Source: Streptomyces sp. NBC_01478
GTDB lineage: Bacteria > Actinomycetota > Actinomycetes > Streptomycetales > Streptomycetaceae
Assembly (NCBI RefSeq): GCF_036227225.1
Contig: NZ_CP109444.1
Span: 1,488,001 to 1,552,000 of the forward strand
Length of the DNA stretch: 64,000 bases
Direction of reading: 5' to 3'
Each line of letters starts with the position of its first letter. The stretch's first letter is position 1. Position numbers and translations under genes: made by a program. The notes beneath the pieces were generated by a model. It saw nothing but the letters and a program-made list of their open reading frames with translations. It was not told the origin of the DNA and did not search any database. Shown one piece after another: positions 1-64,000 of this stretch.

Positions 1-345
1 TGGAGGTCGCGCTGGAGTTCACCGGCAGCGGCGAGAGTCCGCACCATGAACTTCACGGTGGACAGCAGCTCGCCGGTACGCGGGTGGCGGGCGGTGAGGT
101 CCATCGCGGAGAACGTGCCGTCGTGGATGCGCAGGGCCACCTGCTCGCGGTGGACGATGTGCCCGGTGCCACGCAGGAGGCGGAACATCTCGGAGATGTG
201 CACGGCGTCGCCCGGCCGCGCGTACGTCAGCAGCTCGCCGAACTTCGGCCGCTCCAGCGGGTGAAGGCGGCTGGAAGTCCCGGCCTGCTCCTCGAAAACG
301 ACCGGGTCCTCGATCCCCCCTCGTCCAGAGGGAATGTCAACCACT
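1..345 (-). pseudogene. Serine recombinase (resolvase/invertase) remnant, N-terminus missing, runs off left edge
   Basis: Reading the minus strand leftward from about 345 gives a resolvase-like sequence containing LERPKFGELLTYARPGD, then HISEMFRLLRGT and RHPRTGELLSTVKFMV, typical of the middle of a Tn3-type serine recombinase catalytic domain. The usual beginning, with the YxRVS motif that carries the nucleophilic serine, is not present: upstream of about residue 20 the frame shows no similarity. The C-terminal DNA-binding part would lie outside the window. I read this as a 5'-truncated, inactive fragment. Together with the transposase remnant at 2316-2640 it suggests a decayed Tn3-family transposon. 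The family call is confident; the inactivity is inferred from the missing start. Confidence 0.65.
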
Positions 346-368
346 CGGGCGCTGCAGCCTCGAGCTGC

Positions 369-941
369 TCAGTTCCGGGACGCTTTGCGCGCCCTGAAGG
401 CCGCTGCCTTGACTCGGCTCCGGCAGGCCGGGGAGCAGAAGTGGCGGACCGTATTACGGGAAGCGTCCACGTACACGCGGTCGCAGTGCGGGGCCGTGCA
501 GACGCCGAGGCGTCCGGCGAGGTTGCTGCCGATCGCCAGAGCGAGGGCAGTGGCGCATCCGGCACTCCACCCCACGGAGAGGCTGTCATCGGAGCCATGG
601 AAGTGGACTTGCCAGGGCTCGCCGTCGACGCGATCGAGCTGAGGGCGGGAGCCGGCGGCGAGTAGCAGGACGTTCACCATCTGGGCCGCCTGATCGATGT
701 GGCCGTTGTCGACGGCCTCGAACACCGCCCGCATCTGCTGGGCAGTGTGAGCGAGATATGCGGCGTGGCCCGGTTCGACCGTGGAGCGCTGCGACGCAGG
801 AGGGAGCGCCTCGTGCACCGCCTGCGGGAGCTGATCCCCGTGCGGAGCGGTGTAGGGGCGACCCTGTCGGGTGCCGTCGGTCAGCGTATTCACGAGGGAG
901 ACGGCTGCATCGAGCAGCGTCACCACGTGACCATCGAACAT
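369..941 (-). CDS. CGNR zinc-finger regulator (ABATE-type)
   Basis: About 190 residues ending in a cysteine-rich C-terminus (CTAPHCDRVYVDASRN, then CSPACRSRVKAAAFRARKA). This is the layout of CGNR/ABATE proteins, which are putative transcription regulators with a ligand-binding-like N-terminal domain and a zinc-binding DNA-contact tail. Here the signature CGNR reads CRSR, a variant. The start chosen is the ATG at 941 (MFDGHVV); an upstream GTG in the same frame near 1009 is possible. The gene is divergent from the MFS transporter at 1026, with only about 85 bp between them, so it probably regulates that exporter. The regulatory link is inferred from context. Confidence 0.75.
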   Translation of the reverse strand: MFDGHVVTLLDAAVSLVNTLTDGTRQGRPYTAPHGDQLPQAVHEALPPASQRSTVEPGHAAYLAHTAQQMRAVFEAVDNGHIDQAAQMVNVLLLAAGSRPQLDRVDGEPWQVHFHGSDDSLSVGWSAGCATALALAIGSNLAGRLGVCTAPHCDRVYVDASRNTVRHFCSPACRSRVKAAAFRARKASRN

Positions 942-1025
942 CACTTGACCGGTCACTCCTTCAACCCTTAGCGTGCATGCGCAACCGACGATAGTCGTTT
1001 CGTCGGTCACGCACGAGAGGGTTTC

Positions 1026-2246
1026 GTGGGGTCTGCACAGGGTGGGAAGCACTTGCCGCGAGCGGTGCGGTTGCTGATTGCGGCGCGGGCGGTGAACCGG
1101 CTGGGGGCGTTCTCCCTGCCGTTCCTCACCGTGCTGATCACGACGAGTTTCGGTGCCGGCACCGTCGTCGCCGGGTACATCGGCGCCGCCTTCGGGCTCG
1201 CCACGATTCCCTCGCGCCTGGTCGGCGGTCGCCTGGCCGACCGTATCGGCCGACGACGCACGATCGTGGTCGGGCTGACCGCGTGCGCGGTGGCACAACT
1301 GGGCATCGCCTCGTCCAACGGCCTGGTGCCGGCGGCCTGCTTCGCGGTGCTGATGGGGTTGGCCTTCGAAATCTACGAGCCGCCCAGCCAGGCGATGATC
1401 GCGGATGTCGTGGGGCCGGGTGAACAGGTCCGCGTCTACGGCCTGTTGAACGCGGCCCTGGCAGTAGCCGGCATGGGTGCGGGCCTTCTGGCGGCCGTGC
1501 TGGGGCGCTGGGACCTGCGGTGGCTCTTCGTGGTCGATGCCCTCACCTGCCTGCTCTGCGCGCTGACCGTGCACCTGGTCCTGCCCGCGGACCGCCCCTC
1601 CGCGGCAGCGGCAACAGAGCACGCGGTCACCGTCGCCCCCTGGCGAGATCGCTCGTTGCTCGTGATGCTCGCGGCAGGGACGCTGTTCGCGGTGGTCTAC
1701 CTCCAGATCATGATCGCGCTGCCGTTGTCCCTGGAACTCCAGGGACTGCAACCGGCCGACACCGGGCTGCTGTTCACCACGTCCGCCCTCACCATCACCG
1801 CCGGGCAGCCACTGTTGCGGCTCAAACGACTCGCAACACTCCCGGCACCTGCCGCCTTCGCCGGCGGCTATCTCCTGCTGGCGCTTGGGCTTGCCGGATA
1901 CGCTCTCGCTCACGGCCTGGTCGCCTACATCGCGGCAACCATCGTGTGGAGCGTGGGCGACCTGCTCCTCGTGGGCCGCGCGTACGCACTCGTTGCCGGC
2001 ATGGCCCCCGCCGGAGGGAAGGGGCGATACCTGGCGGTCTACGGCACAAGCTGGGGCATCGGCGGGATCGCCGCCCCGCTCATCGGCACACAGATGCTTG
2101 AGCATGCCGGAACTCTCGGGTTGTGGTGCGCCATGTCCTTTGCGTGTCTGATCCTCGCGGCCCTGCATCCCGCCTGGATCAGCACCGCCGACGACGGCCG
2201 CGAACGGGACGCGACGCCCGCTCGGGATCAGGCTGCCTGTCCGTAG
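1026..2246 (+). CDS. MFS transporter (drug/multidrug efflux type)
   Basis: A 406-residue, strongly hydrophobic protein with about 12 membrane segments. The loop between segments 2 and 3 holds the MFS motif A variant GGRLADRIGRRRT, and the first helix contains the arginine-bearing AARAVNRLGAF often seen in drug:H+ antiporters of the MdtH/YfcJ-like group. It starts with GTG at 1026. It probably exports a small toxic compound at the cytoplasmic membrane; the substrate cannot be read from the sequence. It is transcribed away from the CGNR regulator at 369-941, and the pair sits between transposon remnants, so it may have been cargo. Confidence 0.85.
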   Translation: MGSAQGGKHLPRAVRLLIAARAVNRLGAFSLPFLTVLITTSFGAGTVVAGYIGAAFGLATIPSRLVGGRLADRIGRRRTIVVGLTACAVAQLGIASSNGLVPAACFAVLMGLAFEIYEPPSQAMIADVVGPGEQVRVYGLLNAALAVAGMGAGLLAAVLGRWDLRWLFVVDALTCLLCALTVHLVLPADRPSAAAATEHAVTVAPWRDRSLLVMLAAGTLFAVVYLQIMIALPLSLELQGLQPADTGLLFTTSALTITAGQPLLRLKRLATLPAPAAFAGGYLLLALGLAGYALAHGLVAYIAATIVWSVGDLLLVGRAYALVAGMAPAGGKGRYLAVYGTSWGIGGIAAPLIGTQMLEHAGTLGLWCAMSFACLILAALHPAWISTADDGRERDATPARDQAACP

Positions 2247-2315
2247 CCGCCGGCTCCGGCCCGGTCGTCGCCGCGTAGCGGGCTTGAAGTCGACGTCGAG
2301 GTGCGGGTCGTATGT

Positions 2316-2640
2316 CTAAGTCTGGATGCCGTGCACAGTGGTCGGCTTCAGCTCGGAGGTGTTCTTGAGTAGGCCCTCGATGATGTAGACGGCCTCCCAC
2401 ACGCCGCACGGGATGAAGTGTGTGAACAGCGTGATGTACGTGTCCGAGATGTGGCGGTAGGCGATGGCGCCCGGCTTGCCGTACCGCACGGACGTCTCGG
2501 AGAGCAGGTTGTTGAGGTAGGTGTCCATGGGGGTGCCGGTTCGCGGCCGGCGACAGCTCGTGCCCGCTCACGCCGGGGATGTGGCGGGCGGCCTGGTAGG
2601 GGCCCATCTTGGTGCCCTTCACGAACGTGGCTCGTCACCG
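2316..2640 (-). pseudogene. Tn3-family transposase (TnpA) remnant
   Basis: Two adjoining pieces match the DDE catalytic region of Tn3-family transposases. The first, near 2540-2635, reads FVKGTKMGPYQAARHI and GVSGHELSPAANRH. The second, at 2316-2528, reads YLNNLLSETSVRYGKPGAIA, then HISDTYITLFTHFIPCGVWE and EAVYIIEGLLKNTSELKP, before stopping. Between them roughly 35 residues that normally carry the DGT region are missing and the frame changes; after TTVH the normal continuation (ADTQGQS) is replaced by a stop. The element is therefore dead. Just upstream (2641-2800) a fragment with KARVQERSLIGIIFRTAYWV reads in one frame but I could not assign it. Confidence 0.75.
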
Positions 2641-3127
2641 GAGGCGGAGCCGAAGCGGCGCCACCACTCCACCCAGTACGCCGTGCGGAAAATGATCCCG
2701 ATCAGCGAGCGCTCCTGCACCCTCGCCTTGATCTCCTGCTCCTGCTCCAGCGCCTTCGCCGAGCGGGACGGCGTTTCACGGCCGTTGCCCACGGGAACCC
2801 GGTGAACGCCCCATCGAGAGCTCGACCGACACAGAGAGAAGTTGAAGCGCCGTGACCGCGCGCACCGCCGAACAGACAGCCCTGAACGTGGCCAGGACCG
2901 GCTGGTCGAAGGCCCGGCACCGCCACGGCAAGGGCGTACGCACGTGCGTTCCCGCGGTGGACAGCAGCGGATTCTCCGCCACGGTGCGCGCGAGCGCGGA
3001 GGGGAACATCGTCAGAGGCGAGGACTGACCAGTTCCTTCCACGGAAGGCACACACACCACGGCCGTTGACGGTGGGTCCTGCGAGGCGGAGAACTCCCCA
3101 CCTGGCCCCAGGAGTTGAGGAATCCTG
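2641..3127. other. Gene-poor stretch between transposase remnant and DinB fragment
   Basis: No gene can be supported here. On the minus strand 2641-2800 gives an unassigned protein-like fragment (VEWWRRFGSASGDE then stop). On the plus strand a possible 58-residue ORF begins with GTG at 2852 and ends at 3028 (begins VTARTAEQTALNVARTGWSK); it has only a weak ribosome site and no family I recognise, so I do not call it a gene. Confidence 0.4.
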
Positions 3128-3451
3128 GTGCCCGTGACCGAGAGTGCGAGCGAAACGGCTCCGGACAGTGAGGCCAGGGCGCTTGTTCGGGTCCTGGACG
3201 GGCAGGACCGCCACGTTCTCGGCATCCTTGACGGGCTCGACGCGGATGCGCTGCGACGGCCGGTGCTGTCATCCGGATGGCACTGGAACGTGCCTCCGGA
3301 AGCCTCGGCCGTCGACGTGCTCGACGGATACCGGCAGGAGGCAGAGCTCGCCGACGCGGTCATCACCACCAGCCCTGCCGACGCCCCCGCCGACGCCGAC
3401 CCGGCCTGGTGGCCTCACGACCTGTTCGGCGAACCGCATCTCGCTTCATGA
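3128..3451 (+). pseudogene. DinB/DUF664-family protein, internally deleted
   Basis: The frame reads like the DinB (DUF664) fold proteins common in actinobacteria: ALVRVLDGQDRHVLGILDGL at the start and SAVDVLDGYRQEAELADAVI later, ending WWPHDLFGEPHLAS. In intact relatives about 35 residues with the first metal-binding histidine lie between the SSGW segment and the WHVPPEAS segment; here SSGWHWNVPPEAS joins them directly. The C-terminal third with the remaining histidines (usually ending in HAGHLD) is also absent. With 107 residues instead of about 165 it should not form the metal site. The start GTG/CTG region near 3128 has a moderate ribosome site (gttgaggaatcc). Confidence 0.55.
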
Positions 3452-3691
3452 CCACGTGTCAGGGTCGGCCGGGAACGGGCACGACCACCGCGTGATCATC
3501 GGGGGTTCTGAGCCCGATCGCCGTAACAAGCAGCGGAGAACCGGGAAAGCGGACGAGCGACAGTTCATCGCAGACGCCTGCATGGGCAACGCGTGTCACG
3601 CGGCCCGCCCCGACTCCGAGCGATCGCATGGGAGCGTGGACCGGGGGTATTCGCACCGCCAATGACGGGTTCACGTGAATGGAGACCCCTG

Positions 3692-3922
3692 GTGCTGATG
3701 GCTCACCCCGCGGTGTTGAAGGACCTGGTCGAGCGGTACGAGACCCTGCGGGCACTGCACGCCGAGAACGGCAGCCCCGCCACACGGCGGAGGATGGACG
3801 ACGTCGCCTACACGCTGTGCGTGTCCACCGGCACCCAGGACGTGGACGTCGCTCTCGTCGCCGCCCGTCATCAACTGCCCGGCGCACGCCCCCAGGACGA
3901 CTCCGTAATCAGCGCGGGCTGA
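3692..3922 (+). CDS. DUF5133 domain-containing small protein
   Basis: A 76-residue protein (VLMAHPAVLKDLVERYETLR ... DDVAYTLCVSTGTQDVDVAL) that matches the DUF5133 family, widespread small Streptomyces proteins of unknown function, often found in several copies and with sigma-factor or stress genes. I chose the GTG at 3692 because TGGAG lies about 8 bases upstream; the ATG at 3698 is the alternative. A longer reading frame begins at 3593 but the extra residues look non-coding. A strong hairpin follows the stop (3988-4022). No function is inferred. Confidence 0.75.
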   Translation: MLMAHPAVLKDLVERYETLRALHAENGSPATRRRMDDVAYTLCVSTGTQDVDVALVAARHQLPGARPQDDSVISAG

Positions 3923-3987
3923 CACCTCGTACCTCTGCGGCCTTCACTCAGCACAAGGCGACCGAGGGCATACACCCACGCCAACTG

Positions 3988-4022
3988 GACGGCTCCCCCT
4001 GGTCCACAGGACGGGAGCCGTC
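3988..4022 (+). terminator. Hairpin terminator after DUF5133 gene
   Basis: Perfect 10-bp arms GACGGCTCCC and GGGAGCCGTC, separated by 15 bases. A nearly identical hairpin with the same arms occurs after the GlsB gene at 12019-12054. No clear T-tract follows, as is common for terminators in Streptomyces. Confidence 0.6.
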
Positions 4023-4102
4023 GGCGTGTACGGCGGACTCCACCGGCCCCGCGTAGCGCAATGGACCATTTGAGTTGTTTCCGATCTCCTTCGCGGTGTC
4101 TC

Positions 4103-4117
4103 GTCACATGCTGTGAC
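4103..4117. promoter_or_regulatory. Palindrome GTCACATGCTGTGAC upstream of secreted protein/sortase operon
   Basis: A perfect inverted repeat (GTCACA-TGC-TGTGAC) about 70 bp before the start at 4186. The half-sites resemble CRP-family half-sites in inverted order, but spacing differs, so the binding protein is unknown. Confidence 0.35.
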
Positions 4118-4185
4118 GTTTTATGGCATTCATTACGGGCCTGGTCGAAAAGTACGACAATCATTCCGGCTCGAAGGCGTCCAGC

Positions 4186-4845
4186 ATGGTCATGTCCTCT
4201 TCCTCCCGCTCCCGCGGCATCCTCGGGAGTGCCGCGGTGGCCGTCGCAGTCGCCGGTGCCACCGTCGCCGGAGCGGGAGCGGCCTATGCCGCTCCTGGCG
4301 ACAGCGGCAACATCGACGTCCGCTCGGTCGACTGGCACTCGCGCGGCAGCGACGGGGTCGAGGTCTGTGAGTTCGTCCTCGTCGCCAGCAACTTCGAGTC
4401 GTTCCCCGCGGTCGCCTGGACGATCACCGCGCAGCCCCCCACCATCCCGCCGGGCGACACCCTGCAGAGCACGCTGCCGCTGATCAACGGCTCGGCGCAC
4501 AGCGCGAAGTACCTCATCCCGCACGGCACGTATCAGTTGGTGTGGATCACTCCGGCGGGCCCCAAGCAGCGGCGGTTCTCGGTGGACTGCCGCCGCCACG
4601 GCCAGCAGGGCCGGCCGGAGCAGCAGGGTCGCGGCCCCGCGGCGATCGGCCCGGGCACCGAGTACCACAAGCCCAGCGGCGGTGTGCCCGCGGGCGGCGG
4701 CGGTGTCCCGGACATGCAGAACCTCAGCTCCGAGGGCGATTCGAACACCGGCACCACCACCGCGCTGACCGCCGGTGGGATCGCCATCGCGGCGCTCGTC
4801 ATGGTCCGCCGAGCCGCGCGCCGCCGTGCCCGCCACGACGTATAA
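4186..4845 (+). CDS. Secreted, C-terminally anchored surface protein
   Basis: A 219-residue protein with a signal peptide (MVMSSSSRSRGILGSAAVAV, cleavage probably after GAGAAYA), a roughly 110-residue extracellular part, a low-complexity Gly/Pro/Gln linker, and a C-terminal hydrophobic stretch (TALTAGGIAIAALVM) followed by an Arg-rich tail. That is the architecture of a wall- or membrane-anchored protein. Ahead of the hydrophobic stretch is GDSNTG, not a standard LPXTG or LAXTG sorting signal. I chose the ATG at 4186 because it gives a normal signal peptide with GAAGG upstream; an earlier ATG at 4123 would add 21 residues. Its stop overlaps the start of the sortase gene, so the two are probably made together and the protein is a candidate sortase substrate. 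Confidence 0.75.
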   Translation: MVMSSSSRSRGILGSAAVAVAVAGATVAGAGAAYAAPGDSGNIDVRSVDWHSRGSDGVEVCEFVLVASNFESFPAVAWTITAQPPTIPPGDTLQSTLPLINGSAHSAKYLIPHGTYQLVWITPAGPKQRRFSVDCRRHGQQGRPEQQGRGPAAIGPGTEYHKPSGGVPAGGGGVPDMQNLSSEGDSNTGTTTALTAGGIAIAALVMVRRAARRRARHDV

Positions 4846-5524
4846 CCACCGCCTACGGCCGCGACCGCGGCGGCGACGGGGGCCCAGTCGTGCGTGCCGC
4901 TTGTCGATGACGCTGTGTGCGACCTTCTCGCTGGTGACCGGTGTCGTCTGGGCGTGTTCAGACTCCTCCGACAGTCCCACGATCACCGCCGCCCGTGCCA
5001 ATGACGCCGCGGGCGGCGGCGCTCCCCCGGCCCGACAGGCCCCGCACGCACCCCTGGCGCGCTCGCGGCCGGTGAAAATCTCCATTCCCGCCATCTTCAT
5101 CGAGGCCCCGGTGACCGGCCTCGACCTCGACAAGAAGGGTCAGTTGGGCGCTCCGCCACTCAGCAGACCGAAGGTGGTGGGCTGGTTCCGCAACGGTCCG
5201 TCACCCGGCGAGGCGGGACCTTCGCTGATCGTCGGTCATCGCGACACCACGACCGGGCCGGCGATCTTCCTCAACCTCAACGCCCTGCACCCGGGCGACC
5301 TGGTGAAGGTCACCCGGGCCGACCGGACGACCGCCGTGTTCACCGTCGACGAGGTGCAGAAGTACGCCAAGGACAAGTTCCCCGACAACAAGGTGTACGG
5401 GACCACCAGGCGTCCCGAACTCCGGCTCATGACGTGCGGCGGAAGCTTCGACAAGAAGCACGGCTATTCGGCCAACGTCGTCGTCTTCGCCCACCTCGTC
5501 TCGGTCAGGAAGCAGCGAGCCTGA
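4826..5524 (+). CDS. Class F sortase
   Basis: The conserved core VKISIPAIFIEAPV, then SLIVGHRDTTTGPAIFLNL and LRLMTCGGSFD carries the catalytic histidine (GHRDT) and cysteine (TCGG) of class F sortases, the small transpeptidase-like enzymes common in actinobacteria. An N-terminal membrane segment (CATFSLVTGVVWACS) would anchor it outside the cytoplasmic membrane. I chose the GTG at 4826, overlapping the end of the upstream surface-protein gene by 20 bp, which suggests translational coupling. Class F sortases are usually thought to cleave LPXTG-like signals, but the neighbour lacks one, so the partner relation is inferred. Confidence 0.8.
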   Translation: MPATTYNHRLRPRPRRRRGPSRACRLSMTLCATFSLVTGVVWACSDSSDSPTITAARANDAAGGGAPPARQAPHAPLARSRPVKISIPAIFIEAPVTGLDLDKKGQLGAPPLSRPKVVGWFRNGPSPGEAGPSLIVGHRDTTTGPAIFLNLNALHPGDLVKVTRADRTTAVFTVDEVQKYAKDKFPDNKVYGTTRRPELRLMTCGGSFDKKHGYSANVVVFAHLVSVRKQRA

Positions 5525-6259
5525 GCACGAAGAGCGATGCGGAACCGGCCGGCACCTCACAGGCGAGGTGACCGGCCCGCCCGCGTGTCCGAGGACCAGG
5601 CGTACGCGGAGGCGAAGAAGCGCGACATCGACGGCCGCTCGTCGATGGACGGACAACAACCGGCCAAGGCCCTCGGCCGCGACCGACCGCCCCCGAACCT
5701 GCGGAGGACTCCGCCGCATCAGCCCAGTAGGTCGACGACGCCGAGACACACGCGGTGGGCGGAGGCCGGGGAAGTCCGGCGGGGAGCGGCGCGCGACCTC
5801 CCCAGGCAGTGCGCCGCCCCCGCCATCGCGCTCCGGTTACCCGCGGGCCGCCTCCTTACGCCCGTCCCGAGCCGCGAGCACGCCGTGTGTATACGAAGCG
5901 GCTCGACCCTTGCACCGGGCCGAAGAACCGGACCGGCCCACAGTCGTCCTGCTCAGGTTCCCCAGGACCGCGCACGGTTCCGAAGCGCCGTGCTCGCCCC
6001 GGGCGGACCCGGCCTCGGACGGCGCAGCCACCGCGACGGCTCTCCTAGATCGCCTCATGGCCTCGTATACGGCGTCGTAGATGGCCTCATGACCTCGTAG
6101 CTGGCCTCATGGCGTCGAATGGGCGTGGGTGTCCTGGGTACCCACGGACCCCGGTCGTACCGCGTCCGTGCCCCGCCCCGCGCGTCGTGAGCCGACCGGG
6201 GCGCGGAACCGTTGAACGCTGGGCCGACATCCGATCCCTTCAGGCGGGAGCCGAACGCC
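5525..6259. other. Gene-poor stretch with a possible SAP/Rho-N-like fragment
   Basis: No intact gene is supported. From the GTG at 5585 the plus strand reads VSEDQAYAEAKKRDIDGRSS and soon loses sense; this resembles the short helical DNA-binding tail (DIxGRSxM pattern) found at the end of some actinobacterial Ku and related proteins, so it may be a leftover. The remainder shows only a short repeat (6052-6119). Confidence 0.3.
6052..6119 (+). repeat. Three imperfect copies of GCCTCATGRCCTCGTA
   Basis: Copies begin at 6052, 6084 and 6104 (GCCTCATGGCCTCGTA, GCCTCATGACCTCGTA, GCCTCATGGCGTCGAA). Spacing is 32 and 20 bp. They lie in non-coding DNA about 150 bp before the flavin reductase gene. Confidence 0.5.
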
Positions 6260-6748
6260 GTGACCGTTCTCGACCCCTTCACCGACCTGCTCGACTATCC
6301 GCTGTACGTCGTGACCGCCGAGGCCGACGGGGAGAGAGCCGGCTGTCTGGTCGGATTCGCCTCGCAGTGCTCGATCCGGCCCGCACGCTTCATGGTCTGG
6401 CTGTCCAAGGCCAACCGGACGTACCGGGTCGCCGAGCGCGCCGACCGCCTCACGGTGCATCTCCTCCGCCGCGACCAGGAACGGCTGGCCCGGCTCTTCG
6501 GCGGCGAGACCGGCGACCGTACCGACAAGTTCACGGACGTCCCGTGGCATCCGGGGCCGGGCGGATCACTGATCCTCGACGAGGCTCCCGCCTGGTTCGT
6601 CGGCCGGGTGGAGAACCGGGTCGGCGGCGGTGACCACGTCGGTTTCCTGCTCGCGCCGGAGGCGACGGAGAATCTCGCGGCCGGCCACACCCCTCTGCTG
6701 ACGCTCAAGTACGCCCACTCCATCACTCCGGGCCACCCGGCGGACTGA
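6260..6748 (+). CDS. Flavin reductase family protein
   Basis: A 162-residue protein of the FMN-binding split-barrel flavin reductase type: it begins DLLDYPLYVVTAEADGERAG, has SQCSIRPARFMVWLSKANRT for flavin contacts and HVGFLLAPEA near the end. Such proteins reduce FMN/FAD with NAD(P)H or use bound flavin for small oxidoreductions. I chose the GTG at 6260 because GGCGGGAG lies 9 bases upstream; a longer frame begins at 6212. It is convergent with the SDR/TPP enzyme genes to its right and has no obvious oxygenase partner next to it. Confidence 0.8.
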   Translation: MTVLDPFTDLLDYPLYVVTAEADGERAGCLVGFASQCSIRPARFMVWLSKANRTYRVAERADRLTVHLLRRDQERLARLFGGETGDRTDKFTDVPWHPGPGGSLILDEAPAWFVGRVENRVGGGDHVGFLLAPEATENLAAGHTPLLTLKYAHSITPGHPAD

Positions 6749-6834
6749 GCGGCACCCCTTCCCGGGCCAGCGCGGTCGCCTCCGCCGTATCACCGCTCCC
6801 AGACCCACCACCGCGCCCGTCGCGGCGGCCGACA

Positions 6835-7204
6835 CTAGCCCGGGGTGTCGCGGGAGTGCCGCCTGGGGCTGATAGATGGGCGGTACGGGCTCGGGTATGT
6901 CGGCAGCCGGGTCAACACCCATGAGAACTGCGGGGTGTTGACGGCCGGCATCCGCACCACGGTGATGCTCACGTGGCTGTGCTGGTGCATGAGTTCGGTG
7001 CGTGCGCTGTAAGTGAAGCCGTCGACGGCGTGCTTGGCACCGCAGTAGGCGGACCGGAGCGGGATGAAGCGGTCGCCGAGTGCTGAGCCGACCTGCACTA
7101 TCACACCGGCGTCCCGCGGGACCATGCGCTGGAGCGCGGCGCCGTGCGGTGGCCCGGCCGATGCCGACACCGGCCCCGGTGAAGACGACGGTGTGCGGGG
7201 CCAT
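6835..7204 (-). pseudogene. Short-chain dehydrogenase (SDR), internally deleted and frameshifted
   Basis: The frame starting at 7204 reads MAPHTVVFTGAGVGIGRATA, the NAD(P)-binding start of an SDR, then loses sense. A second frame (7170 to 6835) continues from the SDR middle: GVIVQVGSALGDRFIPLRSA, then YCGAKHAV with the YxxxK catalytic pair, and SVTVVRMPAV-like segments. About 100 residues between the two are missing. The start overlaps the stop of the TPP enzyme gene (TGATG), so it was once the second gene of that operon. Confidence 0.7.
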
Positions 7205-9015
7205 CACTCCCCCGGCTTGTCCCGGCGCTGTTTGCCGCCGGGGAGCATGTCCTGGACCTTCGCCTTCAACCCCTGGCGGATCATGCCGGCCCGGTCGCTG
7301 TCGCCCTTGAGGACGGCCGATGCGGCGGCCTCGATCTGTTCGAGCGTGGCGTGCGGCGGGATCGGCGGTACGGCCGGGTCGGTGCGGAAGTCGATGACGA
7401 ACGGCCGGTCGGCACCGAGCGCCCGCTGCCAGGCGTCCTCCACCTCCCCCGGCTTCTCCACCCGCACGCCGTCGAGGCCGATCGAGCGGGCGAAGTCGGC
7501 GTACGGCACGTCCGGGAGTGCCTGCGAGGGCAGGAACTGCGGGGCGCCGGCCAGGGCGCGCATCTCCCACGTCACCTGGTTGAGGTCCTGGTTGTTGAGG
7601 ACCGCGACGATCAGCCTCGGGTCCTCCCACTCGGGCCAGTACTTGGCGGCGGTGATGAGTTCGGCCATGCCGTTCATCTGCATGGCCCCGTCCCCGACGA
7701 TCGCCAGCGCGGGCCGGTCGGGGTGGGCGAACTTGGCGCCGATGACGTACGGCACACCGGGCCCCATGGTGGCGAGGGTGCCGGACAGGGAGCCGCGCAT
7801 GTTTCCGCGCATCCGCAGGTGCCGTGCGTACCAGGTGGCGGCGGATCCGGAGTCGGCGGCCAGGATGATGTCGTCGGGCAGGAGCCCGTCGAGGGTGTGC
7901 ACGACGTACTCGGGGTTGATCGGGTCGGCGTCCAGGGCGGCCCGCCGCTGCATGACGTCCCACCAACGGGCCGTCGCCATCTCGGTCTTCTTGCGCCACG
8001 AGCCGTGCTTCTTCCGCTTCAACTGCGGCAACAGGGCCCTGAGCGTCTCCTTCGCGTCCCCGACGAGGTTGACCTCGAAGGGATAGCGCAGCCCGATCAT
8101 GAACGGGTCGATGTCGATCTGCACGGCCCGGGTCTGCCCGAACTCCGGCAGGAACTGGGTGTACGGGAAGCTGGAGCCGATCACGAGCAGCGTGTCGCAG
8201 TCCCGCATCATCTCGTAGGAGGCGCGGGTGCCGAGCAGACCGATCGAACCAGTCACGTACGGCAGATCGTCCGCCAGCGCGTCCTTGCCCAGCAGCGCCT
8301 TGGCCACCCCGGCGCTGAGCACCTCGGCGATCTCCTCCACCTCGGCCCGGGCACCGCGCGCGCCCTGCCCGATCAGGATCGCGACCTTCTCGCCCTCGTC
8401 CAACACCTCGACGGCGCGCGCGAGTTCGGCCGCCGGCGGGACGGGAGCGGAGTGTGTCAGGCCGAGGCTCGACGGCACCATCTTGAAGGCGTGGGTGGGC
8501 TCCGAGTACGTCAACTCCTGTACGTCGGCGGGGATGACGACCGCCGTTACGGTCCGCTTGGCGTACGCGGTGCGGATGGCGCGGTCGATGACGTTGGGCA
8601 GTTGCTCGGGGACGGTCACCATCTCGCAGTACTCGGAGGCGACGTCCTTGTAGAGGCTCAGCAGATCGACCTCCTGCTGGTAACTGCCGCCCATGGCACT
8701 GCGGTTGGTCTGTCCGACGATCGCCACGACCGGAACATGGTCGAGTTTCGCGTCGTAGAGCCCGTTGAGGAGATGGATCGCCCCGGGGCCCGAAGTCGCC
8801 GCGCAGACACCGACCTTGCCGGAGAACTTGGCGTAGCCGACGGCCTCGAACGCGGACATCTCCTCGTGCCGCGACTGCACGAACTTCGGCTTGTTGTCGG
8901 AGCGGCCCCACGCGGCAAGGAGGCCGTTGATGCCGTCGCCCGCATAGGCGAAGACATGGTCGACGTCCCATTCGCGGAGCCGCTGGAGAACGTAGTCGGA
9001 CACCTTGATGGACAC
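7204..9015 (-). CDS. Thiamine pyrophosphate-dependent enzyme (pyruvate oxidase/PoxB-like)
   Basis: A 603-residue TPP enzyme with the normal three-domain layout: N-terminal pyrimidine-binding domain with the catalytic glutamate in QSRHEEMSAFEAVGYAKFSG, a central domain, and a C-terminal domain with the TPP motif GDGAMQMNGM followed by VLNNQDLNQVTWEM. The overall pattern fits pyruvate oxidase/pyruvate:quinone oxidoreductase-like proteins (decarboxylation of pyruvate to acetate or acetyl-phosphate) found in actinobacteria, but acetolactate-synthase-like functions cannot be excluded. I chose the GTG at 9015, since AGAGGA lies 5-6 bases before it. It is followed by an SDR remnant in the same operon, and an FAD oxidase remnant lies just upstream. 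Confidence 0.85.
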   Translation of the reverse strand: MSIKVSDYVLQRLREWDVDHVFAYAGDGINGLLAAWGRSDNKPKFVQSRHEEMSAFEAVGYAKFSGKVGVCAATSGPGAIHLLNGLYDAKLDHVPVVAIVGQTNRSAMGGSYQQEVDLLSLYKDVASEYCEMVTVPEQLPNVIDRAIRTAYAKRTVTAVVIPADVQELTYSEPTHAFKMVPSSLGLTHSAPVPPAAELARAVEVLDEGEKVAILIGQGARGARAEVEEIAEVLSAGVAKALLGKDALADDLPYVTGSIGLLGTRASYEMMRDCDTLLVIGSSFPYTQFLPEFGQTRAVQIDIDPFMIGLRYPFEVNLVGDAKETLRALLPQLKRKKHGSWRKKTEMATARWWDVMQRRAALDADPINPEYVVHTLDGLLPDDIILAADSGSAATWYARHLRMRGNMRGSLSGTLATMGPGVPYVIGAKFAHPDRPALAIVGDGAMQMNGMAELITAAKYWPEWEDPRLIVAVLNNQDLNQVTWEMRALAGAPQFLPSQALPDVPYADFARSIGLDGVRVEKPGEVEDAWQRALGADRPFVIDFRTDPAVPPIPPHATLEQIEAAASAVLKGDSDRAGMIRQGLKAKVQDMLPGGKQRRDKPGE

Positions 9016-9026
9016 GGGAGTTCCTC

Positions 9027-9527
9027 TCATCGCGCTGATTGCCGGTTGCGGCACCAATAGGTCCCGGCCACTGCCGAGGACGAGGAGGGCTTCGTACGGC
9101 GGGACGGGACAAGGTCCAGTGCGGCGCGCAGGACGGTGACGAGGGTGCCCTCGCTGCCGACGAGCGCGCGGGATGCGGGGGAAGCCGCACCGTACGTCCG
9201 GCATGGTGCGGTCGATGATCCGCCGTCGCCCCTGATGGATCTCGGCGCGTCGGCCGCCGGCCGCAACGATCGCGTCGTACTCGTAGTCGGAGGTGGGGCC
9301 GAACTGGAGCCGGTGGTGGGAGAGTTGGCGGTGGAGTTCGTCCAGGACGATGCCCGGTTTGGCGACACATGCGCGCTGCAGTACTTCGTCCAGTCGATGA
9401 CCAGCGCGGTGTTGGTGCACTGGCCGCCCGCGTCGAACCGCACCTCGCCGTCGAACCGCCCGCGCAGCGCCTTCTCGAGGGCACGCGTGTCCAGCGCCGT
9501 CTCCGATCCACGCGCCTCGATCACCAT
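9027..9527 (-). pseudogene. FAD-binding oxidoreductase (D-lactate dehydrogenase-like) remnant
   Basis: Pieces of an FAD_binding_4 protein occur in alternating frames: ALEKALRGRFDGEVRFDAGG at the start, GIVLDELHRQLSHHRLQFGP in a second frame, and SRALVGSEGTLVTVLRAALD back in the first. These correspond to the beginning and the GSEGTL segment of the FAD domain of the large FAD/Fe-S D-lactate dehydrogenase-type enzymes (normally about 950 residues). Most of the gene is deleted and frameshifted. It sits upstream of the TPP enzyme in the same direction. Confidence 0.6.
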
Positions 9528-9601
9528 CGGCTCCCCTCAGCGAGCGCCCGACGTGGAGGGCCGCTCGGATGCGTTGGACGGGTTCCCGGTGATCGGGGCG
9601 G

Positions 9602-9742
9602 CTAACGTTCGGCCGGGGTGAACGGTGCCGGCGCCCGGTCGCGGAAGTCCTGCCGAGGCTTGGCGAAGTCAGCGCGGCAGAAGGCGTCGAAGAAGTCGCG
9701 TACGAACGACCCGGCCGATACCTCGCTCACCACCACCTGCAT
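9602..9742 (-). other. Possible 46-residue ORF or gene tail
   Basis: An ATG at 9742 opens a short frame with protein-like composition (AGSFVRDFFDAFCRADFAKP ... APAPFTPAER) ending in TAG. I recognise no family. It may be the end of a larger lost gene, which would fit the decayed surroundings. No convincing ribosome site. Confidence 0.3.
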
Positions 9743-9898
9743 ATGAACGCCCGCCGCCCGAAAGGGACTTGACCTGATCTCTGTGCAGGCACATCAGAGA
9801 GGTGAGGGCGGCGAAGGGCGGGAATCCTCAACGGCTGAGGGGCCAAGGCGGCAGGGACGGCGGCGCATGGTCGAGCCGGGGCGGGATACCTCAGTGTT

Positions 9899-10885
9899 AT
9901 GCCATCGACACCCGGACCCGGACAGCGGGTAGAACGCAACTCGCCCGACAGGCCCAGCAAACTGCCGAAGCGGGCCTGGTGGGCGGTGCTCAAGGGCACG
10001 GTCAAGGAGTTCCAGGACGACGAACTCGCCGACCGGGCCGCCGCGTTGACGTACTACGGGGTTCTCTCCCTCTTCCCTGCACTGCTGGTCCTGGTCTCAC
10101 TGCTCGGCATCGCCGGCAAGTCGACGACCCAGCAGGTCCTGGACAACATCGAGAAACTGGCGCCGAGTTCGGCCCGGAACATCATCGGCGATGCCGTACG
10201 CCAGCTCCAGGCCACCGGCGGCCTCGGCTCCATCGTGGCCGTGGTCGGCATCGTCGTCGCCGTGTGGTCGGCCTCCGGCTACATCGCGGCGTTCATCCGC
10301 AGTGCCAACGTCGTGTACGACATGCCCGAGGGACGCCCCGTGTGGAAGGTGCTGCCGATCCGGGTCGGCGTCACGGTGGTGCTGCTGGTCCTGACGGTGA
10401 TCAGCGCGCTGATCGTGGTGTTCACCGGCGGCCTGGCCCGCGCGGCCGGTTCCGCCCTGGGAATCGGGCACGCCACCCTGCTGGTGTGGTCGATCGCGAA
10501 GTGGCCGGGGCTGGTCATCCTGGTCATGGCGATGATCGCGATCCTGTACTGGGCGGCGCCCAACGTGAAGGGCCGCGGCTTCCGTTGGGTCACTCCGGGC
10601 AGCGTGCTGGCGCTGCTGGTCTGGATGATCGCCTCGGCGGGCTTCGCGTTCTACGTGGCCCACTTCGCCTCGTACAACAAGACCTACGGCACGCTCGCCG
10701 GCGTGATCGTCTTCCTGATATGGCTGTGGATCAGCAATATCGCGGTCCTGCTCGGCCTCGAATTCGACGCGGAACTGGCCCGCCAGCGTGCCCTGGCCGG
10801 CGGGCTCCCCAAGGGCGAAGAGCCGTATCTCCCGCCCCGGGACACCCGAGCCTGGAGGAAGGAGGACCACCGCCGGACGGAGTGA
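9899..10885 (+). CDS. YihY/BrkB family integral membrane protein
   Basis: A 328-residue protein with about six membrane segments and the conserved beginning FQDDELADRAAALTYYGVLS, the hallmark of the YihY/virulence factor BrkB family; later YNKTYGTLAGVIVFLIWLWI is equally typical. Members are inner-membrane proteins of unclear function, once misannotated as ribonuclease BN. ATG at 9899; the N-terminal 25 residues are charged and cytoplasmic. It is convergent with the DUF6479 gene at 10955. Confidence 0.9.
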   Translation: MPSTPGPGQRVERNSPDRPSKLPKRAWWAVLKGTVKEFQDDELADRAAALTYYGVLSLFPALLVLVSLLGIAGKSTTQQVLDNIEKLAPSSARNIIGDAVRQLQATGGLGSIVAVVGIVVAVWSASGYIAAFIRSANVVYDMPEGRPVWKVLPIRVGVTVVLLVLTVISALIVVFTGGLARAAGSALGIGHATLLVWSIAKWPGLVILVMAMIAILYWAAPNVKGRGFRWVTPGSVLALLVWMIASAGFAFYVAHFASYNKTYGTLAGVIVFLIWLWISNIAVLLGLEFDAELARQRALAGGLPKGEEPYLPPRDTRAWRKEDHRRTE

Positions 10886-10954
10886 CGCCGCTCGTGACGG
10901 AGGAGGTGGCCGAGCGGACGCAGGACGCCTCTTCGCCGCGGACGGAACCCGTGA

Positions 10955-11299
10955 TCACGCGGAACCCGAGCCCCAACGCCGGCGCCTCTGGTCCTCACTG
11001 CGCCGACTGCCCGACGTACCGCCCCCGGACAGTTGGTGCGGGGTGAGTCGCTCGCTCTCGTCCTTCGCGTGCGGCATCTCGTTGGGCTCGCGCATCTCCT
11101 GCACCTCGTGGGTCGGCCCGGACTCCGGCAGCCGGGGTTGCTCCTCCGGGCGCGGCGGCGCGGACTCCCGCCGACGGGCCCTGATACCGAGCCGTACGGC
11201 CCAGATCAGCCCGACGACGAGGATCAGACCGGCGACCAGCGGAAAGACGCCGAGGGCCGCTCCGCTCGACGCGGCCACTTCCATGTTCGATGTGTTCAT
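10955..11299 (-). CDS. DUF6479 family membrane protein
   Basis: A 114-residue protein with one N-terminal membrane segment (VFPLVAGLILVVGLIWAVRL) and a polar Pro/Glu/Arg-rich tail with PPRPEEQPRLPESGPTHEV and KDESERLTPHQL, characteristic of DUF6479, a Streptomyces family of unknown function. ATG at 11299. A GGGTAC-like hexamer lies about 13 bases ahead of the start, but I see no matching -35, so I do not call a promoter. Confidence 0.75.
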   Translation of the reverse strand: MNTSNMEVAASSGAALGVFPLVAGLILVVGLIWAVRLGIRARRRESAPPRPEEQPRLPESGPTHEVQEMREPNEMPHAKDESERLTPHQLSGGGTSGSRRSEDQRRRRWGSGSA

Positions 11300-11709
11300 C
11301 GCTCCCGGGTACCCCCAAAGACGTATCCCCCTCTGAAGTCTTCATGTTCCGTGCCGTCGCAGACGTGCTCCGCAGCATCGGCGGCGCGATCGCCACCGTC
11401 GACACCGAGGAGTTCGACGCGCCGTCCGGGGCCTCCACCGAGGTGAACGAGACCGGCGGCGGCCCAACTGCCGCCGCGGGCAGCCGAGATACCCACGAGA
11501 CGTCAACGTGCATGCGGTGCGACAGGTTGACGTTGAGGCAACTGGTCTTCCGCACCACCCCCAGAGCCGACTGACCCACCGCGACCGAAGAGGACAGCGC
11601 TGAACGGGCAATGCCGCGATCCGGCAACGAGACGTTTGTTCGGGCCCGTTCGGCGCACACGAAGAGCTGACACAGCTTTTGTCCGAAGAAAAGGAAGCGG
11701 AGACGCATC
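11300..11709. other. Divergent intergenic region, possible short ORF
   Basis: About 410 bp between DUF6479 and GlsB. On the plus strand, an ATG at 11344 opens MFRAVADVLRSIGGAIATV, which resembles the start of small Streptomyces membrane proteins, but the following 55 residues are not hydrophobic. I treat it as at most a remnant. Otherwise nothing recognisable. Confidence 0.3.
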
Positions 11710-11988
11710 ATGGGAATCATCGCGTGGATCATCATCGGCCTGCTCGCCGGCGCCATCGCCAAGATTTTGATGCCGGGCAAGGACCCCGGCGGCACCATCG
11801 TCACCATGCTCATCGGCATCGCCGGCGGTCTGCTCGGCGGCTGGCTCGGCAAGGTGGTCTTCGGGGTCGACTCCATCGACGGATTCTTCGACATCTCCAC
11901 CTGGATCGCGGCAATCGTAGGCTCCCTCGTCCTGCTCCTCCTCTACCGCCTCGTCACCGGCAACCGACGCTCTCACCGCCACGCCTGA
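11710..11988 (+). CDS. GlsB/YeaQ/YmgE stress-response membrane protein
   Basis: A 92-residue protein with the family pattern IIIGLLAGAIAKILMPGKDP, then GIAGGLLGGWLG and a final membrane helix before a basic tail. These small, glycine-rich, three-helix inner-membrane proteins are induced by envelope or general stress in many bacteria. ATG at 11710 with GGAAGCGGAG upstream. The gene stands alone, followed by a hairpin terminator at 12019-12054. Confidence 0.9.
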   Translation: MGIIAWIIIGLLAGAIAKILMPGKDPGGTIVTMLIGIAGGLLGGWLGKVVFGVDSIDGFFDISTWIAAIVGSLVLLLLYRLVTGNRRSHRHA

Positions 11989-12018
11989 CCCATCGGCGAC
12001 ACAGATCTGCACCATCTG

Positions 12019-12054
12019 GACGGCTCCCCCCTGACTCCCAGGACGGGAGCCGTC
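12019..12054 (+). terminator. Hairpin terminator after GlsB gene
   Basis: Arms GACGGCTCCC and GGGAGCCGTC with a 16-base loop; essentially the same element as at 3988-4022. Confidence 0.65.
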
Positions 12055-12096
12055 AGTGCGCCCGGGCCTTCGGCGAAAGACGACCGACCGGCGCAT

Positions 12097-12303
12097 ATGT
12101 CTGTGATGACAGCGACTTCGCCGGGGACCGTGTGTACGACGCGGTCGAACCGCCCCGGTGGCAATCGCGGCCATGCCGTTCGGCTGCGACATCTGATAGG
12201 CGGCGTTGTTGATGGGGATGTCATTACGCCCCCGTTCCGGCACCGCCCGTTCGACCAGCCGCCGGCACTGCTCCTCCTCCCGGACCTCGCATGGGACGGC
12301 CAC
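12097..12303 (-). pseudogene. SDR oxidoreductase fragment
   Basis: The minus strand reads EEEQCRRLVERAVPERGR and PINNAAYQMSQPNG, a clear match to the NNA region of SDR enzymes of the YghA/glucose-dehydrogenase type (normally DILVNNAAYQMSQPDG). After a frame change the continuation GRFDRVVHT corresponds to the following EQFDRVMRT segment. Neither end of the gene is present. On the opposite strand 12291-12512 gives an unassigned frame ending VVTRTVLEITFHVVAPFP. Confidence 0.6.
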
Positions 12304-12513
12304 AGCCGTGCGGCCCTGGTATACCTGCGCGACACCCGTGCCGCCCTCAAGGTCGCCGCCGACGAGGCCAGTTCCTGCGCTGTGCAGCAGATCCTGCCGG
12401 AAAGGGGTACGCCGACGCGCTGGCCCTACAGGACCAGGTCGCTGTGCACATCGCGGTGGTGACCCGCACCGTGCTGGAGATCACCTTCCACGTCGTCGCG
12501 CCCTTCCCATAAC

Positions 12514-12529
12514 GCAGGGACACGGCAAA
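12514..12529 (+). repeat. Extra copy of the ISAs1 left end
   Basis: CAGGGACACGGCAAAG here is identical to the first 16 bases of the IS element at 13512-13527. It lies 20 bp beyond the stop of the MarR gene, so the MarR/VOC pair is bracketed by two direct copies of this sequence. Confidence 0.6.
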
Positions 12530-12548
12530 GTCGTAAATTCCGGAGCAG

Positions 12549-13010
12549 TTACGTCGCCGATGCGGGCGGTTCGGTCAGTGAGGCGATGCACGTGGTGAGC
12601 AGGCGCCGCATCTGATCTTGTTCGTTGGCATCCAGATTGGCCAGCATGTCTTGCTCGACGCGGCGAACCGCGGCGCTGGCCATCTCGAGCTGGCGGCGCC
12701 CGCGGGCAGTCAGCTCGGTGGGCAGGGCCCTGCCCACGGGTGCCCGCGCTGGGCGGATGACGAGTCCCTGGCGCTCGAGGGCCTGCAGGAGCACATTCAT
12801 CGACTGCCGGGTGACGAAGGCGCCGCGGGCAAGCTCGGAGTTCGACAGACCCGGTCGCTGGGCGAGCAGCTCCAGGCAGGAGTAGTGGGTGATCGTCATG
12901 CCGAGCGGACTCAGCACGGCCTCCAGGGCGGAGTGCAGAGCGCTCGCGGCCGCCTTCAGCATGTACCCCAGCGATGTGTCCAGCTCGATTCCGGGCTCGC
13001 CTTGACTCAT
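12549..13010 (-). CDS. MarR family transcriptional regulator
   Basis: A 153-residue winged-helix protein: N-terminal dimer helix (LGYMLKAAASALHSALEAVL), HTH with GLSNSELARGAFVTRQSMNV, wing with PVGRALPTELTARGRRQLEM, and a C-terminal dimer helix. MarR proteins usually repress their own gene and a divergent neighbour, and release DNA on binding a small ligand or on oxidation. I chose the ATG at 13010 (MSQGEPG); it overlaps the first operator palindrome. It is divergent from the VOC gene at 13075 with two identical-type operators in between, a clear case of local control. Confidence 0.9.
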   Translation of the reverse strand: MSQGEPGIELDTSLGYMLKAAASALHSALEAVLSPLGMTITHYSCLELLAQRPGLSNSELARGAFVTRQSMNVLLQALERQGLVIRPARAPVGRALPTELTARGRRQLEMASAAVRRVEQDMLANLDANEQDQMRRLLTTCIASLTEPPASAT

Positions 13011-13054
13011 GTCAGTAGTCTGACATACATTCCGGCATGTCAGAAGACTGACAT
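13009..13054. promoter_or_regulatory. Two MarR operators, ATGTCAG-N4-CTGACAT
   Basis: Two 18-bp palindromes, ATGTCAGTAGTCTGACAT (13009-13026) and ATGTCAGAAGACTGACAT (13037-13054), 28 bp apart centre to centre. They fill the space between the divergent MarR and VOC genes; the first overlaps the MarR start codon. They are most likely the binding sites of the adjacent MarR protein. Confidence 0.8.
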
Positions 13055-13074
13055 ACCATGAGGAGGTAAGAATC

Positions 13075-13443
13075 GTGGCCGTTACCGGACCCGACTTCAT
13101 TTCACTGCAGGTGCGCGACCTGGAGCGCTCTGCCGTTTTCTACGAGCAGTACCTGGGACTGAAGCGCTCTGACGCAGGACCGCCGCACGCTGTCGTGTTC
13201 GACACCAAGCCGATCGCGTTCGCTGTCCGCGACGTCGTCGCGGACGTCGACCTGGACGCGATCACGCAGCCGGGCCAGGGGATGGCGCTGTGGCTGCACG
13301 CCCCCGACGCGCAGGACATCCACGACGCCCTCGCCGCCGCCGGCACGACGATCGTCTCAGCGCCCGTCGATGGGCCGTTCGGCCGCACTTTCACGTTCGC
13401 GGACCCCGACGGCTACCAGGTGACCCTCCACGACCGCGGCTGA
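13075..13443 (+). CDS. VOC (glyoxalase/bleomycin-resistance) family protein
   Basis: A 122-residue protein of the vicinal-oxygen-chelate fold: FISLQVRDLERSAVFYEQYL at the start, and the closing FGRTFTFADPDGYQVTLHD typical of glyoxalase/bleomycin-resistance/dioxygenase proteins. The reaction cannot be predicted; members isomerise, cleave or just bind small molecules. GTG at 13075 with AGGAGGT 8 bases upstream. Expression is probably controlled by the divergent MarR regulator through the twin palindromes, suggesting a ligand- or oxidant-inducible detoxification function. Confidence 0.85.
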   Translation: MAVTGPDFISLQVRDLERSAVFYEQYLGLKRSDAGPPHAVVFDTKPIAFAVRDVVADVDLDAITQPGQGMALWLHAPDAQDIHDALAAAGTTIVSAPVDGPFGRTFTFADPDGYQVTLHDRG

Positions 13444-13511
13444 GCAGGGCGGCCTGGTCTCCGGCGCGGCAGGCGCCCTGAGCGGGCTTCTCACAACGGC
13501 AGGCCAGCCGC

Positions 13512-14795
13512 CAGGGACACGGCAAAGCCGCTCATGCAGTTTGAAGCAGCTTTACCGTTCGCTGCGGGTCGCGGGCGTGGTGGCGGTTAGCGGCGGCGAT
13601 GTTGGCCTGGCCGTCCAAGCGCAGCAGGCTGATGGCCAGGCTCCGCAGCGAGGCCATTACACGGGGCGCGTTTCCTGTCCTGACCAGCGATTTATCCTCC
13701 TGATAAGTCACGTCGCGGACCCAGTGAAGCCGGTTTTCTATCTCCCAGTGGCCGCGGACCCAGGCCGCCAGGGTGGCGGGATCGGCGCTGCGGTCGCTGG
13801 TAATGAGGTACACGACCTCGACGGTCTTCTTGCCCTTCTTCGTGACCGTGCGGCGGACCTGCGCGACCTGGGCGGCGCCGGCGAACTCGATCCAGGCCGG
13901 CGCTAGCACGGCCTTGATCGTGCGGCGGGCCCGGCGGCCGTGGCCCGTGCTCACGGCCGAGGTCGCGGGGATCGCGGTCCAGGGCAGCTTTTTCAGCTGC
14001 TTGTACAGGGTCGGCATGTTGGCCTTGACGGTCATCACGTAGTCGGCGTGCCGGCCGGTGATGGCCTGCGCGGTGTCGCTCTGCGTGTGCAGGGCGTCGA
14101 CCGTGATGACCGCCCCGGCCAGGTCAGTGAACGCTTTCAGCAGGTCCCGGACGGCAGGGATCTCATTGGACTTCGCGTCCACGGCGACCTGGCCGAGGAC
14201 CGCGCCGATACCGTGCGCCAGGGCCGCGACTAGGTGCGGGGCTTTCCCTTCCCTGTTCCGGGCGCCGCGGATGGCCTTGCCGTCGACCGCGATTACCAGC
14301 CGGCTGTCGGCCTGCGTCGCCCTGGTGTAAAGCCAGGCGCCAATGACCTGGTCGAGTACCTCCGCGCTGATCAGGGCGAACGCGCGCCGGAACGTGGACT
14401 CCTCTGCTGGCCCGCGGACCGCTCCGAGCCCGGCCAGCACGTCGGCCCCGGCATCGGCGGCCCACTGGCCGATCGCGGCGAACGACCTTGAGCCCGCGGT
14501 CACCGCCGCGATGCCGACGGCAAGCAGCCCAGCCAGCGAGTGCCGCCGCCCGCGTCTCTTCCGCGGGTCGGGGAGCTGGGCAAGGAGATCAAGAAGGTAC
14601 TGGCTGCGGGCAGCAGCCGTCAGGGAGGAAGATGGCATGAATGGGCGGGCGTCCTTCGTGGCAGACGACGCTGAGTGTGAGAGCTTCCATCGTTCCGCCC
14701 GGGCCCCGCCCGCCACCCTCAGACCCGCCGGGCACATCGCGGCAGTTATGACACCGCAGGTCACGGCCTAACTTCATGACCTTTCCGGGCCCCTG
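13512..14795 (-). mobile_element. ISAs1-family insertion sequence
   Basis: About 1.28 kb carrying a single transposase gene. The left end begins CAGGGACACGGCAAAG at 13512; the right end, read inward on the minus strand, begins CAGGGGCCCGGAAAGGTCAT and stops at 14795. These are imperfect inverted repeats that share CAGGG, CGG, AAAG and a later CATG. I see no obvious short direct repeat of the target at the two flanks. The transposase stop codon lies inside the left repeat, as is usual for compact elements. Confidence 0.75.
13532..14638 (-). CDS. ISAs1 family transposase
   Basis: A 368-residue protein that looks complete. It has the N-terminal DUF4096-like part (LLAQLPDPRKRRGRRHSLAG), then the DDE catalytic core: VIAVDGKAIRGAR holds the first aspartate, VITVDALHTQSD the second, and the segment HWEIENRLHWVRDVTYQEDK holds the glutamate. 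This arrangement is diagnostic for ISAs1-family (IS1358-type) transposases. I chose the ATG at 14638 because it gives the usual length and follows CTTCC/GGAGG-like sequence; an upstream extension to 14764 reads non-coding. Nothing suggests it is broken, so the element may still be mobile. Confidence 0.9.
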   Translation of the reverse strand: MPSSSLTAAARSQYLLDLLAQLPDPRKRRGRRHSLAGLLAVGIAAVTAGSRSFAAIGQWAADAGADVLAGLGAVRGPAEESTFRRAFALISAEVLDQVIGAWLYTRATQADSRLVIAVDGKAIRGARNREGKAPHLVAALAHGIGAVLGQVAVDAKSNEIPAVRDLLKAFTDLAGAVITVDALHTQSDTAQAITGRHADYVMTVKANMPTLYKQLKKLPWTAIPATSAVSTGHGRRARRTIKAVLAPAWIEFAGAAQVAQVRRTVTKKGKKTVEVVYLITSDRSADPATLAAWVRGHWEIENRLHWVRDVTYQEDKSLVRTGNAPRVMASLRSLAISLLRLDGQANIAAANRHHARDPQRTVKLLQTA

Positions 14796-14956
14796 ACCAT
14801 AATGGTGTCGGACAACGGATGTCCTGGTCTGCGTGCACCCGCCGAAAAGCGGCCGGAACGGAAGGCGCTGGAGGCCGCGAGTTTCCCTGCGAAACAGCGA
14901 TCGCTCCGGCCGCACGGATACCCCTGCCCCGCAAATACACCCCTACCGGTCAGATC

Positions 14957-14991
14957 GGGAAATTCAGCGGGAAATTGAGCGGGAATTGAGC
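14957..14991 (+). repeat. Short tandem repeat GGGAAATTSAGC
   Basis: Three consecutive units: GGGAAATTCAGC, GGGAAATTGAGC, GGGAATTGAGC. They lie in the 220-bp non-coding stretch between the IS and the next terminator, where I see nothing else. Confidence 0.6.
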
Positions 14992-15015
14992 GGATCAGTG
15001 TCCGCCGCAGCACGC

Positions 15016-15053
15016 TCATGGGCCCCGTCGACGGTGGTCGACGGGGCCCATGA
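15016..15053. terminator. Strong bidirectional hairpin terminator
   Basis: Perfect 17-bp arms (TCATGGGCCCCGTCGAC and its complement) around the loop GGTG, followed on the plus strand by GGGTTTTCTTT. It sits 12 bp after the stop of the small membrane protein gene at 15066. Confidence 0.85.
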
Positions 15054-15065
15054 GCTGGGTTTTCT

Positions 15066-15236
15066 TTACCAGCGGTACCAGCGGCCCTTACGGCCGCCGG
15101 TGCCTGCGGGCCGGACCACGAAGCCCAGCGCCCAGACCACCAGGACGATGACGGCGATCCACCACAGGGCCTTGAGGGCGAACCCTGCGCCGAAAAGGAT
15201 CAGCGCGAGAAGTAGAACTACAAGCAGGGGAACCAT
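15066..15236 (-). CDS. Small hydrophobic membrane protein (56 aa)
   Basis: MVPLLVVLLLALILFGAGFA begins a 56-residue protein with two membrane helices (the second contains WWIAVIVLVVWALGFVV) and a basic tail GGRKGRWYRW. This is a small hydrophobic protein type that I know as conserved in Streptomyces without a function. GGAGG lies 9 bases before the ATG at 15236. It is too short for most automatic gene calls but the ribosome site, composition and the terminator after it support it. It is divergent from the sigma factor gene 260 bp away. Confidence 0.8.
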   Translation of the reverse strand: MVPLLVVLLLALILFGAGFALKALWWIAVIVLVVWALGFVVRPAGTGGRKGRWYRW

Positions 15237-15285
15237 GATTTATCAACCTCCGCCCCCTCATCTGCCCCGCGTTTCCCGCTTCACG

Positions 15286-15323
15286 CCCTGGAATTTCGAG
15301 CGTATATTCCTGCGATTCCAGGG
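15286..15323. promoter_or_regulatory. Inverted repeat CCCTGGAAT ... ATTCCAGGG
   Basis: Nine-base arms separated by 20 bp, in the divergent region between the small membrane protein and the sigma factor gene. A possible operator or a structured leader; no partner can be named. Confidence 0.4.
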
Positions 15324-15498
15324 AATTCGAATTTCCCATGGGGCGGCCGGATGAAAGCCCAGGGGTCAGGAGTAGTGTGGTGGGAAACCACCGTGCCGAG
15401 CGTTCCCACCCCCGACTGACTGGCGGGGCATCGCCGAGACGGATGCGGCCGGAGCGCACAGAAAGCGTTCATCCTGCTTTTGCACCTGAGGCGGCGCC

Positions 15499-16332
15499 AT
15501 GACGCCCTCCGTGAACGTCGTCGAAGCACTGCCGTGGATCGAGGACGCCGACAAGGTCGCCCCAAAAGACGCGCGAGCGCTGTCCCGGCTGTTCCTGGAC
15601 CGGCTGCCCTCACTGGAAGAGGGCACCGCCGAGTACCAGTACGTCCGCAACACCCTGATCGAGATGAACCTGTCCCTGGTCAGGTTCACGGCCCGCCGGT
15701 TCCGTAACAGGGGCAGCGGTGACATGGAGGACGTCGTCCAGGTCGGCACCATCGGCCTGATCAAGGCAATCGACCGGTTCGATCTGACACGCGAGGTCGA
15801 GTTCACCTCCTTCGCGATCCCCTACATCGCCGGCGAGATCAAGCGGTTCTTCCGCGACACCACCTGGGCCGTGCACGTCCCGCGCCGCCTCCAGGAACTC
15901 CGCGTCGACATCGCCAAAGGCAAGGAGTCACTCACCACCGCGCTCGGCCACAGCCCGACCCCAAAGGAACTCGCCGCCCATCTCTGTCTGACCGAGGACG
16001 AGGTCGTCGAGGGGCTCCTGGCCGCCAACGGCTATGTCGCCGGCTCCATCGACACCCCGAGCGGCGAGAGCGAAGCCGGCGCCGGCGGGCCGACGTACGC
16101 GGACACCATGGGCGACGCCGACCCGGCCCTGGAACTGTTCGAGGACCTGCACGCGCTCGGCCCGCTGCTGCGCCGACTCGACGAGCGGGAGCGGACCATC
16201 ATCGAGATGCGCTTCGGCCAGGAGCTGACCCAGGCCGAGATCGGCCGCGAGCTGAACGTCTCCCAGATGCAGGTCTCCCGCCTGCTCGGCCGCATCCTGG
16301 CCAAGCTCCGCACCGGTCTCCTGGACGCGTAG
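15499..16332 (+). CDS. RNA polymerase sigma factor, SigB/SigF/SigG type
   Basis: A 277-residue group 3 sigma factor. Region 2 has NTLIEMNLSLVRFTARRFRN and MEDVVQVGTIGLIKAIDRFD; region 3 has LTTALGHSPTPKELAAHLCL; region 4 ends with the helix-turn-helix LTQAEIGRELNVSQMQVSRL. This is the SigB/F/G family that in Streptomyces directs osmotic, oxidative and developmental stress genes, normally held by an anti-sigma kinase. No anti-sigma or anti-anti-sigma gene is next to it. ATG at 15499. The flanking small hydrophobic and PRC-barrel proteins, and GlsB nearby, are of the kind often found in such regulons, but I could not find a convincing GTTT-N15-GGGTA promoter. Confidence 0.9.
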   Translation: MTPSVNVVEALPWIEDADKVAPKDARALSRLFLDRLPSLEEGTAEYQYVRNTLIEMNLSLVRFTARRFRNRGSGDMEDVVQVGTIGLIKAIDRFDLTREVEFTSFAIPYIAGEIKRFFRDTTWAVHVPRRLQELRVDIAKGKESLTTALGHSPTPKELAAHLCLTEDEVVEGLLAANGYVAGSIDTPSGESEAGAGGPTYADTMGDADPALELFEDLHALGPLLRRLDERERTIIEMRFGQELTQAEIGRELNVSQMQVSRLLGRILAKLRTGLLDA

Positions 16333-16356
16333 TCCTCCGTTCACCGCGCCGTCGCC

Positions 16357-16527
16357 CTATCGAACGGGGCGGCTGCCGGAGCGATGAGACCAGCGCACGG
16401 CGACAAGGGCCAAGGCCGCCACGAGCACGGCGATGCCGATCACCAGCAGGTAGCCCAGGCCGTGCGCGGTCACCCCGACGATTCCCAGTACGAGGGCGAT
16501 CAGGACAAGCAGCAGGAAGAGAACCAT
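16357..16527 (-). CDS. Small hydrophobic membrane protein (56 aa)
   Basis: MVLFLLLVLIALVLGIVGVT opens a 56-residue protein with two membrane helices and a basic tail (RWSHRSGSRPVR). The ATG at 16527 follows AGGTGGT by a few bases and lies 32 bp after the stop of the PRC-barrel gene, so the two are probably one transcript. It converges with the sigma factor gene, stops 25 bp apart. Function unknown. Confidence 0.7.
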   Translation of the reverse strand: MVLFLLLVLIALVLGIVGVTAHGLGYLLVIGIAVLVAALALVAVRWSHRSGSRPVR

Positions 16528-16559
16528 CACGGAACACCACCTTCAGGTCGAGCGGCGGG

Positions 16560-16922
16560 TCAGCGGCGCGCGAGTTGCCGCTCGCCGCCTGCGCCGGGCC
16601 GGTAGTCCATGTCGTAGTGCTGGAAGATCGCTTCCTCTCCCTCGGCCGGGAGGATGTCGTCCGTGCCGATCGACGGCGCCTTCTTCACCTGCGCCTTCGG
16701 GTAGGTGACCTTGACGTAGTCGGGTCCGAGGATCGCGTCGCCGAGGGGGACGAACGCCAGCCGCTGACGCGTGGGCAGTCCGATGCGGACGGTGGCCATG
16801 GCCGACTCGTCGGTGGCGGTGTCCACGTAGATCGATTCGAGTACGCCGATCCTGTGCCCCTCGGAGTCGACGACGTTGCGGTTGCGCCACTCACGGATGT
16901 CGGCCGCGTGGATCGTGGTCAT
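16560..16922 (-). CDS. PRC-barrel domain protein
   Basis: A 120-residue protein beginning MTTIHAADIREWRNRNVVDS, followed by GHRIGVLESIYVDTATDE and RLAFVPLGDAILGPDYVKV, the beta-barrel pattern of PRC-barrel domains. Such single-domain proteins are common in Streptomyces and are often linked to stress regulons; their role is unknown. I chose the ATG at 16922 because AGGAGA lies 7 bases before it. A short membrane protein gene follows in the same direction. Confidence 0.8.
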   Translation of the reverse strand: MTTIHAADIREWRNRNVVDSEGHRIGVLESIYVDTATDESAMATVRIGLPTRQRLAFVPLGDAILGPDYVKVTYPKAQVKKAPSIGTDDILPAEGEEAIFQHYDMDYRPGAGGERQLARR

Positions 16923-17151
16923 GTTCTGTCTCCTGAGCCGCTGGTACCGAACGGGTTCCCCGGAGATCGCCCCTGACACCAGCCGAACCCGGCAAATGGC
17001 GCGCCTTCAGGTGGGTCGGACGCGATGCCGGGGGTAGCCGGACCGTGGGAACCGACGCTCCCCATGACCCACTCTGGGTTCCCGGCACGCAGGAATGACG
17101 TCCACGGGGCAGCCCGGCTCCGTACGCCCCGAGGTGCGCCCCCACTAACGA

Positions 17152-17460
17152 CGGCCGGCTCGGCCCGCTGGCAGCAACTGGCGGCGGCCGGAGCGCGTCC
17201 GCAGCGACCCCTCTGGGCGTCGATCGGCGTCAAGAACCCCGACTACCCCGACACCATGTACGTGAGCGAACTGGTCGTCCCGGGGACCGTGAACACCATG
17301 CCGGCCGGCACGCTCGACGCGTTCGCCGACCACGGTCGGGTCCCGGCCGCCGCGCCCGTCGCCGACACCTACGCCGCGGCCGCCGCCCGTTTCGAGGAAC
17401 TGGGCCGCACGGGCATCGACTTCACGGACATGACCGACACCCTGGAACGCGAGGGCAGAT
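17152..17460 (+). pseudogene. tal: Transaldolase C-terminal fragment
   Basis: The plus strand from about 17152 reads ARWQQLAAAGARPQRPLWAS, GVKNPDYPDTMYVSELVVPG and TVNTMPAGTLDAFADHG, which is the last third of actinobacterial transaldolase, including the strand after the catalytic lysine. The first two thirds, with the Schiff-base lysine, are absent, and the end (TDMTDTLEREG) runs straight into sequence of the opposing LLM gene instead of the usual ending. No start codon or ribosome site serves it. A deletion seems to have removed most of the gene. Confidence 0.75.
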
Positions 17461-18117
17461 GGGCAGTTGGCCGCCCTGGGGCTTGCCTGTGCCGCCGTGG
17501 CGGTCGAACGCGGAGATCAGTTCCGGCCGGGGTTCGGTGGCGATCAGCAAGTCGGCCAGCCGGCCCGCGAGTTCGCACGAGCGGTCACCGGAGACGGCGA
17601 CACCGATCGGCGGGGGTTCGGCGGGCAGGTCCCACAACTTGGCGTTCTCCACGTCGAAGTGGGCGCCGTGGTGGTTGACGTTCTCGCCCGCGAAGAGCGC
17701 GCGGATGATCTCGACGGCTTCCTCCAGCTTCTCCAGGCGGACGTGCGCGGCGGGCCAACCACCGCCCACCACATGCTCATTGAGGTTCTCCCCCGAGCCG
17801 AGACCGAGGCGGAAGCGGCCCTCGGAGAGGAGGTGCAGGGTGGCGGCTTTCTGGGCGACGACGGCCGGGCGGTAGCGGGTCGTCGGGCAGGTCACGTACG
17901 TCATGAGGGGGATGCGTTCGGTGGCCTGCGCGGCGGCACCGAGCTCGCTCCACGCGTAGGAGGCGTGGCCCTGGGACTCCAGCCAGGGGAAGTAGTGGTC
18001 GGACGTGACCGAGAAGTCGAAGCCGACGCGCTCGGCGCCGACCACGTGACCGACGAGTTCTCGCGGACCGGCCTGCTCGGTCATCATCGTGCACCCGATC
18101 CGCACCATGTCGCTCAT
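17422..18117 (-). pseudogene. LLM-class F420-dependent oxidoreductase, C-terminally truncated
   Basis: A 231-residue frame with a normal start (MVRIGCTMMTEQAGPRELVG) and the LLM signature RFRLGLGSGENLNEHVVGGG. It follows coenzyme-F420-dependent glucose-6-phosphate-dehydrogenase-like enzymes up to RHGGTGKPQGGQLPI near 17463, after which about 90 residues are missing and an unrelated tail precedes the stop. The missing part closes the TIM barrel, so the product is probably inactive. The truncation point coincides with the end of the transaldolase fragment on the other strand, which marks one deletion junction. A conserved small gene (18154-18498) lies just upstream. Confidence 0.75.
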
Positions 18118-18153
18118 CTCCTCGTGGGTCGGCTGCGCGAGTGCGGTCGCCCG

Positions 18154-18498
18154 TCACCGTTTGGTCCCGAGGCGCAGGTCGACCTCCTTCTCCTGGTCTC
18201 CCGACGCCGCGCCCCAGTGGTCCACGGCGAACGCGGTGCTCAGGGCTTCGAACAACTGGTCCACGGCGAGGTAATCGCCCTGGAGTGTGGCGGAGACCGA
18301 GCCCTCCAGGGGAATCGGATCGGTCGGGATCCACTCCTGCGTCGGCTCGAACTCCGCGGTCCATACGGCGGTTCGGTCGTCCGGCTGCTCCTGGGGCACG
18401 TCACCGGCAGGGCGGTCGGTGGGGAACGCCGCCCGCAGGACGCCGAAGACGGTGGCGGCGTCCTCCTTGGACGCTCCGGTGAGAGACACGGTGGCCAT
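18154..18498 (-). CDS. Conserved hypothetical protein
   Basis: A 114-residue soluble acidic protein (MATVSLTGASKEDAATVFGV ... DHWGAASGDQEKEVDLRLGTK). I recall this type next to F420-dependent LLM oxidoreductases in Streptomyces but know no function for it. ATG at 18498 with a GGAGAG ribosome site upstream; a longer frame to 18552 is less likely. It is 36 bp ahead of the LLM gene in the same direction, so probably co-transcribed with it before the truncation. Confidence 0.6.
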   Translation of the reverse strand: MATVSLTGASKEDAATVFGVLRAAFPTDRPAGDVPQEQPDDRTAVWTAEFEPTQEWIPTDPIPLEGSVSATLQGDYLAVDQLFEALSTAFAVDHWGAASGDQEKEVDLRLGTKR

Positions 18499-18624
18499 CG
18501 GGCTCACTCTCCTCGAACTTGGATACGGCGGGACGCGGATGATCAGACGCACCCGTTCACGGGGGGGTGGGGCGGCGGCACACGGCCGAGCGGATCCCGC
18601 CTCGGCTCACCGGCGCGTGGGCCG

Positions 18625-18927
18625 TCAACCCGTCGATTCGTCAGGCACGGGTTGCCCCGGATGTGTACCGCCGGACTGCGCGGCGCCCTTCCGCCCGGTG
18701 CCGGCTTCGTCCGTGTCGGGGATCTTCGGGTCGGGCATCTTCGGATCACGCCCCTCCGGCTCGCGCCGATCGTCGGCGCCGGCCTGCTGGTCGGGCGGGT
18801 CCCTCGGTATCGGTTTCGGCATTGGCTTCGGTATCGGCTTCGGCTTCGGCTTCGGCTTCGGCTTCGGTATGGGCTTCGGTTTCGGTCCCCCTCCGTTCCC
18901 GGGGGCTTCCGGGCGGCGCTCGCTCAC
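18625..18927 (-). CDS. Lys-Pro repeat protein
   Basis: A 100-residue protein whose first half is a run of Lys-Pro and Ile-Pro pairs (PKPKPIPKPKPKPKPKPIPK and onward) and whose second half is polar, with GRDPKMPDPKIPDTDE, ending PGQPVPDESTG. The KP run is encoded by tandem hexamers of GGCTTC type on the plus strand (about 18808-18890). The ending PVPDE(S/P)TG is a pattern I know from small Streptomyces hypothetical proteins, which supports this strand as coding. GTG start at 18927. It is probably disordered; no function can be given. The opposite strand reads a Gly-Phe run without start signals. Confidence 0.5.
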   Translation of the reverse strand: MSERRPEAPGNGGGPKPKPIPKPKPKPKPKPIPKPMPKPIPRDPPDQQAGADDRREPEGRDPKMPDPKIPDTDEAGTGRKGAAQSGGTHPGQPVPDESTG

Positions 18928-19313
18928 GGTGTCCTCGCTTCCTCGCGCGGGGTGGGTGTCGGGCGCGGGTACCCAGCGGGCCCACGATGATGCGGACCTC
19001 GACACTCCGGACCTGGGGTCCTGGACCGGGCACAGCGAAGGGCGGGCAGCCTCGGTGGTCTCCGCAATAGCTGGTGACTTCGTGGAAGCGGTCGTCGATC
19101 TCATGGACCAGCGGAGGGCCTGGCGCTTCGCGCCCCGATCCACAGATCTTGAACCGTGCTCGCCACGTCGCGCCCGGGTTGAGTAATCGCTACTCATGCC
19201 CTGACACGCCGTTACGGGCACTCTCTGAGGCACCGGGACACGGGCGATCAACACTCGCGGGCGACATGAGTGAGCGTGACAAAGATCATCAGTCTCTGCC
19301 AGGAGGAGAAGAC
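18928..19313. other. Intergenic region
   Basis: About 385 bp between the KP-repeat gene and the divergent secreted protein. Both strands give short open frames without ribosome sites. The only clear signal is AGGAGGAG at 19301-19308, the ribosome site of the next gene. Confidence 0.4.
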
Positions 19314-19865
19314 ATGAACAGACGCAGACTGGTCGGCATGTTGCTGGCTGGCATGACCACAATCGCGGCCGGCTTAGGCCTGGCAGGGGCGGGAACAGCC
19401 CAAGCGGCCCCCGCCAAACCTGCCGCCGCTGCCGCAGCCGCCCGCACCCCCTTGTTCCTCTGGTGGAACGCGGCGCGGGGCGACAACTTCACCAGTGGCA
19501 ACGCCGCCGAGGAGCAGAGCGCGATAGCCGCCAACTACTCGCTGGCCAGGCAGGAGGGATCGGCCCTGGCAACCCAGGATCCGGGCACGGTTCCCCTGTA
19601 CCTGTTCTGGAGCGGCAGCCGAGAAGACAACTTCAGCACGGCAACAACCGCGGGCATCGACTCGGCGCACGCCGCCGGCTACACCCTCGCCGGGATCGAA
19701 GCCTACGTCTACACGTCACAGGTGAGCGGTACCGTGCCGCTCTACCAGTTCTGGAACGGCGCGCTGGGGGACAACTTCGTCACCGCGACGCAGGCGGGGA
19801 TCGACTCGGCCTACGCCGCCGGCTACAGCCTGGTCCGAGTCGAGGGCTACGTGTACCCGGCCTGA
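19314..19865 (+). CDS. Secreted protein with three DUF5648-like repeats
   Basis: A 183-residue protein with a signal peptide (MNRRRLVGMLLAGMTTIAAG, cleavage probably after GTAQA) and three roughly 47-residue repeats. Each repeat has a hydrophobic-aromatic beginning and an F-centred core: LFLWWNAARGDNFTSGNA, LYLFWSGSREDNFSTATT, LYQFWNGALGDNFVTATQ, each closing with A-AGY-L--IEAYVY-like sequence. This matches the DUF5648 type of extracellular repeat, seen in secreted actinobacterial proteins and thought to be a binding module. AGGAGGAG 5 bases before the ATG is an ideal ribosome site. It has no enzymatic domain. Confidence 0.8.
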   Translation: MNRRRLVGMLLAGMTTIAAGLGLAGAGTAQAAPAKPAAAAAAARTPLFLWWNAARGDNFTSGNAAEEQSAIAANYSLARQEGSALATQDPGTVPLYLFWSGSREDNFSTATTAGIDSAHAAGYTLAGIEAYVYTSQVSGTVPLYQFWNGALGDNFVTATQAGIDSAYAAGYSLVRVEGYVYPA

Positions 19866-19994
19866 CCGCAGAACCCGGCGTTTCGCCGGAGTGCGCGGGC
19901 ACGGTCGTCAGAACGACCCAGGGGTTGGTTCACCCCGGCTCCGACACCTCCCGTGAAGGCGGCTCTCACAGTCCAGACGCCCCGTAGCAGGAAA

Positions 19995-20033
19995 GCGTAC
20001 GGCCACCGCCCGGAAGGGGTGATGGCCGTACGC
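19995..20033 (+). terminator. Hairpin terminator after secreted protein gene
   Basis: Perfect 11-bp arms GCGTACGGCCA and TGGCCGTACGC around a 17-base loop, about 130 bp after the stop at 19865. Confidence 0.55.
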
Positions 20034-20064
20034 ATCCGTCCGCCTGCAACCGGGATGATCCAGG

Positions 20065-20215
20065 GTGACTCGTGAGATCACGGCAACTGAGCCGCCCTGG
20101 ACAGGCCCGTTCACCGGGCTGAGCCCTCGCCTGTTCGGCAAGCTGGTGAGCGTGCTGCTGGTGACGGCCTACTGGCGGACGAACTACGTGCTTCGGGTGC
20201 TCAGAATCCTCGGGC
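20065..20215 (+). pseudogene. IS5-family transposase remnant
   Basis: The plus strand reads TREITATEPPWTGPFTGLSP, RLFGKLV, then LLVTAYWRTNYVLRVLRILG. This matches the N-terminus of Streptomyces IS5-type transposases (LSPRxFGKLVTVL ... VLLVATYWRTNLTMRQLAPLFG), but about 20 residues in the middle are deleted and the frame loses sense right after. No catalytic part remains. Confidence 0.65.
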
Positions 20216-20654
20216 AACCGGCAGGCCGACACACACCGTCATTGGCCAGTTCGCCCAGTACGGCATCGTCGGCGTGGTCCGCGCCCTCCTCACTCCGGCC
20301 CGAAGCCGCCGTAGGCATGGAGAAAGCACCTGGTCAGCAGCCGTTCCGTGGCAGCAAGTGCAGTGAGGCGACCGCGCACCCGGACGGCCTGCCCTCACAA
20401 CTCCCCTCGGGGCGCCCGCCTCTTCTTCCTCCCGGGCAGCGTCCCGTGCTCAACGACCTGGCCACGCTCCCCCGCGTCACGGTCACTACCGACCCGCCTA
20501 CCAGGAGGAACAAGACGACGGACCCACTCCACCAGCTTCCTGACCTTGCCGTCGGGAGGAACCACCCCTGATCCGGTGCCGGTCATGGACCATTGGCACC
20601 GCCAACCGTCGGGGCATCTCCTCCGGCCTGCTCGGTGATCGGGAACGAAACCGC
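20216..20654. other. Gene-poor stretch
   Basis: About 440 bp between the IS5 remnant and the dihydrofolate-reductase-like gene. Open frames on both strands lack ribosome sites and recognisable families. I see no structured repeat here. Confidence 0.4.
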
Positions 20655-21260
20655 TTAGTAGCTGTCGTAGCTTGGCTTGCCGTTCGGCCGGTAGACGCCG
20701 ACGACCGTGCCGCCCTTCGTCGTCGAGACGCTGACCGGCTCCAGCGAGGTGGGGATCGCGCCGTCGGCGAACAGCCGCTTGCCGGTGCCGATGATCACCG
20801 GGTGGATGGTCAGCCGGTACTCGTCGACGAGGCCGTGCCTCATGAGGGTCTGGGCGAGTTCGCCGCTGCCGACGACGTTGATGGGGCCGCCGTCGGACGC
20901 CTTCAGCTCGCGTACGGCATCGACGGTGTCGCCCTCCAGCAGCGTGGAGTTCTGCCACTCGACGGACGTCAGGGTCCGGGACGCCACGTACTTGTGCATG
21001 CCGTTCATCCGGTCCGTGAACGGGTTGCCGGGATCGGCGGTCGGCCAGTACGACGCGAAGATCTCGTACGTCTTGCGGCCGAGCAGCATCGCGTCCGAGT
21101 GCTCGTACCAGCCGGCGATGGCCGCGCCGACCTCGTCGTCGTCCACCGGTTTCTGCCAGCCGCCGTGCTCGAAGCCGCTCTCCGCGTCCTCGTCCGGACC
21201 GCCCGGCGCCTGCATGACGCCGTCCAGCGTCATGAACGTGCAAACGATGATCTCGCGCAT
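20655..21260 (-). CDS. Dihydrofolate reductase/RibD C-terminal family protein
   Basis: A 201-residue protein of the RibD-C/dihydrofolate-reductase-like family: IIVCTFMTLDGVMQAPGGPD at the start, AMLLGRKTYEIFASYWPT for the NADPH-binding part, VVGSGELAQTLMRHGLVDEY and LTIHPVIIGTGKRLFADG later. These are standard in actinobacteria, bind NADPH and probably reduce an unknown small molecule; they are not the essential folate enzyme. ATG at 21260 with AGGGAGC upstream. No operon partner is evident. Confidence 0.85.
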   Translation of the reverse strand: MREIIVCTFMTLDGVMQAPGGPDEDAESGFEHGGWQKPVDDDEVGAAIAGWYEHSDAMLLGRKTYEIFASYWPTADPGNPFTDRMNGMHKYVASRTLTSVEWQNSTLLEGDTVDAVRELKASDGGPINVVGSGELAQTLMRHGLVDEYRLTIHPVIIGTGKRLFADGAIPTSLEPVSVSTTKGGTVVGVYRPNGKPSYDSY

Positions 21261-21550
21261 GGTGCGCTCCCTTCGTCTCGTTGACGGGTAGACGGCTCGA
21301 CCGCCGAAAACTCATCGGCGGAGCCGTCGAGGCGCACCACTGGGGGCCGTCGCCGTGAGGTGCGGTACCTCTTGGCCGACCCTCGGCAGCGCGTCATACC
21401 CCGATGTCCACCATCGCGACTATTCCGCCGATGAACCGCCCTGCCTTTCGGCTTACCCCGTAGCCGGAGGGCAGGGCTTCGGCACACCATCAGGCGTACG
21501 ACGGCGAAGATCACATGTCGTTCATCCGCGCCGAGAGAAGCAGCTCATCT

Positions 21551-22618
21551 TCAGGCCAGCGCCTGGAGCCAGTTCTCGCCGGGAGGCGGGACGAAGAAGT
21601 ATCCGCCCCCGACGGTGAGGGTGTATTTGGCCATGGCCTCACCCTGCAGCCGGTGTTGCACGGCTTCGAAGCCGTGCGCCAGGTCGCGTTGGAAGCAGGA
21701 GAAGATCAGCCCCTGATCGTCGGCGGCGCGCTGGTAGTTGTAGCCACGGCGGACCAGGGGCGGTGGGTTGCGGCGGTCGGGAGTCGCCTTGCGGACGTGG
21801 GAATCGAGCGGTGTGATCTTGCCCTGCGGGTCTGCGCCGAATGCGGGCTGCTCGGTGCTGGGGGTTCCGTCAAGCCATCGTCCGTCTCTACGGCGGCCGA
21901 TGATGCGCTCCTGCTGATGGACCGTGTCCCGGTCCCAGAAGTTGGTGGCGAGGCGGATGATCCGTATGACCTGGTAGCTGCCCCCCACCGCCCAGACCGG
22001 CTCGCCTTGGCCGGCTTTGATCGTGGCGCGTTCGGTGGTCTCGGTGGGCGTGTCGGGGTTGCCGTAGCCCTCGGCGAAGTGAAACGGGTTGCGGGCAAGT
22101 CCACGACCCTGCTCGGTGTGGTTTTCGGGACGGTGGCCGTCCGGGCGCCACCGCACGTCCCATTGCGGCAACGCCCGCAGTGTCCGGCCGGTGGCATCGC
22201 TCACTGCTCGGGCCGAGGTTCCGGTGATGTGCAGGAGGAGATCACCGTGTGACTGCGCCGGATCGAGTACGTCGCCGGCGAAGGTAGGCATCCGTTTCAA
22301 CTGCCGCGGTGCATCCGCGACTTGGGGAAAACCATCTGCACCCAGTGCCATCCAGGCGGCAGTGTGGCCGCCGTCCGCGGCTGCGACGGAGCGGCACGCC
22401 GCCCGCAGGGCATCAACACGGTGCTTTTCGCTGGTGGCCAGGTCAAGCGAAACTACTTGTGCATACGGGAGGGGCACTGCTCCGCGTAAGTGTGCGGGAG
22501 TCCATTTTCCGTGGCCTGACTCGCCCCTCAGCGCGGCAGCACCGACAACGCCCAGGGCGCCGACTCCGACGGCCGCGGCAGCAGAGGTGCGCAGGACTCC
22601 ACGTCTGCTTCGCATCAT
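21551..22618 (-). CDS. Dyp-type heme peroxidase, Tat-exported
   Basis: A 355-residue protein with a twin-arginine signal (SRRGVLRTSAAAAVGVGALG) and the Dyp fold. The proximal heme ligand is likely H274 in DSHVRKATP, followed by RRGYNY with the distal-side arginine region. The family's GxxDG motif reads HFAEG here (residues 180-184), so the catalytic aspartate position is Glu. Similar Tat-exported Dyp enzymes (EfeB type) oxidise dyes or extract heme iron, and often sit with EfeO/EfeU, which are absent here. Start: the first of two adjacent ATGs with AGGACGG upstream. Divergent genes are not near; the SecA-like gene ends 92 bp before it in the same direction. Confidence 0.85.
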   Translation of the reverse strand: MMRSRRGVLRTSAAAAVGVGALGVVGAAALRGESGHGKWTPAHLRGAVPLPYAQVVSLDLATSEKHRVDALRAACRSVAAADGGHTAAWMALGADGFPQVADAPRQLKRMPTFAGDVLDPAQSHGDLLLHITGTSARAVSDATGRTLRALPQWDVRWRPDGHRPENHTEQGRGLARNPFHFAEGYGNPDTPTETTERATIKAGQGEPVWAVGGSYQVIRIIRLATNFWDRDTVHQQERIIGRRRDGRWLDGTPSTEQPAFGADPQGKITPLDSHVRKATPDRRNPPPLVRRGYNYQRAADDQGLIFSCFQRDLAHGFEAVQHRLQGEAMAKYTLTVGGGYFFVPPPGENWLQALA

Positions 22619-22710
22619 CAGTGAGCCGTCCTTCAGGAAGTGATCGAGTTGTTCATGGGCCGCTTCAAGGTCTGCCGGTGGCTGTGCGGTAAGTCCCCAG
22701 GAAACAAGGC

Positions 22711-24339
22711 TCAGTTGCGGCGCAGGGTGTGTCGGGCCACCGCACGGCCGAACTGCGTCCGGAGTCCCTCATGGACTCCCGTCAGCGCCTCCTCGAAGGC
22801 CGCGAGGTCATCGGGCCAGTGGAGATCGCGGTAATACATCTCGGCCTGGGCCTGATAGACGGCTGCCTGGTCGACCGCGGACTGCACGCCTCCGCGCTGG
22901 GTGTCCAGGTCCGCCAACAGGCGGTCGTCACAGACGCTCCGCGCATTCGTGAGCACGGTGTCCGCGATCCTTTGCGGATCCCCGGTATCTGTGAGCCGCT
23001 CCGACGCGAGGCCGCTGGCCAACTCGCCAAGTCCACGGCGCAGTCGCCGGGGATCGCCGTCACTGCGTCGCAGCTCCTCCCTGACCGCTTCGCCGACCGA
23101 ATGACGCAGCAGAGTCCGCAGTTCGTGCGGCTCCCAGCTGCGGTCACGCAGCTGGTTCAGTTCGGCTCGCTGCTGCTCGCCCAGTCGGCTCCACCTGGCG
23201 ATACGACGGTTCAGGTCCAGGTATACGGCCATCTGCTGCGCGTACTGCTGCTGGGTGCTCAGCTCGTCGGGTCCTCGAAGATCCCACACCGTGAGCCCGA
23301 AAAGCTCCTCCAGCTCGGCGGTGAACATCAGCTCCGCCAGCGAGGTACCGCCCACGTGGGGATACCGCCGAAAGTACTCGAAGACCGAGACCGTCGTCGT
23401 GACCCACTGGGCATCGCTCACCGTCAGGCCCTCTTTGACCTCGATGGCCTGAAGCAGCCCGCCGCGCAGGCGCACTCCCTTGGGCAGTTCCCCGGAGGAG
23501 ACGGGCACCACCTTGGCGCCGGCAACGTCGTAGTCCCGCCCTTGTACGTAGCGGTGGTTCGCGAGGACCGCTTCTCCGACGCGCTTTTCCAGCAGCAGCG
23601 TCTCCATACCCGCCGGGTCGGTCACTCCGAAGGCATCGTGAAGTCGGTTGCGGCCCTTGGGAGTCAGCCGCACCACTCCTCGGTCCGTATCGACGGCATA
23701 GTCCTGGCCGTCGCTCAAGGCGGCCGTCAGTCGGGCCACCTTGCGCAGTTCGTGCGCCTGGGACGCGTCGTCCTCCACCAGCGTCAGCGGCTCGGCGATG
23801 GGGGCGACCAGGACGTGTCCGGGGTCTTTCACCACCGCGGCGGGAGCATCCCGGCGGCTGCGGTCCTCAGGGGCCATGGCCTGCCGGTCATGGAGCAGAT
23901 CCAGGCCGAACCTGCGGTAGGCCCCGACGGTGACGTCGGCGCCGTACGCTGCTCTGCGCTCTGTCCGGCTCATGTCCGTCCGCAGGACACCGACGGTCAC
24001 TCCCAGCGGGCCGTACACGGCTGCTGCCCGTTCCCCCTCTTCTTGTGCCTGAGGCTCGTCGGGGGTGATGAGATGGACTCCGCGCCCGGCCAGTGCGTGC
24101 AGGAACCCGGCCAGGACCCTGGCCCCGCGCAGTCGATCCTCCCCCGCGACCCGGCCACCGTGGATCATGGTGCCGCCCGCCAGGCGTACCGCCATCCGCC
24201 GGATTTCGTCATCGAACGGCACGGCAGTCTCGGCAGCCGATCGCCCGACGAGGTCGAGCGCGGAGTGGGAGAGGCTTTCCGGCGACTCTCCTTCCTCGGC
24301 CCGGCGCTTCAACGCCTCCAGAGCCACACGCGGATCCAT
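22711..24339 (-). CDS. SecA-like protein lacking Walker motifs and second nucleotide domain
   Basis: A 542-residue protein that follows SecA preprotein-translocase ATPase through much of its first half: residues 81-142 (HALAGRGVHLITPDEPQAQE, GPLGVTVGVLRTDMSRTERR, AAYGADVTVGAYRRFGLDLL) match NBD1, residues around 260-330 match the preprotein-crosslinking part (LLQAIEVKEGLTVSDAQWVT and VFEYFRRYPHVGGTSLAELM). Yet the P-loop EMxTGEGKT is replaced by IHGGRVAGEDRL (residues 59-70) and Walker B DEVDS/DEAR by KDPGH/APIAE (171-183). The second nucleotide domain and the C-terminal zinc tail are missing. It cannot hydrolyse ATP as SecA does. I chose the ATG at 24339, 20 bp after the original stop of the Rhs gene. 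A TTG at 24351 is possible. Role unknown; candidate helper or immunity partner of the Rhs protein. Confidence 0.7.
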   Translation of the reverse strand: MDPRVALEALKRRAEEGESPESLSHSALDLVGRSAAETAVPFDDEIRRMAVRLAGGTMIHGGRVAGEDRLRGARVLAGFLHALAGRGVHLITPDEPQAQEEGERAAAVYGPLGVTVGVLRTDMSRTERRAAYGADVTVGAYRRFGLDLLHDRQAMAPEDRSRRDAPAAVVKDPGHVLVAPIAEPLTLVEDDASQAHELRKVARLTAALSDGQDYAVDTDRGVVRLTPKGRNRLHDAFGVTDPAGMETLLLEKRVGEAVLANHRYVQGRDYDVAGAKVVPVSSGELPKGVRLRGGLLQAIEVKEGLTVSDAQWVTTTVSVFEYFRRYPHVGGTSLAELMFTAELEELFGLTVWDLRGPDELSTQQQYAQQMAVYLDLNRRIARWSRLGEQQRAELNQLRDRSWEPHELRTLLRHSVGEAVREELRRSDGDPRRLRRGLGELASGLASERLTDTGDPQRIADTVLTNARSVCDDRLLADLDTQRGGVQSAVDQAAVYQAQAEMYYRDLHWPDDLAAFEEALTGVHEGLRTQFGRAVARHTLRRN

Positions 24340-24359
24340 TCGAGCCCCCAACTCGCGTG

Positions 24360-27300
24360 TCAGCCCGAGCCCGGGAAGTGCCCGGGCAGGTGCATGTCGG
24401 GCAGCTTGTCGATGACGCGCACGAAGGCTTCTGTCGCCGCGCCCGTACGCGACTTCGGGCCGTCCTTGTCGATCTCGATTTTGCCCTCGGACCTACCCTG
24501 CCCGACCCGGTTCACTCCCGGTGGCCGGTACAGCGGGGAGTCCTCGGGGATGGTCCACGTGCCGTCCGTATTGCGGATGGCTCCTACGGTGAAGTCCGGG
24601 TCGACCGCGGCCGGGTCCGCACCGCAGTTGTGGACCAGAAGCGGCGTCGAACCCGCGAGTGCGTAGTAGGTGTGGAGGCAGGCCGTCGACGGTCAGGTTG
24701 TAGACCGAGGCCTGCTCGGTGCGGCGGCGGACGGCGGTGATCTGGACCCAGGTGCCGGCACTCGTCTGCAGCCACTGACCTACGGTGAGGTCACCGGCGC
24801 TGATCCACTGGTGGAGTTGGGGCACCCAGAAGGGGTGGCCGTCGGTCGCGGTGACGGTGCCGGTCTTGCCGCCCGTCGGGCCGTCGGTGTCGACGGTGAC
24901 GTCGACCAGTTGTTTCTTGCCCTTCCCCTTGATCAGGGCAGTGACCTTGCGTGGGCCGGTGTTGCCGGTCTCGGGGTCGGTGGCGATGACGGTGTCGCCG
25001 ATGGCGACGTCCTTGATGGGCTTGCGGGTTCCGTCGGCCATCAGGACCGGTGTGTCGGCGGTGAAGCTGTTGGGGAGGGCACAGCTACCGAGTCTGGAAC
25101 CGGCTCTGCCTTCGGCCAGGGCTCCGAGGCCTTCGCCGAGCTTGCCGGCCAGGCAGCCGGTGACGGCGGACTGGCCGACCTGGCCCCAGTTGACTTTGCG
25201 TCCGGACAGACGCTGGGTGAGCCAGTCGAGGCCGCCGTCCATGAGGCCGCCGATCACACATGCGGCGATCAGGGGATTGTTGCCGGAGGGGTCGGTGTAC
25301 GTGGTCGGGGACGACAGGGCGTACTCGTAGAGGTTGGTGCCGCCGGCCTGGCCGCTCGGGTCCTGGGAGATGAAGCGGCCGGTCTGCGGGTCGTAGTAGC
25401 GGTCGCGGTAGTACAGCAGGCCAGTGCCGTCGTCCTCGCGGCCGGTGAAGGTGTACGGGCTTGTCGTCGCCGAACCGGAGGCGGTGGGTGTGCCGTTGGG
25501 GTCGTAGGCGTACGTCGTCGCGACCGTGCCGTCCGAGTTGGCGAGGCCTACCACGCTGCCCATGGCGTCGGTCAGGTAGACCTGGGTCTTTCCGCTTTCC
25601 GTGCGGGTGAGGAATGAGTCCAGACCGGAGGTGGCCACTGTGGCTGTTGTGGTTCCCGAACTGTTCTGTTCCGCCAAGGGGTTGCTGCCGTCGGTCAGGT
25701 ACCGGTTGGTGGTGCCGCCGCTCGTCTTCGCGCTGCGGCCGCCGAGCGGGTCGTAGCCGAACGACGAAACGGCTCCGGCCTTGTTCAGGCCGGTGAGCCG
25801 GCCACGGGCGTTCCAGGTGTAGGTGCGCTGGCCGTCGCTGGTCAGCTGGCCGTTGGCGTCGTAGGTGAAGGTGCGGCCGGCGTAGGTGGTGATGCGGTTG
25901 TCCATGCCGAACTGCGTCCCGGTCTCGGCGGCGGGCAGGGCCACCTTCGCCAGTGAGCCGGTCAGTCCGGTCTGCAGGGCGCGATCGTCCCGCGTGTATG
26001 CCAAGTTGCCGACGGATGTGCTGCCTTGGGCGTACGTGATGGACTTGATGACGCCGGTGGTGTCGTAGCCGGTGGTGCGGGTGATGCCGCCGGGCAGGGC
26101 GGCGGTCTTCTCCCGGCCCACCGCGTCCAGGCCGAAGGTGACCTGCTGCGAACCCGACGTGACGGACGTGAGGATGCTCGACTTGTCGTAGCCGTACGTC
26201 GTGGTCGTCGCGGCCGCCGTCATCTGGGTGCGGCGGTCGTGGGCGTCGTAGACGTAGCCGACCGTGCCGGTGGGGCCGGTGGTGGAGGCCAGGCGGTCGT
26301 GGGCGTCGTAGGTGAAGGACTGGTTGCCGGCCTGGCTGTCGGTGACCTGCTGGGGACGGTCCTTGGCGTCGTAGGTGTAGCCGACGGCCGATTCCGCCTG
26401 GCCCAGGTCGTCGACGCCGTACTGGACGGTCTTGGTGCGTCCGAGCAGGTCGTAGTCGGCGGTGGCCGCCTTGCCCGACCGGCTGGTCGCCTTCTTCAGG
26501 AAACCGGCCGCGTCGTAGGTGAACAGGGCCTGTGCACCGAGCGGGTCGGTTGCCGATTTCGGGCGGTCGGCGTCGTCGTAGGCCCAGGTGGTGGTGTTGC
26601 CGCGGGCGTCGGTGAGGGCGGTGAGGTTGCCGTTGTCGTCGTAGCCGAGGGCTGTGGTGTCGCCCAGGGGGTCGGTGACCTGGCGGGTCTGGTTGAGCTG
26701 GTCGTAGGAGACGGTGGTGAGGTTTCCCGCTTCGTCCGTCAGGGCGCTGACCTGGCCGGCGGCATCCGTGAACTGCTTCGTCGTGCGGCCTTCGGCGTCC
26801 TTCACCGCGGTCAGGTCACCGTGGTTGTAGGTGTACTGGGTTGGGGCGTTCGCGTTGTCGGTGACGGTTTTGACCTGGCCGTCCGCGCCGAAGGTGAAGG
26901 CGGTGGCGCGGCCTTCGGGGTCGGTGGCGGTCTGGAGGTTGCCGGTGGCGTCGTAGGTGAGGACGGTGGCGTTGCCCAGCGGGTCGGTGATCCTGGTGGG
27001 CTGGTCGTAGAGGCCGTCGAACGTCGTCGTGCCACTTGAGCGGGCATCGGTCGTCCCGGCCAGCTCCAGGGCGGAGGTCACATGCCCGTTGGCGTCGTAC
27101 GACAGCTCGGTGCGCCGCCCGTAGGGGTCGACGACCGCGGTGACCCGGTGGTTCGTGCCCCGCTCGTAGACCGTCTTGCGGGCCAGTGTGGTGCCGTACG
27201 CCTCGGTGTCGTTGACGCCGAAGCCGGAGTCGTCGAACTCCACCCGGCGGATCGCGCCGCCCGGCTGGGTCACCTCGGCCGCGGTGATCTGCCCGGTGCC

Positions 27301-27747
27301 GGTCTGGGTGTAGGCGAAGGAGTACGCCTGCCCCTCGGTCAGCGTCTGGTGCTGGACCCGGCCGTCGGCGTTGTAGGTGTTGCTCATATAGACGATGCCG
27401 CGGGCGTCTTTGGCCGTCGCGACGCGGTTGGAGGTGCCGTCGTAGGTGTACGAACTCACCTTGCCCGCAGGGTCGGTGACCGTCTGGAGCCGTCCCGCGC
27501 TGTCGTACGTGTACGACGTCGTACGGCCGGTGTTGTCCCGTGCTCCCGTGACGCGGTGCTGGCTGTCGTAGGTGAGGGAGATCCAGCGGCCACCGGGCGT
27601 GGTGATGCTGGTGACATCGCCCTTGGTGCCGTCGGAGCGGGTGAGGTGGATGGCGTTGCCGTAGCGGTCGCGGATCTCCCTGAGCGGTCCGTACCAGGGG
27701 AAGATGTAGTCGCTGCCGTCGCGCAGGCGCAGGTGCCAACCGCCTGA
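24360..27747 (-). pseudogene. YD-repeat (Rhs) protein with HINT domain, 5'-truncated and frameshifted
   Basis: About 27 YD repeats (for example YDANGHVT, FTYDAAGFLKKATSRSGK) are followed by the Rhs core end LLYYRDRYYDPQTGRFISQD and NLYEYALSSPTTYTDPSG. Then comes a HINT autoprocessing domain from about 25085 (SCALPNSFTADTPVLMADGT) to LLVHNC near 24624, and an 85-residue variable tip to a stop at 24360. Such proteins are polymorphic toxins or wall-associated repeat proteins. Two defects: the N-terminal signal and entry domains are gone, similarity beginning abruptly at GGWHLRLRDGSDYIFPWYGP next to the divergent hydrolase; and near 24674-24682 an extra 4 bases (net +1) shift the HINT end, so the frame ends at 24493 with a nonsense tail. 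The tip matches no toxin I know. Confidence 0.75.
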
Positions 27748-27765
27748 TTGACGGCACGCAACCCC

Positions 27766-29394
27766 ATGAACCTCAACAGCCACATCACCCAGTACCTCCA
27801 GAAGCTCCCCCCGCCACAGACGCGGGACCTGGCTGTCGAGCGCGATCTGACCGTTCCCATGCGGGACGGCGCCATCCTCCTGGCCGACCGATGGTGCCCG
27901 GAATCCGGCGGTGACGGCCTGCCGATCGTGCTGATCCGTACTCCGTCCGGCCGAGCGGGCACGCTCGCACTGGGGGCGGCCAAGCCGCTGGTCGAGCGCG
28001 GCTTCCAAGCGGTGATCGTGAGCACACGGGGCACCTTCGGCTCCGACGGCCCGGCCAACCCCTTCCTGTGCGAGCGCGAGGACGGTCTGGACACCCTGGA
28101 CTGGGTGGTCAAGCAACCGTGGGCCGGTGAGTCGATCGTCCTGGTCGGCGCCAGCTACGTCGGCTATGTGCAGTGGGCAGTGGCCGACGCCGTGCCGCCC
28201 CAGGTCAAGGGGATGGTTCCGGTGGTGTCCAACGCCACCTTCAGCATGGCCTTCAACCGCAAGGAAGGCTTCGCTCTGGAGACCCCGTTCACCTGGGGAG
28301 TCCAGGTCGAACGGCAGGAGCGCCGGTTCGCCAACGTACGCAGCGCGCTGGAGGAGCGGGAGATCCTGCGCGCCATGCGCACGCTGCCGCTGAGCCAGGC
28401 CGATGTCGGCCTTCTGGGCCACCGCAACGAGTACTTCCAGAACGTTCTGGACCACGACGGCGACGGCCCGTTCTGGCAGCCGGCCGACCACGTCGACACG
28501 GTCGCCGACATCACCGTGCCGGCGAGTCTGGTCGGCGGCTGGTACGACCTGTTCCTGCCCAACCAACTGCGCGACTTCAAGACCCTGCACGAGACCGGAC
28601 AAGCCACCCCGCACAGGATCACGATCGGCCCCTGGGCGCACTGGGCGATGGCGATGGACGGACTGGCTACCCGCGAGGCGATCGAGTGGGGCCTGGCCCT
28701 CGCCAAGGGCTAAGAGCCGCCGGAGCGCGCCCCGGTGCGCCTGTTCGTCATGGGCGAGGACAAGTGGCGCGACTTCCCTGGCTGGCCGCCCCCGGGATAC
28801 GAGCCGCAGCGCTTCCACTTCCAGGCCGGCGGCACCCTGGCCACCGACCCGCCCGCCGACTCGACTCCGGACGACTACCACTACGACCCGGCCGACCCCA
28901 CCCCCGCGGTCGGCGGCGTCCGCATGTGGACCCTTCATAAGTACGGCCGCGTGGACAACGCCGAGCTGGAGGCCCGGTCCGACGTCCTGACGTACACAAC
29001 TCCCACCCTCCAGAGGGACGTTGAGGTCGTCGGTGAAGTGAGCGCAGAGGTCTATTTCCGCTCCAGCCTGCCGCATGCCGACGTCTTCGTCCGCCTGTGC
29101 GACGTCGACGAGAAGGGGCGTTCCACGAACGTCTGCGACGGCCTGATCAGCCTCGCCGGCGCTGACGAAACGACGTGTGCGACAGTGCAACTGTGGCCGA
29201 CGGCCTACCGCTTCAAGCGCGGCCACCGTATCCGCGTCCAGGTCTCCAGCGGCGCCTTCTCCCGCTTCAACCGCAACCCCGGTACCGGTGAACCCCGCGC
29301 CACCGCCGTCACCCTCCGCGCCGGCGACCAGCAGGTCTTCCACGACCCGGAGCATCCTTCCGCGATCGTGCTGCCGGTCCGGCAGGCCTCCTGA
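27766..29394 (+). pseudogene. CocE/NonD family hydrolase split by an in-frame TAA stop
   Basis: One continuous frame encodes a CocE/NonD-type serine hydrolase (X-Pro dipeptidyl-peptidase family): QTRDLAVERDLTVPMRDGAI at the start, nucleophile in VLVGASYVGYVQW, histidine in GPWAHWAMAMDG, and after a TAA at 28711-28713 the same frame resumes with EPPERAPVRLFVMGEDKWRD and the C-terminal jelly-roll (DVEVVGEVSAEVYFRSSLPH). Intact relatives run through this point without a break. Without readthrough the product would be 315 residues and lack the jelly-roll domain. A second start at 28735 is possible but unlikely to give a working enzyme. The ATG at 27766 lacks a good ribosome site, since upstream DNA belongs to the truncated Rhs gene. 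Confidence 0.7.
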
Positions 29395-29423
29395 CATAAC
29401 GCGTTTCGCTTCGTCACACCCAT

Positions 29424-29464
29424 GACGATGTGGAGGGGCACTTGGCGTGCTCCTCCACATCGTC
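29424..29464. terminator. Bidirectional hairpin terminator
   Basis: Arms GACGATGTGGAGG and CCTCCACATCGTC (13 bp, perfect) around a 15-base loop, between the convergent CocE hydrolase and RICIN-GH genes. Confidence 0.8.
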
Positions 29465-29478
29465 GTGCGTGACGGCGG

Positions 29479-31347
29479 TCAGCTCTTCCCGGGCAGCCGC
29501 CAGATCTGGTTCTTCTTGGTGCTCAATACGCTCGCCGCGTCGCAGGTCCACTGGTGGATCAGCGCGCCGGCAGCGGTCGAGACACCGGTGACGTCGACGC
29601 ACTTGCCGCTGTGGGCGGCGACGAGTTGGTAGTCGTGGCTGTTGCCGAGTGCGGTGACGGGGTTGAGGGTGAACTGCTGGTTGGTGGCGCCGTTGCAGGT
29701 GTACTGGATGACGGCGGCGCCGTCGGCGGTGGACGCTCCCGAGACGTCCAGGCACTTGCCGCTCAACTCGTTGACGACCGAGTAGGTGTTGGTCGTACCG
29801 CTGACGGGCTTGAGGTCGAGCATCTGCTGATAGCCGCCCTCGCAGTAGTACTGCTGGTACTGCGTGCCGTTGGCGGTGGAGAGGTTGGTGTCGTCCAGGC
29901 ACTGGCCGCTGTTCTGGCTGACCGCGACCGTGGAGACGGTGGTCTTGGACGGGGGCAGCAGGGTGACGGTGTAGCCGTCCTTGGCATTCGTCCAAGGCAG
30001 GCTCACCGAGGCCGAGTTGCCGCTGACCGTGAGGGTGGTGTCGGCGATGGTCTCCGGTCCGGTGACGGCGGCCCCGCTGTTGTACGGGATGCGCTGGACG
30101 ACGGCGCGGACCTGACTGTTCGTCACGACGGACGTGGTGTTGAGCCCGGTCAGATTGACGGTGACGGTGCCGGTGTTGCCGCTGCTGCCGAGCAACACCT
30201 TGGCGTTGCCGGCCGAGTTGTCCTTGGTGGCCAGTCCGTCGGTGCCGGTGCCGGCGGTGAGCTTGACGATGTTGCCGGTCTGCGAGCCGTAGTAGCGGTA
30301 CATGAACCACTCGCCCAGCGGCAGGTATTGGCCCGCGCTGTTCTTGGTGAGCAGGTTGGCCTCGTTGTCGTGCAGCGCGGTGCCGGAGGCCCAGTTACCG
30401 CGCAGTCCGTCGGCGCCGGCCCGTTCCAGGCGGCCGATGAACCAGGCGCCGCCGCCCGGAGACTGCATGGACAGGGTGGCGTACTCGTTGATCTGGTAGG
30501 CGCGGGTGTTGGTCAACCCCGCTGCCGCCAGCGTGGAGTTGGCGCGGCCGACATCGGTGACGGGGTCACCGGGTTCGTCGTGCCAGCTATAGATGTCGGG
30601 GGCGACATTGTTGGCCTTGACGTAGGCCAGATACGTCGTCCACCAGCTATTGGAGGAGTTCGGCTGGCCCGCGATGCTCGGGCCGACGATGAGCTGGGCG
30701 GGGAAGGCGGCGCGCACCTTGGCGTGGAAGCGCGACCACATCGCCAGGTACTGCGTCTGCGAAGCGCCCCAGAAGCCGCTGCCGTCGGGCTCGTTCCACA
30801 GGTCCCACTGGACCGTCATGTTGTTGGCCTTGACGTCACCGATGAGCTGGGTGACGAAGGCGTCGAACTGCGTCCAGTCGCCGTTGTCGCCGGGCCAGCC
30901 CTGACTGGTGGTGCCGTCGGCGCCCCACAGGTCGTGCGGGAGGAGGACGAAGGTGCCGCCGAGGGCGGCGGTTCGCTTGTACTGGGCGAGAGTTGAGGCC
31001 CAGCGGGTCTGGTAGTCGGCGAGGCTCGTGGCGTAGCCGCCGCTGTTGAGCTGGGCGCCGCCGGCTCGCATGAAGTGCCACTTGATGTCGGTGAAGAAGT
31101 GGTCCTGCGGCAGCGAGCCGTCCGGGGTCATCCCGTAGATCATCCCGGAGGCGTGGTACGTGGGGGCGCCCCCGGCGGTGGAGAAGTCGACGGTGACGGA
31201 GGTGTCCGCGGCGTGGGCCGTGGTCGCGGGGAGGGTGAGGGCGGCGAAGGAGGCGAGGATCGCCGCGACAACGGCGGTCCTGCGGCCTCTTGGGGCGGCA
31301 GGACCGCCCGTGCGTCCGGCTGGGGAACGGAATCGAGGTATGCGCAT
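29479..31347 (-). CDS. Secreted glycoside hydrolase (clan GH-A type) with RICIN (CBM13) domain
   Basis: A 622-residue protein: signal peptide ending TLPATTAHA; a TIM-barrel hydrolase of clan GH-A type, with the acid/base glutamate in VQWDLWNEPDGSGFWG and a likely nucleophile glutamate in AYQINEYATL; a beta-sandwich part; and a C-terminal RICIN-type lectin domain of three QxW-like repeats (SGQCLDDTNLSTANGTQ, SGKCLDVSGASTADGAAV, SGKCVDVTGVSTAAGALI). The GH family number is uncertain (GH39-like by general look). It would degrade a plant or microbial polysaccharide outside the cell, the RICIN part binding sugar. ATG at 31347. Last gene of the LacI-headed sugar operon. Confidence 0.75.
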   Translation of the reverse strand: MRIPRFRSPAGRTGGPAAPRGRRTAVVAAILASFAALTLPATTAHAADTSVTVDFSTAGGAPTYHASGMIYGMTPDGSLPQDHFFTDIKWHFMRAGGAQLNSGGYATSLADYQTRWASTLAQYKRTAALGGTFVLLPHDLWGADGTTSQGWPGDNGDWTQFDAFVTQLIGDVKANNMTVQWDLWNEPDGSGFWGASQTQYLAMWSRFHAKVRAAFPAQLIVGPSIAGQPNSSNSWWTTYLAYVKANNVAPDIYSWHDEPGDPVTDVGRANSTLAAAGLTNTRAYQINEYATLSMQSPGGGAWFIGRLERAGADGLRGNWASGTALHDNEANLLTKNSAGQYLPLGEWFMYRYYGSQTGNIVKLTAGTGTDGLATKDNSAGNAKVLLGSSGNTGTVTVNLTGLNTTSVVTNSQVRAVVQRIPYNSGAAVTGPETIADTTLTVSGNSASVSLPWTNAKDGYTVTLLPPSKTTVSTVAVSQNSGQCLDDTNLSTANGTQYQQYYCEGGYQQMLDLKPVSGTTNTYSVVNELSGKCLDVSGASTADGAAVIQYTCNGATNQQFTLNPVTALGNSHDYQLVAAHSGKCVDVTGVSTAAGALIHQWTCDAASVLSTKKNQIWRLPGKS

Positions 31348-31401
31348 GTGCGGGTCTCCCGAAAGGGGTGCTTCCTGGGCGCGGCTCGCCCAGGGGGTCT
31401 G

Positions 31402-33159
31402 TCAGCCGCCGACGGCCTCCGTGGCCTCGGCGCGCCTCAGCTCATGGGCCTCGGCGAGGAGGAGGTAGCTGCTGGCGGTCCAGGTGTAGGCGCGGTCGCG
31501 CAGGCCCGCGCCGGTGAGGGCGTCGAAGTTCTCCGCGAAACCCGAGGTCTCGCACAGGGCGCGGAAACGGGCGCTGATCTCGTCCGCGAGGCGGTCGTGG
31601 CCGGCGCGGCGCAGGCCGTCCTCGATCAGGACGGTGGACGGGGCCCAGATCGGGCCGCGCCAGTAGCCGTCGTCCAAGTAGTGCGGTGAGGTGGGCAGTT
31701 CGGTGGCGAGGCCGTGCGCGGTGAGGTGTGCCTCGATGCGGTCGGCCAGCGCGTCGCCGATGTGCTCGGGCAGGTGCTCACCGAGCACCACGGGCATCAG
31801 GTCGAGCAGGCTGGAGCTGGTCCAGGTGGCCCCGCTGTGTGTCGAGCGGGCGACGAACCGGTCGCCGGTCCACAGCTCGTCGAACAGCGCCGCCTGCGTC
31901 GCGTCGGCCGTCCGGGTCCACCTGCGCGTGTCGTCCAGCCGCCCCAACTCATCTGCCAGTACGGCGAGTTCGCGGAGTTGGAGGACGAGGAAGGCGGCCA
32001 GGTCGGCGCTGACGATCACGCGTTCGGGGTCGAAGGTGGTGGCGTTGTCCCAGCCGCTGTCGTTGCCGTGCTGGTAGTGCGGGAGGGCGGACCCGGGTGC
32101 GCGCCGCATGGTGAGCCAGAACTCCGTCCAGCGGGCCAGCCGGTCGTACACCTCGGTCAACTTCGCCTCGCCGAGCGGCTCGTGCAGCCGTCGGCGCAGG
32201 TGACGCAGGGCCCAGCCGTGGATGGGGGGTTTGACGAAGTTGTAGAGGATCTCCGAGTGGGTCACCGAGTCGGGCAGCGCGCCGGTCTCGTCCTGGTGGT
32301 CGAAGGGCAGCGAGAACTGGTCCAGGGCAAGCCCGGGCGAACCCTGCGCCAGGGCAAGGGCGTTGAAGCAGTGGTCCCAGCTCCACACCTTGTCCATCCA
32401 GTGCTTCGACATCAGCACGGCGGGCCGGGTGACGAAGCCCCGCGGCCGGACGGTCGCCGACCACAGCACGTAGGCGGCGAGTTCCGCGGCAGGTGTCCTG
32501 GACGAGCGCCAGGGCGCGACGGCGTCGACGAAGGAGGAGAAGGCGCCGTGCGCGGCGTCCACGACCTGGTCGAAGGATGCCGAGGACGTGTACGGGCGGC
32601 GGGCGGTCTCGTACTCCTCGACCGCGATCTCCCAGACCGTGCCGACCTCGGCGCCGATCGTGACACCTCGCGCGGCGCTGCCCAGCGTCTGCGTGCCGGA
32701 CGCCTCCGTCACGGTCCCGGACAGCACGGTGACGCGGTAGCGCCGACCCGTCTCGTACGAGGTGAACACATAGGCCCCCGTGCCGGGTTCGGGGTAGAAG
32801 TAGGTGCCGCTGAACGGCGTCAGCGTGGCCGCCGCCGCGCCGATGTGCAGGCCCAGCCCGTCACCGCGCAGGCGTACGGTGTCCGGCGATTCATAGGCGA
32901 GGTCGATGCGGCCGTCAGCACTGACCCAACTGAGCAGGCTCGGGGTCGCGTGCGGGCCGGTGTCGGCGCGGGCCCCGGTGGTCGTGTCGAGCGGAACGAT
33001 GCGCAGCACGGCGTGCATGCCGTTCTGGTGCGAGACGAGGTGAAGGTCTTCGGCGTACGTCTTCTCCGCCACCACGGGTGAGATGCCGAACCATGATCCG
33101 CAGGTGCTGAACGGGATGTCGTGGACGGAGAAGGCCGGGCCGGACGGGGCGGCGGTCAT
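31402..33159 (-). CDS. GH63/MGH1-like (alpha/alpha)6-barrel glycoside hydrolase
   Basis: A 585-residue cytoplasmic protein without signal peptide. The C-terminal (alpha/alpha)6 barrel has motifs of the GH63/trehalase-like group: KVWSWDHCFNALALAQGSPG, GNDSGWDNATTFD and DDGYWRGPIWAPSTVLIEDG, with candidate acidic catalytic residues in the WDH and SGWDN segments. An N-terminal beta domain precedes it. It probably cleaves an oligosaccharide imported by the neighbouring ABC transporter; alpha-linked substrates are typical of the family. I chose the ATG at 33159 (MTAAPSGP); a longer frame to 33261 is possible. It lies between the transporter genes and the RICIN-GH gene. Confidence 0.75.
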   Translation of the reverse strand: MTAAPSGPAFSVHDIPFSTCGSWFGISPVVAEKTYAEDLHLVSHQNGMHAVLRIVPLDTTTGARADTGPHATPSLLSWVSADGRIDLAYESPDTVRLRGDGLGLHIGAAAATLTPFSGTYFYPEPGTGAYVFTSYETGRRYRVTVLSGTVTEASGTQTLGSAARGVTIGAEVGTVWEIAVEEYETARRPYTSSASFDQVVDAAHGAFSSFVDAVAPWRSSRTPAAELAAYVLWSATVRPRGFVTRPAVLMSKHWMDKVWSWDHCFNALALAQGSPGLALDQFSLPFDHQDETGALPDSVTHSEILYNFVKPPIHGWALRHLRRRLHEPLGEAKLTEVYDRLARWTEFWLTMRRAPGSALPHYQHGNDSGWDNATTFDPERVIVSADLAAFLVLQLRELAVLADELGRLDDTRRWTRTADATQAALFDELWTGDRFVARSTHSGATWTSSSLLDLMPVVLGEHLPEHIGDALADRIEAHLTAHGLATELPTSPHYLDDGYWRGPIWAPSTVLIEDGLRRAGHDRLADEISARFRALCETSGFAENFDALTGAGLRDRAYTWTASSYLLLAEAHELRRAEATEAVGG

Positions 33160-33244
33160 GCAGCGTGACTCGTTTCTGGAGCAGGGGTGATCGGCACGAG
33201 GGCAGGAGTGATCGGCACACGGGCGAGCAGGAATCAGCGGGACG

Positions 33245-34084
33245 TCAGTCCTTGACGGCACCGGCGGTCACGCCGGCGGCGACGTAGCGCTGAGCGAGGA
33301 CGAGGATCACCGCGGCGGGCAACGAGGCCACTACGGCGGTCGCCATGATGGCGTTCCACTCCTGGTTGTTGTTGCCGATGTAGTGGTAGATGCCGAGGGT
33401 GATCGGCTCGTGTGCGCCGCCGTTGGCGAGGGTGCTGGCGAAGACGAAGTCGGACCAGGACCACAGGAACGCGAACAGCGACACCGTGACGATCGCGTTG
33501 CGGCTCATGGGCAGGACGATCGACCAGAAGGTGCGCACGGGTCCGGCGCCGTCCGTCTTCGCGGCCTGGAGGAGTTCGCCGGGGATGCCGGACATGAACG
33601 CGGTGAAGATCAGCACGGCGAACGGCACGGCCAGTGTGGAGTCCGCGACGATCAGGCCGGGCACCGACTGGAGCAGACCGAGGCTGAGGTAGATGGCGTA
33701 GAAGCCCATCGCCATGATGATGCCGGGGATCATCTGGGCGGCCAGGAAGAGGAAGCTGAGCACGCCGCCGCCACGGGGGCGGAGTTTGGCCAGGGCGTAA
33801 CCGGCCGGTGCGGCCAGGACCACCGTCAGTACGACCGTGCCCAGACCGATGACGAGGCTGGTGCCGAGGTAGGGCAACTGCTGGTCCAGGACGGCGCGGT
33901 AGCCCTCCAGGGTGCCGTGCAGAGGGATCAGATCCGGCGGGCTCTTGCGCATGTCCTGGTCGCGGGTGAAGGACACGTTGAGCATCCAGTAGACCGGGAA
34001 GAGCATCACCGCGGTGAACAGGACGCCGATGGCCGTCTGCCACCACGTGCGGCTGGTGCGTCGGTTGATGACAGTGGCGCTCAT
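33245..34084 (-). CDS. Carbohydrate ABC transporter permease (MalG type)
   Basis: A 279-residue protein with six membrane segments and the permease EAA loop ELLQAAKTDGAGPVRTFWSI followed by VLPMSRNAIVTVSLFAF. It is the second permease of a CUT1-type sugar importer. The ATG at 34084 overlaps the stop of the first permease gene (ATGA), so translation is coupled. No ATPase gene is present in the cluster, as usual in Streptomyces, where the shared MsiK ATPase serves such importers. Confidence 0.9.
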   Translation of the reverse strand: MSATVINRRTSRTWWQTAIGVLFTAVMLFPVYWMLNVSFTRDQDMRKSPPDLIPLHGTLEGYRAVLDQQLPYLGTSLVIGLGTVVLTVVLAAPAGYALAKLRPRGGGVLSFLFLAAQMIPGIIMAMGFYAIYLSLGLLQSVPGLIVADSTLAVPFAVLIFTAFMSGIPGELLQAAKTDGAGPVRTFWSIVLPMSRNAIVTVSLFAFLWSWSDFVFASTLANGGAHEPITLGIYHYIGNNNQEWNAIMATAVVASLPAAVILVLAQRYVAAGVTAGAVKD

Positions 34085-35052
34085 GACAGTGCCTGCTTCC
34101 GCTGGACCCTGACGTAGACCAGGCCGAACACCAGGGCGGCGACCACCAGCAGGTTTCCTACGGCCGCTCCGGGGCCGAAGGCCGGCAGCAGGTTGCCGAA
34201 GCCGAGCTGGTAGGACCAGGTGGCGAAGGTGGTGGAGGAGTCGGCCGGGCCGCCCTTGGTCATGATCCAAATGATGTCGAAGACCTTGAGGGTGTAGACG
34301 AGGCCGAGGAGAAGGGTGATCGCGGACACCGGGCGCAGCAGCGGGAAGGTGATCCGCCAGAACCGCTGCCAGGCGTTCGCCCCGTCGAGAGCCGCCGCCT
34401 CGTAGAGGCTCGCGGGGATGGACTGGAGGCCGCTGTGGAGGACCACCAGGTTGAACGGGACGCCGATCCAGATGTTCGCGATGATCACCGAGACCAGTGA
34501 CCAGCCCGGTGCTGTCAGCCAGTTGACCGGTCCGATGCCGACGGCGTGCAGGACGGCGTTGACGACACCGGAGTCGCTGTTGAGCATCCACGACCAGGTG
34601 GACGCCGACACGATCAGCGGGAGCAGCCAGGGCACCAGGAAGAGGGCCCGCAGGGTCGCGGAGAGCCGGAAGCGCTGGTTGAAGAAGACCGCGAGGGCCA
34701 GACCGATGGCGTACTGGAAGACCAGACACACGGTGGTGAAGACCACGGTGTGGAGCAGTGCCGGGGCGAAGGTCGGGTCGTCGAGGACCGTGCGGTAGTT
34801 GGCCAGGCCCGTGAAGGGTGCATTGCCCTGGACGAAGGACCGGACCGTGTAGTTGCGCAGGCTCAGGTCGATGTTGCGGTAGAGGGGATAGGCGTAGAAG
34901 AGGACGAGGTAGAGGGTCACCGGGGTGAGGAAACCCCAGGCGGCCCATTGTTGGGACGTGGGCCGGCGCCGTGGCCGGGACGGTGCGGTGGGGGCCGCAC
35001 CGCTGTGGTGGCGCATGGGCCGCCGGTGTGGCACTTGGGTCATGTGGCTCAT
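34081..35052 (-). CDS. Carbohydrate ABC transporter permease (MalF type)
   Basis: A 323-residue protein with an N-terminal basic stretch, a first helix GFLTPVTLYLVLFYAYPLYR, and the EAA motif SLYEAAALDGANAWQRFWRI followed by TFPLLRPVSAI. This pairs with the downstream MalG-type permease to form the membrane channel. ATG at 35052. The substrate-binding protein gene ends 20 bp upstream, so all are one operon. Confidence 0.9.
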   Translation of the reverse strand: MSHMTQVPHRRPMRHHSGAAPTAPSRPRRRPTSQQWAAWGFLTPVTLYLVLFYAYPLYRNIDLSLRNYTVRSFVQGNAPFTGLANYRTVLDDPTFAPALLHTVVFTTVCLVFQYAIGLALAVFFNQRFRLSATLRALFLVPWLLPLIVSASTWSWMLNSDSGVVNAVLHAVGIGPVNWLTAPGWSLVSVIIANIWIGVPFNLVVLHSGLQSIPASLYEAAALDGANAWQRFWRITFPLLRPVSAITLLLGLVYTLKVFDIIWIMTKGGPADSSTTFATWSYQLGFGNLLPAFGPGAAVGNLLVVAALVFGLVYVRVQRKQALS

Positions 35053-35072
35053 CAACTGGCCCTGGTCTCTGG

Positions 35073-36320
35073 TTACTTGACGGCCGACTGGGCGGCGGAC
35101 AGCGCGTCCTTCGGCGACTTCGAGCCGCTGAGCGCGGACTGGACCGCCTTCCACAACTGCTCCGAGATCTTCGGGTACTTGGTGCCCAGGTCGTCGCTGG
35201 TGCGCCCCTTGGCCGCCTTGACGGCGTCGACCCAGGGCTTCAACTCGGCGTTCGCGGCGACCTGTTTGTCCTGGACCTCGGTGGTGGGTGCCACGTACGA
35301 CAGTGTGGTGTCAGTGTTGAGGAGGTTGTCGGTGCTGGTCAGGCAGGTGACGATCTTCTGGGATGTGGCGTAGCGGTCGGTCTTGCCCTGGACCGGAATG
35401 GTGACGAACTCGCCGCCGGTCGGGGCCGCCGCGTTGCCTCCGTCGGTTGCGGGAACGGGGACGACCCCGTACTCGAAGCCGGCCTTCTTGGCGTTGGCGA
35501 GCTGCCAGGTGCCGTTCTCGCTGAACGCGTAGTCGCCGGTCGCGAACTCCTGCCAGCTCGTCGTCTGCGTGTTGTTGAGCACCGAGTTCGGGGCGTAGCC
35601 GTCCTTCAACCAGTCCTTCCACAGCGTCAGCGCCGAGACCGCCTTGTCGGAGTCGAGCGCGGTCAGCTCGGCGCCCGATCCCCAGTACCAGGGCAGGAAC
35701 TGGAAGGTGCCCTCCTCCGTGCCGATCGCGGAGAACGTGATGCCTTTCTTGCCCGCCTTCTTGACCTTCGCGAGTGCGGCGGTCAGCGACTTCCAGTCCT
35801 TGACCGAGGCGATGTCGACGCCGGCCTGCTTCAGCACCGCCTTGTTGTAGTAGAGGGCAAGGGTGTTGGCGCCGACCGGCATGCCGTATGTCCTGCCGCC
35901 CGCCTGTCCGGCCGCGAGGAGGTTGGGGTTCACCTTCGAGGTGTCCAGCTTGTTGTCCTCGGTCGTGGTGAGGACGCCGGCCTCGGCCAGGGTCGACACC
36001 ACGGGGTTGTCGACGATGAGGACGTCCGCGGAGTTGTCCTGCTGGGCGGCCAACAGTGCCTTGTTCGCCAGGTCGCTGGTGTCGAACGCGGTCCGCTTGA
36101 TCTTCACCCCGGCCCTGGTGCCGCAGGCGTCGAGCAGCTTCGCCCACGCGGAGGTCTTGTCGAACTGCGGGTACGGGTCCCAGAACGTGTAGGTGCCGCT
36201 GTCCGCGGCCTTGGTGCCGGTGCTGCCCGAACCGGAGGAACAGGCGGTGGCAGTGCCGGCGACGGCCAGGACCGTCACGGTCGCGGCGGTGAGGCGGAGT
36301 CGTCCGAGGGAGCTGTGCAT
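35073..36320 (-). CDS. Extracellular sugar-binding lipoprotein
   Basis: A 415-residue solute-binding protein with a lipoprotein signal (LTAATVTVLAVAGTATACSS, lipobox TATAC) and the bilobal SBP_bac_1 pattern: TYTFWDPYPQFDKTSAWAKL, GGRTYGMPVGANTLALYYNK, DYAFSENGTWQLANAKKAGF. It captures a sugar or oligosaccharide and hands it to the two permeases that follow. ATG at 36320 after a GGAACG ribosome site. It is the first transporter gene downstream of the LacI gene, separated by 143 bp without an operator copy, so it probably shares the LacI promoter. Confidence 0.9.
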   Translation of the reverse strand: MHSSLGRLRLTAATVTVLAVAGTATACSSGSGSTGTKAADSGTYTFWDPYPQFDKTSAWAKLLDACGTRAGVKIKRTAFDTSDLANKALLAAQQDNSADVLIVDNPVVSTLAEAGVLTTTEDNKLDTSKVNPNLLAAGQAGGRTYGMPVGANTLALYYNKAVLKQAGVDIASVKDWKSLTAALAKVKKAGKKGITFSAIGTEEGTFQFLPWYWGSGAELTALDSDKAVSALTLWKDWLKDGYAPNSVLNNTQTTSWQEFATGDYAFSENGTWQLANAKKAGFEYGVVPVPATDGGNAAAPTGGEFVTIPVQGKTDRYATSQKIVTCLTSTDNLLNTDTTLSYVAPTTEVQDKQVAANAELKPWVDAVKAAKGRTSDDLGTKYPKISEQLWKAVQSALSGSKSPKDALSAAQSAVK

Positions 36321-36463
36321 TGCGCGTTCCTTCGTTTTTGGCACGGGTGTGCCGCGGGAGGGTGACGAGGGGGGAAGCGGGCATGCCGAACAGCCACGGG
36401 GCGACGAGGGGGGACAGGGATGCCCGTGATCCGTGGTCAGGAGGTGGTGCGGGAGGGGCTGGG

Positions 36464-37495
36464 TCAGCGGGCCTCGGTGGACGGTGTGCCGGTGCCGGGC
36501 CCCGTGCTGGCACGGAGCGAGATCGGCGGTGCGAGCAGGTGGTGCCGGGGCGGTGCGTCGGGCTGGTCGATCCGCTCGACGAGGAGGTCGACGGCGTGTC
36601 GGCCCATCTCTTCCGCCGGTACGTCCGCCGCGGTGAGCTGTGGGGTCACCGTCTCCGCCCACCTGGCTGCCACGACTCCGGCGACGGAGAAGTCGCGCGG
36701 TACATGCCGGCCGGCCTGGGACAGCCCGCGGTACAGGCCGCCGAGCGCGGCCTCGTTGAGGGTGACCAGGGCAGTGGTGGCCGGGTCGTCGTGCAGGATC
36801 TGTTCCAGACACGCCTGGCCGGACGCGGCGTCGTCCCCGCAGCAGTACGTCCGGACGGTCAGCCCGCGTTCGGCCGCGGCCTTGGTGAAGCCGTCGAGGC
36901 CGCGATGGGCGGACTCGTATCCGGCCCGCAGGAGTTGCTCGGGCCGGTTGACGAAGGCGACCCTGCGGTGACCGAGGTCCGCGAGGTGGTGGACGCATGC
37001 CGCCGCCAGCGCGGTGTGGTCCAGGCCGACCCACCAGGTGCCCTCGGGGTGCGCGGTCCGGCCGATGGCGACGGAGGGGAAGCCGAGGGCGGCCAGGTGA
37101 TCGACCCGGTCGTCCTCCAGTCTGATCTCCATCAGGATCGCGCCGTCGACCCGCCGCTCCCCCAGCATCCGCTGGAACGAGCGGTCGCTGTCGACACCGC
37201 TGGGAGACAGCAGTACGTCGTAGTCGTGGGCCGCGGCGGCCTCCACCACGCTTCCGATGAAGTCGAGTTGCATACCGGTGTAGTGGTTGCCGGCCGGCGG
37301 GAAGACCAGCCCGATCGTGTTGGTCCGGCCGTTGGCCAGGGCACGCGCACTGGCGTTGGGCCGATAACCCAGCTCGTCGATGACGCGCTGGATCTTCCGG
37401 CGGGTCTCCTCCGACACCGGCCGCTTACCGCTCAACGCGACGGACACGGTGCTCCGCGAGACACCGGCCCGCCGGGCGATCTCACCGATGTTCAC
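36464..37495 (-). CDS. LacI family transcriptional repressor of the sugar locus
   Basis: A 343-residue LacI/GalR protein. The HTH and hinge are intact: NIGEIARRAGVSRSTVSVAL, then GKRPVSEETRRKIQRVIDEL and GYRPNASARALANG. A periplasmic-binding-type effector domain follows (NTIGLVFPPAGNHYTGMQLD through PRDFSVAGVVAARWAE). I chose the GTG at 37495 since AGGAG lies 5 bases before it. Two TCGAACCGGTTCGA-type operators lie 14-66 bp upstream of it, and a third lies before the divergent GH gene, so it probably represses both and is released by a product of the GH enzymes. Confidence 0.9.
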   Translation of the reverse strand: MNIGEIARRAGVSRSTVSVALSGKRPVSEETRRKIQRVIDELGYRPNASARALANGRTNTIGLVFPPAGNHYTGMQLDFIGSVVEAAAAHDYDVLLSPSGVDSDRSFQRMLGERRVDGAILMEIRLEDDRVDHLAALGFPSVAIGRTAHPEGTWWVGLDHTALAAACVHHLADLGHRRVAFVNRPEQLLRAGYESAHRGLDGFTKAAAERGLTVRTYCCGDDAASGQACLEQILHDDPATTALVTLNEAALGGLYRGLSQAGRHVPRDFSVAGVVAARWAETVTPQLTAADVPAEEMGRHAVDLLVERIDQPDAPPRHHLLAPPISLRASTGPGTGTPSTEAR

Positions 37496-37508
37496 GGGCA
37501 CTCCTAGG

Positions 37509-37561
37509 TCGAACCGGTTCGATGTTGCGAGGGGGCGACCACCGGTCATCGAACCGGTTCG
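37509..37561. promoter_or_regulatory. Two LacI operators upstream of the LacI gene
   Basis: TCGAACCGGTTCGA at 37509-37522 (perfect 14-bp palindrome) and TCGAACCGGTTCG at 37549-37561. GAACCGGTTC with a central CG is the classical LacI-family operator shape. They would block the promoter of the LacI gene and of the sugar operon behind it. Confidence 0.85.
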
Positions 37562-37717
37562 CGTGAAGTGAAGGTAGGAACAACCCCGGCGGCTGTCAAC
37601 ACCTCTCACCACACCTCTCGTAACTCCCCTGGAATTCAGGGGTGAGCTGACACGACTCCCTGCGTCAGAGGTATTGCCGCCGGATTTCGGCGGTGCTAGC
37701 TTCCCGGCCCAGCACTA

Positions 37718-37731
37718 TCGAACCGGTTCGA
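37718..37731. promoter_or_regulatory. LacI operator before the divergent GH gene
   Basis: TCGAACCGGTTCGA, identical to the copy at 37509, 49 bp before the GTG at 37780. Confidence 0.85.
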
Positions 37732-37779
37732 CATCGCTCGCCCAGTGCCCGCACCCGCATGGAAACCACGGAGACCTCA

Positions 37780-40464
37780 GTGCGACGAAGACGAATGAGA
37801 ACGACGAGAGCCGGCGCCGCGGTGGCGGCCGTCCTCGCCACCCTGCTCGCCGCCCCTTCAGCCGGCACCGCTCACGCCGCTGACGCGGAACAGCTCGTCA
37901 TCGATCTGGCCGCCGACACCGGCGCCTTCCACGGCGGCGCCGCCGGCTCCCTGTACGGGATCTACGGTGACGGGGCACCGAGCCGCAACCTCATCGAGGG
38001 CATGCACTTGCAGACCGTGTCCACCAAGGCGCAGGACGGCCCGCAGCACCCGGGTGCGGACGCGCTGGAGGTCCTGCCGCCGTTGGTGGACTCGGGCGGC
38101 AAGGACGTCTACATCTACATGACCGACATCTACCGCGGCTTCCCGTACCAGTGGCCGGGCGACAACGGCCCCGAGCGGCTCGCGGACTTCGAGGCGAAGA
38201 TCAAGAAGCAGGTCGACCAGGTCAAGACGATGGGCGACTACAAGGACCACGTCGTCTACGTCCCCTTCAACGAGCCCGAGGGGAACATGTTCGGCTCGGG
38301 CGCGTGGAGCTACAACAACGTCTCCTGGCTCAACGACCCGCAGTACTTCTTCGCGGCCTGGAAAGAGGTCTACCACCTCATCAAGGACGAGGACCCGGAC
38401 GCCAGGATCGCGGGCCCGAACACCTCCGTCCTCTACGACCAGGTCAAGGGCTTCCTGCAGTACGCCAAGGCCAACGACGTCGTCCCGGACGTGATGACCT
38501 GGCACGAACTGTCCTCACCCGCCGCGGTCCGCACGAACGTGACCAAGTACCGGCAGTGGGAGAAGGACGCGGGGATCGGCCCGCTGCCGATCAACGTCAA
38601 CGAGTACGGCCACAACTACCACCTCTCCGTGCCCGGCCAGGTCGTCCAGTGGGTCTCCGCCATCGAGGAGTCCAAGATCGACGCGGACCTGGCCTACTGG
38701 AACATCGACGGCAACCTCAACGACTCGGCCGTCGACGCCAACCGGGGCAACGGCCAGTGGTGGCTGTTCAACGCCTACGGCCAGATGTCCGGGCACACCG
38801 TGCAGGTGACCGCCCCGCACCCCAACCAGCAGTACACCCTCCAGGGTGTGGCGACGCTCGACCCGAAGAAGAAGCAGTCGCGGGTGCTGTTCGGTGGCAA
38901 GAGCGGTGACGCGGACGTCGTCTTCAAGAACATCGACCGGAAGCTGTTCGGCAGGACGGTGCATGCCACCGTGCAGGAGATCCCGTGGACCGGGCAGGTC
39001 GGCGACTCGGCGCAGCCGCTGCGGCTCACGGACCAGGAGGTCGCCGTCGGCGAGGACGGCTCGGTGACCCTGCCGATGACCGGCATGAACGAGATGTCCG
39101 CCTACCAGGTCATCCTCTCCCCCGGCGGCCACGGAACATCGGCTCAGCCTTCGGTCGGCTGGCGGGGGACGTACGAGGCGGAGAACGCCACCTACACCGG
39201 CAAGGGCTACTCCAAGAACGGGCCCGAGGGCACGCCCTCGAACGTCGGCGGGTTCGCGACCTCCGGCACCTACAACGTGGGCGGTCTGCGTACCGGTTCC
39301 GACGGTGTGCTGGCCTTCGACGTCGATGTCCCCAAGGACGGCACGTACGACCTCGGCGTCTTCGCCAACTCCTACAACCTGTACGGCCTGGTGCAGGAGC
39401 AGGGACCCACGAACGTCTTCCTCCGCGTCGACGGCACGGACCCGCAGGAACTGCTCCTGCCGCTCGGCTACAAGTGGGTGGTCTGGGGACACACGGACAC
39501 CACCGTGAAGCTGACCGCCGGCCGGCACCGGATCACGCTGGCGGCGCAGGACGCGGACCTGGGCGTCACCAAGGGCGACGCGATCATCGACAAGATCGAC
39601 CTGGCGCTGCGCGACAAGAACGTGACCAACCCCGCGATCTACGAGGCCGAGTACGCCACTCTCACCGGGACTCAACCGCAGTACACGTACCGGGGCGCCT
39701 CGGGACCGGGCGCCGTACCACTGCCCAAGGGCGCGTCCGCGACCTTCTGGGTCTACTCCCCCACCGACGGTGAGGCGACCCTCTCGGTCGACCAACTAGG
39801 TGGCGGCCGGGCGGAGTTGTCCCTCAACGGCGAGAAGCTGGGTGTTGCCGGGGCAGGCCACGGGAAGAAGGGCACCGACGTGGTGCGGGCGTTCCTGTCC
39901 GGTGGTATCAACAAGGTCACCGCGACCGGCGCCTCCCATGGAGTCGTGCTGGACCGGCTCCGGGTCGCACCTGCCGCCAACTCATCGGCGACGAAGGTGT
40001 ATCAGGCCGAGGACGGCACGCCGAGCGGAGCCGCCAAGGTCACCGACGCGTACACGTTCGCCAAGGGTGGCAAGGCAGTCACCGGCATCGGAGGCGGTAA
40101 GGCCAACGCCCTCACGGTCGACGTCTTCGCCAAGCGAGCCGGACGGCACGCGGTGACCATCCGCTACTCCAACGCCGAGCAGGCACCGGCCACGCACTAC
40201 AACCCCGACCCGATCACCCGCCATGCCGACCTCTCGGTCAACGGCGGACCGGCAAAGCGGGTGCTGTTCCCGACCACCTTCCACTTCAACGCCTTCCGGG
40301 AGCTGACCGTCACGGTGACGATGAAGAGGGGAAACAACCAACTCACCTTCACGGCCGCGGAGTTGCCCGACTTCGACGGTGACACCTACAACCAGTACGA
40401 CCAACGGTCCCCGTACGCACCGGTGATCGACCAGATCGCGGTCACCCCTCTGTCGGAGAGGTAA
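37780..40464 (+). CDS. Large secreted glycoside hydrolase with carbohydrate-binding domains
   Basis: An 894-residue secreted protein. Signal peptide (RTTRAGAAVAAVLATLLAAP, cleavage after GTAHA). The N-terminal domain (about residues 40-300) is a TIM-barrel hydrolase of clan GH-A type, with acid/base in VVYVPFNEPEGNMFG and nucleophile in PINVNEYGHNY. A C-terminal beta domain of the hydrolase follows (VTLPMTGMNEMSAYQVIL), then two or three CBM6/CBM35-like sandwich domains (YEAENATYTGKGYSKNGPEG; YEAEYATLTGTQPQYTYRG; YQAEDGTPSGAAKVTDAY). It is related in layout to the RICIN enzyme of the opposite operon. I chose the GTG at 37780 with GGAG 7 bases upstream. It is under the third LacI operator. Confidence 0.75.
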   Translation: MRRRRMRTTRAGAAVAAVLATLLAAPSAGTAHAADAEQLVIDLAADTGAFHGGAAGSLYGIYGDGAPSRNLIEGMHLQTVSTKAQDGPQHPGADALEVLPPLVDSGGKDVYIYMTDIYRGFPYQWPGDNGPERLADFEAKIKKQVDQVKTMGDYKDHVVYVPFNEPEGNMFGSGAWSYNNVSWLNDPQYFFAAWKEVYHLIKDEDPDARIAGPNTSVLYDQVKGFLQYAKANDVVPDVMTWHELSSPAAVRTNVTKYRQWEKDAGIGPLPINVNEYGHNYHLSVPGQVVQWVSAIEESKIDADLAYWNIDGNLNDSAVDANRGNGQWWLFNAYGQMSGHTVQVTAPHPNQQYTLQGVATLDPKKKQSRVLFGGKSGDADVVFKNIDRKLFGRTVHATVQEIPWTGQVGDSAQPLRLTDQEVAVGEDGSVTLPMTGMNEMSAYQVILSPGGHGTSAQPSVGWRGTYEAENATYTGKGYSKNGPEGTPSNVGGFATSGTYNVGGLRTGSDGVLAFDVDVPKDGTYDLGVFANSYNLYGLVQEQGPTNVFLRVDGTDPQELLLPLGYKWVVWGHTDTTVKLTAGRHRITLAAQDADLGVTKGDAIIDKIDLALRDKNVTNPAIYEAEYATLTGTQPQYTYRGASGPGAVPLPKGASATFWVYSPTDGEATLSVDQLGGGRAELSLNGEKLGVAGAGHGKKGTDVVRAFLSGGINKVTATGASHGVVLDRLRVAPAANSSATKVYQAEDGTPSGAAKVTDAYTFAKGGKAVTGIGGGKANALTVDVFAKRAGRHAVTIRYSNAEQAPATHYNPDPITRHADLSVNGGPAKRVLFPTTFHFNAFRELTVTVTMKRGNNQLTFTAAELPDFDGDTYNQYDQRSPYAPVIDQIAVTPLSER

Positions 40465-40481
40465 TCGCTGGAGACATGGGG

Positions 40482-40525
40482 GCGCGGCAGGCACGGGTGG
40501 CCCTCGGGGCCCGTACCTGCCGCGC
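40482..40525. terminator. Bidirectional hairpin terminator
   Basis: Arms GCGCGGCAGGCACGGG and CCCGTACCTGCCGCGC (15 of 16 pairs), between the convergent GH/CBM gene and the carboxylase-polyesterase fusion gene. Confidence 0.8.
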
Positions 40526-40538
40526 TCTCCGGGGAGTC

Positions 40539-41843
40539 CTACATCGGGCAGGTGTTCTGGAAGGCAACGGTGTTGGCGTCGTTGGGAGTTGGGCAGATGA
40601 ACTGGTCGTAGCGGGTGTCGTTGTCGACGAAGCGTTTGAGCCAGACGATGCTGTACTCGGCGACCGTGGTGTTCGGGCTGGCGAAGGTGAAGTGGTCGGC
40701 GTTCCTGAGCTCGATGAACGCCTTGTCGTGGTCGTTCGTCAGAGCGTTGTAGGCGGGCAGGGTGAAGGTGTCGACCGGGGCGACGGTGTCCCCGTCGGCG
40801 CCGAAGATCATGGTGGGCACGGTGATCTGGTCGCCGACGTTGACGATGTCCCAGGGCGCCAGCGCGATGGCCGCCTTGAGCGACGGGGTGCTCGCCGCGC
40901 TCTCCAGCGTGCCGCCGCCGCCCATCGACCAGCCCATCACGGCCGTCCGGGTGGGGTCGATCTCGTTCTTCACCGCACTCTTGGTCGTCAAGTAGCTGAG
41001 CGCGGCGAGCTGTTGGTTGCTGCGGTCGGTCGGGAAGTCCCACAGCGCGTTGCTGTCCAGGGTCATCACCACGAAGCCCTGGGAGGCGAGCCGGGGTCCG
41101 TACCAGGCGATCTCCGCCTGCGGGGCGACGAAGCCCGGCATGATGACGACGGCGCCGAAGGTGCCCTGGCTGGTGTCGGTGGGGAAATAGATGGTGCCGT
41201 TGTTGAAGCCCGAGCCGCTGCCCGAGGGGACGACGACCGAGGCGACGGTGAACGGACCGGTCTCGGCGGTGACGCTGGCGGCACCGCCCGCGCACGGGCC
41301 CATGATCACGGAGATCTGCGGGATGACGCCCGAGGCCCGGACGTTGCGGTGGGCCAGTTCGGCGTAGAGAGCGAGCGAGGAGACGCCCTCCTGGATGCGG
41401 GCGCCACCGGAGTCGTTGAGGCCGATGACCGGGCAACCGATCTTCAGAGCGAGGTCCATCGTGCCGACGACCTTCTCCCCGCACGCCTCGCCCATGCTGC
41501 CGCCGTGGACGGTGGCGTCCTGCGCGAAGACGCACACCTGGCGCCCGCCGACGGTGCCTGAGCCAGTGACCACACCGTCGCCGTACGCCGCGTCGTCGGT
41601 ACCGCTGCGGGCGCGTACCAATGCGCCGGTCTCGACGAAGGAACCCTGGTCCAGCAGCCTCGCGACGCGTTCACGGGCCGTGAGCCGACCACGCGCCGTC
41701 TGCCGGGCGACGGCCGACGCGGAGCCGCCCGCCAGGGCCTGCCGGTGCCGGACGGAGAGATCCACGAGCCGTGCCGCCGTGCTTCGTGCAGCGGGCGCGG
41801 GCGATCCCAGGGTTTCCGCAGTCGAGGTCACAGCCACCTCCAT
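40539..41843 (-). CDS. Chimeric protein: acyl-CoA carboxylase beta N-terminal half fused to PETase/cutinase-like hydrolase
   Basis: A single uninterrupted 434-residue frame. Residues 1-188 are the first half of an acyl-CoA carboxylase carboxyltransferase subunit ([87 protein letters not shown]). From about residue 189 it becomes a mature cutinase/PETase-like polyester hydrolase: [11 protein letters not shown], then [20 protein letters not shown], nucleophile S306 in [10 protein letters not shown]352 in [10 protein letters not shown]384 in NADHFT, and a C-terminal cysteine pair (FICPTPN and TCPM). The signal peptide of the polyesterase and the second half of the carboxylase are both missing, so the fusion looks like a large deletion that happened to keep frame. 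A GTG at 41831, five bases after GGAGG, may be the true start. Whether the product is stable is unknown. Confidence 0.8.
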
Positions 41844-42264
41844 CGGGGCTTGTGAGCATGGCAGTTGAGCGGGGTGCGGTCTGCCTTTCCGCCGGCAATG
41901 TGAAGTTGTTGAGTGGTCCGGGGCCCGCGTTCATAGATGGCCTACAAGTGGACGGCAGCGATCGCGTCAGTGGGAGCGGTACGTCGACAGCAATGCGGTG
42001 ATCTCGCGGTGAGGCCATGCGGTGGGTTCCGTGGGCAGGACCGCGTCTTCGGTGAATCGGCCAGGTGGCGGCCGACCCAGCCCTCTCCGGTGCTCAGCCT
42101 CGCCAGACCGCAGGGCGCAGTCAGCAGAACAGTCCCCCAGCAGCCAGGCACGCCCATGAGCGTCCCAGCTCGTGACCTTCGCTCCCGCAAGGTCGATACT
42201 TTCCATAGGGGCTCGCCCGCCGCCCGCCACCGACCGACTCCAGAAGCCTGACGACCCGTCATCA

Positions 42265-42285
42265 AAGTCAGCATTAAGTCAGCAT
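42265..42285 (+). promoter_or_regulatory. Direct repeat AAGTCAGCAT x2 upstream of dhaKLM
   Basis: AAGTCAGCAT at 42265-42274 and 42276-42285, one helical turn (11 bp) apart, about 125 bp before dhaK. Spacing by a helical turn suggests a protein-binding site. Confidence 0.45.
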
Positions 42286-42352
42286 CAGCCCCGCCGGAAC
42301 CCGCTTCCGACCGCCGTGGATCGCCAGGATCGATGACCGACACAACCCCTCT

Positions 42353-42376
42353 CTGACCAGCAAAAGCGCAGGTCAG
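42353..42376. promoter_or_regulatory. Inverted repeat CTGACC ... GGTCAG upstream of dhaK
   Basis: Six-base arms with a 12-base spacer, 33 bp before the dhaK start. A possible operator in the promoter zone. Confidence 0.35.
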
Positions 42377-42409
42377 GGACACATCTGCTAGCCTTGCCAG
42401 GAGGAACCG

Positions 42410-43402
42410 ATGAGGATGCTCATCAATGTCGCGGAGACCGTGGTCACGGACGCGCTGCGAGGCATGGCGTCCGCCCATCCCGAGTTGATCGTGGACGTCG
42501 AGAACCGGGTGATCGTACGGCGGGACGCCCCCGTGGCCGGGCAGGTCGGGCTTGTTTCCGGTGGGGGGTCGGGGCACGAGCCGTTGCACGGCGGATTTGT
42601 CGGGCCGGGGATGTTGTCGGCGGCCTGTCCCGGTGAGGTGTTCACGTCGCCGGTGCCCGATCAGATGGTGCGGGCCGCGGCCGCCGTGAACAGTGGTGCC
42701 GGGGTGCTTTTCATCGTGAAGAACTACACGGGCGACGTCCTCAACTTCGACATGGCGGCCGAGCTCGCCGAGGACGAGGGCATCCAGATCGCCAAGGTGC
42801 TGGTCAATGACGATGTGGCCGTCACCGACAGTCTCTACACCGCCGGGCGGCGCGGCACCGGCGCGACGCTGTTCGTGGAGAAGATCGCCGGTGCCGCCGC
42901 GGCCGAGGGGCAGCCGTTGGACCGGGTGGCGGCGATCGCCCGGCAGGTCAATGAGAACGCGCGCAGTTTCGGTGTCGCGCTCAGCGCCTGCACCACCCCG
43001 GCCAAGGGCAGCCCCACCTTCGATCTGCCGCCCGGCGAACTGGAGTTGGGCGTCGGTATCCACGGCGAGCCGGGCCGGGAGCGGCGCGCGATGATGACCT
43101 CCGGCGAGATCGCCGACTTCGCCGTCCACGCGATCCTCGAGGACATGGCACCGCGCAACCCCGTCCTGCTCCTGGTCAACGGCATGGGTGCGACCCCGCT
43201 CCTGGAGCTCTACGGCTTCAACGCCGAGGTCCACCGGGTGCTCGCCGAGCGCGGGGTCGCCGTCGCCCGCACACTGGTCGGCAACTACGTCACGTCTCTC
43301 GACATGGCGGGTGCCTCGGTCACCCTGTGCCAGATCGACGAGGAACTGCTGCGGCTGTGGGACGCGCCGGTGAAGACCCCGGGACTGCGCTGGGGCGTGT
43401 GA
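42410..43402 (+). CDS. dhaK: Dihydroxyacetone kinase, substrate-binding subunit DhaK
   Basis: A 330-residue DhaK. It has the glycine-rich phosphate/substrate loop LVSGGGSGHEPLHGGFVG, whose histidine region lies near the covalently bound dihydroxyacetone, and LVNGMGATPLLELYGFNAEV toward the end. DhaK binds dihydroxyacetone; DhaL supplies ADP-bound phosphate, recharged by DhaM from the phosphotransferase system. ATG at 42410 with AGGAGG 6 bases before it. It is the first gene of a dhaKLM operon, spaced 46 and 1 bp from the next two. Confidence 0.95.
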   Translation: MRMLINVAETVVTDALRGMASAHPELIVDVENRVIVRRDAPVAGQVGLVSGGGSGHEPLHGGFVGPGMLSAACPGEVFTSPVPDQMVRAAAAVNSGAGVLFIVKNYTGDVLNFDMAAELAEDEGIQIAKVLVNDDVAVTDSLYTAGRRGTGATLFVEKIAGAAAAEGQPLDRVAAIARQVNENARSFGVALSACTTPAKGSPTFDLPPGELELGVGIHGEPGRERRAMMTSGEIADFAVHAILEDMAPRNPVLLLVNGMGATPLLELYGFNAEVHRVLAERGVAVARTLVGNYVTSLDMAGASVTLCQIDEELLRLWDAPVKTPGLRWGV

Positions 43403-43448
43403 CCCGGCGGCACATCCGGTCAACTCACCCACCACGCAAGGAGATCCC

Positions 43449-44066
43449 GTGCTCGACGCCGACTTCTTCCGCCGTTGGTTGACGGCCACCGCCGCCTCCG
43501 TGACCCGCGAGGCGGACCGGCTCACCGACCTCGACTCCCCCATCGGCGACGCCGACCACGGCGCGAACCTGAAACGCGGGTTCACCGCCGTGACAGCCAC
43601 CCTGGAGAAGGAGGCACCGGACACCCCGGGCGCCGTCCTCACCCTCGCCGGCCGCCAGCTCATCTCCACGGTCGGCGGCGCGTCGGGGCCGCTCTACGGC
43701 ACCCTGCTGCGCCGTACCGGCAAGGCGCTCGGGGACGCCGCCGAGGTGAGCGAGGAGGAGTTCGCCGTCGCGCTGCGCACCGGAGTCGACGCGGTCATGA
43801 CCCTCGGCGGTGCGGCACCCGGTGACAAGACCATGATCGACGCTCTCGTCCCGGCGGTCGACGCGCTCCCGGACGGCTTCGCCGCGGCACGCGCCGCCGC
43901 CGAGGAGGGTGCCCTGGCCACCACGCCCCTGCAGGCCCGCAAGGGGCGGGCGAGCTACCTCGGGGAGCGGAGCATCGGACACCAGGACCCGGGCGCGACC
44001 TCCTCGGCGCTGCTGATCGCCGCGCTCCAGGAAGCGGCCGAGGCGACCGGCGAAGGAGGCGAGTGA
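43449..44066 (+). CDS. dhaL: Dihydroxyacetone kinase, ADP-binding subunit DhaL
   Basis: A 205-residue all-helical DhaL with the metal/ADP-binding aspartates in DSPIGDADHGANLKRGF and the TMIDALVPAVDAL segment that follows GDK. It takes phosphate from DhaM onto bound ADP and transfers it to the dihydroxyacetone on DhaK. GTG start at 43449 with AAGGAGA upstream. DhaM starts 1 bp after its stop. Confidence 0.95.
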   Translation: MLDADFFRRWLTATAASVTREADRLTDLDSPIGDADHGANLKRGFTAVTATLEKEAPDTPGAVLTLAGRQLISTVGGASGPLYGTLLRRTGKALGDAAEVSEEEFAVALRTGVDAVMTLGGAAPGDKTMIDALVPAVDALPDGFAAARAAAEEGALATTPLQARKGRASYLGERSIGHQDPGATSSALLIAALQEAAEATGEGGE

Positions 44067-44067
44067 C

Positions 44068-44490
44068 GTGAGCGACATGAGTGACGAGAAGAAGCTCGTG
44101 GGCATCGTGCTGGTGTCCCACAGCGCCGAAGTCGCCGCCTCCGTGGCCGAGTTGGCGCGGGGGCTGTCCGGCGCGGGCGCCTCGGTGCCGCTCGCCGCCG
44201 CCGGCGGCACCGAGGGCGGCGGGCTCGGCACCAGTTCCGAACTCATCGCCGCGGCGGCCGCGTCCGTCGACCGCGGCGCCGGCGTCGCCGTCCTCACCGA
44301 CCTGGGCAGCGCCGTACTCACGGTGAAGGCCTTGCTCGCCGAAGGCGACGAACTCCCGGCCGGCACCCGCCTGGTGGACGCCCCGTTCGTCGAGGGCGCG
44401 GTGGCCGCGGTCGTCACGGCGTCGACGGGAGCGGACCTGGACGCGGTGGAGGCGGCGGCCGCGGAGGCGTACACCTACCGGAAGGTGTGA
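44068..44490 (+). CDS. dhaM: Dihydroxyacetone kinase phosphotransfer subunit DhaM
   Basis: A 140-residue single-domain DhaM of the EIIA-mannose fold. GIVLVSHSAEVAASVAELAR contains the phosphate-carrying histidine. It has no fused HPr or EI domains, as usual in Gram-positives, and would be charged by HPr of the PTS. GTG at 44068, so close behind dhaL that translation is coupled. It is convergent with the TetR gene, 12 bp apart. Confidence 0.9.
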   Translation: MSDMSDEKKLVGIVLVSHSAEVAASVAELARGLSGAGASVPLAAAGGTEGGGLGTSSELIAAAAASVDRGAGVAVLTDLGSAVLTVKALLAEGDELPAGTRLVDAPFVEGAVAAVVTASTGADLDAVEAAAAEAYTYRKV

Positions 44491-44502
44491 GGCGCCGCTC
44501 CC

Positions 44503-45141
44503 CTACGACACCCCTTCCGCCACGATCACCAGCGCCGAGCGCAACGCCCTCGCCACGTCGGCCTCTCCCGTCACCGGGTCCGCCCCCGCCTCTCCCCCAC
44601 GCCAGGCCAACCGCTCCACCGCCGCACGCAGCGCGGCGTTCAGCATCGCCGCCTGGATCATGGGCCGTAGGTCGTCGGGCGGCAGGCCGGCGCGGTCGGC
44701 CAGGGCGCGGGCGAACGCCGGTTCCGCCTCGTCGTAGGTCTGGAGCCAGATCGCGCGCAGGCCCGGTTCGGTGCGGGTGAGGCGTACCAGCGCGCTGCCG
44801 GTGGCGCCGTCGGGGCCGGTCGCGGCGAGGAGGCCGGTCGCGAGGTCCGGGGCGAACAGGTCCTCCAGGGAGAGACCGGGCGGCCACTCCCGCAGCCGGG
44901 CGGCGATCACGTCGATACCGGCCGAGAAGAGCGGCCGTACGCAGCTCTCCTTGCTCGGGAAGTAACGCCACACGGTGCGCGCGGAGACGCCGACCGCGTG
45001 GCCGATCTGGTCGCCGGTGGTCGCCGCGACGCCCTGGGCGACGAACAGTTCCACCGCGGCCCGGGCGATCTCCAGGCGGATCTCGGCCTTGCGTGCCTCG
45101 GTGAGAGGCGGTCGTCCGGTGCGTCCGCTGGGTGCGGTCAT
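44503..45141 (-). CDS. TetR family transcriptional regulator
   Basis: A 212-residue TetR: N-terminal HTH IRLEIARAAVELFVAQGVAA, TGDQIGHAVGVSARTVWRYF and PSKESC, then a helical ligand domain. Its ATG at 45141 is divergent from the SDR gene at 45274, with an imperfect palindrome at 45202-45226 between them. It probably represses itself and the SDR gene. Ligand unknown. Confidence 0.9.
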   Translation of the reverse strand: MTAPSGRTGRPPLTEARKAEIRLEIARAAVELFVAQGVAATTGDQIGHAVGVSARTVWRYFPSKESCVRPLFSAGIDVIAARLREWPPGLSLEDLFAPDLATGLLAATGPDGATGSALVRLTRTEPGLRAIWLQTYDEAEPAFARALADRAGLPPDDLRPMIQAAMLNAALRAAVERLAWRGGEAGADPVTGEADVARALRSALVIVAEGVS

Positions 45142-45201
45142 CAGTTCCCCTCCGGCTGCGGTCGTGACCTCCCGGGATTCTCCACCATGACCCGCCCTCG
45201 A

Positions 45202-45226
45202 CTTTATGTCACTCGAAGACATTAAG
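45202..45226. promoter_or_regulatory. Palindromic operator between TetR and SDR genes
   Basis: CTTTATGTC-N7-GACATTAAG, 8 of 9 arm positions complementary. Position between divergent regulator and enzyme genes fits a TetR operator. Confidence 0.7.
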
Positions 45227-45273
45227 TCGTACAGTGAGGGGACACCCCACAGCACTACGGACAGGAGCACCTC

Positions 45274-46035
45274 ATGGCCACTGGACTCGACGGACGCAGC
45301 GTCATCGTCACCGGAGCGGGATCGGGCATCGGACGTGCCGCCGCCCTGGCCTTCGCCGCGGAGGGCGCCAAGGTCGTGGTCGCCGATCTGAACGCCGACG
45401 GCGCCGAGGCGATCGTCAAGGAGATCGAGCAGGCGGGCGGGATCGCCGTCGCCGTCACGGGCGACCTGAGCGAGCAGGCGGTCGTGAACGAGGTCGCCGC
45501 GACCGCCGTGGAGCGGTTCGGCGGGGTCGACGTGCTGGTGAACAACGCCGGGATCATGGACCGCATGTCGGCGCTGGCGGACGTGGCCGACGCGGAGTGG
45601 GAGCGGGTCATCCGGGTCAACCTGACCGCGCCCTTCCTGCTCACCCGGGCCGTGCTGCCGCACATGCTGGCGGCCGGCCGGGGCGCGATCGTGAACACCG
45701 CCTCCGAGGCGGGCTTCCGGGGCAGCGCGGCGGGCGCCGCCTACACGGCCTCCAAGCACGGTGTCGTCGGCCTGACCAAGTCCCTCGCCGTGATGTACCG
45801 CAAGCAGGGCATCCGGGCCAACGCCGTCGCCCCGGGCGGTACGGCGACCAGCATCTCCGTGGACGCCGACCGGACCGCGCTCGGCCCCGCGGCGCTCGGC
45901 CCGCACTTCGTCAACGTGGGCCGCGTGGCCCAGCCCGAGGAGCAGGCCGCCGCCATCGTGTTCCTGGCCTCGGACGCGGCGAGCAACATCAACGGCGCGA
46001 TCCTGCCGGTCGACGACGGCTGGTCGGCGGTCTGA
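45274..46035 (+). CDS. SDR family oxidoreductase
   Basis: A 253-residue classical short-chain dehydrogenase: NAD(P)-binding TGAGSGIGRAAALAFAAEG, NNAG in DVLVNNAGIMDRM, catalytic Ser in VNTASEAGF and the YxxxK pair in YTASKHGVVG. The acidic residue at the end of beta-2 (VVVADLNADG) suggests NAD(H) preference. Ending NGAILPVDDGWSAV is typical. ATG at 45274 with AGGAGC upstream. Probably controlled by the divergent TetR. Substrate unknown (alcohol or ketone). Confidence 0.9.
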   Translation: MATGLDGRSVIVTGAGSGIGRAAALAFAAEGAKVVVADLNADGAEAIVKEIEQAGGIAVAVTGDLSEQAVVNEVAATAVERFGGVDVLVNNAGIMDRMSALADVADAEWERVIRVNLTAPFLLTRAVLPHMLAAGRGAIVNTASEAGFRGSAAGAAYTASKHGVVGLTKSLAVMYRKQGIRANAVAPGGTATSISVDADRTALGPAALGPHFVNVGRVAQPEEQAAAIVFLASDAASNINGAILPVDDGWSAV

Positions 46036-46063
46036 CGCCACCGCCTCTCCGCGGTCCGCGGTC

Positions 46064-46792
46064 TCAGTCGGTAGCGGCGTCGGCACCGGCGCCGACGCCG
46101 ACGAAGAGTCGCGCCAGCCGCTGCCCCGTCTCCACGGCCGCCGCGTGGTCCTCGATGGGCTTCACCCGCGCGTCCTTGAACACGATGTAGGTGACCCCGG
46201 AGTCCGTCCCGCCGCCGCGCGGGTCGGTGCGGATGCCCAGCCCCTTGGCCGTGGCGTACGACGCCTCGCCGATGATGTCGTGCGGTCCGACGTCTCCTAC
46301 GACGGCGTACTGCACCCGGTCCCGGTAGACGACGGCGGCGACCGAGCCGCCGCCGACGCCGTGGTCCCGGTGGTTCCAGAGGGCGCTCGCGGCGGGGACG
46401 ACGATGTACGGGAGCCGTTCGGCGTCCAGATAGCGGCCGTCGGACTGCTGGAACGCGGTCATGGACGAGAAGAGCGGGTCGGTGCGCGCGTTGCAGCGGG
46501 CACCGGCCCGGCCGTCGCAGTCGATGTCCAGGTCGGCCTTCCAGTAGACGGCCTCCTTGGTGCCGCAGACCGGGATCGTCGCGCGCTCCCCGTCGTCACT
46601 GCGGTACCGGCCGCGCGAGACGGGGACGCAGTCCCGCACCTTGGCCAGCAGGTCGGCGGCGCGGACGTCGCCCTCACGCAGCGCCCCCGGCCCCGCCGAG
46701 GGCCGGACCCAGGCGACGGGCGCGGCGGGCAGCATGGTCGGGGCGAGCAGGGCGGCGCCGGCCACGGCCAGCGTCAGCGACTGGACACGCAC
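46064..46792 (-). CDS. GH75-type chitosanase, secreted
   Basis: A 242-residue protein with signal peptide (LTLAVAGAALLAPTMLPAAP) and the glycoside hydrolase family 75 pattern: AVYWKADLDIDCDGR, TAFQQSDGRYLDAERLPYIV, VVYRDRVQYAVVGDVGPHDI and IGEASYATAKGLGI. The acidic residues in DLDIDCDG and GDVGP..GEAS fit the family's catalytic pair. It would hydrolyse chitosan outside the cell. I chose the GTG at 46792, with AGGAGAGGG about 9 bases upstream. It converges with the SDR gene. Confidence 0.8.
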   Translation of the reverse strand: MRVQSLTLAVAGAALLAPTMLPAAPVAWVRPSAGPGALREGDVRAADLLAKVRDCVPVSRGRYRSDDGERATIPVCGTKEAVYWKADLDIDCDGRAGARCNARTDPLFSSMTAFQQSDGRYLDAERLPYIVVPAASALWNHRDHGVGGGSVAAVVYRDRVQYAVVGDVGPHDIIGEASYATAKGLGIRTDPRGGGTDSGVTYIVFKDARVKPIEDHAAAVETGQRLARLFVGVGAGADAATD

Positions 46793-46894
46793 GATAGAGG
46801 ACCCTCTCCTGGGGGATCTGACGGACACTCAGCCCACCCTGGTACCGGTCCGATCACGCGGCCACCGCTAGGGGGCCGGACGGTGCACGGCCGA

Positions 46895-47002
46895 ACTCCC
46901 GACTGGGGCCACGGACCCTGAGCCGGCGCCACTCCCGACGGGGATCACGGCCCCTGAGCCCGCGCCACTCCCGACGGGGACCGGGGACCTGAGCCATGTC
47001 GG
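46895..47002 (+). repeat. Tandem repeat, three 36-bp units
   Basis: Units begin ACTCCCGACKGGG at 46895, 46931 and 46967 and contain CCTGAGCC; the third is partly diverged. They lie in the divergent intergenic region (46793-47231) between the chitosanase and fibronectin-III genes; the remainder of that region shows nothing else. Confidence 0.7.
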
Positions 47003-47231
47003 CTCCGGTCACCCGGCCGCCCGCGCCGGCGCGGGATCAGCGACGACAGCGGTCCGCGCCACCGGCATGAACTGCCCACTCCCAGGGGCGAGTTCAGCCG
47101 TGAGGATTCAGCATACGTAACCCTCGTGCCCGTTCGGCAACGGCGCCCCTCTTGATGCGGCCGCACCATCCGGGTCATATTGGTCCGGACCTTTCCGTCA
47201 TGTGGTGCCCGCGTAGTGCCGGGAGGCAATC

Positions 47232-48227
47232 GTGCGACGCGTCCGTGCCACCCAAGCCCTCTCCCGTACGGCCCTGGCGTGCGCCGCGCTCCTGCTGCTC
47301 GCCTCCTGCGGCACGGGTGAGGAGGAAGACGGTCACGCCCCCGGCGCCCCGGCCGGAGTCACGGCGGCGGCGGGCAGCGCGACCAGCGTGCACGTCATGT
47401 GGGACGCGGTGACGGCGAACCCGGGCGTCGACACCTACGAGATTTATCGGGGCACCACGAAAGTGAAGGAAGTGCCGGGTTCCGAGCACATGGCGGACGT
47501 CACCAGGCTCCGGCCCGCCACCCTGTACTCCTTCACCGTGCGGGCCCGGGACACCGACGGCCGCCTGGGACCGCGCAGCCGGGAGGTCCGGGCCCGGACA
47601 CCGGTCGCCTCCGCGGCCGACCGCTCGGCGCCCACCCGTCCGGGCGCACCGCGGGGCCGGGTCATCGGCAGCCGGGCCGTCCAGCTCTCCTGGGACACCT
47701 CGACGGACGACCGGGGTGTGGTGTCGTACGACATCTATCAGGGCGGGGCGAAGATCCACAGTGTGAGCGGAGCACAGACCGCGACGGTGGTCACCGGGCT
47801 GCGGCCGAGCACGCGTTACTCCTTCACCGTGCGGGCCCGGGACGCCGCCGACAATCTCTCGGCCGCGAGCACGGCCGTCCCGCTCACCACCGCGCCGGGC
47901 AGTGACGACGGGCGGGGCACCGCCCCCACCGACTTCCGCGCGACCGCACACCGGGGCGACGACGGGGCGTACTACATCGACCTGTCCTGGGTGCCGCCGC
48001 GCACGGACGGGGTGGTCACGGAGTACCAGATCCACCTCGACGGGCTGCCGGCCACCTCACTGGTCTGGGGCGGGACCGCGCCGCGCGACCGGGCGACGTA
48101 CAGCTTCTACGTGGGCCGGGATGCCGGGGCCAGTCATCGGGTGCGGCTCAGGGCGCGGCTGCCGGACGGTACGTGGGGCGGGTTCTCGGCGGAGCGGACG
48201 GTGACGACGGGCGACGCCGGGCCATAG
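47232..48227 (+). CDS. Fibronectin type III lipoprotein
   Basis: A 331-residue protein with a lipoprotein signal (TALACAALLLLASCGT, lipobox LLASC) and three fibronectin type III domains (residues about 40-125, 135-225, 230-325), the first two with STRYSFTVRARDAADNLS-like ends. No enzymatic domain is visible; it is probably an exposed binding or spacer protein. GTG at 47232. It shares only these modules with chitinases and other secreted enzymes, where they serve as linkers. Confidence 0.8.
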   Translation: MRRVRATQALSRTALACAALLLLASCGTGEEEDGHAPGAPAGVTAAAGSATSVHVMWDAVTANPGVDTYEIYRGTTKVKEVPGSEHMADVTRLRPATLYSFTVRARDTDGRLGPRSREVRARTPVASAADRSAPTRPGAPRGRVIGSRAVQLSWDTSTDDRGVVSYDIYQGGAKIHSVSGAQTATVVTGLRPSTRYSFTVRARDAADNLSAASTAVPLTTAPGSDDGRGTAPTDFRATAHRGDDGAYYIDLSWVPPRTDGVVTEYQIHLDGLPATSLVWGGTAPRDRATYSFYVGRDAGASHRVRLRARLPDGTWGGFSAERTVTTGDAGP

Positions 48228-48248
48228 GTGGACCGTAGGATCCGGCTC

Positions 48249-49202
48249 ATGATCCATGGGAATTCCGATGGCTCGGCGAACCCCGCCCCGGCCGTCGCCG
48301 CACCGCTCGACCTCTCCCTCCTCCGCACGTTTCTCGCCGTGCACCGGGCCGGTTCGCTCACCGCGGCGGGGCGGCTGCTCGGACTGTCTCAGCCGACGGT
48401 GACGGCTCAAATCCGTTCGCTGGAGGGGCAGTTGGGGCGGGAGCTGTTCGAGCGGCGGTCGCGCGGAGTCGTGCCGACCCCGGTGGCGGACCAGTTGGCC
48501 GCGCAGGTCGCGGCGCCCCTGGACGCGCTGGCCGCCGTAGCGGATCGGGGTGGTCTCGGCGCGGACCGGTCTCCGGAGCCCGTGCATGTGGCGGGGCCGG
48601 CGGAGCTGCTGTGCACGCGGGTGCTGCCCGCTCTGGCGTCGCTGACCGGGGAGGGGGTGCGGCTGCGGGTGAGTCCTGGGCTGACGGACGAACTGCTCGA
48701 CGGACTGCGGGCCGGCCGTTTCGACCTGGTGATCGCCACCGCGCGGCCGCGCGGCCGGACCTTGACGTGGGAGCCGCTGGCGGACGAGGAGTTCGTGCTG
48801 GTCGCCTCGCCCGCGTGGGCGGCGCGCATCGGGGACGGGCGGGTCGCCGCCGAGGGGCCCGCCGTGCTGCGCGGGGTGCCGCTGGTGTCGTACGCGGAGG
48901 ATCTGCCGATCGCGCGCCGCTACTGGCGGCATGTCTTCGGTACCCGGCTCGGCGGGCAGGCCGCGATCACGGTGCCCGATCTGCGCGGGGTGCTGGCGGC
49001 GGTCGTGGCCGGTGCCGGGATCACCGTGCTCCCCCGCTATCTGTGCCTGGCCGAGCTGGCGTCCGGCGCGCTGGTGCCGCTGCTGGTGCCCGAGGACCCG
49101 CCGATCAACACCTCGTATCTCACCCGACGCCCGGGCTCACCGGACAACCCGCACGTCACGCTCGTACGGGAGCGGCTGCTCCGGGCGGCGCCCGCCTGGT
49201 GA
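48249..49202 (+). CDS. LysR family transcriptional regulator
   Basis: A 317-residue LysR protein: HTH DLSLLRTFLAVHRAGSLTAA and GRLLGLSQPTVTAQIRSLEG, then a PBP-type effector domain. I chose the ATG at 48249 with AGGA 8 bases upstream; a GTG directly after the previous stop at 48228 is possible. LysR proteins usually control a divergent gene, but here the neighbour is co-directional, so the target is unclear. Confidence 0.85.
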   Translation: MIHGNSDGSANPAPAVAAPLDLSLLRTFLAVHRAGSLTAAGRLLGLSQPTVTAQIRSLEGQLGRELFERRSRGVVPTPVADQLAAQVAAPLDALAAVADRGGLGADRSPEPVHVAGPAELLCTRVLPALASLTGEGVRLRVSPGLTDELLDGLRAGRFDLVIATARPRGRTLTWEPLADEEFVLVASPAWAARIGDGRVAAEGPAVLRGVPLVSYAEDLPIARRYWRHVFGTRLGGQAAITVPDLRGVLAAVVAGAGITVLPRYLCLAELASGALVPLLVPEDPPINTSYLTRRPGSPDNPHVTLVRERLLRAAPAW

Positions 49203-49385
49203 GCCCGCGCCCCGGCGAACGCGCCGCCCCCTGAGCCGGACGAAGGAATCCGTCACCTGCCCGGTCCCCGTCCGCATGCGGGACGGGCCGGGGACGCGTT
49301 GGCTTCCTTGGAGGCAGCACGGCCGTTTCCCGATCCCGGCGGCGCAAGGGATGTTCCGCCAACCGTGCCGTTGGAGGGCAGTCCC

Positions 49386-49931
49386 ATGCGCACTTCTCAG
49401 CTACTACTCCGCTCCGGCCTGACCGTGACAGCCGCCGCCGCTCTTCCGCTCGCCCTGACCGCCCCGGCCGCCGACGCGGCCTCGGGGATCTCCGTGAGCA
49501 CGACCGGGACCACGGTCTCGGTCACGACCAGCGCGTGCTCCCAGAACCGCACCACCGGCGTCTGGGGCACCGGTTCACTCCTCACCAGTAGCCAGGGGAG
49601 CTTCGCCGAGGGCCGGAAGGCGACCCTGGCGGGGACCACCATCAGCCAGTCCACCGCCTGGACCAATGTCACCCCCGGCACCTACACCGTCATCGTGATG
49701 TGCCAGAACGGCACCACACCCGTCGGCGCCCAGTCCGTGATCGTGTCCAGTTCCACGACCCCCACGGCCGTCGCCACGGCCTCGCCCTCGCGGGGCGTCA
49801 TGGGCGGCCTCGGCGGCGCCACCAAGGACTACGGCCCCCTCACCCTGGGGGTCGGCGGGGGCCTGGTCGCGGTCGGCGTCATCGCGACGGCCTGGTTCCT
49901 GCGCAGGCGCGCGAAGCCGTACCGCCTCTGA
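49386..49931 (+). CDS. Secreted protein with C-terminal membrane anchor
   Basis: A 181-residue protein: signal peptide (RSGLTVTAAAALPLALTAPA, cleavage after ADA), a Ser/Thr-rich extracellular domain with two cysteines, and a C-terminal membrane helix (LTLGVGGGLVAVGVIATAWF) followed by RRRAKPYRL. Its layout resembles the anchored protein at 4186-4845. ATG at 49386 with GGAGG 10 bases upstream. Function unknown. Confidence 0.7.
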   Translation: MRTSQLLLRSGLTVTAAAALPLALTAPAADAASGISVSTTGTTVSVTTSACSQNRTTGVWGTGSLLTSSQGSFAEGRKATLAGTTISQSTAWTNVTPGTYTVIVMCQNGTTPVGAQSVIVSSSTTPTAVATASPSRGVMGGLGGATKDYGPLTLGVGGGLVAVGVIATAWFLRRRAKPYRL

Positions 49932-49947
49932 CCGTCGCCACGGACGA

Positions 49948-49974
49948 GGGGCCGCCCGGTTCACGGGCGGCCCC
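49948..49974. terminator. Bidirectional hairpin terminator
   Basis: Perfect 11-bp arms GGGGCCGCCCG and CGGGCGGCCCC around GTTCA, between convergent genes. Confidence 0.85.
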
Positions 49975-49985
49975 TTCCCCGTGTC

Positions 49986-50522
49986 CTACGGCAGCTCGGC
50001 GAACTCCTCGATCGCGTGGGTGAGCCACCGCGTCCAGAAGGTCTCCAGGTCGATGCCGGCGCGCAGCACGAGGTGCTGGAGCCGGTCCTGGGGGCTGTCC
50101 CGGCCGGGTGGGAAGTCGCGCTTCTCGATCTCCTCGTACTCCGCCAACTGCCGCTGGTGCAGGGCGAGATGGCGGCGCAGGTCGCTCTCGACGCCGGCCG
50201 TGCCGACGACCGCCGCCGCGCGCAGCCGCAGCAGCATCGTGTCGCGCAGCGGCTTGGGGTCCTGGGCGGACGCGGTCCAGCGGGCCAGTTCGGCACGGCC
50301 CGCCGGCAGGACCTCGTAGCGCTTCTTCTGGCCGCGCGCCGGCTGCTCGGACGCCAGCGCCCGGATCTGTCCCTCGGACTCCAGTTTTCCCAGCTCGCGA
50401 TAGATCTGCTGGTGCGTCGCCGACCAGAAGTAACCGATCGACCGGTCGAAGCGCCGGGTCAGTTCGAGACCCGAGGACGGCTTCTCCAGGAGGGCGGTGA
50501 GGATCGCGTGCGGGAGTGACAT
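49986..50522 (-). CDS. PadR family transcriptional regulator
   Basis: A 178-residue PadR: winged helix SLPHAILTALLEKPSSGLEL, IGYFWSATHQQIYRELGKLE and KKRYEVLPAGRAELARW, then a helical C-terminal dimerisation part of the Vir_act_alpha_C type. It begins 22 bp after the fadH stop in the same direction and so is probably in the fadH operon. A 26-bp palindrome before fadH is a good candidate for its operator, giving autoregulation. Confidence 0.9.
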   Translation of the reverse strand: MSLPHAILTALLEKPSSGLELTRRFDRSIGYFWSATHQQIYRELGKLESEGQIRALASEQPARGQKKRYEVLPAGRAELARWTASAQDPKPLRDTMLLRLRAAAVVGTAGVESDLRRHLALHQRQLAEYEEIEKRDFPPGRDSPQDRLQHLVLRAGIDLETFWTRWLTHAIEEFAELP

Positions 50523-50544
50523 GGGGCCATCCTAGGGACGGCCC

Positions 50545-52635
<2,091 letters not shown>

Positions 52636-52790
52636 CGGGCGGGTGAGCCGGCCCACGCCGCACAGCCTCTCTTGGGCCGCCAGGAGCCGATTCACAGGGA
52701 TTTATTACCGGTTCTTTATCGCCCGCCCCCGAGAATCACAGTCAGGCGTGCCGGTGGGATGCCGCGCGCGCGTGGCCTAGGGAGCGAGCC

Positions 52791-53531
52791 GTGACGCACG
52801 ATCCTGAGCACGAAGCCGGCGACAGCGCGGCGACACCTCCGCTGCCCGATCACGCACCCGAGATGATGGAGGTGCTCACGGGACCCGGTGGCGCGGAGCG
52901 CGATCACGGTCTCGACCGGTTGTGGCGGCAGCGGTCGCGGCGGGCCCGGGCGGTGATCGCCGTGGCCACCGTGGGCGTGCTGGCGCTCGGCGGGACCGTC
53001 GCCTACGCGGCGACCTCCGGGGGTTCGGGCGGTGACGCCCTGCCCGCCGCCGCGGGAACCCCGTCCGGGACGCCCTCCCCCGGCGGGCCCGGTTCCCGGC
53101 ACGGGGGCGGGATGTGGTTCGGGTTCGGCGTCGGCGGCACGGCCGTGCACGGCGAGGCGACCGTCAAGGACAACACCACCGGCAAGTGGGTCGTACGGAT
53201 CTGGCAGCGCGGCACGGTCACGAAGGCTGACGGCGACCAGGTCACCGTCAAGAGCGACGACGGGACCTCGTGGACCTGGACCGTGGGCTCCGGCGCCACG
53301 GCCCAGGGCGCCGGCGCCCTCAAGAAGGGCGACACGGCCTCCCTGACCGGCACCCGTTCCGACTCCGGCACCCGGACCGCCGACCGGGCCTTCACGGGCA
53401 CCTTCGACCGCAAGACACCGGGCGACCGACCCAGCGGGTTCCCGGGCGGCGGCCGCGGCCACACCTGGGACCACGGCGACCGCAGCCCGAGCCCCGCCCC
53501 CAGCCCGTCCGGCAGCGGCGCTACGACCTGA
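52791..53531 (+). CDS. Membrane protein with DUF5666-like extracellular domain
   Basis: A 246-residue protein with a short cytoplasmic part, one membrane helix (RAVIAVATVGVLALGGTVAY), a Gly/Pro-rich linker and an extracellular beta domain with GTVTKADGDQVTVKSDDGTS and a Ser/Pro-rich end, the pattern of DUF5666-type proteins of unknown function. GTG at 52791 (with GAGCGAGCC upstream, weak). It overlaps the convergent methyltransferase gene by 11 bp. Confidence 0.7.
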   Translation: MTHDPEHEAGDSAATPPLPDHAPEMMEVLTGPGGAERDHGLDRLWRQRSRRARAVIAVATVGVLALGGTVAYAATSGGSGGDALPAAAGTPSGTPSPGGPGSRHGGGMWFGFGVGGTAVHGEATVKDNTTGKWVVRIWQRGTVTKADGDQVTVKSDDGTSWTWTVGSGATAQGAGALKKGDTASLTGTRSDSGTRTADRAFTGTFDRKTPGDRPSGFPGGGRGHTWDHGDRSPSPAPSPSGSGATT

Positions 53532-54315
53532 CGGGCGCCGCCACCCTGACGCCGATCACGACGTTCGCGTACAGCTCCTCGGAGTACGCCGAGCGCGTCT
53601 TGAGCCCTGAGCGCGTGAACGCGTCGACGGCGGACGGGAGTTGACGCTCGCTCGTCTCGACGAGCAGACAGCCGCCGGGGGCCAGCCAGTCGGGCGCCCC
53701 GGTGGCGACCGCGCGGAGTATGTCGAGGCCGTCGGCGCCCCCGTCGAGGGCGAACAGCGGTTCGTGCTCGCGGGCCTCGGCGGGCAGCAGCCCGACCTCG
53801 CCGGTCGGGACGTACGGCACATTGGCCGCGAGGATGTCGACCCGGCCGCGCAAGGTGTCGGGCAGCGCCGCGAACAGGTCGCCCGTGTGGACGTGACCGT
53901 CGTAGGAAGCGACATTGCGGCGGGCGCAGCGCGTGGCGGCGGGGTCGATGTCGGCGGCGTGCAGTTCGACCCGGCCGAGGGCGGCGGCCAGGGCCGCGCC
54001 GACCGCGCCGGAACCGCAGCACAGGTCCACGACGACGGACGCGTCCGGGGCCTGCGCGAGGGCCTGTTCGACGAGGAACTCGGTACGGCGGCGGGGCACG
54101 AAGACGCCGGGTTCCACGGCGATGCGCAGACCGCGGAACGCGGCCCAGCCGACGACGTGTTCGAGGGGCAGACCCGTGACCCGGCGGTCCACCATGGCGG
54201 CGAGTTCGTCCGGGGTGCGCGCGGCGGAGAGGATCAGTCGCGCCTCGTCCTCGGCGAAGACACAGCCCGCGGCACGGAGCGCGGCGACGACGGAGGCGGG
54301 GGAAAGAGAGGGCAT
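53521..54315 (-). CDS. PrmC/HemK-like N5-glutamine methyltransferase
   Basis: A 264-residue SAM-dependent methyltransferase: N-terminal helical part, LEHVVGWAAFRGLRIAVEPG, VFVPRRRTEFLVEQAL, SAM motif VVDLCCGSGAVGAAL, ELHAADIDPAATRCARRN and DILAANVPYVPTGEVGLLP. The catalytic NPPY of PrmC reads NVPY. It corresponds to the actinobacterial paralogue usually annotated putative protein N(5)-glutamine methyltransferase; the true PrmC for release factors normally sits with prfA. ATG at 54315 with AGAGAGGG upstream. The substrate is unknown. Confidence 0.8.
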   Translation of the reverse strand: MPSLSPASVVAALRAAGCVFAEDEARLILSAARTPDELAAMVDRRVTGLPLEHVVGWAAFRGLRIAVEPGVFVPRRRTEFLVEQALAQAPDASVVVDLCCGSGAVGAALAAALGRVELHAADIDPAATRCARRNVASYDGHVHTGDLFAALPDTLRGRVDILAANVPYVPTGEVGLLPAEAREHEPLFALDGGADGLDILRAVATGAPDWLAPGGCLLVETSERQLPSAVDAFTRSGLKTRSAYSEELYANVVIGVRVAAPVRS

Positions 54316-54524
54316 GAAAGCGGAGAGCCTTTCGGAAGGTAGCCGAAGGGCGCTCTCAGGGTCACCTGTTAGTGGTGATCCGAGCCGTCCTGAAGGGAGA
54401 GCACCCGGCCTGACACAGCGGAAATGGGTCTCACCTCCAGGGAGTTGACGGCCGGGACTGTTCTCGGCCGAAGAGCAACACTACCCGAACCACCGGGCCA
54501 ACGAGGGGCCGCCCCCGGCGCCGA

Positions 54525-54539
54525 GTTGTACTCTGCAAC
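54525..54539. promoter_or_regulatory. Palindrome GTTGTACTCTGCAAC before MarR gene
   Basis: Arms GTTG and CAAC with a near-symmetric centre, 25 bp before the start at 54565; typical position and shape for MarR autoregulation. Confidence 0.55.
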
Positions 54540-54564
54540 GACCAGGAGGACGAGGGAGATCCCA

Positions 54565-55008
54565 GTGCGAGCGGACCAGGCAGTGGAGACCATCCAGCGC
54601 GAGATGACGGTCTTCGCGCGCCGCGCCCGCGCCTCGGCGGGCCGTCTCCACCCCGAGCTGTCGCTGGTGTCGTACACCCTGCTCGGTCATCTGGAGGAGC
54701 GGGACGGCTGCCGGGCCACCGACCTGGCCGCGCACTACGCCCTCGACAAGTCCACGGTCAGCCGACAGGTCGCCGCGCTGGAGCGCGCCGACCTCATCGA
54801 GCGCCGCCTCGACCCCGAGGACCACCGCGTCCAGGTCCTGCACCTCACGGCCGCGGGCCGCCGGATCCTCGCCCAGGTCACCGAGAACCGCCAGGCCGCC
54901 TTCCGCGAACGGCTGGCGGACTGGCCGGAGGAGGATCTGACCCGGTTCGCCGGCTATCTGGAGCGCTACAACTCGTGGCCGGGCTCGGACCCCGCCGAGG
55001 AGGGCTGA
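54565..55008 (+). CDS. MarR family transcriptional regulator
   Basis: A 147-residue MarR: HTH with CRATDLAAHYALDKSTVSRQ and the winged segment LIERRLDPEDHRVQVLHLTA, carrying the DxRxxxLxLT hallmark. I chose the GTG at 54565 since GAGGGAG lies a few bases upstream; a longer frame from 54424 is not supported. A palindrome in its promoter suggests self-repression. It converges with the GNAT gene, so its target genes are not evident. Confidence 0.85.
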   Translation: MRADQAVETIQREMTVFARRARASAGRLHPELSLVSYTLLGHLEERDGCRATDLAAHYALDKSTVSRQVAALERADLIERRLDPEDHRVQVLHLTAAGRRILAQVTENRQAAFRERLADWPEEDLTRFAGYLERYNSWPGSDPAEEG

Positions 55009-55020
55009 GGCGCTCCTGCC

Positions 55021-55743
55021 CTACGACACCGCCACGGACCGCGTCTGCGTGAGGTGCTCGGGCGCCCGTGCAGCGAGGAACGCGGTGTCGAGGCGCAGGC
55101 GGAACCCCAGGGACTCGTACAGCCGTATCGCGGTGGTGTTGCCCGCGCCGGTGTGCAGGAACGGGGTCTCGCCGCGTTCGCGGATGCCGTGGGCGACGGC
55201 CCGGATGAGGCGGCCGGCGAGACCCTCACCTCGCGCGGAGGGGTCGGTGCAGACGGCGCTGATCTCGGTCCAGCCCGGCGGATGCAGCCGCTCGCCGGCC
55301 ATGGCGACGAGGGCGCCGTTCCGGCGGATGCCCAGGTAGGTGCCGAGTTCGACGGTGCGGGGCAGGAACGGGCCGGGCTTGGTCCGTGCCACCAGGTCGA
55401 GCATCTCCGGGACATCGGCCGGGCCGAGGAGAATCGCCTCCGGGTCCGGTGCGGCGGCCATCCCGTCGTCCACCATCTGCACGCCGTCGACGTGGAAGGT
55501 GATCTCCCAGTCGTCCGGCACCCGGTCCCGGAAGCCGAGGAGCGGGATCTCGGCGCCCGGTCCGGAGAGCGCGGCGACGTCCGCCCAGTCCTCGGCGTCG
55601 GGCTCGTCGGGCAGGGCGAGCCACGGGGTCACGTCCACCGGGTAGCGCAGGACCCGGCCGCGCCGCTCGGCGAAGTGGGCGTGCGGGCCGGTGAGGGCGG
55701 CGCGGGCGGGATTGTCGAGGACGCGTTCGTCGGACGTGCTCAT
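55021..55743 (-). CDS. GNAT family N-acetyltransferase
   Basis: A 240-residue protein with the GNAT acetyl-CoA-binding motif (AVCTDPSARGEGLAGRLIRA) and LYESLGFRLRLDTAF near the end, of the FR47-like type. The N-terminal half is a degenerate second GNAT fold. It probably acetylates a small amine. The ATG at 55743 overlaps the stop of the oxidoreductase gene (ATGA), so the two are coupled. Confidence 0.85.
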   Translation of the reverse strand: MSTSDERVLDNPARAALTGPHAHFAERRGRVLRYPVDVTPWLALPDEPDAEDWADVAALSGPGAEIPLLGFRDRVPDDWEITFHVDGVQMVDDGMAAAPDPEAILLGPADVPEMLDLVARTKPGPFLPRTVELGTYLGIRRNGALVAMAGERLHPPGWTEISAVCTDPSARGEGLAGRLIRAVAHGIRERGETPFLHTGAGNTTAIRLYESLGFRLRLDTAFLAARAPEHLTQTRSVAVS

Positions 55744-56666
55744 GCGGCGACCTCGATCACGATCTTGCCGCGGGCGTGGCCTTCCTCGACGGTGCGCAGG
55801 GCCTCGCCGGCCCGGTCGAGCGGGAAGGTCCGCGTCACGTGCGGGTCCAGTCGGCCGCTGACCACGAGCTGCGCGAGCGCGTCGAGGACGGCGGCGTTGC
55901 GGGCGCGCTCGACGCGGGCGCCGCCGAGCTTCTCGACCTCGGGGGCGGGGGCTCCGGCGGTGATGAGTTTCGTCCGGTCGGTGAGGAGGGTGGCGGCCTC
56001 GGCGAGCACCTCGCCGCCGACGAGGTCGTAGGCGCCGTCGACGCCGTCCGGGGCGACGGCCCGTACGCGCGCGGCCAGGTCCGCTCCGGAGGGCACGTGG
56101 ACCGCGCCCAGCGACTCGACGAGATCCTTCTTGCCCTCGCTCGCCACGCCCACGGCGCGCAGGCCGAGGGCGCGGGCGATCTGCAGGGCCGCCGAGCCCA
56201 CACCGCCGCCCGCGCCGGTGACCAGCACAGTGGCGCCGGTGGGCAGGTCGAGCTGGAGGATGCCGTCGTACGCGGTCGCGGCGGCGACGGGCAGAGTGGC
56301 GGCGTCCGGGAAGGACAGCTCGGCGGGCCGGTGCGCGGCGACCGTCACGGGCAGCAGCGCGTACTCGGCGTATCCGCCGGCCACCGTGCTCCCGAACACC
56401 TCGTCGCCGACGGCGAACCCGGCCACGTCGGCACCGATCTCCCGTACGACTCCGGAGACCTCTTGGCCGAAGACCGCGGGGAACGCGCGTGAGCCGGTCT
56501 CGCCGGGCCGCCGGTAGCCGTTGCGCTGCTTCCAGTCGACGGGGTTCACCCCGGCCGCGCGCACCGCGACGAGGATCTCACCGGGGCCGGGTCGGGGCTG
56601 GTCCACCTCGACCAGCGCCTCGGTCTCGGGTCCCCCGTATCGCGTGAAGACATACGCCTTCGGCAT
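55740..56666 (-). CDS. NADP-dependent zinc-type (quinone) oxidoreductase, MDR superfamily
   Basis: A 308-residue protein: GroES-like start with PRPGPGEILVAVRAAGVNPV and GQEVSGVVREIGADVAGFAV, nucleotide-binding TVLVTGAGGGVGSAALQIAR. It lacks the zinc-ligand cysteines, so it belongs to the quinone-oxidoreductase-like MDR group that reduces quinones or enones with NADPH. ATG at 56666. It overlaps the GNAT gene downstream by 4 bp. Confidence 0.9.
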   Translation of the reverse strand: MPKAYVFTRYGGPETEALVEVDQPRPGPGEILVAVRAAGVNPVDWKQRNGYRRPGETGSRAFPAVFGQEVSGVVREIGADVAGFAVGDEVFGSTVAGGYAEYALLPVTVAAHRPAELSFPDAATLPVAAATAYDGILQLDLPTGATVLVTGAGGGVGSAALQIARALGLRAVGVASEGKKDLVESLGAVHVPSGADLAARVRAVAPDGVDGAYDLVGGEVLAEAATLLTDRTKLITAGAPAPEVEKLGGARVERARNAAVLDALAQLVVSGRLDPHVTRTFPLDRAGEALRTVEEGHARGKIVIEVAA

Positions 56667-56909
56667 CTACTCCCTCACTCTCCTCGGCACCGGCTCTCCG
56701 CACGCTCTCCGCACGCGAGCCGCATTGAAGACCAAGGTCGGCCGCCGGGGAGCTATTCCCCGGGACGCGGAGAGTTCATACGGCCGCAATGATCGGCGGT
56801 CACCCTCGGACCTGGGCATACCTCGTGGACGCGTACCGTTGAAACGAGAAACCACTGATCGCGCTCGCCCGGCGGACCCGCGCCGCAGCGACCTGGAGGC
56901 TCCACCCGT

Positions 56910-57507
<598 letters not shown>

Positions 57508-57515
<8 letters not shown>

Positions 57516-58263
57516 GACCTTCGCGCCCGCCACGAAGTTCGCGGTGCCGGGACGCATCGCCGTCAGCAACCGCGCCGCCGCCGTGTGGCAGACCGCCACG
57601 CTCACCGAGATCCGCCGGGAGACCCCGCACGCCGCGACGTTCCGCTTCGCCGTGCCCGACTGGGGCGGCCATCTGCCCGGCCAGCACCTGATGCTGCGGC
57701 TGCGGGCCGAGGACGGCTATGTGGCGCAGCGCCACTACTCGATCGCCTCGCACCCGGACGACGCCGGGCATGTGGAGCTGACCCTGGACCATGTCGAGGG
57801 CGGTGAGGTGTCCGGCTGGTTCCACACGGTGGCCGAGCCCGGTGACCAGGTCGAGGTGCGCGGCCCGCTGAGCGGCTTCTTCGCCTGGCCCGGCGACCGG
57901 CCCGCGCTGCTGCTGGGCGCGGGTTCCGGGGTCGTACCGCTGATGTCGATGCTCCGGCAGCACCGGGCGCGGAACCTGTCCGTGCCGTTGCGGCTGCTGG
58001 TGTCGGCGCGCAGTCCCGAGGAGCTGATCTACGCGCGGGAGTACGGCGCGGAGACCACGGCCGTGTTCACGCGCAGTGCGCCGGAGGGTGTGCCGGTGGG
58101 ACGTATGGCCGCCGCACATGTGGCGCCGCTCCTGGCGGAGCCGCCTGCCGGTGGGTGGGAGGCCTATGTGTGCGGGTCCAACGGCTTCGCCGAGCATGCC
58201 TCGCGGCTGCTGGTCGAAGCGGGCCAGCCCGTGGACCGCATCCGCATCGAACGCTTCGGCTGA
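57508..58263 (+). CDS. Ferredoxin-NADP reductase-like flavoprotein
   Basis: A 251-residue FNR-type protein: FAD-binding QRHYSIASHPD, NAD(P)-binding LLLGAGSGVVPLMSMLRQHR and the closing YVCGSNGFAEHASRLLVEAG. No iron-sulfur domain is fused. The GTG at 57508 overlaps the molybdoenzyme gene by 8 bp, so the two are translationally coupled and probably form a redox pair. Confidence 0.9.
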
Positions 58264-58449
58264 GGCGCCGGCCAAAGATCCGGCCGAGCCTCCGGTTGAC
58301 GTTCCGGTTGAGGGAAGTACCTCGGAGGGGGTACGACTGCTATGTGGACGCTCGCATGCGTGCGCGGTGTCGAGGCGGCGGCGGACCGGCCCCACAGGGG
58401 GCTTCCGGCCTTACGGTTCCTCGGCTCCGGTGACGGCGAGGAGACCGAC

Positions 58450-59034
58450 ATGCGGACCCGGGTACGGAGTCGACGCCGACGGCACAATCCGCTGCGGCGC
58501 CGGTCGGACGTCGTGGAGGCGTGGACTGCGCTGGTCGTCGGCGTCCTGCTGTTCGTCGGCGCTCCCCTGGCCGGCGCCGCCGCGGGGCTCTGGGCCCACG
58601 ACCAGGCCCGGACGATCGCCGCGACCCAGCGCGCCGAACGCCATCGCGTCCACGCGCGGGTGATCGGAAACCCGCCCTCCGGACTCACCTCGGTGGAAGG
58701 CACCGGCTCACAGACCTTCCCCGTCGCGGTGCGCTGGACCGACCCGGGCAAGGGCCCGCGTACGGCCACGGCCGAGGTCCCGGTGGACACGGCACGCGGT
58801 GACCCGGTGGACGTATGGCTCGACGCCAAGGGCCGCGTCGTCTCCCCGCCCGCGGGTCAAGTGGCCGTCTGGCAGCACACGTTGACGGTCGGCGTATGGA
58901 CGGCGGGCGGCATCATCGGCGCGACCCTGCTCACGTCCACGCTGACCCGACGGGTCGCACAACGACACCGCCTGGCCGAGTGGGAACGGGACTGGGCCCT
59001 CACGGAACCGGAGTGGACGCGAAGGCGGGCGTGA
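58450..59034 (+). CDS. Rv1733c family membrane protein
   Basis: A 194-residue protein with two membrane helices (VVGVLLFVGAPLAGAAAGLW and TLTVGVWTAGGIIGATLLTS) flanking an extracellular loop with VRWTDPGKGPRTATAEVPVD. This matches the Rv1733c-like family, known from Mycobacterium as a dormancy-regulon antigen and abundant in Streptomyces; function unknown. ATG at 58450, with GGCGAGGAG upstream; the longer frame from 58342 is unlikely. Confidence 0.85.
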   Translation: MRTRVRSRRRRHNPLRRRSDVVEAWTALVVGVLLFVGAPLAGAAAGLWAHDQARTIAATQRAERHRVHARVIGNPPSGLTSVEGTGSQTFPVAVRWTDPGKGPRTATAEVPVDTARGDPVDVWLDAKGRVVSPPAGQVAVWQHTLTVGVWTAGGIIGATLLTSTLTRRVAQRHRLAEWERDWALTEPEWTRRRA

Positions 59035-59070
59035 GGGGGCGGGGGATGTGACGGGGTGAGCTGTGACAGT

Positions 59071-59116
59071 GACGGGCTGTGACGGGCGACGGGCTGTGAC
59101 AGTGGCGGGCCGTGAC
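59071..59116 (+). repeat. Repeats of GACGGGCTGTGAC
   Basis: Exact copies at 59071-59083 and 59088-59100, a diverged one (GGCGGGCCGTGAC) at 59104-59116, just after the Rv1733c-like gene. Confidence 0.6.
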
Positions 59117-59172
59117 GAGCGACGCGCCGTGCCCGGATCGGGCGTGGCGCACCAGCCATGACAGCCCCGGCC

Positions 59173-59320
59173 GGTTCGGTCCGGCAGCTCGACATCCCGC
59201 CACCATGCCGAACCCGCTCCGCCCCTCAACACCCCGCCGCCACACCGGACCGGTCCCGCACCTCAGCACCCCGCCGCCAAGCCGAACCGGTCCCGCCCCT
59301 CAACACCCCACCACCACAAG
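59173..59320 (+). repeat. Tandem repeat, 37-bp units
   Basis: Three clear units begin at 59210, 59247 and 59284, containing CCTCAACACCCCGCCGCCA or close variants; a fourth, weaker unit (about 26 of 37 positions) begins at 59173. They fill most of the 347-bp gap between two convergent genes (59035-59381). Confidence 0.75.
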
Positions 59321-59381
59321 GGAGTTGAACCACCCTCACCGCAACCCCCTCAGCCCTCACCCACCCGCACTCCCCCTCCCC

Positions 59382-60740
59382 CTACACCCCCCGCTGCATC
59401 CGCCGAGCAACCCGCCCATGGTCCCGCAGCACATCCCCCAAGGCCGGCAGCACCGGCTCGCCCCGCTCCACCAGCACCCGCCCGCCCACAACGGTCGTCC
59501 ACGCCCGCGCGGGCCCGCACCGCAGCCACGCCTCGACGGGATCGCTCAGCGCGCCGGCCAGCGCGACCTCGTGCAGGTCCCAGACGACCAGGTCGGCACA
59601 CGCCCCCGGGCGGAGGTGGCCGAGCTCGTCGGCGCGGCCCAGGCACCGCGCCGAACCGCGGGTCGCGATGTCGAGGGCGTCGCGCGCGGTCATCGCACCG
59701 GGGCCGCCCCGGTAGCGGCCCAGCAGCAGGGCGCCCCGCGTCTCCATCCAGAGCGAGGCGTGATCGGTCGAAGCCGAGCCGTCGCAGCCGATGCCGACGG
59801 GCAGGCCGAGTTCGCGCATCTCCTTGACCCTGGCCGTGCCGCCGCCGATCAGCATGTTGGAGCTGGGGCAGTGCGCCACACCGACGCCCGCCGCCGCGAG
59901 ACGACGCAACTCGTCGTCGTTCGGATAGATGCAGTGCGCGACCCAGGTGCGGTCGCTCATCCACCCGGTGTCCTCGAAGTACTCGACGGGCCGGCAGCCG
60001 TAGGTCTCCAGGCAGTAGGTGTCCTCGTCCCGGTCCTCGGCGAGGTGCGTGTGCAGCCGTACGTCGTAGCGCTCGGCGAGTTCCGCGGTCGCCGTCATCA
60101 CGTCCTTGGTGACCGAGAACGGTGAGCAGGGGGCGAGCGCGACCCGGATCAGCGCGCCGGGTTCCGGGTCGTGGTGGGCCTTGATCAGCCGCTCGCTGTC
60201 GGCGAGCACCTCGTCGGTGCTCTGGGTGACGCTCCTCGGCGGCAGTCCCCCGTCCTCGACGGACCGGGTCATCGAACCGCGCGTCGCGTGGAAGCGGAAG
60301 CCGATGTCGCGGGCGGCGCGGATCTCGGCGTCGACCAGGTAGGGGCGCGGATGCACATAGAGGTGGTCGGAGGATGTGGTGCAGCCGCCCATGAGGAGTT
60401 CCGCCATACCGACGTACGCCGACACGTACGCGGCCTCCTCGTCGAGGCTCGCCCACAGCGGGTAGAGCGTGGTCAGCCAGTCGAAGAGGGTGCCGTTGAC
60501 GGCGGGGGCGTAGGAGCGGGTGAGGTTCTGGTAGATGTGGTGGTGCGTGTTGATCAGGCCCGGGGTGACGAGCCGCCCGGCGGCGGAGACGGTCGTAGCG
60601 GCTTCGGGCTCGGTCCCCGCCGCGCCGACGGCGGTGACCCGACCACCCGTGACGGCGACCCAGCCGCCCGGGATCTCGCGCTCCCCGTCCACGACGAGCA
60701 GTTCGGCGTCCTTGACCAGCAGATCCACGGCAGACGACAT
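59382..60740 (-). CDS. 8-oxoguanine deaminase-like amidohydrolase
   Basis: A 452-residue amidohydrolase: metal ligands in LINTHHHIYQNLTRSYAPAV, RLHTHLAEDRDEDTY, TWVAHCIYPNDDELRRLA and GCDGSASTDHASLWMETRG. This set, with the cysteine and histidine positions, fits 8-oxoguanine deaminase and its hydroxydechloroatrazine-hydrolase-like relatives. It deaminates oxidised guanine to uric acid in purine salvage or repair. ATG at 60740. No purine-catabolism partner is adjacent. Confidence 0.9.
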   Translation of the reverse strand: MSSAVDLLVKDAELLVVDGEREIPGGWVAVTGGRVTAVGAAGTEPEAATTVSAAGRLVTPGLINTHHHIYQNLTRSYAPAVNGTLFDWLTTLYPLWASLDEEAAYVSAYVGMAELLMGGCTTSSDHLYVHPRPYLVDAEIRAARDIGFRFHATRGSMTRSVEDGGLPPRSVTQSTDEVLADSERLIKAHHDPEPGALIRVALAPCSPFSVTKDVMTATAELAERYDVRLHTHLAEDRDEDTYCLETYGCRPVEYFEDTGWMSDRTWVAHCIYPNDDELRRLAAAGVGVAHCPSSNMLIGGGTARVKEMRELGLPVGIGCDGSASTDHASLWMETRGALLLGRYRGGPGAMTARDALDIATRGSARCLGRADELGHLRPGACADLVVWDLHEVALAGALSDPVEAWLRCGPARAWTTVVGGRVLVERGEPVLPALGDVLRDHGRVARRMQRGV

Positions 60741-60843
60741 GCCGACATGGTAGGCGCGGGGCGCCGCGCAGGCCTGGCGAGTCCTCCGATGTCACACGTA
60801 CGGTGTGATCATCCGCACTCACTCTTCGCAAAGGCGGTCCCCG

Positions 60844-61812
60844 ATGGCCCTGTTCGACCTTCCGCTCGACGAACTCCGCGAGTACCGCAGCGATTCCGCC
60901 GAGCCGGAGGACTTCGACGCCTTCTGGTCCAAGACCCTCCAGGAGACCCGCGAGCACGATCTGGACGCCCGCTTCGAACCGGTCGACACGGGACTGTCCA
61001 CGGTGCGGGTGTACGACGTGACGTTCGCCGGGTTCGGCGGTCACCCGGTGAAGGGCTGGCTCCGGCTGCCGGCCGACGCGGCCCAACCGCTGCCGCTGGT
61101 CGTGGAGTTCGTCGGTTACGGCGGCGGGCGGGGGCTCCCGCACGAGAACCTGCTGTGGGCCTCGACGGGCCGCGCCCACTTCATCATGGACACGCGCGGG
61201 CAGGGCAGCGCGTGGGGCGGTGGCGGTGGCACCCCGGACCCGGTGGGCGGCGCGCCCGCGTACCCGGGCTTCATGACCCGGGGTATCGACGCCCCCGAGA
61301 ACTACTACTACCGCCGGGTGTTCACGGACGGCGTGCGCGCCGTCGAGGCGGCCCGTTCGCATCCGCTGGTCGATCCCGCGCGCACGGTGGCGCTCGGCGC
61401 GAGCCAGGGCGGCGGCATCACCATCGCCGTCGGCGGGCTGGTCGGGGATCTGGCCGCCATCGCGCCGGACGTGCCGTTCCTGTGCGACTACCCGCGCGCC
61501 GCGGTCCTCACGGACCGCCACCCCTACCGGGAGATCGGCAGCTACCTCAAGACCCACCGCGGCCGCACCGGCGACGCCCTGCGCACGCTCTCGTACTTCG
61601 ACGCCGTCCACTTCGCGTCCCGGGGCCGCGCCCCCGCCCTCTTCTCGACGGCCCTGGAGGACCAGACCTGCCCGCCCTCCACGGTGTTCGCCGCGTTCAA
61701 CGCCTGGGCGCACGAGGACAAGAAGATCGAGGTCTACGACTTCAACGACCATGAGGGCGGCGGCCCTTACCAGGAGGCGGCCAAGCTGGACTGGCTGCGG
61801 TCGTACGTCTGA
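60844..61812 (+). CDS. Acetylxylan esterase (CE7/AXE1 family)
   Basis: A 322-residue alpha/beta hydrolase of the CE7 family: PEDFDAFWSKTLQETREHDL, GFGGHPVKGWLRLPADAAQP, RGQGSAWGGGGGTPDPVG, nucleophile in VALGASQGGGITIAVGGLVG and histidine in FNDHEGGGPYQ. These enzymes are cytoplasmic and remove acetyl groups from short xylo-oligosaccharides and cephalosporin C. ATG at 60844. No xylan genes are adjacent. Confidence 0.9.
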   Translation: MALFDLPLDELREYRSDSAEPEDFDAFWSKTLQETREHDLDARFEPVDTGLSTVRVYDVTFAGFGGHPVKGWLRLPADAAQPLPLVVEFVGYGGGRGLPHENLLWASTGRAHFIMDTRGQGSAWGGGGGTPDPVGGAPAYPGFMTRGIDAPENYYYRRVFTDGVRAVEAARSHPLVDPARTVALGASQGGGITIAVGGLVGDLAAIAPDVPFLCDYPRAAVLTDRHPYREIGSYLKTHRGRTGDALRTLSYFDAVHFASRGRAPALFSTALEDQTCPPSTVFAAFNAWAHEDKKIEVYDFNDHEGGGPYQEAAKLDWLRSYV

Positions 61813-61823
61813 GAGGCGCCCCT

Positions 61824-62242
61824 GTGGACATGGCCACGGGTGAGGCGGCCGAGCGGTTCGTGCGGGTCTGGGCGCGGGCCTGGGTGGAGCGCGCCGTCGG
61901 ACAACAGCCGCGCTGCTGAAGCTGTACGCCGAGGACTGCGTCCACCGCTCGATGCCGTTCCGCGAACCGCACCGCGGGCGGGCCGAGTTGGCCGCGTATC
62001 TGCGCTGGTCGTTCGCGGCGGAGCGGGTGGGCGACGTGCGGTTCTCGGCACCGGTCGTCGGCCAACACGGCCTCGCCGTGGCCGAGTTCAGGGTGCCGGC
62101 CGAGGAGGACGGCGAGCCGTCCACGCTCGCCGGCTGTGTCTTCGCGCGTTTCGAGGCGGCCGGGCCGGCCGTGGAGACCCGCGACTACTGGCACACGACA
62201 CCGGGCCACCGGGAGCCGGCCGGCGAGCTGTTCCTCAACTGA
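61824..62242 (+). pseudogene. NTF2-like (SnoaL-type) protein, frameshifted
   Basis: From the GTG at 61824 the frame reads DMATGEAAERFVRVWARAWV and stops at 61917. The natural continuation is in another frame: AALLKLYAEDCVHRSMPFRE and GRAELAAYLRWSFAAERVGD through FARFEAAGPAVETRDYW. Together they form a nuclear-transport-factor-2-like domain of about 140 residues. A single frameshift near 61900-61915 separates them. A sequencing error cannot be excluded. It follows the esterase gene by 11 bp and was probably in its operon. Confidence 0.65.
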
Positions 62243-62340
62243 ACGTAAGACACCTTCCCACCAGTCCGACCAGTCGGTATGTTCAGGGGGCCCGGGTCGC
62301 AGCGTCGCGGCCCGGGCTTCCGGCCGACCGCGGAGGCACC

Positions 62341-63507
62341 ATGTCCGAGCACCAGCCAGCCATCGACGGCCACTGCGATCCCCGCTTCACGGCGGTGCGC
62401 ACGGCGTTCGAGGAGAACTTCCGGGCCCGGGACGAACTGGGCGCCGCGGTGACCGTCACGCTGGGCGGCGAGACCGTGGTCGACCTGTGGGGCGGCTGGG
62501 CCGACGCCGCACGGACGCGGCCGTGGGAGCGGGACACCCTGGCCAACGTGTGGTCGACGACGAAGGGCCCGGTGGCCCTGTGCGCCCACATCCTCGCCGA
62601 CCGGGGCCTCATCGACTTCGACGCCCCGGTGGCCGCGTACTGGCCGGAGTTCGCCGCCGCCGGCAAGGAGAACGTTCTCGTACGACACCTGCTCTCCCAC
62701 CGCGCCGGACTGGCCGGCCTGCGCGAGCCGCACTCTCTCGCACAGCTCTACGACTGGGAGTTGACCACCGAGCGCCTCGCGGCCATGGAGCCCTGGTGGG
62801 AGCCGGGAACACGGTCCGGGTACCACGCGCTCACCTACGGCTTCCTCGTCGGCGAAGTGGTGCGCCGCGTCTCGGGGTTGCTCCCGAGCGCCTTCCTGGA
62901 GCGGGAGGTCACCGGCCCGCTCGGGATCGACTTCACCATCGGGCTGCCGGAGAAGGAGGCCGACCGGGCGGCCGAGTTGGTACCACCCCCCACCGCGTCG
63001 CCGACTGAACAGGCCGCGATCTTCAGCCAGTTGGCGCCCGCGGCCATCGCCGCGCTGACCAACCCGATCGTGAGCACGGCCGAGGCCAACACCCCGGAGT
63101 GGCGCGCCGCGGAGCTCCCGGCCGCGAACGGCCACGGCACCGCACGCGCCGTGGCCGCGCTCTACGGCGTCTTCGCCGGGCGCGGTACCTACGACGGCCA
63201 CCGCGTCCTCTCCCCCGAGGCGGCCGAGCGGGTGCGCGAGGGGCAGGGCAGTTGCCGCGACCTGGTACTCGGCCCCGGCCTCGGAGGCGACACGGAGATC
63301 GGGCTCGGCCTGTGGCTCAGCGGCCCGAACGGCGCGTACGGCCCCGACCCGAGGGCTTTCGGACACGACGGCTTCGGCGGCTCCTGCGGTCTGGCCGACC
63401 CGGACGCCGGGGTGTCGCTCGGCTATGTGCCGAACCGGATGGGGCCTCATATCGCCGACGACCCACGGAAGATGGCGCTGATCGACGCCCTGTACAGCGC
63501 CCTGTGA
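62341..63507 (+). CDS. Serine hydrolase (beta-lactamase/EstB family)
   Basis: A 388-residue class-C-beta-lactamase-fold protein: SxxK nucleophile in LANVWSTTKGPVALCAHILA, DAPVAAYWPEFAAAGKENVL, LSHRAGLAGLREPH, the YxN-like tyrosine in GYHALTYGFLVGEVV, and HDGFGGSCGLADPDAG near the end. Such EstB-type enzymes hydrolyse esters or D-amino-acid amides; beta-lactam resistance is not implied. No signal peptide, so cytoplasmic. ATG at 62341 with GGAGG upstream. Confidence 0.9.
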   Translation: MSEHQPAIDGHCDPRFTAVRTAFEENFRARDELGAAVTVTLGGETVVDLWGGWADAARTRPWERDTLANVWSTTKGPVALCAHILADRGLIDFDAPVAAYWPEFAAAGKENVLVRHLLSHRAGLAGLREPHSLAQLYDWELTTERLAAMEPWWEPGTRSGYHALTYGFLVGEVVRRVSGLLPSAFLEREVTGPLGIDFTIGLPEKEADRAAELVPPPTASPTEQAAIFSQLAPAAIAALTNPIVSTAEANTPEWRAAELPAANGHGTARAVAALYGVFAGRGTYDGHRVLSPEAAERVREGQGSCRDLVLGPGLGGDTEIGLGLWLSGPNGAYGPDPRAFGHDGFGGSCGLADPDAGVSLGYVPNRMGPHIADDPRKMALIDALYSAL

Positions 63508-63561
63508 GGGGTGATCGGCGCGGGTCGGTTTCGGCCTAACTGCCCTGCCGCTCTTCCCTGG

Positions 63562-63573
63562 TGGTTTAGACCA
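63562..63573. promoter_or_regulatory. GntR/DasR-like operator TGGTTTAGACCA
   Basis: One mismatch from the perfect palindrome TGGTCTAGACCA, the core of DasR-type sites for GntR/HutC regulators. It lies 89 bp before the GntR gene. Confidence 0.5.
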
Positions 63574-63611
63574 ATGCTAGATCTGGTCGCGCAACGAGCC
63601 CGCACGGCTAC

Positions 63612-63647
63612 GTCTTGTCACCAGTTCTGCTCTCAGTCTTGTCACCA
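63612..63647 (+). promoter_or_regulatory. Direct repeat GTCTTGTCACCA x2
   Basis: Identical 12-mers at 63612-63623 and 63636-63647, 24 bp apart, just before the GntR gene's ribosome site (AGGAGG). Confidence 0.5.
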
Positions 63648-63661
63648 ACAGGAGGCGCGGC

Positions 63662-64000
63662 ATGGCCCGCACCACCCCCCACGACCACCCGACCGCCGAC
63701 GACCAGCCCCTCTACGGCAAGGTCGCCACCCAACTGCTCGGCGAACTCCACGACGGCACCATCCCACCGGGCGAACGCCTGCCCGGTGAACGGCAGTTGG
63801 CCGAACACTTCCAGGTCAGCCGGGAGACCGTACGGCAGGCGCTGGAGGTGCTGCGCCGGGACGGGCTGGTCGCCACCGACCGGCGCGGCAGCCACGCCAC
63901 CCTGCCGGGTCTGCCGGTCGAGAACCCTTCCTCCCTCACCTTCCCGGTCGGCGCCCGCAGCACGGACCCGACGGGCTTCGACCGGGCCACCGTGGCCTGG
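63662..64000 (+). CDS. GntR family transcriptional regulator, cut by window end
   Basis: The visible 113 residues have the GntR winged helix: LYGKVATQLLGELHDGTIPP, GERLPGERQLAEHFQVSRET, VRQALEVLRRDGLVATDRRG. The following part belongs to the effector domain, which lies beyond the window, so the subfamily (HutC-like by the look of the start) cannot be settled. ATG at 63662 with AGGAGG upstream. A TGGTTTAGACCA site and a direct repeat precede it, suggesting autoregulation. Confidence 0.85.
   Translation, partial: MARTTPHDHPTADDQPLYGKVATQLLGELHDGTIPPGERLPGERQLAEHFQVSRETVRQALEVLRRDGLVATDRRGSHATLPGLPVENPSSLTFPVGARSTDPTGFDRATVAW

Follow-up and report, generated by a model that had tools for sequence, protein, structure and literature searches.

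A carboxylase-PETase chimeric gene of Streptomyces, most probably the scar of a recent deletion

The stretch of DNA analysed here (the window) comprises 64,000 nucleotides of the genome of Streptomyces sp. NBC_01478, positions 1,488,001-1,552,000 of its one contig, which is 12,124,816 bases long; the assembly is 99.87% complete. On its minus strand, positions 40539-41843 form one open frame of 434 codons with no internal stop. The preliminary description had this frame join residues 1-188 of a carboxyltransferase subunit to a polyesterase at about position 41276, and both Pfam and the breaks in DNA homology bear this out; the joint is placed at about codon 189 because carboxylase and PETase DNA homology both stop there. 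The features of the locus are the following.

40539..41843, minus strand: fused open reading frame counted from ATG, 434 amino acids (open-frame listing and Pfam)
40539..41831, minus strand: most likely coding sequence, GTG start, 430 amino acids (GTGACCTCGA kept in L119 and L122; ATG at 41843 not kept)
41837..41841, minus strand: GGAGG resembling a ribosome-binding site, 5 nt 5′ of the GTG (in 3 of 3 aligned sequences)
41844..41956, minus strand: retained carboxylase leader/promoter region (homology to L119 reaches 41956)
41277..41843, minus strand: acyl-CoA carboxylase beta subunit, N-terminal third, residues 1-189 (PF01039; cut within the GGAAYSPA stretch of relatives)
41277..41279, minus strand: joint codon GCC, Ala189 (DNA homology breaks and protein comparison)
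40542..41276, minus strand: PETase-family hydrolase domain without signal peptide, residues 190-434 (PF12740; AlphaFold2; TM-score)
40926..40928, minus strand: presumed catalytic Ser306, in GWSMGG (invariant column in alignment A2, 52 sequences)
40788..40790, minus strand: presumed catalytic Asp352 (invariant column, A2, 52 sequences)
40692..40694, minus strand: presumed catalytic His384 (invariant column, A2, 52 sequences)
40593..40595, minus strand: Cys417 of the C-terminal pair (invariant column, A2, 52 sequences)
40548..40550, minus strand: Cys432 of the C-terminal pair (invariant column, A2, 52 sequences)

Translation more likely starts at the GTG at 41831 than at the ATG at 41843, which would give a product of 430 amino acids, because GGAGG and GTG are conserved and the ATG is not; the bases aligned to the latter are no start codon in either of the two relatives compared (L119 and L122, which are loci of genomes G263 and G182, respectively). 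A whole carboxylase from a JGI contig (P0024) is annotated with the same early start as the ATG of the fused frame, perhaps as an artefact of gene calling. Neither a sigma-70-like promoter nor a terminator was found around the fused frame by a consensus scan. Upstream of the chimera and divergent from it, three consecutive frames (window 42410-44490), named by eye, resemble DhaK, DhaL, and DhaM, that is, a dihydroxyacetone kinase set.

The first 189 residues, the leader, and the start are those of an acyl-CoA carboxylase beta subunit of the PccB/AccD type; identity to the whole genes over query residues 2-200 is 82% (L119) and 87% (L122). The Pfam family Carboxyl_trans (PF01039) matches residues 48-191 with 160 bits, but covers only profile positions 2-149 of 493, whereas the relative in L119, which also matches PDB entries 3IAV and 1XNY, spans positions 2-493. 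Unlike the whole enzymes, the chimera is thus cut at about profile position 149 in GGAAYSPA, and with about two thirds of the enzyme gone the remaining third is expected to be inactive. When columns with at least 80% of the relatives present are counted, the residues private to this third in a comparison with eight carboxylases are Ser155 and the first one beyond the joint. Its dN/dS against relatives is 0.19-0.24 (0.14 between two relatives), values that do not tell decay apart from ordinary evolution since a recent event.

The hydrolase half matches the Pfam family PETase (PF12740) at residues 186-432, over profile positions 13-262 of 263 and with 324.6 bits against a curated cut-off of 28; in the NCBIfam model for bis(hydroxyethyl) terephthalate hydrolase it scores 340.6 against a cut-off of 520. 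It is the only locus of the genome above the PF12740 cut-off, one more weak match reaching 21.8 bits against 28. The AlphaFold2 model of residues 187-434 alone, not of the whole chimera, has a mean pLDDT of 95.8 and the alpha/beta-hydrolase fold, with a TM-score (query length) of up to 0.98 against solved PET hydrolases, a value reached with 1JFR and with PHL7 and Cut190 entries; the domain therefore probably folds, as far as a predicted structure can tell. With the PETase/cutinase family (PHL7, Cut190, and the Streptomyces exfoliatus lipase 1JFR) it shares this fold at about 50-54% identity, the Ser-Asp-His columns, and the C-terminal cysteine pair. Ser306, Asp352, and His384 would have the catalytic roles known for the family, and the pair Cys417 and Cys432 forms a disulphide in the secreted relatives. 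The chimera differs from the family in what precedes the domain, where 189 carboxylase residues stand in place of a signal peptide and about a dozen mature N-terminal residues.

The measure for this loss is P0001, an unfused protein of 289 amino acids with an N-terminal leader, encoded on a 1648-base ENA contig, from which the hydrolase half differs in 3 of 245 residues. Residues 1-43 of P0001 are replaced in the chimera by carboxylase sequence and have no counterpart there; the secretion signal would thus be lost, as had been proposed. The preliminary description had also called the hydrolase an almost complete mature polyesterase, which is right in that nearly the whole PF12740 domain is present, but about a dozen mature N-terminal residues, as estimated by eye against P0001, appear to be gone along with the signal peptide. 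The chimera should consequently be kept in the cytoplasm, without export, and is expected to add nothing to polyester use outside the cell. In comparison with 23 PETase relatives, counted by the same 80% rule, no residue of the hydrolase half is private; the sole private one in the compared piece, residue 187, belongs to the carboxylase part. The dN/dS of the hydrolase against relatives (0.44-0.65, with 0.54 between two relatives) does not discriminate between decay and ordinary evolution since a recent event either.

The joint is sharp. Homology to carboxylase genes ends at 41277 and that to PETase genes at 41272-41279, and Ala189 is common to the carboxylases and P0001. In a DNA search of 150 relatives, the carboxylase matches listed end at or before query position 1124 and the hydrolase matches begin at or after 1122, which puts the break at 41276-41279. 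Judged from these relatives, the parents would share at most a few bases, about a codon, at the joint.

That no such fusion was known had been stated at the outset, and the statement has stood up: no second joint appeared among the matches listed in 392 genomes of the genus, 150 relatives, and 5.77 billion proteins. Of the 392 genomes (a sample, own genome included), 236 have a match at E≤1e-60; the strain's own gene reaches 958 bits across residues 1-434, against 433 bits across 187-434 for the runner-up among the matches listed. A second fusion should rank above such matches, so none is expected beyond those listed. In the set of 150 relatives, which shares 91 genomes with the 392, no genome but the strain's own spans the joint in the matches listed, and among the best 120 of 8000 proteins scored out of the 5.77 billion, query coverage is 66% or less in every case. 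The hydrolase half had no match at E≤1e-3 in 80 loci (80 of 589 confirmed), each of about 11 kb or less, a span that misses hydrolase genes lying farther off, as in L039. Two loci, L088 (query 28-347) and L089 (query 25-242), were considered as fusions and rejected; when the halves were searched apart, only the carboxylase third matched (about 59% and 58%), and the matches past the joint are gapped over-extensions. In the open-licence literature, no paper on a carboxylase-PETase fusion was found by title or the start of the abstract.

Both parents exist as whole genes on one strand of a relative. In L119 (G263, contig C97, 24001-44000), window positions 40523-41272 correspond to 4451-5197 (84% identity) and 41277-41956 to 16418-17097 (86%), in the same order and strand and with about 11.2 kb between them. 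The minus-strand order there is carboxylase beta subunit, AMP-binding ligase, polyketide synthase (with KS, AT, two carrier domains, and a thioesterase), PF00756 esterase, PucR-type regulator, a protein of 220 amino acids, and PETase with its leader. Measured by L119, the window lacks the rest of the carboxylase gene, the FadD32-like ligase, the Pks13-like synthase, the mycolyltransferase-like esterase, PucR, the 220-amino-acid protein, and the hydrolase leader. In G182, a short contig carries the whole carboxylase gene and then the ligase, up to the contig end. Eight carboxylases are among the best 120 of 8000 scored proteins, and four of these eight have a longest-contig size equal to that of a separate PETase match, which suggests that carboxylase and PETase are linked in as many as four further strains (one of the pairs carries two species names).

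The PETase gene is not tied to the mycolate-like row in all relatives, because in G007 (a 19 kb stretch) and G138 (a 7 kb contig) it adjoins the gene for the 220-amino-acid protein, and the stretch covered lacks any carboxylase or ligase of this kind. In these two genomes and in G318, the PETase gene has instead, a few kb away, a polyketide synthase 33-39% like that of L119 (L120 13605-16112; L121 873-2195; L123 1417-3912), apparently a second kind of PETase neighbourhood. The 220-amino-acid protein itself, probably secreted and without a Pfam or NCBIfam match, is encoded directly upstream of PETase in G263, G007, and G138 (L119 4464-6011; L120 9488-11033; L121 4813-6359); the G263 protein is about 75% identical to those of G007 and G138, and the window has none. 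In G318, the PETase relative (L123 6638-7189) matches only residues 248-434 and has two TGA codons inside; this is perhaps another species with a broken PETase gene. Outside the row, the flanks of the window differ from those of the relatives, because none of the neighbouring genes tested (sugar-binding protein, LacI, glycoside hydrolase, DhaK, DhaL, DhaM, and SDR, named by eye) had a match in L119-L124, which are stretches of six relatives.

A second row of carboxylase, ligase, synthase, esterase, and PucR genes is present in the strain's own genome at about 1.876-1.886 Mb (L159 3383-13062); its genes are 56-76% identical to those of L119 over most or all of each gene, and G263 and G182 also carry it. 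In genome-wide searches the best own-genome matches of the removed synthase (64% identity), ligase (67%), esterase (61%), and PucR (55%) all lie in this second row; that of the 220-amino-acid protein (64%) lies at 9.0 Mb. Such rows of carboxylase beta subunit, FadD32-like, Pks13-like, corynomycolyltransferase/Ag85-like, and PucR genes (L119 6932-16978; L159; L160; L161) resemble a mycolate-condensation set: the best solved relatives are Pks13 for the synthase, an acyl-CoA synthase and FadD32 for the ligase, and PS1 and Cmt1 for the esterase, with synthase and ligase remaining below the NCBIfam cut-offs for Pks13 and FadD32. The ligase is found at E≤1e-180 in 43 of the 392 genus genomes, with two copies only in G263 and G182. 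No paper on a mycolate-like row in Streptomyces was found in the open-licence literature by title or abstract start, and the row is a more interesting lead than the chimera.

Chimeric genes at deletion joints are a general kind known in bacterial chromosomes, in which nearby genes of the same strand are fused in frame by loss of what lies between them. The present gene is like these in its making and differs in its partners, a carboxylase and a PETase not found joined among the best 120 of 8000 proteins or in the open-licence literature. We consider it most probable, at roughly 0.88, that a deletion of about 11.2 kb took place recently and that this gene is the scar it left. On the minus strand, the ancestor would have carried the mycolate-condensation-like row, then the 220-amino-acid, probably secreted protein, and then a secreted PETase-family hydrolase; this ancestral locus is derived by sequence comparison from a single relative in which the row is complete but the outer flanks are unlike those of the window, and the loss would have occurred in the lineage of this strain. 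One break would have fallen at carboxylase codon 189, the second some 43 codons inside the hydrolase gene; the ends would have met at no more than a few shared bases, the frame being kept by chance. The resulting gene would retain the carboxylase leader, ribosome-binding site, and GTG start and, if expressed from them, would yield an inactive carboxylase third in front of a hydrolase domain that is probably folded and intracellular for want of a signal peptide. The net effect would be the loss of the secreted enzyme and of one of two row copies, with the second copy remaining.

Neither half shows decay, and the event is therefore taken to be recent; a recent event and a domain kept for its function both fit the data, recency being the simpler reading. 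The preliminary description had named, as what would speak against it, the lack of any other strain with the joint together with clear decay in both halves: no other strain was found among the matches listed, but decay is absent, and the joint is probably strain-specific. It had also offered two alternatives, a non-functional deletion product or a polyesterase placed in the cytoplasm. A deletion product is supported by the two genes standing whole about 11.2 kb apart in a relative and by the lack of a second joint among the matches listed. A cytoplasmic polyesterase is conceivable as biochemistry, with the predicted fold and the catalytic columns intact, but nothing shows it to be kept for a function.

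It is unlikely that the joint is an error of assembly, with both whole genes and the intervening 11 kb still in the strain and dropped by the assembler. P0001 shows that a near-identical unfused gene exists somewhere, but the genome is one contig of 12.12 Mb at 99.87% completeness, the parents, judged from relatives, share about a codon at the joint, which leaves no repeat to mislead the assembler, and the removed genes occur elsewhere in the assembly at no more than 55-67% identity. That the gene was fused elsewhere and then acquired by transfer was considered and rejected, no fused relative having been found among the matches listed. Very improbable, too, is a new gene kept by selection, an intracellular esterase made from the carboxylase leader whose carboxylase third would act as a solubilising piece or dock on acyl-CoA carboxylase complexes. 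In its favour, no damage is seen in the frame, the leader, the ribosome-binding site, the predicted fold, or the catalytic columns, and once residues at the joint are set aside, the carboxylase third carries a single private residue and the hydrolase half has none; such intactness, however, is equally expected of a recent event, the gene occurs in one genome only among the matches listed, the carboxylase third is a partial domain (profile 2-149 of 493), and the C-terminal cysteine pair presumably suits the cell exterior.

The gene is thus most likely a deletion scar, probably without useful function, although automatic pipelines could list it as a "carboxylase-PETase" multidomain enzyme. It is a faint prospect that a newborn chimeric enzyme has been caught here, a secreted polyesterase that a single step brought into the cytoplasm and under carboxylase control with its active site intact, and on which selection for an internal esterase role could begin. 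If the deletion product is expressed, nature would here offer a clean example of a single deletion moving a secreted enzyme to another place.
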